Assembly: GCA_900757695.1 (NCBI GenBank)
Contig: CAAEOU010000159.1
Coordinates: forward strand, 1 to 15,321
Direction: 5' to 3'
Length of the DNA stretch: 15,321 nucleotides
Source of the DNA: an uncultured Oscillospiraceae bacterium
GTDB lineage: Bacteria > Bacillota_A > Clostridia > Oscillospirales > Oscillospiraceae
The notes under the pieces were generated by a model. It saw only the letters and a list, made by a program, of their open reading frames with translations, did not search any database and was not told the origin of the DNA. Every line of letters begins with the position of its first letter. Positions within the stretch are counted from its first letter, which is position 1. This document shows positions 1 through 15,321 of this stretch, in pieces. A program made the position numbers and the translations under genes.

Positions 1-1
1 C

Positions 2-652
2 GTGGCGACCTTCTGCGCCATGACGCTGCTGGTGCTGACGGTGGACACGACCATGATTGTTGCGCTGATTAAGCTGGTGCTGGGCATGCTTCTGGGCGGC
101 GTGCTGATGTTCGTGCTCTACAGCATCCTTTTGTGCATCGGCACAAAGAAAAATCCCTTGAAGTTCTTCAAAAAATGCCTGCCCAACTTTATCCTGTTCA
201 TGACCTTTTGCAGCACCAGCGCAGTTATGCCGCAGACCCTGGACACCTGCACCCACCGGCTGGGCATTTCTCCAAAGATCAGCTCCTTCTCCATGCCCCT
301 TGGCTCTACCATCAATATGGATGGGGCCTGCGTCTATCTGACCCTCAGCACGCTGTTTCTGGCGGCGGTCTACCATGTGCCGGTGACGCCGGATATGCTC
401 ATCAAGCTGGCAGTGACCATCGTGATCCTGTCCATGGGTGCGCCGCCCATTGCCGGCGCGGGCTTTATCTGCCTGTCCATTCTGGTGCTCCAGATCGGCG
501 TTCCCATTGAGGGCCTGGGGGTGCTCATGGGCATCGACCAGATCATGAGCATGGTGCGTACCCTCATCAACGGCACCGGCGACTTTGTGGGCACTGCCGT
601 GGTGGCGGCCAGCGAGAAGCTCATGGACGATGCGGTATTTGATCAAGCATAA
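2..652 (+). CDS. DAACS-family dicarboxylate/amino acid:cation symporter (3' part)
   Basis: C-terminal 216 residues of a sodium- or proton-coupled secondary transporter of the glutamate/dicarboxylate (GltPh/DctA) family; the true start lies left of the window. Visible family landmarks are the hairpin-1 serine motif (SSAVMPQTL), the unwound TM7 motif TINMDG, the hairpin-2 stretch APPIAGAGF, and the TM8 motif ending RTLINGTGDFVGTA. Aligned by eye to GltPh, the TM8 residues Asp390, Arg397, Thr398, Asn401 and Asp405 are kept, but the position of Asp394, which holds the amino group of aspartate, is Ser (GIDQIMSMVRT), as in DctA. This points to a dicarboxylate or other acidic substrate without an alpha-amino group rather than aspartate/glutamate; that is inference. 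A terminator follows, so the gene ends its own transcript. Family assignment is firm, substrate is open. Confidence 0.9.
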   Translation: MATFCAMTLLVLTVDTTMIVALIKLVLGMLLGGVLMFVLYSILLCIGTKKNPLKFFKKCLPNFILFMTFCSTSAVMPQTLDTCTHRLGISPKISSFSMPLGSTINMDGACVYLTLSTLFLAAVYHVPVTPDMLIKLAVTIVILSMGAPPIAGAGFICLSILVLQIGVPIEGLGVLMGIDQIMSMVRTLINGTGDFVGTAVVAASEKLMDDAVFDQA

Positions 653-692
653 TGGCATATTGAATATTTTGTATAAAGATGCATCATCTATG

Positions 693-734
693 ATATCCCG
701 CAGACCATTTGGCTGCGGGATATGGTGCTTTTTC
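693..734 (+). terminator. Intrinsic terminator of the symporter gene
   Basis: A perfect 11-bp stem, ATATCCCGCAG (693-703) with CTGCGGGATAT (713-723), closes a 9-nt loop and is followed by GGTGCTTTTTCC, giving a U-tract. It sits 40 bases after the symporter stop codon. Confidence 0.85.
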
Positions 735-804
735 CTGAAAAATGCAGAAAAACCTCCAAAAGTAGTAAAAATAAAAAGTTTTTTAAGTAAAATGTTGAAT
801 CCAC

Positions 805-833
805 TTGAAACGGCACGGCTGCCGTGCTAAAAT
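805..833 (+). promoter_or_regulatory. Promoter of the EAL gene with palindromic spacer
   Basis: TTGAAA (805-810) and TAAAAT (828-833) are separated by exactly 17 bases, close to the sigma-A consensus. The spacer holds a perfect inverted repeat GCACGGC-T-GCCGTGC (813-827) that fills the gap up to the -10 element, a natural place for a dimeric repressor or a spacer-distorting activator. The regulator is not identifiable from the window. Confidence 0.55.
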
Positions 834-929
834 TATCAGGGTAAAATTCAGGAACGGAAATAACTGGAAATACATGCGGTCTGACTGGTTTTGCAGCAGA
901 CACGGATGTTATGGTGTGTGCCGGTATGG

Positions 930-943
930 CCGGTGTACACCGG
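930..943. repeat. 14-bp perfect palindrome in the EAL-gene leader
   Basis: CCGGTGTACACCGG reads the same on both strands and lies 18 bases before the chosen ATG, just upstream of the GAGGGA ribosome binding site. It could be a dimeric operator or a small leader hairpin. Confidence 0.5.
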
Positions 944-961
944 AATAAGCGAGGGAACGGT

Positions 962-3367
962 ATGAGAAAAAACGCATCGGGTGTATATGTGATCGACGGG
1001 GATTTTACGGTACTGAGTTTTAATCCCGCCACGGGGCAGCTGTACCCCAAGCTGCGGGTGGGGGAGAAGTGCTACCGGTGTCTGGCGGGGCGGGATGCGC
1101 CCTGCCCGGTATGCCCCGTGACCAGCGGCCAGGAGGTTCAGAGTCCTGTGGGCGGTTCGCTGGAAACTGTGGAGGCCGTGGAGCTTCAGCTGCCGGATGG
1201 CTCCGTGGGTCACGCCATTGCCTTCCACAGTGAGGAACGGGGGCAGGAGGCTCTGAGCCGGCTGCTGTCCAGTGAGGAGGGCGAGCGGCTGCTGGGGGTC
1301 ATCAACGTTCTGGGCAGAGACTTTGTCAATATCTATTCGGTGGATATCCGCACGCAGAAGATCGAAATTTATCGCTACCGGAACGCCGAGGTCGGGGTTC
1401 GGGAGGCCCAGCAGACGGATGCTCCCTATGATACGGCACGGAAAAACTACATTGAACGGAATGTCCTTCCAGAGGATCAGACGAAGCTCATGGATGCCAT
1501 GGAGCTGAGCTATGTGACGAAGCGGCTGCGAAAGGTGCCGCAGTTTATTGTCCACTACCGGGTCATGCGAAAGGGGCAGGTACAGTATTTTTATATGAAA
1601 TGCGCCCGGGTGGGCGATGCGGAGAGGTTCCACACCGTGGTCATGGCCTTTGCCAGGGAGGACATGGAGACCGGCTATGAACGGCTGGGCACCCTGACGG
1701 TCCCCAACGGCGCGGCAAAGCGGAAGGTGCTGGTGGTGCAGTCCAATGGGCCGGCGCGGCTCAATCTGGTCAATATGCTGGCGGAGAGCTATGAGGTTCT
1801 GTCGGCGGAAAGCGCCGAGGAGGGATTGCGGCTGCTGTCCCAGCAGTATCGGGAGCTTTCGGCGGTGATGCTGGACTTCCATGTGCCGGACTGCGGGGGT
1901 CTTGCCTTTCTGGAGCGGATCCAGGAGGATGTGATGCTGTCCTCAGTGCCGGTGCTGGTGATGACCGCCGGGCGGCAGCTGGAGAACGAGGTGAAATCTC
2001 TGGAGCTGGGCGCGGTGGACTTTATCGCCCGGCCATTCAGCAGGAATATTGTGCTGGCCCGGCTCAGCAGCATCATCAAGATCCGGGAGTCAGCGGCGGC
2101 GCTCTCCGCCATTGAGTATGACGAGCTGACAGGACTCTATACCCGGCAGGCCTTTTTCCACCATGCCCAGACCTTTATGCGGTTCCATCCCCATGAGAGC
2201 TTTCACATCGCGGTGGCAGATGTCAAGGACTTTAAGATGATCAACAGCATCTACGGAGAAAAGACCGGTGACCAGGTGCTCAAATACCTGGGGAAGACCT
2301 ACGGGGACTTTATGGAAGGGGGACTCCTTTCCCGCTACAGCAGCAATCAGTTTGTGGGCATTCTTCGGGATCAGGGCGAGATCCGCAGGGAGCAGGCCGA
2401 GGAATGGGCAAAGAGAGTTGCCGATGGAGCGCCGGTGTCCAATCTCAGCGTGAAATATGGTATTTATCAGAATGTAGACCGGAGCCAGCCCCTGACCATT
2501 ATCTGTGACCGTGCCTTTATTGCCATGAAGAGCATCCAGAACGAATATGGACAGAGCATAGCTTTTTATGACGGAGAAATGAGCCGGAAGCATATCCGCC
2601 AGCGGACGCTGGAGGCAGGCTTCGAGGAAGCGCTGGAGCAGCGGGAGTTTGTGATCTATTATCAGCCCCAGTATAATACGCAGACAGAGCACATCGCGGG
2701 AGCCGAGGCGCTGGTACGCTGGAAAAAGCCCGACGGCACGCTGATTCGGCCCGGGGAGTTTATCCCTCTGTTTGAGCGGAACGGCCAAATCGCAAAGCTG
2801 GACGAATATGTGTTCCGGCAGGTCTGCGCCTTTCAGCGGCAGCGGATGGTGCAGGGGAAAAAGCTGTCCCCTGTTTCCGTCAATCTCTCCCGGGCCAGTC
2901 TCCACCATGAAAAAACCGTGGAGATATTTGCGGGCATCGTAGAGGAATATGGTATTCCATTTTCGGCGGTGCCCATTGAGCTTACGGAATCTGCGGCGCT
3001 GTACAGTGCACAGATCCGTGGACTCACCGAAAAGCTGGTGAAGAGCGGCTTCCAGCTGCATATGGATGATTTCGGCTTCGGCTTTTCCTCCATGACCAGC
3101 CTGAGCATGCTGCCCTTCAGTATGCTGAAGCTGGACAAGAGCCTCGTCGACTATATTGACAGGCCCAAGGGGCAGCAGGTGGTACAGTATACCATTGCAC
3201 TGGCCCACGGCCTTGGCATGAAGGCACTGGCAGAGGGCGTGGAGCGGAAGGAACAAGTAGATATGCTCCGAAAGATGGGCTGCGACGGCATTCAGGGCTT
3301 TTATTACTCCAAGCCCCAGCCCGGGGATTCGTTCCAGCATCTGCTGGAGGAGGATATGCCTGTATAA
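962..3367 (+). CDS. PAS-like/receiver/GGDEF/EAL protein, probable c-di-GMP phosphodiesterase
   Basis: A predicted cytosolic 801-residue signalling protein that probably hydrolyses cyclic di-GMP. ATG at 962 is chosen because GAGGGA (951-956) precedes it at 5 bases; an in-frame ATG at 911 lacks one. Domains: an N-terminal PAS-like segment with four cysteines (C37, C40, C48, C51) that could sense redox or metal; a middle PAS-like region (about 105-240); a receiver (about 255-375) keeping phospho-acceptor D305 but with Gln-Ser at the usual acidic pair and Arg (R357) for the conserved Lys; a GGDEF domain (about 386-540) whose motif reads SSNQF (460-464), so cyclase activity should be absent; and an EAL domain (about 555-795) with the expected metal and catalytic residues in place: E582 of the EAL motif, N641, E673, D702/D703, K723, E758, Q778. 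The gene is monocistronic, with its own promoter and terminator. Its input signal and output are unknown. Confidence 0.92.
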   Translation: MRKNASGVYVIDGDFTVLSFNPATGQLYPKLRVGEKCYRCLAGRDAPCPVCPVTSGQEVQSPVGGSLETVEAVELQLPDGSVGHAIAFHSEERGQEALSRLLSSEEGERLLGVINVLGRDFVNIYSVDIRTQKIEIYRYRNAEVGVREAQQTDAPYDTARKNYIERNVLPEDQTKLMDAMELSYVTKRLRKVPQFIVHYRVMRKGQVQYFYMKCARVGDAERFHTVVMAFAREDMETGYERLGTLTVPNGAAKRKVLVVQSNGPARLNLVNMLAESYEVLSAESAEEGLRLLSQQYRELSAVMLDFHVPDCGGLAFLERIQEDVMLSSVPVLVMTAGRQLENEVKSLELGAVDFIARPFSRNIVLARLSSIIKIRESAAALSAIEYDELTGLYTRQAFFHHAQTFMRFHPHESFHIAVADVKDFKMINSIYGEKTGDQVLKYLGKTYGDFMEGGLLSRYSSNQFVGILRDQGEIRREQAEEWAKRVADGAPVSNLSVKYGIYQNVDRSQPLTIICDRAFIAMKSIQNEYGQSIAFYDGEMSRKHIRQRTLEAGFEEALEQREFVIYYQPQYNTQTEHIAGAEALVRWKKPDGTLIRPGEFIPLFERNGQIAKLDEYVFRQVCAFQRQRMVQGKKLSPVSVNLSRASLHHEKTVEIFAGIVEEYGIPFSAVPIELTESAALYSAQIRGLTEKLVKSGFQLHMDDFGFGFSSMTSLSMLPFSMLKLDKSLVDYIDRPKGQQVVQYTIALAHGLGMKALAEGVERKEQVDMLRKMGCDGIQGFYYSKPQPGDSFQHLLEEDMPV

Positions 3368-3378
3368 CACAATCAAGG

Positions 3379-3418
3379 ACAGCCGCCGGCAGATGAGTGC
3401 CGGCGGCTGTGTTTTTTG
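3379..3418 (+). terminator. Strong intrinsic terminator after the EAL gene
   Basis: A 13-bp perfect stem, ACAGCCGCCGGCA (3379-3391) with TGCCGGCGGCTGT (3398-3410), has a 6-base loop and is followed by GTTTTTTG. It lies between the convergent EAL and SDR genes; on the minus strand there is no U-tract, so it mainly serves the plus strand. Confidence 0.9.
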
Positions 3419-3432
3419 TTCTTTTCCTATGC

Positions 3433-4197
3433 TCAGATCGTCATGCCGTGGTCTACGGTGAGCACCTGTCCGGTGATCCCGGCGGCCTCATCAGAGGCGA
3501 GAAAGCAGATGGCATTGGCCTGATCCTGCACGGTGCACTGGGGCACATCGTCCAGGGCCATATGGCTGTTGCACTGGGCGGCAAAATCCGCATCAAAGGT
3601 GGCAATCTGGTCCGGGGTGTTCAGTGCGGTGGGGGTGGGGCCCGGGCAGACCACATTGACCCGGATGTTGCCCGGAGCAAATTCCAGCGCTACATTCTTG
3701 CTCATGCCGATGACGGCGGTTTTTGCGGTGGTATAGGCAAGGCCCGAGTTGGAGCGGACTGCGCCGATGGAGGAGATATTGACGATGGCGCCCTTTCCGG
3801 CGTCCTTCATGTGGGGCAGTACGGCCTGCATCATATAGAAGACGGAGTTCTGGTTGATCTCCAGCACATGACGGTACCAGTCGGTTTCCAGCCGGTCAAT
3901 GGGCCGGTGCTTGTCTGCGATCCCGGCGTTGTTCACCAGAATGTCAATGGCACCAAAATGGGAGGCGGCGGTCTCCGCAAGGCGGCAGCAGTCCTCCTGA
4001 CGGCTCACATCGGCGCACACCGGCAGCACCTCTACACCCTCGGCGGCGCAGGCTTCGGCGGCGGCCTTCAGCTTTTCGGTATTCCGGGCCGCAAGCACCA
4101 GATTGCAGCCCTCCTTGGCCAGCGTCTTTGCGGTGCAGGCTCCAATGCCGGAGCTGGCTCCGGTAATAATGGCGGTTTTACCCTGAAAACGATTCAT
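3433..4197 (-). CDS. Classical SDR-family NAD(P)-dependent oxidoreductase
   Basis: A 254-residue soluble alcohol/ketone oxidoreductase of normal length for classical short-chain dehydrogenases (FabG-like). The cofactor motif TGASSGIG is at 12-19, NNAG at 89-92, and the catalytic set N115, S142, Y155, K159 is complete (Y-TTA-K). Arg after the second strand (LAARN, about 36-39) favours NADP(H) over NAD(H), an inference. The start ATG at 4197 is preceded on the minus strand by a GGAAAGGA-type ribosome binding site. It is transcribed divergently from an adjacent LysR gene, which probably controls it. Substrate cannot be read from the sequence. Known phloroglucinol reductases are SDRs, so a link to the aromatic pathway 6 kb to the right is possible, but a generic hydroxy-acid or sugar-derivative dehydrogenase is equally likely. 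Confidence 0.9.
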   Translation of the reverse strand: MNRFQGKTAIITGASSGIGACTAKTLAKEGCNLVLAARNTEKLKAAAEACAAEGVEVLPVCADVSRQEDCCRLAETAASHFGAIDILVNNAGIADKHRPIDRLETDWYRHVLEINQNSVFYMMQAVLPHMKDAGKGAIVNISSIGAVRSNSGLAYTTAKTAVIGMSKNVALEFAPGNIRVNVVCPGPTPTALNTPDQIATFDADFAAQCNSHMALDDVPQCTVQDQANAICFLASDEAAGITGQVLTVDHGMTI

Positions 4198-4238
4198 CGC
4201 TCAGCTTCATCCTTTCCTGTATGGAATGTCTGAACCTA

Positions 4239-4267
4239 GGATAACACAGGTTTTTCTTGCTGACCAA
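4239..4267 (-). promoter_or_regulatory. Possible promoter of the SDR gene
   Basis: Read on the minus strand, TTGGTC (4267-4262) and TTATCC (4244-4239) are 17 bases apart, placing transcription start near 4232. Both hexamers are weak, as expected for an activator-dependent promoter. Confidence 0.35.
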
Positions 4268-4285
4268 TATCCAGATCTTGAATTT

Positions 4286-4318
4286 ATGATAGCCAAATGG
4301 CTATAAATATGCTATCAT
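4286..4318. promoter_or_regulatory. Overlapping inverted repeats, candidate LysR binding site
   Basis: Two symmetrical elements overlap here: ATAGCC-AAAT-GGCTAT (4289-4304) and ATGATAGC (4286-4293) with GCTATCAT (4311-4318). The first is of the interrupted ATAx/xTAT type typical of LysR regulators and is centred about 65 bases upstream of the predicted SDR transcription start, the usual place of a LysR recognition site. It also covers the predicted -10 of the LysR gene (TTGAAT 4278-4283, 18 bases, TATAAA 4302-4307), which would explain autorepression. Confidence 0.55.
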
Positions 4319-4349
4319 GGAAAAAACGGCGGAAGGGAGCGAAAGCGGC

Positions 4350-5243
4350 ATGACATCCCTGCAAATCACCTACTTTTTGAAGGTGGCAGACTGTATGAGC
4401 TTTTCCGGGGCCGCAGAGGAGCTGTTCGTTTCACAGCCCTCGGTGAGCCGTCAGGTGCAGCTGCTGGAAGCGGAGCTGGGGCACCGGCTCTTTGATCGGA
4501 GCAGCAAGCGGAAGCTGCGGCTGACCCCGGCGGGGGCCGTGTTCCGGGATTTCTTTCAGCGATCCGTCCGGGGCATGGAATCCGCCAAGATCACGGCGGG
4601 CGCATTGGAGACCGGACAGCTGCGGATCCGGGTGGGCATCGGGCTGGGCTGGGATTTTACCGACCAGCTGTTGGAATTTCGAAAGCAGGCGCTGGCCCTC
4701 TATCCCACGGCGGAATTGTACTTTGAAAGCGACAGCTTCCGCAATCTGCAAAGTCAGGTGCGCAACGGGGCGCTGGACGTGATCCTGTGTACGGAGAGCA
4801 GCGTCCAGCTCTATGACGATCTGGAGATTCAGCTGGTGAACCGGATCCGGGGAAGGGCCTTTGTGCGGAAGGGGCTTCTGACCCCGGAGGGAACGCCCTT
4901 GCAGATCCGGGACTTTGACGGGCAGAACCTCTTGATGCTGCCGGAGGAGGAGGAGACCCCCGTGACCCTTCAGATGGTGATGCTGCAATTTCTGGACGGC
5001 GGCGCCAAGCCAAGGCCCGTGACCCTGCCCAACCGGGATTCCATCTATCAGGCGGTGCTCCGGGGCGAGGGCTTTGCGGTGTTTGACGAGCACATGAGCA
5101 TTGCGGTGGATCCACGCATCGACTCCATGCCTCTGGCGGGGAAGATCACCCTGAGCATGGTGCGGGCCAGAAAGAACGAAAATCCCCTGATCCGGCTGCT
5201 GGGGCAGGTCATGAGCCAGCCCATGGAGGCGGAAGCCACATAA
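4350..5243 (+). CDS. LysR-family transcriptional regulator
   Basis: A 297-residue regulator of typical LysR length. Residues 1-60 form the winged helix-turn-helix, with the characteristic run SFSGAAEELFVSQPSVSRQ followed by a linker helix; from about residue 90 on is the two-lobed effector-binding domain (it starts LRIRVGIGLGW). ATG at 4350 is preferred, with GGAAGGGA 11 bases upstream; the in-frame ATG at 4317 lies inside the inverted repeat and promoter and has no ribosome binding site. It is divergent from the SDR gene with a symmetrical site between them, the standard LysR arrangement, so the SDR gene is the likely target. The effector is unknown. Confidence 0.92.
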   Translation: MTSLQITYFLKVADCMSFSGAAEELFVSQPSVSRQVQLLEAELGHRLFDRSSKRKLRLTPAGAVFRDFFQRSVRGMESAKITAGALETGQLRIRVGIGLGWDFTDQLLEFRKQALALYPTAELYFESDSFRNLQSQVRNGALDVILCTESSVQLYDDLEIQLVNRIRGRAFVRKGLLTPEGTPLQIRDFDGQNLLMLPEEEETPVTLQMVMLQFLDGGAKPRPVTLPNRDSIYQAVLRGEGFAVFDEHMSIAVDPRIDSMPLAGKITLSMVRARKNENPLIRLLGQVMSQPMEAEAT

Positions 5244-5255
5244 TATATAATAGAG

Positions 5256-5295
5256 ACGACCCTGCTGCGGATGGCATGTTCCACAGCAGGGTCGT
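5256..5295. terminator. Shared hairpin between convergent LysR and GrpE genes
   Basis: A 12-bp perfect stem, ACGACCCTGCTG (5256-5267) with CAGCAGGGTCGT (5284-5295), has a 16-base loop. It sits 12 bases after the LysR stop and 10 bases past the GrpE stop. Downstream on the minus strand is a T-rich run (CTCTATTATATATTAT); the plus side lacks a clear U-tract, so it is a better terminator for the chaperone operon. Confidence 0.65.
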
Positions 5296-5305
5296 ATTGT
5301 GAGAT

Positions 5306-5746
5306 TCAGTTGGCCACGGCCACCAGCGTGTGCCGGAGCACAACGCCCTCCCGGACGAAGCCGGTGCGGATCACCCGCACCACCATGCCCTCTCCATACT
5401 GGGGATCCTCAATGTGCTCCACGGCCTCGTGGAGCCGGGGATCAAAGGGCTGGCCTTCGGCGGGGATTTCCGCCACACCCAAGTCGGCAAGGGACTTCAG
5501 AAGGCTCTGGAGGGTCAGCTCGATGCCAGTGCGGAAGTCCTTGTCCTGACAGGGCTGCTCCAGCGCCAGCTTTAAGTTGTCATAGACGGGAAGCAGCGCC
5601 GCAATGGCATCGCTGCCGCCCTGCCGGTAGGCGTCCTCCCGGACGGAGGCATTCCGCCGCCGGAAGTTCTGATATTCCTGATTCAGTTCGCCCATTTTTG
5701 TTTCCAATGCCGCATGGGCGCTGCGGGATACAAAGGGTAAGCTCAT
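5306..5746 (-). CDS. grpE: Short GrpE-family nucleotide exchange factor
   Basis: A 146-residue GrpE-like co-chaperone that would release ADP from an Hsp70. It has a coiled-coil N-terminal helix with a QxFRRR element and the characteristic GrpE core, LLPVYDNLKLALEQP followed by FRTGIELTLQSLLKSL, then the C-terminal beta domain (FDPRLHEAVEHIEDP, VVRVIRTGFVREGVVLRHT). It is shorter than usual (about 180-200), lacking most of the N-terminal tail. ATG at 5746 is favoured, with GAGGTG 6 bases before it; a GTG at 5755 would overlap the ribosome binding site. It is the last gene of the minus-strand operon, directly after the J-domain gene. It could be a paralogue rather than the housekeeping GrpE, because no dnaK or hrcA is adjacent. 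Confidence 0.85.
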   Translation of the reverse strand: MSLPFVSRSAHAALETKMGELNQEYQNFRRRNASVREDAYRQGGSDAIAALLPVYDNLKLALEQPCQDKDFRTGIELTLQSLLKSLADLGVAEIPAEGQPFDPRLHEAVEHIEDPQYGEGMVVRVIRTGFVREGVVLRHTLVAVAN

Positions 5747-5756
5747 GTTATGCACC

Positions 5757-6440
5757 TCAACAGCAGAAGTAGAAGCCCCGGCCGCCGCAGCAGGCGTTCA
5801 GCAGGCACCAGGACAGGCAGATGGGGTTGCAGAAGCTGCTCTGGAACCCGGTGGAAAAGCCGTGGCTGGCCCCGGCATTCTGGTACATGCGTCCGCCGGA
5901 CTGGATCAGCTGATAGAACTGCTGATATTCGCTGTTGCCCGGGGACAGGCTCATGGCCTTGCGGATGTGCTCCATGGCCGCCACCCGGTTGCCCTGCCCA
6001 TAGTTGGCCTGAGCGCTGAAATAGTACCAGCGGTGATCCCGATCCCCCTCAGGGATGGTGGAGAGCACATGGAGCGCCTCGGTATAGGCGCCGGCCTGAA
6101 TATAGTGGAGGGCCGCCTGCATGTCCGTGGAGTCTCTGGTCTCGTACTGAGTGTGATACTGCTGCCGCTGCTGATAGCCCCCAAAGGGGTCATAGCCGTA
6201 GCCGAAGGGATCATAGCCCCCCTGACTGTAGCCCCCGTAGCCTCCGGAGGACTGCTGCTGGGCTTGAGGATTCTTGATCTGATCGTAGGCGGCGTTGAGC
6301 TCGTTCATCTTCCGCTCGCACTCTTTATCCCCCGGATGGAGATCCGGGTGATATTTTTTTGCCAGCTTGCGGTAGGCGGCCTTGATCTCGTCCTCACTGG
6401 CGGTTCTGGGAACTCCAAGCACCTCATAGGGGTCTCTCAT
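5757..6440 (-). CDS. J-domain protein with Gly/Tyr-rich linker, TPR-like region and Cys-rich tail
   Basis: A 227-residue Hsp40-type co-chaperone. Residues 1-60 are a J domain with the Hsp70-activating HPD tripeptide (31-33) in YHPDLHPG; residues 65-95 are Gly/Tyr/Phe-rich (repeated [16 protein letters not shown]); residues 105-180 are helical and resemble tetratricopeptide repeats ([17 protein letters not shown]). The end is unusual: seven cysteines in the last 25 or so residues in a hydrophobic Gly/Phe context, which might insert in a membrane, carry lipid or bind metal. It lacks the zinc domain and peptide-binding domain of true DnaJ. Its ATG overlaps the DUF5685 stop (ATGA, 6437-6440), so the two are translationally coupled. 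The likely partner is an Hsp70 encoded elsewhere. Confidence 0.9.
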
Positions 6441-7300
6441 GTCGTTTTGTCTCCTTCATTTTCGTCTCTTTCTGTTCTGCGGTGATGCCGCTGAAAGGCT
6501 CTGGCGTATTTCTGCCAGACTCCGGCGTACAGAATGTTCCGCATCAGCGGCAGATCCTGTTCTAGCGGCAGCTGCTCAAAGGCCCGGGTGGCATCGCCCA
6601 GCAGCATGGTCAGCAGGTCATAGTCCCCTTCCGGGGTGCGCTGGCCCCCCAGCGCCCGGAGCGGGTTGGGGCGGTGGTGCTTTTCATCGCTGTGATAGTC
6701 GAGGCATGCGTCCATAATATAGATAAACTGCCCCAGACCGTTTCCCATGGCCCGGAGCACCGGGGCAAAATGATCGTCTTCCTTCCAGACAAACAGCTCC
6801 CCCATGAGCCTGCCGAAACAGGCGGCGGCGGCATCGGCGGAAACCTCCGGGCCGTCCTCATAGCGGTGGAGCTCCCCAAGATTCTCCCGGATGGCAAGGG
6901 CCTGCCGGGGATACTTCTGCTCCAGCGCACGGAAATCCTTTTGGAGCAGCCCTGCAAAGGCACGGCTGGGGAGGCTCTTATCGTCCTCCCAGTTGTCCAT
7001 ACAGTTCCACCATGCCAGCAGCAGGTTCAGGTCGGCGGCATACTGGGTAAACCGGTTCTGCCACCAGAGGCGCTTTCGGATGGGATGCACCGGACAGCGA
7101 GCGGCGCCGGACTGCTCCTCCGGCTCATAGAGGGAGGACAGCACCAGCACCAGAAACGTCATATCATAGGTCAGGGTCATGCGGCCGGAGAAGCCGTAAT
7201 CGTCACTGAGCTTCCGGCACAGGCCGCAGTAGCAGCCGCTGTAGCGCCGGATCTCCTCCTCCGACAGCAGGGATGCATCGGCGGTAATATATCCAAACAT
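6437..7300 (-). CDS. DUF5685-family protein
   Basis: A 287-residue, largely helical protein of a family common in Clostridia and often found beside J-domain genes; its function is not established. The N-terminus is family-typical (MFGYIT) with a cysteine cluster (C23, C25, C28 in GCYCGLC) and a later CPVHP (69-73), together possibly a metal site. Two acidic motifs stand out: D102-N-W-E-D-D107 and, after a conserved Gln, D197-A-C-L-D201-Y-H-S-D205, the second in the context [13 protein letters not shown], which recalls the second Asp-rich motif of all-alpha isoprenoid synthases. The start overlaps the stop of the upstream gene (TGATG, 7298-7302) and its stop overlaps the J-domain start, so the operon is tightly coupled. 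Confidence 0.75.
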
Positions 7301-7701
7301 CAGCTGTTCCTTTCAAATACATGACCGCAGCACTTGCAGGTGATGCGGATATGCCCCTTTCCCTTGGGTACCCGCAAAACGGTGCCGCACTGGGGGCATT
7401 TGAAAAAGCAATACAGATTCTTTTGCCGGCGGCGGGCTTTGATCCGGCCGGAAATGGCCGTCAGGGGCGCAATCTTCTGGAGATACCACTGGTTCTCCGC
7501 ACGGCGGCGGGCAACGTTCCGGCTGAAAATGCGGAAATAGCAGAGAATCAGGCAGAGCAGCGCCAACAGCCAGAGCACGGAGCTGGCGGTGCCCTTTAGG
7601 AACATGGCAACGATCAAAAGAATACAGGCCGAACCGCTGGCGGTCATGGAAAGAGCGTCAGGGCCGTTGCGCCCGGAAAGAAATGGTTTTTTCCTTCTCA
7701 T
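7300..7701 (-). CDS. Small membrane protein with C-terminal zinc ribbon
   Basis: A 133-residue protein of unknown function. A basic N-terminus (MRRKKPF) leads into two hydrophobic segments (about residues 20-60), followed by a basic linker rich in Arg/Lys and a C-terminal zinc-ribbon: CPQC, 14-residue spacer, CKCC, ending HVFERNS. The ribbon would lie in the cytoplasm if both segments span the membrane as a hairpin. ATG at 7701 is chosen over an upstream GTG at 7728 because an AGGTGAGG-type ribosome binding site lies just before it. It is the first gene of the operon with DUF5685, J-domain and GrpE genes. Possible roles are membrane docking of the chaperone partners or nucleic-acid binding; neither is shown. 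Confidence 0.75.
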   Translation of the reverse strand: MRRKKPFLSGRNGPDALSMTASGSACILLIVAMFLKGTASSVLWLLALLCLILCYFRIFSRNVARRRAENQWYLQKIAPLTAISGRIKARRRQKNLYCFFKCPQCGTVLRVPKGKGHIRITCKCCGHVFERNS

Positions 7702-7742
7702 ATGCCTCACCTGCCTTCCTGCTGCCAAAATTTCTTAGTCTC

Positions 7743-7751
7743 ATAGTAGCA
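7743..7751 (-). promoter_or_regulatory. Possible extended -10 promoter of the chaperone operon
   Basis: On the minus strand TGCTACTAT (7751-7743) matches an extended -10 (TGnTAnnAT) about 42 bases before the first ATG. No good -35 is present at 17 bases, so support is limited. Confidence 0.3.
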
Positions 7752-7821
7752 GGCGAATATGAACAGGATATAAACAGCGGGAAATTTTTTTCGTTTCGAA
7801 TTGGAATCTTTCCCCACTGTG

Positions 7822-7850
7822 TTTACAAGGACGGACGGGAATGGTATAAT
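7822..7850 (+). promoter_or_regulatory. Strong sigma-A-type promoter of the transhydroxylase operon
   Basis: TTTACA (7822-7827), a 17-base spacer and a perfect TATAAT (7845-7850), the latter preceded by TGG so that it is also an extended -10. Transcription would start near 7857, giving a leader of about 208 bases before the first gene. Confidence 0.75.
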
Positions 7851-7914
7851 GCGAATAAACCGAAATGGGGCACCAAAAATCTATGATTTTGTGCAGAATA
7901 ACGGGAAAAGGGCC

Positions 7915-7967
7915 TTGACTCTGGTACAATACCATGGTTTAGAATAAGGCAAGATGCAATACCGTGG
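7915..7967 (+). promoter_or_regulatory. Second promoter-like segment with direct and inverted repeats
   Basis: TTGACT (7915-7920) and TAGAAT (7940-7945) are 19 bases apart, a spacing used by MerR-type activated promoters, and the spacer holds TGGTA-CAA-TACCA (7922-7934). The word CAATACCRTGG occurs twice, at 7927-7937 and 7957-7967, exactly 30 bases apart. TGGTACAAT (7922-7930) could also act as an extended -10 and resembles TGGTATAAT of the upstream promoter. Confidence 0.4.
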
Positions 7968-7988
7968 AGTTACTACGGCATTTTGCAG

Positions 7989-8040
7989 CGGCCCATTGGG
8001 TTCCGAAGGGCCGGGTCTTCCGATTCCGGAGCACCGGCCT
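7989..8040 (+). promoter_or_regulatory. Structured leader with mutually exclusive stems
   Basis: CGGCCC (7989-7994) can pair with GGGCCG (8008-8013), while GGCCGG (8009-8014) can pair with CCGGCC (8034-8039) around an inner CTTCCG/CGGAG helix. Both use 8009-8013, so only one can form. The second stem ends 10 bases before the ribosome binding site of the first gene; no U-tract follows. It does not match a riboswitch I can name. Confidence 0.35.
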
Positions 8041-8064
8041 GGCAGGAAAGTGAGGTGGAAATCA

Positions 8065-8529
8065 ATGAGTGAAGAGAAAAAGGTCCGGCACAGCCGTGAC
8101 AGAGACCGGCGGGAGAATCACGACAACGATGTGGAGCTCCGGCCCATGGAAAAGGACGGCGACAAGCTCTTAAAGGCGCTGGACGACGGAAAGATCGCAG
8201 CCATTCAGTCCGGTCTTGAAATCATGTACGTCTTTATCATGCGCCATGACTACCGCTGCTTCATCCATAAGATGGACGCAGAGGAGGGGCGGCAGAAGGC
8301 GTTCCCGGTGAATGAGCGCAACCGTGCCATGTTCAAGAATCTGGCTTCGCTGGCAGACGGCCTTTTTGAGATCACCCCCAAGGGCCATATGAACCCCTTA
8401 GGCGCCATGGTGGCGGCGGAGCGGGGCATCATCGCATATCTGGACGCAACCGGACAGCTGCCTGCTGAGGATCAGGACTTTATGAGCTGGCAGGAGGCTG
8501 CCGGAAAAGAACATACAGAGGGAGGCTAA
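8065..8529 (+). CDS. Unknown 154-aa protein, first gene of the transhydroxylase operon
   Basis: I do not recognise this protein. The N-terminal 35 residues are very charged and probably disordered (KKVRHSRDRDRRENHDNDVE). The middle (about 45-120) looks like a compact alpha domain with FIMRHDYRCFIHKMDAEEG and a helix pair ending in GAMVAAERGIIAYLDATGQL. It has a single Cys, no membrane segment and no signal peptide. ATG at 8065 has GAGGTGG 6 bases upstream. It lies 3 bases ahead of the next small gene and begins a same-strand series of seven genes ending with the transhydroxylase small subunit, so a role in that enzyme's maturation, regulation or substrate handling is a guess from context only. 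Confidence 0.75.
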   Translation: MSEEKKVRHSRDRDRRENHDNDVELRPMEKDGDKLLKALDDGKIAAIQSGLEIMYVFIMRHDYRCFIHKMDAEEGRQKAFPVNERNRAMFKNLASLADGLFEITPKGHMNPLGAMVAAERGIIAYLDATGQLPAEDQDFMSWQEAAGKEHTEGG

Positions 8530-8532
8530 AAC

Positions 8533-8730
8533 TTGAAAACCTATAAGTTTGTCTGTAGAAGTACCCGGCGCGGCTTCACCGAGTGGGCCAGCGTCATGGA
8601 GGACGGCGTAGAGGTACGCCGGATCGACCGGGACGTATGGCAGGAGACTGTCCGCCAGTTCCGGGAGCGGGTGGGCGCACAGCTGGAGGCCGAGGGCTAT
8701 CAGCTGGCCGAGCATCAGTATACACTCTGA
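8533..8730 (+). CDS. Unknown 65-aa protein
   Basis: A small basic/acidic protein that I do not recognise. It starts with TTG at 8533, 7 bases after a GAGGGAGG ribosome binding site overlapping the end of the previous gene, and only 3 bases after that gene's stop, which argues that it is real and translationally coupled. The sequence suggests a short beta hairpin (KTYKFVCRS, ASVMEDGVEVRRID) followed by one amphipathic helix (VWQETVRQFRERVGAQLEAEG). There is one cysteine (C8). It might be a subunit or an interaction partner of its neighbours. Confidence 0.65.
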   Translation: MKTYKFVCRSTRRGFTEWASVMEDGVEVRRIDRDVWQETVRQFRERVGAQLEAEGYQLAEHQYTL

Positions 8731-8754
8731 TTTTTACGGAAGAAGGTGCATAGA

Positions 8755-9219
8755 ATGACAGAGATTTCTCTTCTGATCCAGCATCATGCGGGCCCCACCG
8801 GTGATGTGCTGGTATGTCAGCGGCCCGACGGCGTCTGGGAACTGCCCAAGGGCTACATTCGTGTCAATGAGACACCGGAAACTGCCGTGCAGCGCACTGC
8901 ATGGGAGACCGTGGGCGTTCAGGCCAAGGCCGGGAAGCTCATTACACAGGGAAAGAAGTATAAGAAGGACGGAACCGTAGAGCACATTCCCTGCGGCAAC
9001 ATCACCCACAACACCCATACCAAATGCGATGAGCACTGGTACTATGAGGCAGTGGACGTCTATCAGGAGGAGCCCAAGGCCGGTGCCTACAGCGCATTCC
9101 AGTGGGTGCATCCCTCCGAGCTGGGGACGGTGGCTCTTCAGGGGGACGATCAGGCGTTCCTCCAGAAGTATGATCCGTGGATCAATGGACGCACCATTCC
9201 CGATGTGCGGATGTATTAA
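8755..9219 (+). CDS. Nudix-fold protein with a degenerate Nudix box
   Basis: A 154-residue protein with the overall layout of a Nudix hydrolase: an N-terminal strand (ISLLIQHHAG), VWELPKGYI as the lead into the box, and a C-terminal WVHPSEL typical of the family. The Nudix box (Gx5Ex7REUxEExGU) runs G33, E39, R47, then T48, A49, E51, T52, G54, V55: two of the three metal-binding glutamates of the RExxEE core are Thr, and only E51 remains. Ordinary diphosphate hydrolysis is therefore doubtful; ligand sensing, as in Nudix-domain regulators, or a changed chemistry is possible. ATG at 8755 is preferred over GTG at 8746, which would overlap the AGAAGG ribosome binding site. It is the third gene of the operon. 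Confidence 0.75.
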   Translation: MTEISLLIQHHAGPTGDVLVCQRPDGVWELPKGYIRVNETPETAVQRTAWETVGVQAKAGKLITQGKKYKKDGTVEHIPCGNITHNTHTKCDEHWYYEAVDVYQEEPKAGAYSAFQWVHPSELGTVALQGDDQAFLQKYDPWINGRTIPDVRMY

Positions 9220-9230
9220 GGAGGGGCACC

Positions 9231-9530
9231 ATGAAAAAGTATTATTGCGAGGCCCAGAAGAAGCAGCTGGAAAAGCCCACGGAGCCGAAATACGTTTTCT
9301 GCACCACGGCAAAGTGCTTTGTTCTGGCAGAGAATGACGACGACGCCATCCAAAAGGCTGCGGCGGAATTCCGGGAGATGTACCACGGCACCGGCACGGT
9401 GCTGGGGAAGATCCGGATCACCAAGTCTGTGGAGCTTCCTGTAGACTGGAGCTATGGCGAGGGCGAAGCTGCAAAACCCGGCGATCAGGACGCCATGGAT
9501 GCGCTGATTGCCCATAACGTGATCCGATAA
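9231..9530 (+). CDS. Unknown 99-aa protein
   Basis: Not recognised. It starts at ATG 9231 after AAGGAGGGG (spacing about 4-6). Three cysteines (C6, C24, C29) lie in the N-terminal third, in YYCEAQKKQ and YVFCTTAKCFVLAEN; they could bind metal but do not form a standard motif. An alpha helix (DDDAIQKAAAEFREMYHGTG) and a beta strand (VLGKIRITKSVEL) follow, and the end is acidic. There are no membrane segments. It is separated from its neighbours by 11 and 14 bases. Function unknown; membership in the transhydroxylase operon is the only clue. Confidence 0.7.
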   Translation: MKKYYCEAQKKQLEKPTEPKYVFCTTAKCFVLAENDDDAIQKAAAEFREMYHGTGTVLGKIRITKSVELPVDWSYGEGEAAKPGDQDAMDALIAHNVIR

Positions 9531-9544
9531 GAGGAGGAAGCAGG

Positions 9545-10066
9545 ATGGATCTTGTGAAAAAATATGTGCTCCGGCTGCCCGACGGTGTAAAGACCGTGGA
9601 GAAGCAGGAGATCGTGGATCGGGTGAAGGAGATCCTGAAGGATCATCCCAGTGAGCATATGAACGCCTATCGGGTCTGGTATGAGGGCTTCGAGGGCTGC
9701 GGTATGCCCGGCACCGATGTATACGATGTGATCGTGGAGACCATGCGCTCCATGCCCGAGGACTGGAAGGACATCGGCCCCATGCGGATGGAAAAGTACG
9801 GCGTCATTGACCCCACCTTCCTGAACCTCCACTATGCCACCGCCCAGAAGCGGGCAGACGCCCCCGGCGGCCCCGTGGAGATGCTGCTGCACCAGTTCCA
9901 TGCAGGCAAGCACTATCAGGGCCCCGATGGCCGTGTGTTCTGGATCCCGGTGATCGAGGACTTTGATATGCGCTGCTTTGAGCGCAGGGATGGAAAATAT
10001 GTGGGCACCATGGTGGAGATCGACCCCAGAAGCGACTATGCCCGCCAGATGATCGAAGTGAAGTAA
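9545..10066 (+). CDS. Unknown 173-aa protein directly upstream of the transhydroxylase
   Basis: Not recognised. It is soluble, mixed alpha/beta, with notable segments YRVWYEGFEGCGMPG (about 40-54), MRSMPEDWKDIGPMRMEKYG, LLHQFHAGKHYQGPDGRVFW and a Tyr/Arg-rich end. The His and Tyr residues of HQFHAGKHY could form a ligand site. The ATG is preceded by AAGAGGAGGAAG. It ends 15 bases before the large subunit gene, and its codon use is already the C-ending, CGC/CGT-rich type of the subunit genes, suggesting comparable expression. An enzyme-specific chaperone for molybdopterin insertion, an accessory subunit, or an enzyme handling the tetrahydroxybenzene co-substrate are all possible; none is demonstrated. 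Confidence 0.75.
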   Translation: MDLVKKYVLRLPDGVKTVEKQEIVDRVKEILKDHPSEHMNAYRVWYEGFEGCGMPGTDVYDVIVETMRSMPEDWKDIGPMRMEKYGVIDPTFLNLHYATAQKRADAPGGPVEMLLHQFHAGKHYQGPDGRVFWIPVIEDFDMRCFERRDGKYVGTMVEIDPRSDYARQMIEVK

Positions 10067-10081
10067 GGAGGACTGCACATT

Positions 10082-12832
10082 ATGGAAAAAATACCTATGC
10101 GTTCCGACTCCAAGAAGGAGCGTATTACCCACAGCGTCTGCGTTGGCGGCCCCATGACCCTTCACACCATCGATGGCGTGATCCGCCGTGTTCGCCCCAT
10201 TGTGCTGACAGACGATGACCCCGCAGGCTGGGTGATTAAGGCCCGGGGCAAGGAATATACCCCCCAGAGAAAGACCACCATGAGCCTGCTGGGCTACTGC
10301 GAGCGGGATAAAACCTATGCCTATGACCGCCTGAAGTACCCCATGATCCGGGAGGACTTTGTAGAGACCCCCGACGGCAAGAACCGCAACACCGAGAACC
10401 GTGGTAAGTCCGGCTACCGCCGTGCCTCCTGGGATGAGGCCCTGAGCCTTGTGGCCAGAGAGATCAAGCGTCTCCAGAAGACCTACGGCAAGGAGACCAT
10501 CACCGCATGTACCTCCTCCCACCACTCCTGGGGACTGGTAGGCTATAAGATCTCCCTGTTTAAGCGCTTCTTCTCCATGATGGGCTATACCCGTATTGCC
10601 GATAACCCGGACTCCTGGGAGGGCTTCCACTGGGGCACCCCCCATTCCTACGGCTACTATTGGCGTCTGGGCGGCCCCGAGCCCTATGATATGCTGGAGA
10701 TGGCCATGCAGAATACCGAGACCATCGTCTGCTGGTCCACGGACCCCGATACCAGCCGCGGCGGCTACTCCGCACAGGAGTCTGCTCTGTGGCGCTGGTG
10801 GATGAAGGAGATGGGCATCCAGTTCATCTACATCGATCCCTTCAATAACTACACCTCTGTGAAGCACGCCGACAAGTGGATCGGCCCCCGGATGGGCACC
10901 GATGCCGCACTGCTGGAGGCCATTGCCTATGTGTGGATCACCGAGGGTACCTATGATAAGGAATATGTGGCACAGCATGGCCACCGGTTTGAGGAGTTCA
11001 AGAACCACATCCTTGGCCTTGGCCCCGATGGCACGCCGAAGACCCCCAAGTGGGCCTCTGAGCTGAGCCTGGTTCCCGCCATGGACATCAAGGCCATTGC
11101 CCGCCGCTGGGCAAACTCCGTGACCACCGGCGGCTCCGGCATGCGCGGCGGCTTCGGCGGCGCCTGCCGTCACTCCAACGGCACCGAGTATGCCCGTCTG
11201 ATGACGCTGCTGTTTGCCATGCAGGGCATGGGCAAGCCCGGCCGTGCCTTCTGGAGCCCCGCCTGCGGCGGCCCCATGAACTATAACTTCTGGTTCGGCG
11301 GCTATTCCGATCCCCTGTCCTCCATTGCCGGTGCGCCCATCTGCGATGATGTGCCCGTGAACTCCGTGGAGCAGGTGCTCTACCGTACCAACGTGCCCGA
11401 TGCCATTCTGGACGGCCACTATGAGTGGTACGGCGAAGGCTTCTGCGGCGGCGGCGTGGATCAGGAGTTTACCCGCCATGTATACCCCGCACCCGGCTAC
11501 AATAAGGTTCACTGCTTCTGGCGTTACGGTGGTTCCTTCTTCGGCACCATGCTGGACACCAACAAGTGGGCCAAGATGTACAAGAGCCCCGAGCTGGAGT
11601 TCGTCATCAATCAGGACATCTATATGACCCCCGAGACCCGTCATGCGGACGTGATCCTCCCGGCCTGCACCAACCTGGAGCGTGTGGACATCGGTGAGGT
11701 GGGCAACTCCGGCAACGGCGGCTACTGCTCCCACTCTCAGACCGGCAACTCCTGGCAGGTCATCGTCTATCAGGATAAGGCCATTGAGCCCATGTGGGAT
11801 TCCCGTTCCGACTTCTGGATCTTCTCTCAGGTGGCAGCACGTCTGGGCTGGGGCGAGCGCTTTACCGAGGGCCGCACCGAGGAAGAGTGGGCCAAGCGCT
11901 TCTGGCAGTTCTCCGATCTGCCCAAGCACATCTCCTGGGAGGACTTCAAGAAGAAGGGCTACTACATCCCGCCGGTGTCCTACCATGAGGAGGACAAGGA
12001 TCCCAAGACCGGCCTCTATGAGAACTGGGATCGTTATCCCGGCTTCCAGTGGTTTGCGGAGAACCGTCCCTGCGATACCATGAACCATAAGGTCTTCCAG
12101 GAGGAGGGCAAGCTGGGCACCTTCTCCGGTAAGTTTGAGTTCGTGTCCGAGTCCCTGACCTACTGGGCGCCCGACGACGAGGCCCGCCGTCCCATTCCCC
12201 AGTATCAGGATTCCTGGGAGGGCTTCAAGAGCCTGTCTGCGGACAAGTATCCCTTCGGCCTGATCTCGCCCCATCCCCGGTTTGACTACCATACCCACTA
12301 TCAGCAGCACGCCAAGTGGCTGTGGGAGATCCCCAAGAACCGTCAGATCATCAATGGCAACCCCTATCTGGTCTGCCACATCAACCACAAGCTGGCGGAG
12401 CAGAAGGGCATCAAGGACGGCGACGTGGTACGGCTGTTCAATGACCGCGGCAGCTGCCTGATGGTGGCCCGTGTCACCTACCGCCTGTATCCGGAGACCA
12501 TCCATGCCTACACCTCCTCCGGTATCTATAACCCCATTGAGTACGGCGTTTATAAGAGCTGGGACAAGGGCGGCAGCATCAATGTGCTGACTCCCGGCCG
12601 CCTCATCGGCGACTATGTGCCCGCCATGGCACCCTACAGCTGCAACATCGACATCGAAAAGTGCGAGCCGGATCCCAACTATGGTCAGGGCTTTGAGCAC
12701 ATCCTCGACGAGGTGGACAAGCAGCAGCTGGAGACCGAGCGTCCTGTCCGTACTTCCATGGAAGCCGACATGCTCTTCGGCGAAAAGGAGCAGTGGCTCC
12801 GTGAGCAGCTTGCGAAGAAGGAGGCAATCTGA
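10082..12832 (+). CDS. athL: Pyrogallol-phloroglucinol transhydroxylase-type molybdopterin large subunit
   Basis: A 916-residue member of the DMSO-reductase family, recognisably co-linear with the large subunit of Pelobacter acidigallici transhydroxylase (about 875), which moves a hydroxyl between pyrogallol and 1,2,3,5-tetrahydroxybenzene to give phloroglucinol. It has no Tat signal and no N-terminal CxxCxxxC cluster motif, as in that enzyme. Aligned by eye, active-site residues (Pelobacter numbering from memory) are kept: His144 (H147, in SSHHSWGLVGY), Tyr152 (Y155), Asp174 (D177), the Mo-ligand Ser175 (S178, in NPDSWEG) and Tyr404 (Y408). Trp354 is Phe (F358, in GGFGGACR), and the Cys557/Tyr560 loop appears longer (GNSGNGGY, 541-548). 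Bis-molybdopterin-guanine-dinucleotide is the expected cofactor. ATG at 10082 follows AGGAGG. The small subunit gene starts 2 bases after the stop. A related catechol dehydroxylase or a different polyhydroxybenzene substrate cannot be excluded. Confidence 0.9.
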   Translation: MEKIPMRSDSKKERITHSVCVGGPMTLHTIDGVIRRVRPIVLTDDDPAGWVIKARGKEYTPQRKTTMSLLGYCERDKTYAYDRLKYPMIREDFVETPDGKNRNTENRGKSGYRRASWDEALSLVAREIKRLQKTYGKETITACTSSHHSWGLVGYKISLFKRFFSMMGYTRIADNPDSWEGFHWGTPHSYGYYWRLGGPEPYDMLEMAMQNTETIVCWSTDPDTSRGGYSAQESALWRWWMKEMGIQFIYIDPFNNYTSVKHADKWIGPRMGTDAALLEAIAYVWITEGTYDKEYVAQHGHRFEEFKNHILGLGPDGTPKTPKWASELSLVPAMDIKAIARRWANSVTTGGSGMRGGFGGACRHSNGTEYARLMTLLFAMQGMGKPGRAFWSPACGGPMNYNFWFGGYSDPLSSIAGAPICDDVPVNSVEQVLYRTNVPDAILDGHYEWYGEGFCGGGVDQEFTRHVYPAPGYNKVHCFWRYGGSFFGTMLDTNKWAKMYKSPELEFVINQDIYMTPETRHADVILPACTNLERVDIGEVGNSGNGGYCSHSQTGNSWQVIVYQDKAIEPMWDSRSDFWIFSQVAARLGWGERFTEGRTEEEWAKRFWQFSDLPKHISWEDFKKKGYYIPPVSYHEEDKDPKTGLYENWDRYPGFQWFAENRPCDTMNHKVFQEEGKLGTFSGKFEFVSESLTYWAPDDEARRPIPQYQDSWEGFKSLSADKYPFGLISPHPRFDYHTHYQQHAKWLWEIPKNRQIINGNPYLVCHINHKLAEQKGIKDGDVVRLFNDRGSCLMVARVTYRLYPETIHAYTSSGIYNPIEYGVYKSWDKGGSINVLTPGRLIGDYVPAMAPYSCNIDIEKCEPDPNYGQGFEHILDEVDKQQLETERPVRTSMEADMLFGEKEQWLREQLAKKEAI

Positions 12833-12834
12833 TT

Positions 12835-13707
12835 ATGCTGAAACACCCCATGAAAAAGCCCGGCATTGCCGTGAACTCCGCCCGGTGCATGGCCTGCTAC
12901 GCCTGCTTTATGGCCTGCAAGGACGAGCACTGCGGCTGGGATACCGACCTGAGCAAATCTCAGCCTGAGATGGGTCAGTACTGGATGAACATTAAGGAGT
13001 GGGAGCGTGGCGACAACGAGCGCCATATCAAGACTGCTACCGTTCCCACGCCCTGCTCCCACTGCGACAACCCCGCCTGCATGGCGGCAGCCAAGGACGG
13101 CGCAGTTTACAAGCGCCCCGACGGCATTGTGATCGTAGACCCGGAGAAGTCCAAGGGACAGAAGCAGATCGTAGACGCCTGCCCCATCGGCGCCATCTAC
13201 TGGAACGAGGAGGAGCAGATCCCCCAGAAGTGCACCATGTGCGCAGAGCTGCTGGATGACCCCAACTATCCCGGCTTTGAGCCCCGCTGCGTGGAGGCAT
13301 GTCCCAACCAGGCACTGGTATTCGGCGATCTGGCCGATCCCGACAGTGAGATCAGCAAGCTCATTGCCGCCAACAAGGTCACTCAGCTCAAGGAGCTTGG
13401 GACCATGGGCTCCAGCGTGGTACATCTGAACATCCCCGGGAAGTTCCTGGCCGGAACCGTGGCCTACCCCGAGGAGCTGGAAGAGGTCTGCATCGGCGCC
13501 AAGGTCAAGGTCACCTGCAATGAATGCGGCGCTACCTATGAGACCGAGACCAACTGGGCCGGTGACTGGGAGGTAGAGGATCTGCCCGAGGGCAAGAGCT
13601 GGACGGTGGACATCACCTTCCCGGGCTTTAAGCCTGTATGCTATCAGGATCAGCGCACCGACCACGATCACTATGTAGGCATCACCTATCTGGAGCCTGC
13701 GGAATAA
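12835..13707 (+). CDS. athS: Transhydroxylase iron-sulfur small subunit (three [4Fe-4S] clusters)
   Basis: A 290-residue electron-transfer partner of the molybdenum subunit. Twelve cysteines match the pattern of the Pelobacter small subunit: C18, C21, C24, C28; C74, C77, C82; C116; C133, C136; C152, C156, enough for three cubane clusters. As in that protein, the second group lacks a fourth Cys (A86). Family-typical stretches are YWMNIKEWERG, DGAVYKRPDGIVIVDPEK and IYWNEEEQIPQKCTMC. From about residue 200 there is a beta-rich C-terminal domain (VTCNECGATYETETNWAGDW, LPEGKSWTVDI), corresponding to the transthyretin/Cna-B-like domain of transhydroxylase, which ordinary ferredoxin subunits lack. 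ATG at 12835 fits the GAAGGAGG ribosome binding site inside the athL end better than the ATG at 12850. There is no signal peptide, so the complex should be cytoplasmic. Confidence 0.92.
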   Translation: MLKHPMKKPGIAVNSARCMACYACFMACKDEHCGWDTDLSKSQPEMGQYWMNIKEWERGDNERHIKTATVPTPCSHCDNPACMAAAKDGAVYKRPDGIVIVDPEKSKGQKQIVDACPIGAIYWNEEEQIPQKCTMCAELLDDPNYPGFEPRCVEACPNQALVFGDLADPDSEISKLIAANKVTQLKELGTMGSSVVHLNIPGKFLAGTVAYPEELEEVCIGAKVKVTCNECGATYETETNWAGDWEVEDLPEGKSWTVDITFPGFKPVCYQDQRTDHDHYVGITYLEPAE

Positions 13708-13718
13708 CACGATCCAAT

Positions 13719-13751
13719 GGTCCCTCCCGCAGCGCCGCTGCGGGAGGGACC
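13719..13751 (+). terminator. Perfect 16-bp hairpin after athS
   Basis: GGTCCCTCCCGCAGCG (13719-13734) and CGCTGCGGGAGGGACC (13736-13751) are exact complements with one base between them. There is no U-tract, so it may act as a factor-assisted terminator, an mRNA 3' stabiliser, or a processing site between athLS and the thiolase gene. Confidence 0.55.
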
Positions 13752-13817
13752 TGAAGGGGACTTCCGGCACGGCTCCTTGCGCTGCCTGTCGAATCAGGGA
13801 GAGGCGGCGGAAGGAGC

Positions 13818-13849
13818 TGGTTGGGATCCCGTAAAACCAACCATAATCA
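13818..13849 (+). promoter_or_regulatory. Inverted repeat and weak promoter before the thiolase gene
   Basis: TGGTTGG (13818-13824) and CCAACCA (13837-13843) form a perfect 7-bp repeat with a 12-base gap, overlapping the palindrome GGGATCCC (13823-13830). A -10-like CATAAT (13842-13847) begins at the right arm; the only -35-like hexamer, TTGGGA (13821-13826), is at 15 bases, so the promoter is weak or activator-dependent. Confidence 0.35.
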
Positions 13850-13879
13850 TTGCATCAATAAAGAGAGGAAGTATTTCCA

Positions 13880-15133
13880 ATGGAACTTCGTAATGTAGTT
13901 GTGGTAGACGGCTGCCGTACTGCAGTGGGCAAGTTCGGCGGCGCACTGCGTCCCGTCAGCGCCTATGATCTGGCATGTACCGTCATGAAGGGCTGCCTGG
14001 ACCGTACCGGCATCGACCCGACCCAGATCGATGAGGTCATTATGGGCCAGTGCCGTCAGACCTCCGATGAGCCCAATATTGCCCGTATGGCCGCCCTGAA
14101 GGTGGGCATTCCCGCTTCCGCTTCCGCCCATACCGTCATGCGCCAGTGTGCCTCCGCCATGACCGCCGTGCAGAACGGCGCCATGCAGATCATGACCGGC
14201 CTTTCCGATGTGGTGCTGGCAGGCGGTACCGAGTCCATGTCCAATGCGGTATTCTATGTGCGCGGCGCACGTTGGGGCGTGGGCACCGGCAACACCGAGT
14301 TTGTGGACGCCGTCACCGAGGGTCAGTTCCGCTCTCAGCCCCAGGAAATGTTTGGCCGCTATAACATGGGCGCTACGGCGGAGAAGATCGCCGAGACTTT
14401 GGGCATCACCCGGGAAGAGCAGGACGCCTTCTCCTTTGCCTCCCAGCAGAAGGCCATTGCCGCCATTGACGCCGGCAAGTTCAAGGACGAGATCGTTCCT
14501 GTGGTAGTTCCCCAGGGCCGCAAAAAGCCCCCCATTGTATTCGACACCGACGAATTTCCCAAGCGTGACACCAGCATGGAGAAGATGGCAAAGCTGAAGC
14601 CCTGCTTCAACATCACCACCGATGAAGAGGGCCGCATCTACAACAGCTCCGAGCTCACCGGCACCGTGACTGCCGCTTCCTCCTCCGGGCGGAATGACGG
14701 CGCATCCTGCATGCTGCTGATGACCGAGGAAAAGGCCAAGGAGCTGGGCCTGAAGCCCATCTGCCGGATCATCGGCATGGGTACCGCAGGCTGCGATCCC
14801 CGCACCATGGGCCTTGGCCCCGTGTACGCAGTGCCCAAGGCGCTGAAGAATGCGGGCCTGACCATGGATGACATTCAGCTCATTGAGCTTAACGAGGCCT
14901 TTGCCGCCCAGTCTCTGGGCTGCATCAAGCAGCTCCACTGGGAGGACAAGATGGACATCATCAATGTAAACGGCGGCGCCATTGCGCTGGGCCACCCCGT
15001 TGGCTCCTCCGGCTGCCGGATTCTTGTGACCCTGATGTATGAGATGAAGAAGCGGGGCCTCAAGTACGGCCTTGCCACGCTGTGCATTGCAGGCGGCATG
15101 GGTCAGGCCACTGTCATTGAAATGTGCGACTGA
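13880..15133 (+). CDS. Thiolase (acetyl-CoA C-acetyltransferase type)
   Basis: A 417-residue thiolase, slightly longer than the usual 390-400. It should cleave acetoacetyl-CoA with CoA to two acetyl-CoA, or run the reverse condensation. The catalytic set is complete: nucleophilic C90 (MRQCASAM), N338-E339 in NEAFAAQ, H372 in GGAIALGHPVGSSG, and C402 in LCIAGGMG. Around C90 the sequence is CASAM instead of the common C(G/A)SG, and SSSGRNDGAS replaces the usual NASGxNDGA, so chain-length or substrate preference may differ from textbook acetoacetyl-CoA thiolases. The ribosome binding site AGAGAGGAAG precedes ATG 13880. The next gene, a BKACE, starts 44 bases downstream without an intervening hairpin, so the two are probably co-transcribed. 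In phloroglucinol breakdown a thiolase would consume the acetoacetyl-CoA made by triacetate acetoacetate-lyase. Confidence 0.92.
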   Translation: MELRNVVVVDGCRTAVGKFGGALRPVSAYDLACTVMKGCLDRTGIDPTQIDEVIMGQCRQTSDEPNIARMAALKVGIPASASAHTVMRQCASAMTAVQNGAMQIMTGLSDVVLAGGTESMSNAVFYVRGARWGVGTGNTEFVDAVTEGQFRSQPQEMFGRYNMGATAEKIAETLGITREEQDAFSFASQQKAIAAIDAGKFKDEIVPVVVPQGRKKPPIVFDTDEFPKRDTSMEKMAKLKPCFNITTDEEGRIYNSSELTGTVTAASSSGRNDGASCMLLMTEEKAKELGLKPICRIIGMGTAGCDPRTMGLGPVYAVPKALKNAGLTMDDIQLIELNEAFAAQSLGCIKQLHWEDKMDIINVNGGAIALGHPVGSSGCRILVTLMYEMKKRGLKYGLATLCIAGGMGQATVIEMCD

Positions 15134-15177
15134 GCAACAACAACGCTTATAGATAGACTGGAAAGGATGTAATTACC

Positions 15178-15321
15178 ATGGCTAAATCCAATAAGATCAT
15201 GATTCAGGTATGCCTCTGCGGCGCCGGCACCAAGAAGGATAAGGCACCCACCGTTCCCTACACCGCCGATGAGCTGGCAGAGCAGATCGTTGCCTGCGCA
15301 AAGCTGGGCGCTTCTATTGCC
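15178..15321 (+). CDS. Beta-keto acid cleavage enzyme (BKACE/DUF849), N-terminal part
   Basis: The first 48 codons of a gene running off the right edge; the start is ATG 15178 after GAAAGGA. The visible residues have the family's opening: a first strand IMIQVCLCGAGTKKD, then PTVPYTADELAEQIVACAKLGA, matching the pattern of 3-keto-5-aminohexanoate cleavage enzyme and its relatives (VxxxGAxT, VPxTxxE, GA). These zinc-dependent TIM barrels (about 275-300 residues) condense a beta-keto acid with acetyl-CoA to give acetoacetyl-CoA or acetoacetate plus a new CoA ester. The zinc-binding His residues lie beyond the window. Next to a thiolase and 3' of a transhydroxylase, the triacetate acetoacetate-lyase role of phloroglucinol degradation is the most attractive reading; the lysine-fermentation role is the main alternative. 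Confidence 0.85.
   Translation, partial: MAKSNKIMIQVCLCGAGTKKDKAPTVPYTADELAEQIVACAKLGASIA

Follow-up and report, generated by a model that had tools for sequence, protein, structure and literature searches.

A five-gene prefix that probably helps assemble or control a transhydroxylase-type molybdoenzyme in gut Oscillospiraceae

Organization of the locus

The sequence analyzed here (the window) is a stretch of 15,321 nucleotides from an uncultured Oscillospiraceae bacterium, in which the ORF listing confirmed seven tightly packed genes: g1 through g5, athL, and athS (Table 1). A preliminary description had placed five small genes of 154, 65, 154, 99, and 173 codons, separated by gaps of 2-24 bases, ahead of the two transhydroxylase genes, and both the coordinates and the gaps agree, the intergenic distances from g1 to athS being, in order, 3, 24, 11, 14, 15, and 2 bases. 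The good ribosome binding sites described there were recognized by eye as purine-rich, Shine-Dalgarno-like stretches ahead of the genes. For g1 a longer frame opens at 7954, with the homologue alignment beginning at approximately 8065; the listed frames of g3 and g4 start at 8746 and 9177, respectively.

Judged by gene spacing, g1 through athS are likely transcribed as a single unit. The single strong promoter proposed for this unit held up only in part: the site TTTACA-17-TATAAT agrees with the consensus at 11 of 12 positions, the highest score of any site in the window, but it is a pattern match only, and nine sites fitting the pattern occur on the two strands where 6.6 +/- 2.3 are expected. 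No Rfam element was found in the window, a result without bearing on protein binding. In the athS/thiolase interval, a perfect 15-bp inverted repeat with a 3-base loop and no T run (13719-13751) lies in a stretch (13706-13760) that folds at -36 kcal/mol, and it may separate, or tune the expression of, the athS-side and thiolase-side parts of the locus; apart from this site, an 11-base word of the repeat recurs only in L047 and L084, a single time in each, among the loci compared. Elsewhere, positions 911-3367 encode a response-regulator/GGDEF/EAL protein (Pfam), which is followed by a 13-bp terminator-like hairpin (3379-3410).

Table 1. Features of the transhydroxylase locus and its 3' flank, in window coordinates.
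Feature	Position	Strand	Basis
Promoter-like site, TTTACA-17-TATAAT with extended -10 (TG)	7822..7850	+	Consensus match alone
g1, 154 aa, no known family, older core together with g5	8065..8529	+	ORF, homologues, model
g2, 65 aa, TTG start, no known family, later addition	8533..8730	+	ORF, homologues
g3, 154 aa, Nudix fold, degenerate Nudix box	8755..9219	+	Pfam, alignment
g4, 99 aa, no known family, later addition	9231..9530	+	ORF, homologues
g5, 173 aa, winged-helix-like N half (homologue of the C-terminal domain of VapE) and SH3-like barrel as C half	9545..10066	+	
athL, 916 aa, large subunit of a pyrogallol transhydroxylase-type Mo enzyme	10082..12832	+	
Coding stretch of the 37 final AthL residues, which extend past the closest prefix-less AthL proteins (L029, L030, L104)	12719..12829	+	
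athS, 290 aa, iron-sulfur small subunit	12835..13707	+	
Thiolase (acetyl-CoA C-acyltransferase family), next gene after athS	13880..15133	+	
Triacetate acetoacetate-lyase (TAL)-like gene, start only (cut by the window end)	15178..15321	+	

Because orthologues of the small genes were present in 25-35 of the 63 loci fetched (see below) and dN was lower than dS in 27 of 28 comparisons (seven genes in four relatives; the 28th, g1 against L018, yields no dS), g1-g5 are, on comparative evidence, real genes under purifying selection. Across the four relatives, dN ranged from 0.04 to 0.06 for AthL, 0.12 to 0.13 for AthS, 0.07 to 0.13 for g2, and 0.13 to 0.17 for g5, with g1 (0.29-0.41), g3 (0.33-0.43), and g4 (0.30-0.57) at higher values, which places g3 among the faster-evolving genes of the operon. 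Alignments were made from 20 of the 26 copies found for g3 (A1), 18 of 25 for g2 (A2), 25 of 35 for g5 (A3), 26 of 34 for g1 (A4), and 19 of 25 for g4 (A5). The unaligned copies include g5 of L013 and g4 of L003, with an in-frame stop inside the matched stretch, and g1 of L006 and L007, which end a few codons short of the set limit.

The enzyme and its pathway context

The class originally assigned to the enzyme was borne out by both subunits. AthL matched chain A of the Pelobacter enzyme (4v4c_A; E 2.9e-207, residues 14-864), and AthS matched chain B (4v4c_B; E 3.1e-46, residues 11-264); the C-terminal part of AthS also resembles CarboxypepD_reg, with a score under the curated cut-off. By eye, H147, Y155, D177, S178, and W179 of the window AthL align to H144, Y152, D174, S175, and W176; Y404 is likewise conserved, and R153 is replaced, the corresponding residue being K156. 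We take H144, Y152, D174, S175, W176, and Y404 to comprise the Mo-ligand serine and the active-site His, Asp, Tyr, and Trp residues. On sequence grounds, then, the window AthLS is of the pyrogallol-phloroglucinol transhydroxylase type, with hydroxyl transfer itself a predicted activity.

Many relatives share the downstream genes: of the 47 loci nearest to the window, a set in which contig ends truncate many, 18 carry the thiolase gene and 17 the TAL-like gene, the latter's counterpart in L030 being a BKACE protein (PF05853). The cluster for phloroglucinol degradation in Clostridium scatologenes comprises PGR, DPGC, TfD, and TAL, and its ring-opening enzyme, DPGC, belongs to the cyclase family PF04199 (PMC10470551). 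Using the PF04199 gene of L030 as the query, we found a DPGC-like cyclase gene in 13 of the 13 relatives' genomes tested (the query's own genome counted), including relatives without the prefix; from its family and its neighbours we infer that it encodes DPGC. In catechin-fed microcosms, pgthAB and other genes of phloroglucinol transformation are reported to be broadly expressed (PMC12203004). No description of small genes of the g1-g5 kind was found in the open-licence literature, including the accessible parts of these two papers.

Some loci hold further molybdoenzyme-related genes. Downstream of the TAL-like gene, L006 carries Mo cofactor genes of the MoeA type and the radical-SAM MoaA type (Pfam; L006:16642-17883 and L006:18925-19869), and frames resembling them were seen by eye in L039. 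A paralogous transhydroxylase-like large subunit, often paired with a small subunit and often adjoining the cluster, is present in 18 distinct copies of 894-1022 aa, with AthL profile scores of 544-591, located at L006:3574-7126, L029:6085-9653, and L030:3971-7529, and also in L007, L011, L015, L023, L026, L035, L036, L039, L090, L091, L092, L094, L095, L104, and L120; the L006 copy carries an AhtL-like domain (PF21423). A further AthL paralogue, 60-62% identical and without the prefix, was found at G001:C39, G004:C1, G039:C6 and C93, G114:C142, G227:C329, and G095:C104 (L107-L113, L112 lying outside the neighbourhood table), and it coexists with a prefix-bearing AthL in several of them, G001 and G004 for example.

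Distribution of the prefix genes

A scan of a species genome collection with AthL yielded 63 loci, in which the small genes were sought by tblastn. The nearest relatives of the window are Oscillospiraceae assemblies, many of them from gut or rumen. All five small genes are present at 25 of the 63 loci, which form one gut Oscillospiraceae clade; g1 and g5 alone are present at eight, where AthL is 78-81% identical to that of the window. One locus (L017) has g1, g3, and g5, and another (L014) has g5 with upstream DNA too short for the other genes. Six loci lack DNA upstream of athL (L002, L032, L037, L038, L044, and L047). By tblastn, none of the five genes was found at six loci with AthL of 49-70% identity (one of them, L040, nearly without upstream DNA), nor beside 16 distant molybdoenzymes of about 21-25% identity. 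The fixed five-gene prefix proposed initially is thus a property of one clade, but not of the relatives with g1 and g5 or with g1, g3, and g5, and it fails among deeper relatives, where g5 is split or fused and g1 may or may not accompany it.

Wherever AthL identity is 78% or higher and any DNA upstream is available, g5 is present (35 of 35 loci). At about 70% identity the small genes are absent from some loci, which counts against the initial proposal by its own refuting condition, and the nearest prefix-less relatives, L029, L030, and L104, have none of the five. Since these relatives use an AthL that is fairly close to that of the window, the family can do without the accessory genes, which are not required for transhydroxylase chemistry generally.

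A dedicated link to the transhydroxylase, as had been proposed, is upheld on a wider scale. A g5 profile matched 44 of 300 family genomes, in 43 of which g5 lies directly 5' of athL (at least 64% identity) with gaps of less than 200 bases (coordinates read by eye); in the 44th, G233, the contig stops inside g5, behind g1-g4. AthL itself matched at least 83 of the 300 genomes (E 1e-60, AthL-like paralogues counted). Among the matches listed, DNA upstream of athL (AthL identity 64% or more) is available but holds no g5 in G008, G009, G035, and at the second copy of G224, which has a g1 relative; nine other pieces listed end at contig edges. When 13 genomes were searched in full, g5 and g1 were each present as a single copy in eight, and neither was found in the remaining five, all prefix-less relatives. 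In thinner samples, g5 was found only in G001 and G004 (order, 345 genomes) and only in G001 (phylum, 398 genomes). Protein database clusters numbered 224 g5-like, 491 g1-like, and 217 g5C-like, of which the best 120 of each were listed. Two stand-alone proteins resembling the C-terminal half of g5 (g5C), P0355 from the cultured Sporomusa termitida and P0241 from a Papillibacter sp., lie outside the sampled family, so this module reaches further.

Among the deeper relatives, with AthL of 65-70% identity, g5 may be split into two adjacent frames that encode g5N (about 81-86 aa) and g5C (about 65-71 aa, but 79 in L083). The split form was found in L082, L083, L084, and L089-L095 and the fused form in L080 and L085-L088; the two forms are interspersed in the deep clade, a pattern that fits more than one count of fusions or splits. 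Relatives of g1 occur in L085, L087, L088, L090, L091, L092, and L094, and also in L105. Two loci have an extra small gene of no known family between g1 and g5 (L087:8862-9134, minus strand; L088:8196-8465, plus strand), and the L087 copy had no Pfam match to E 0.001.

An AthL tree of 64 rows fits stepwise accretion, in which a locus without the prefix would have acquired g5 and g1, then g3 (as in L017), and finally all five genes; the fork with L017 and L016 is not settled, and the position of the L029/L030/L104 trio is not fixed. The tree and the tail table below omit near copies (L003, L007, L009, and L033), identical copies, the second L040 copy, AthL frames shorter than 700 aa (including L028, L034, L045, L046, L083, L085, and L090), and AthL-like copies with a profile score below 1100.

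The small proteins

Profile searches of the small proteins brought a family for g3 and a kinship for the N-terminal half of g5 (g5N), but no credible enzyme family for g1, g2, g4, or g5 (Pfam; 82 g5 and 69 g1 members also scanned). The model of g5 is mixed alpha/beta with a mean pLDDT of 94; its N half is winged-helix-like and its C half an SH3-like barrel, on weak fold matches. That of g1 is also mixed alpha/beta, at middling confidence (mean pLDDT 75). Structure prediction of the two proteins singly gave folds, but Foldseek found no PDB entry matching either of them at E <= 0.001.

By profile-profile comparison, g5N and the C-terminal domain of VapE-like phage replication proteins are homologues. 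In hhalign, g5N matched eight VapE C-termini found with g5 at 97.9% and six independently chosen phage VapE C-termini at 95.6%; the values for whole g5 were 97.7% and 87.0%, respectively. As controls, the other prefix genes gave at most 0.4% and 30 column shuffles at most 1%. The PF05272 helicase-like domain was found neither in the window g5 nor among 82 g5 members (Pfam). Over those 82 sequences, 26 columns of g5 are invariant, a sign of strong constraint.

The Nudix family match of g3 is clear (PF00293; E 1e-11, 45.4 bits against a cut-off of 21.1). The catalytic box consensus of Nudix hydrolases is GX5EX7REUXEEXGU. In all 20 aligned copies of g3 the first E, the R, and the first E of EE are retained, the E of RE is replaced by I, V, A, L, or T, and the second E of EE is absent. 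Since two box glutamates have been lost, hydrolysis by g3 is doubtful, and a role as a binder or adaptor is therefore more likely than one as a hydrolase. Three of the 18 g2 members have a borderline match, at E 0.0012 in the best case, to phrog_411, a phage family without description, and this is a possible second phage link; the phage-family matches of g1 and g4 are weak and scattered.

The C-terminal tail of AthL

We counted the length of the AthL tail from the first residue of a fixed anchor, which reads VPAMAPYS in the window AthL. Tails of 58-75 residues were found in 40 of 41 prefix-bearing rows and tails of 18-41 residues in all 19 prefix-less rows, and the four rows without upstream DNA comprise two long and two short tails. 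In the exception, L089 (36 residues), the tail is cut by a frameshift near position 5464 on the minus strand, which reflects a recent mutation or else a fault in the assembly; the tail can still be read from the DNA in the adjacent frame. In the second AthL copy of G224 (L105), g1 lies beside athL, no g5 was found there, and the tail is kept; the other AthL locus of that genome carries g5N and g5C. Together, this case and the tail association suggest that the tail has a partner. Between the two prefix-bearing clades, tail similarity is only weak. Because the independent evolutionary events are few, both prefix and tail could alternatively be mere markers of one lineage, and a single event may have brought, or removed, the two.

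Proposed role of the prefix

The small-gene set probably helps assemble or control the transhydroxylase. Specifically, we propose, with a probability of roughly one half (about 0.48), that g1-g5 are clade-specific accessory proteins of AthLS. The older core would consist of g1 and of g5, in which a VapE-type winged-helix-like g5N is joined to an SH3-like g5C. This core would dock on AthL through the C-terminal extension restricted to prefix-bearing lineages and, once docked, help assemble, activate, or stabilize the Mo/FeS enzyme; g2, g3, and g4 would have been inserted later between g1 and g5, with g3 more likely a Nudix-fold binder or adaptor than a hydrolase. Gene order, conservation, the stepwise distribution, the g5N/VapE homology, the degenerate Nudix box, and the tail association are what the analysis shows; physical binding to AthL and an effect on the enzyme are what we infer.

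A winged-helix domain equally fits a DNA-binding regulator, and for that reason the main rival to accessory proteins is an autoregulator, in which g5 would bind the promoter or leader of the operon and its SH3-like half, with g1 or g3 as ligand binders, would sense a polyphenol or metabolite. We regard this as unlikely, given that the window g5 is acidic (net charge -6, pI 5.5; split g5N proteins range from -4 to +1), that its modelled third helix (TDVYDVIVETMR) carries three acidic residues against one arginine, at the helix end, that g5 sits at the end of the prefix adjoining athL, and that its halves are separate proteins in many deep relatives.

The phage kinship of g5N, the borderline phrog_411 match of g2, and the extra gene in L087 and L088 would suit hitch-hikers, that is, mobile-element remnants or a stand-alone unit that settled before athL with no effect on the enzyme. 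Long conservation under purifying selection, exclusive adjacency to athL in the family sample, the weak and scattered nature of the phage matches of g1 and g4, and the association with the AthL tail make such an origin improbable. The position directly 5' of a large-subunit gene also recalls the dedicated chaperone genes present in the operons of many Mo enzymes; a TorD/NarJ-type maturation chaperone that escorts apo-AthL and inserts the cofactor is nonetheless quite improbable, as g1-g5 had no Pfam match to such proteins to E 1, nor did 82 g5 and 69 g1 members to E 0.5, and the g1 and g5 models are not all-helical. A maturation factor of another kind falls within the accessory reading. It is very improbable that the prefix supplies or recycles 1,2,3,5-tetrahydroxybenzene, an earlier suggestion that found no support: the reaction needs this co-substrate and the genes are co-located, but g1, g2, g4, and g5 had no credible enzyme-family match, the catalytic box of g3 is degraded, and the DPGC-like pathway gene is shared with prefix-less relatives.

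Within the accessory reading, a more far-reaching history can be held only tentatively and is open to real doubt: a Mo transhydroxylase may have recruited a winged-helix domain of mobile-element replication type, fused afterwards to an SH3-like barrel, together with g1, and later a pseudo-Nudix protein and two small proteins, the resulting complex docking on a co-evolved AthL tail as a new kind of accessory module. The mobile-element kinship, the split or fused g5, and the matching tail make a testable case of stepwise accessory recruitment to a molybdoenzyme. Conversion of pyrogallol to phloroglucinol is the gateway for the fermentation of tannins and gallate by gut and rumen bacteria. If the enzyme of this clade works with dedicated partners, attempts at expression or prediction with just the two subunits would miss them, and the partner set would mark a recognizable lineage of polyphenol degraders.

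Comparison with known systems

The C. scatologenes cluster, for which small accessory genes are not mentioned in the accessible part of its description (PMC10470551), resembles many of the present loci in the TAL-like and thiolase genes that lie 3' of athLS, and resembles L030 in that 3-hydroxyacyl-CoA dehydrogenase-type and BKACE genes adjoin the DPGC-like gene; unlike in that cluster, the DPGC-like gene and athL are on separate contigs in several genomes here. With Nudix hydrolases (PF00293), g3 shares the family match, but it differs from them by the two missing box glutamates. In VapE-like replication proteins of mobile elements (PF05272) and in PriRep1 (7pds; a weak fold match), the C-terminal domain is a homologue of g5N; g5 has an SH3-like barrel in place of a helicase or primase domain. 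The closest likeness of the enzyme itself is to AthLS of Pelobacter acidigallici (PDB 4v4c), to which both subunits align over almost their full length; relative to that enzyme, which was compared as protein chains, the window operon has five additional small genes, and its AthL extends about 50 residues past the end of the aligned chain.
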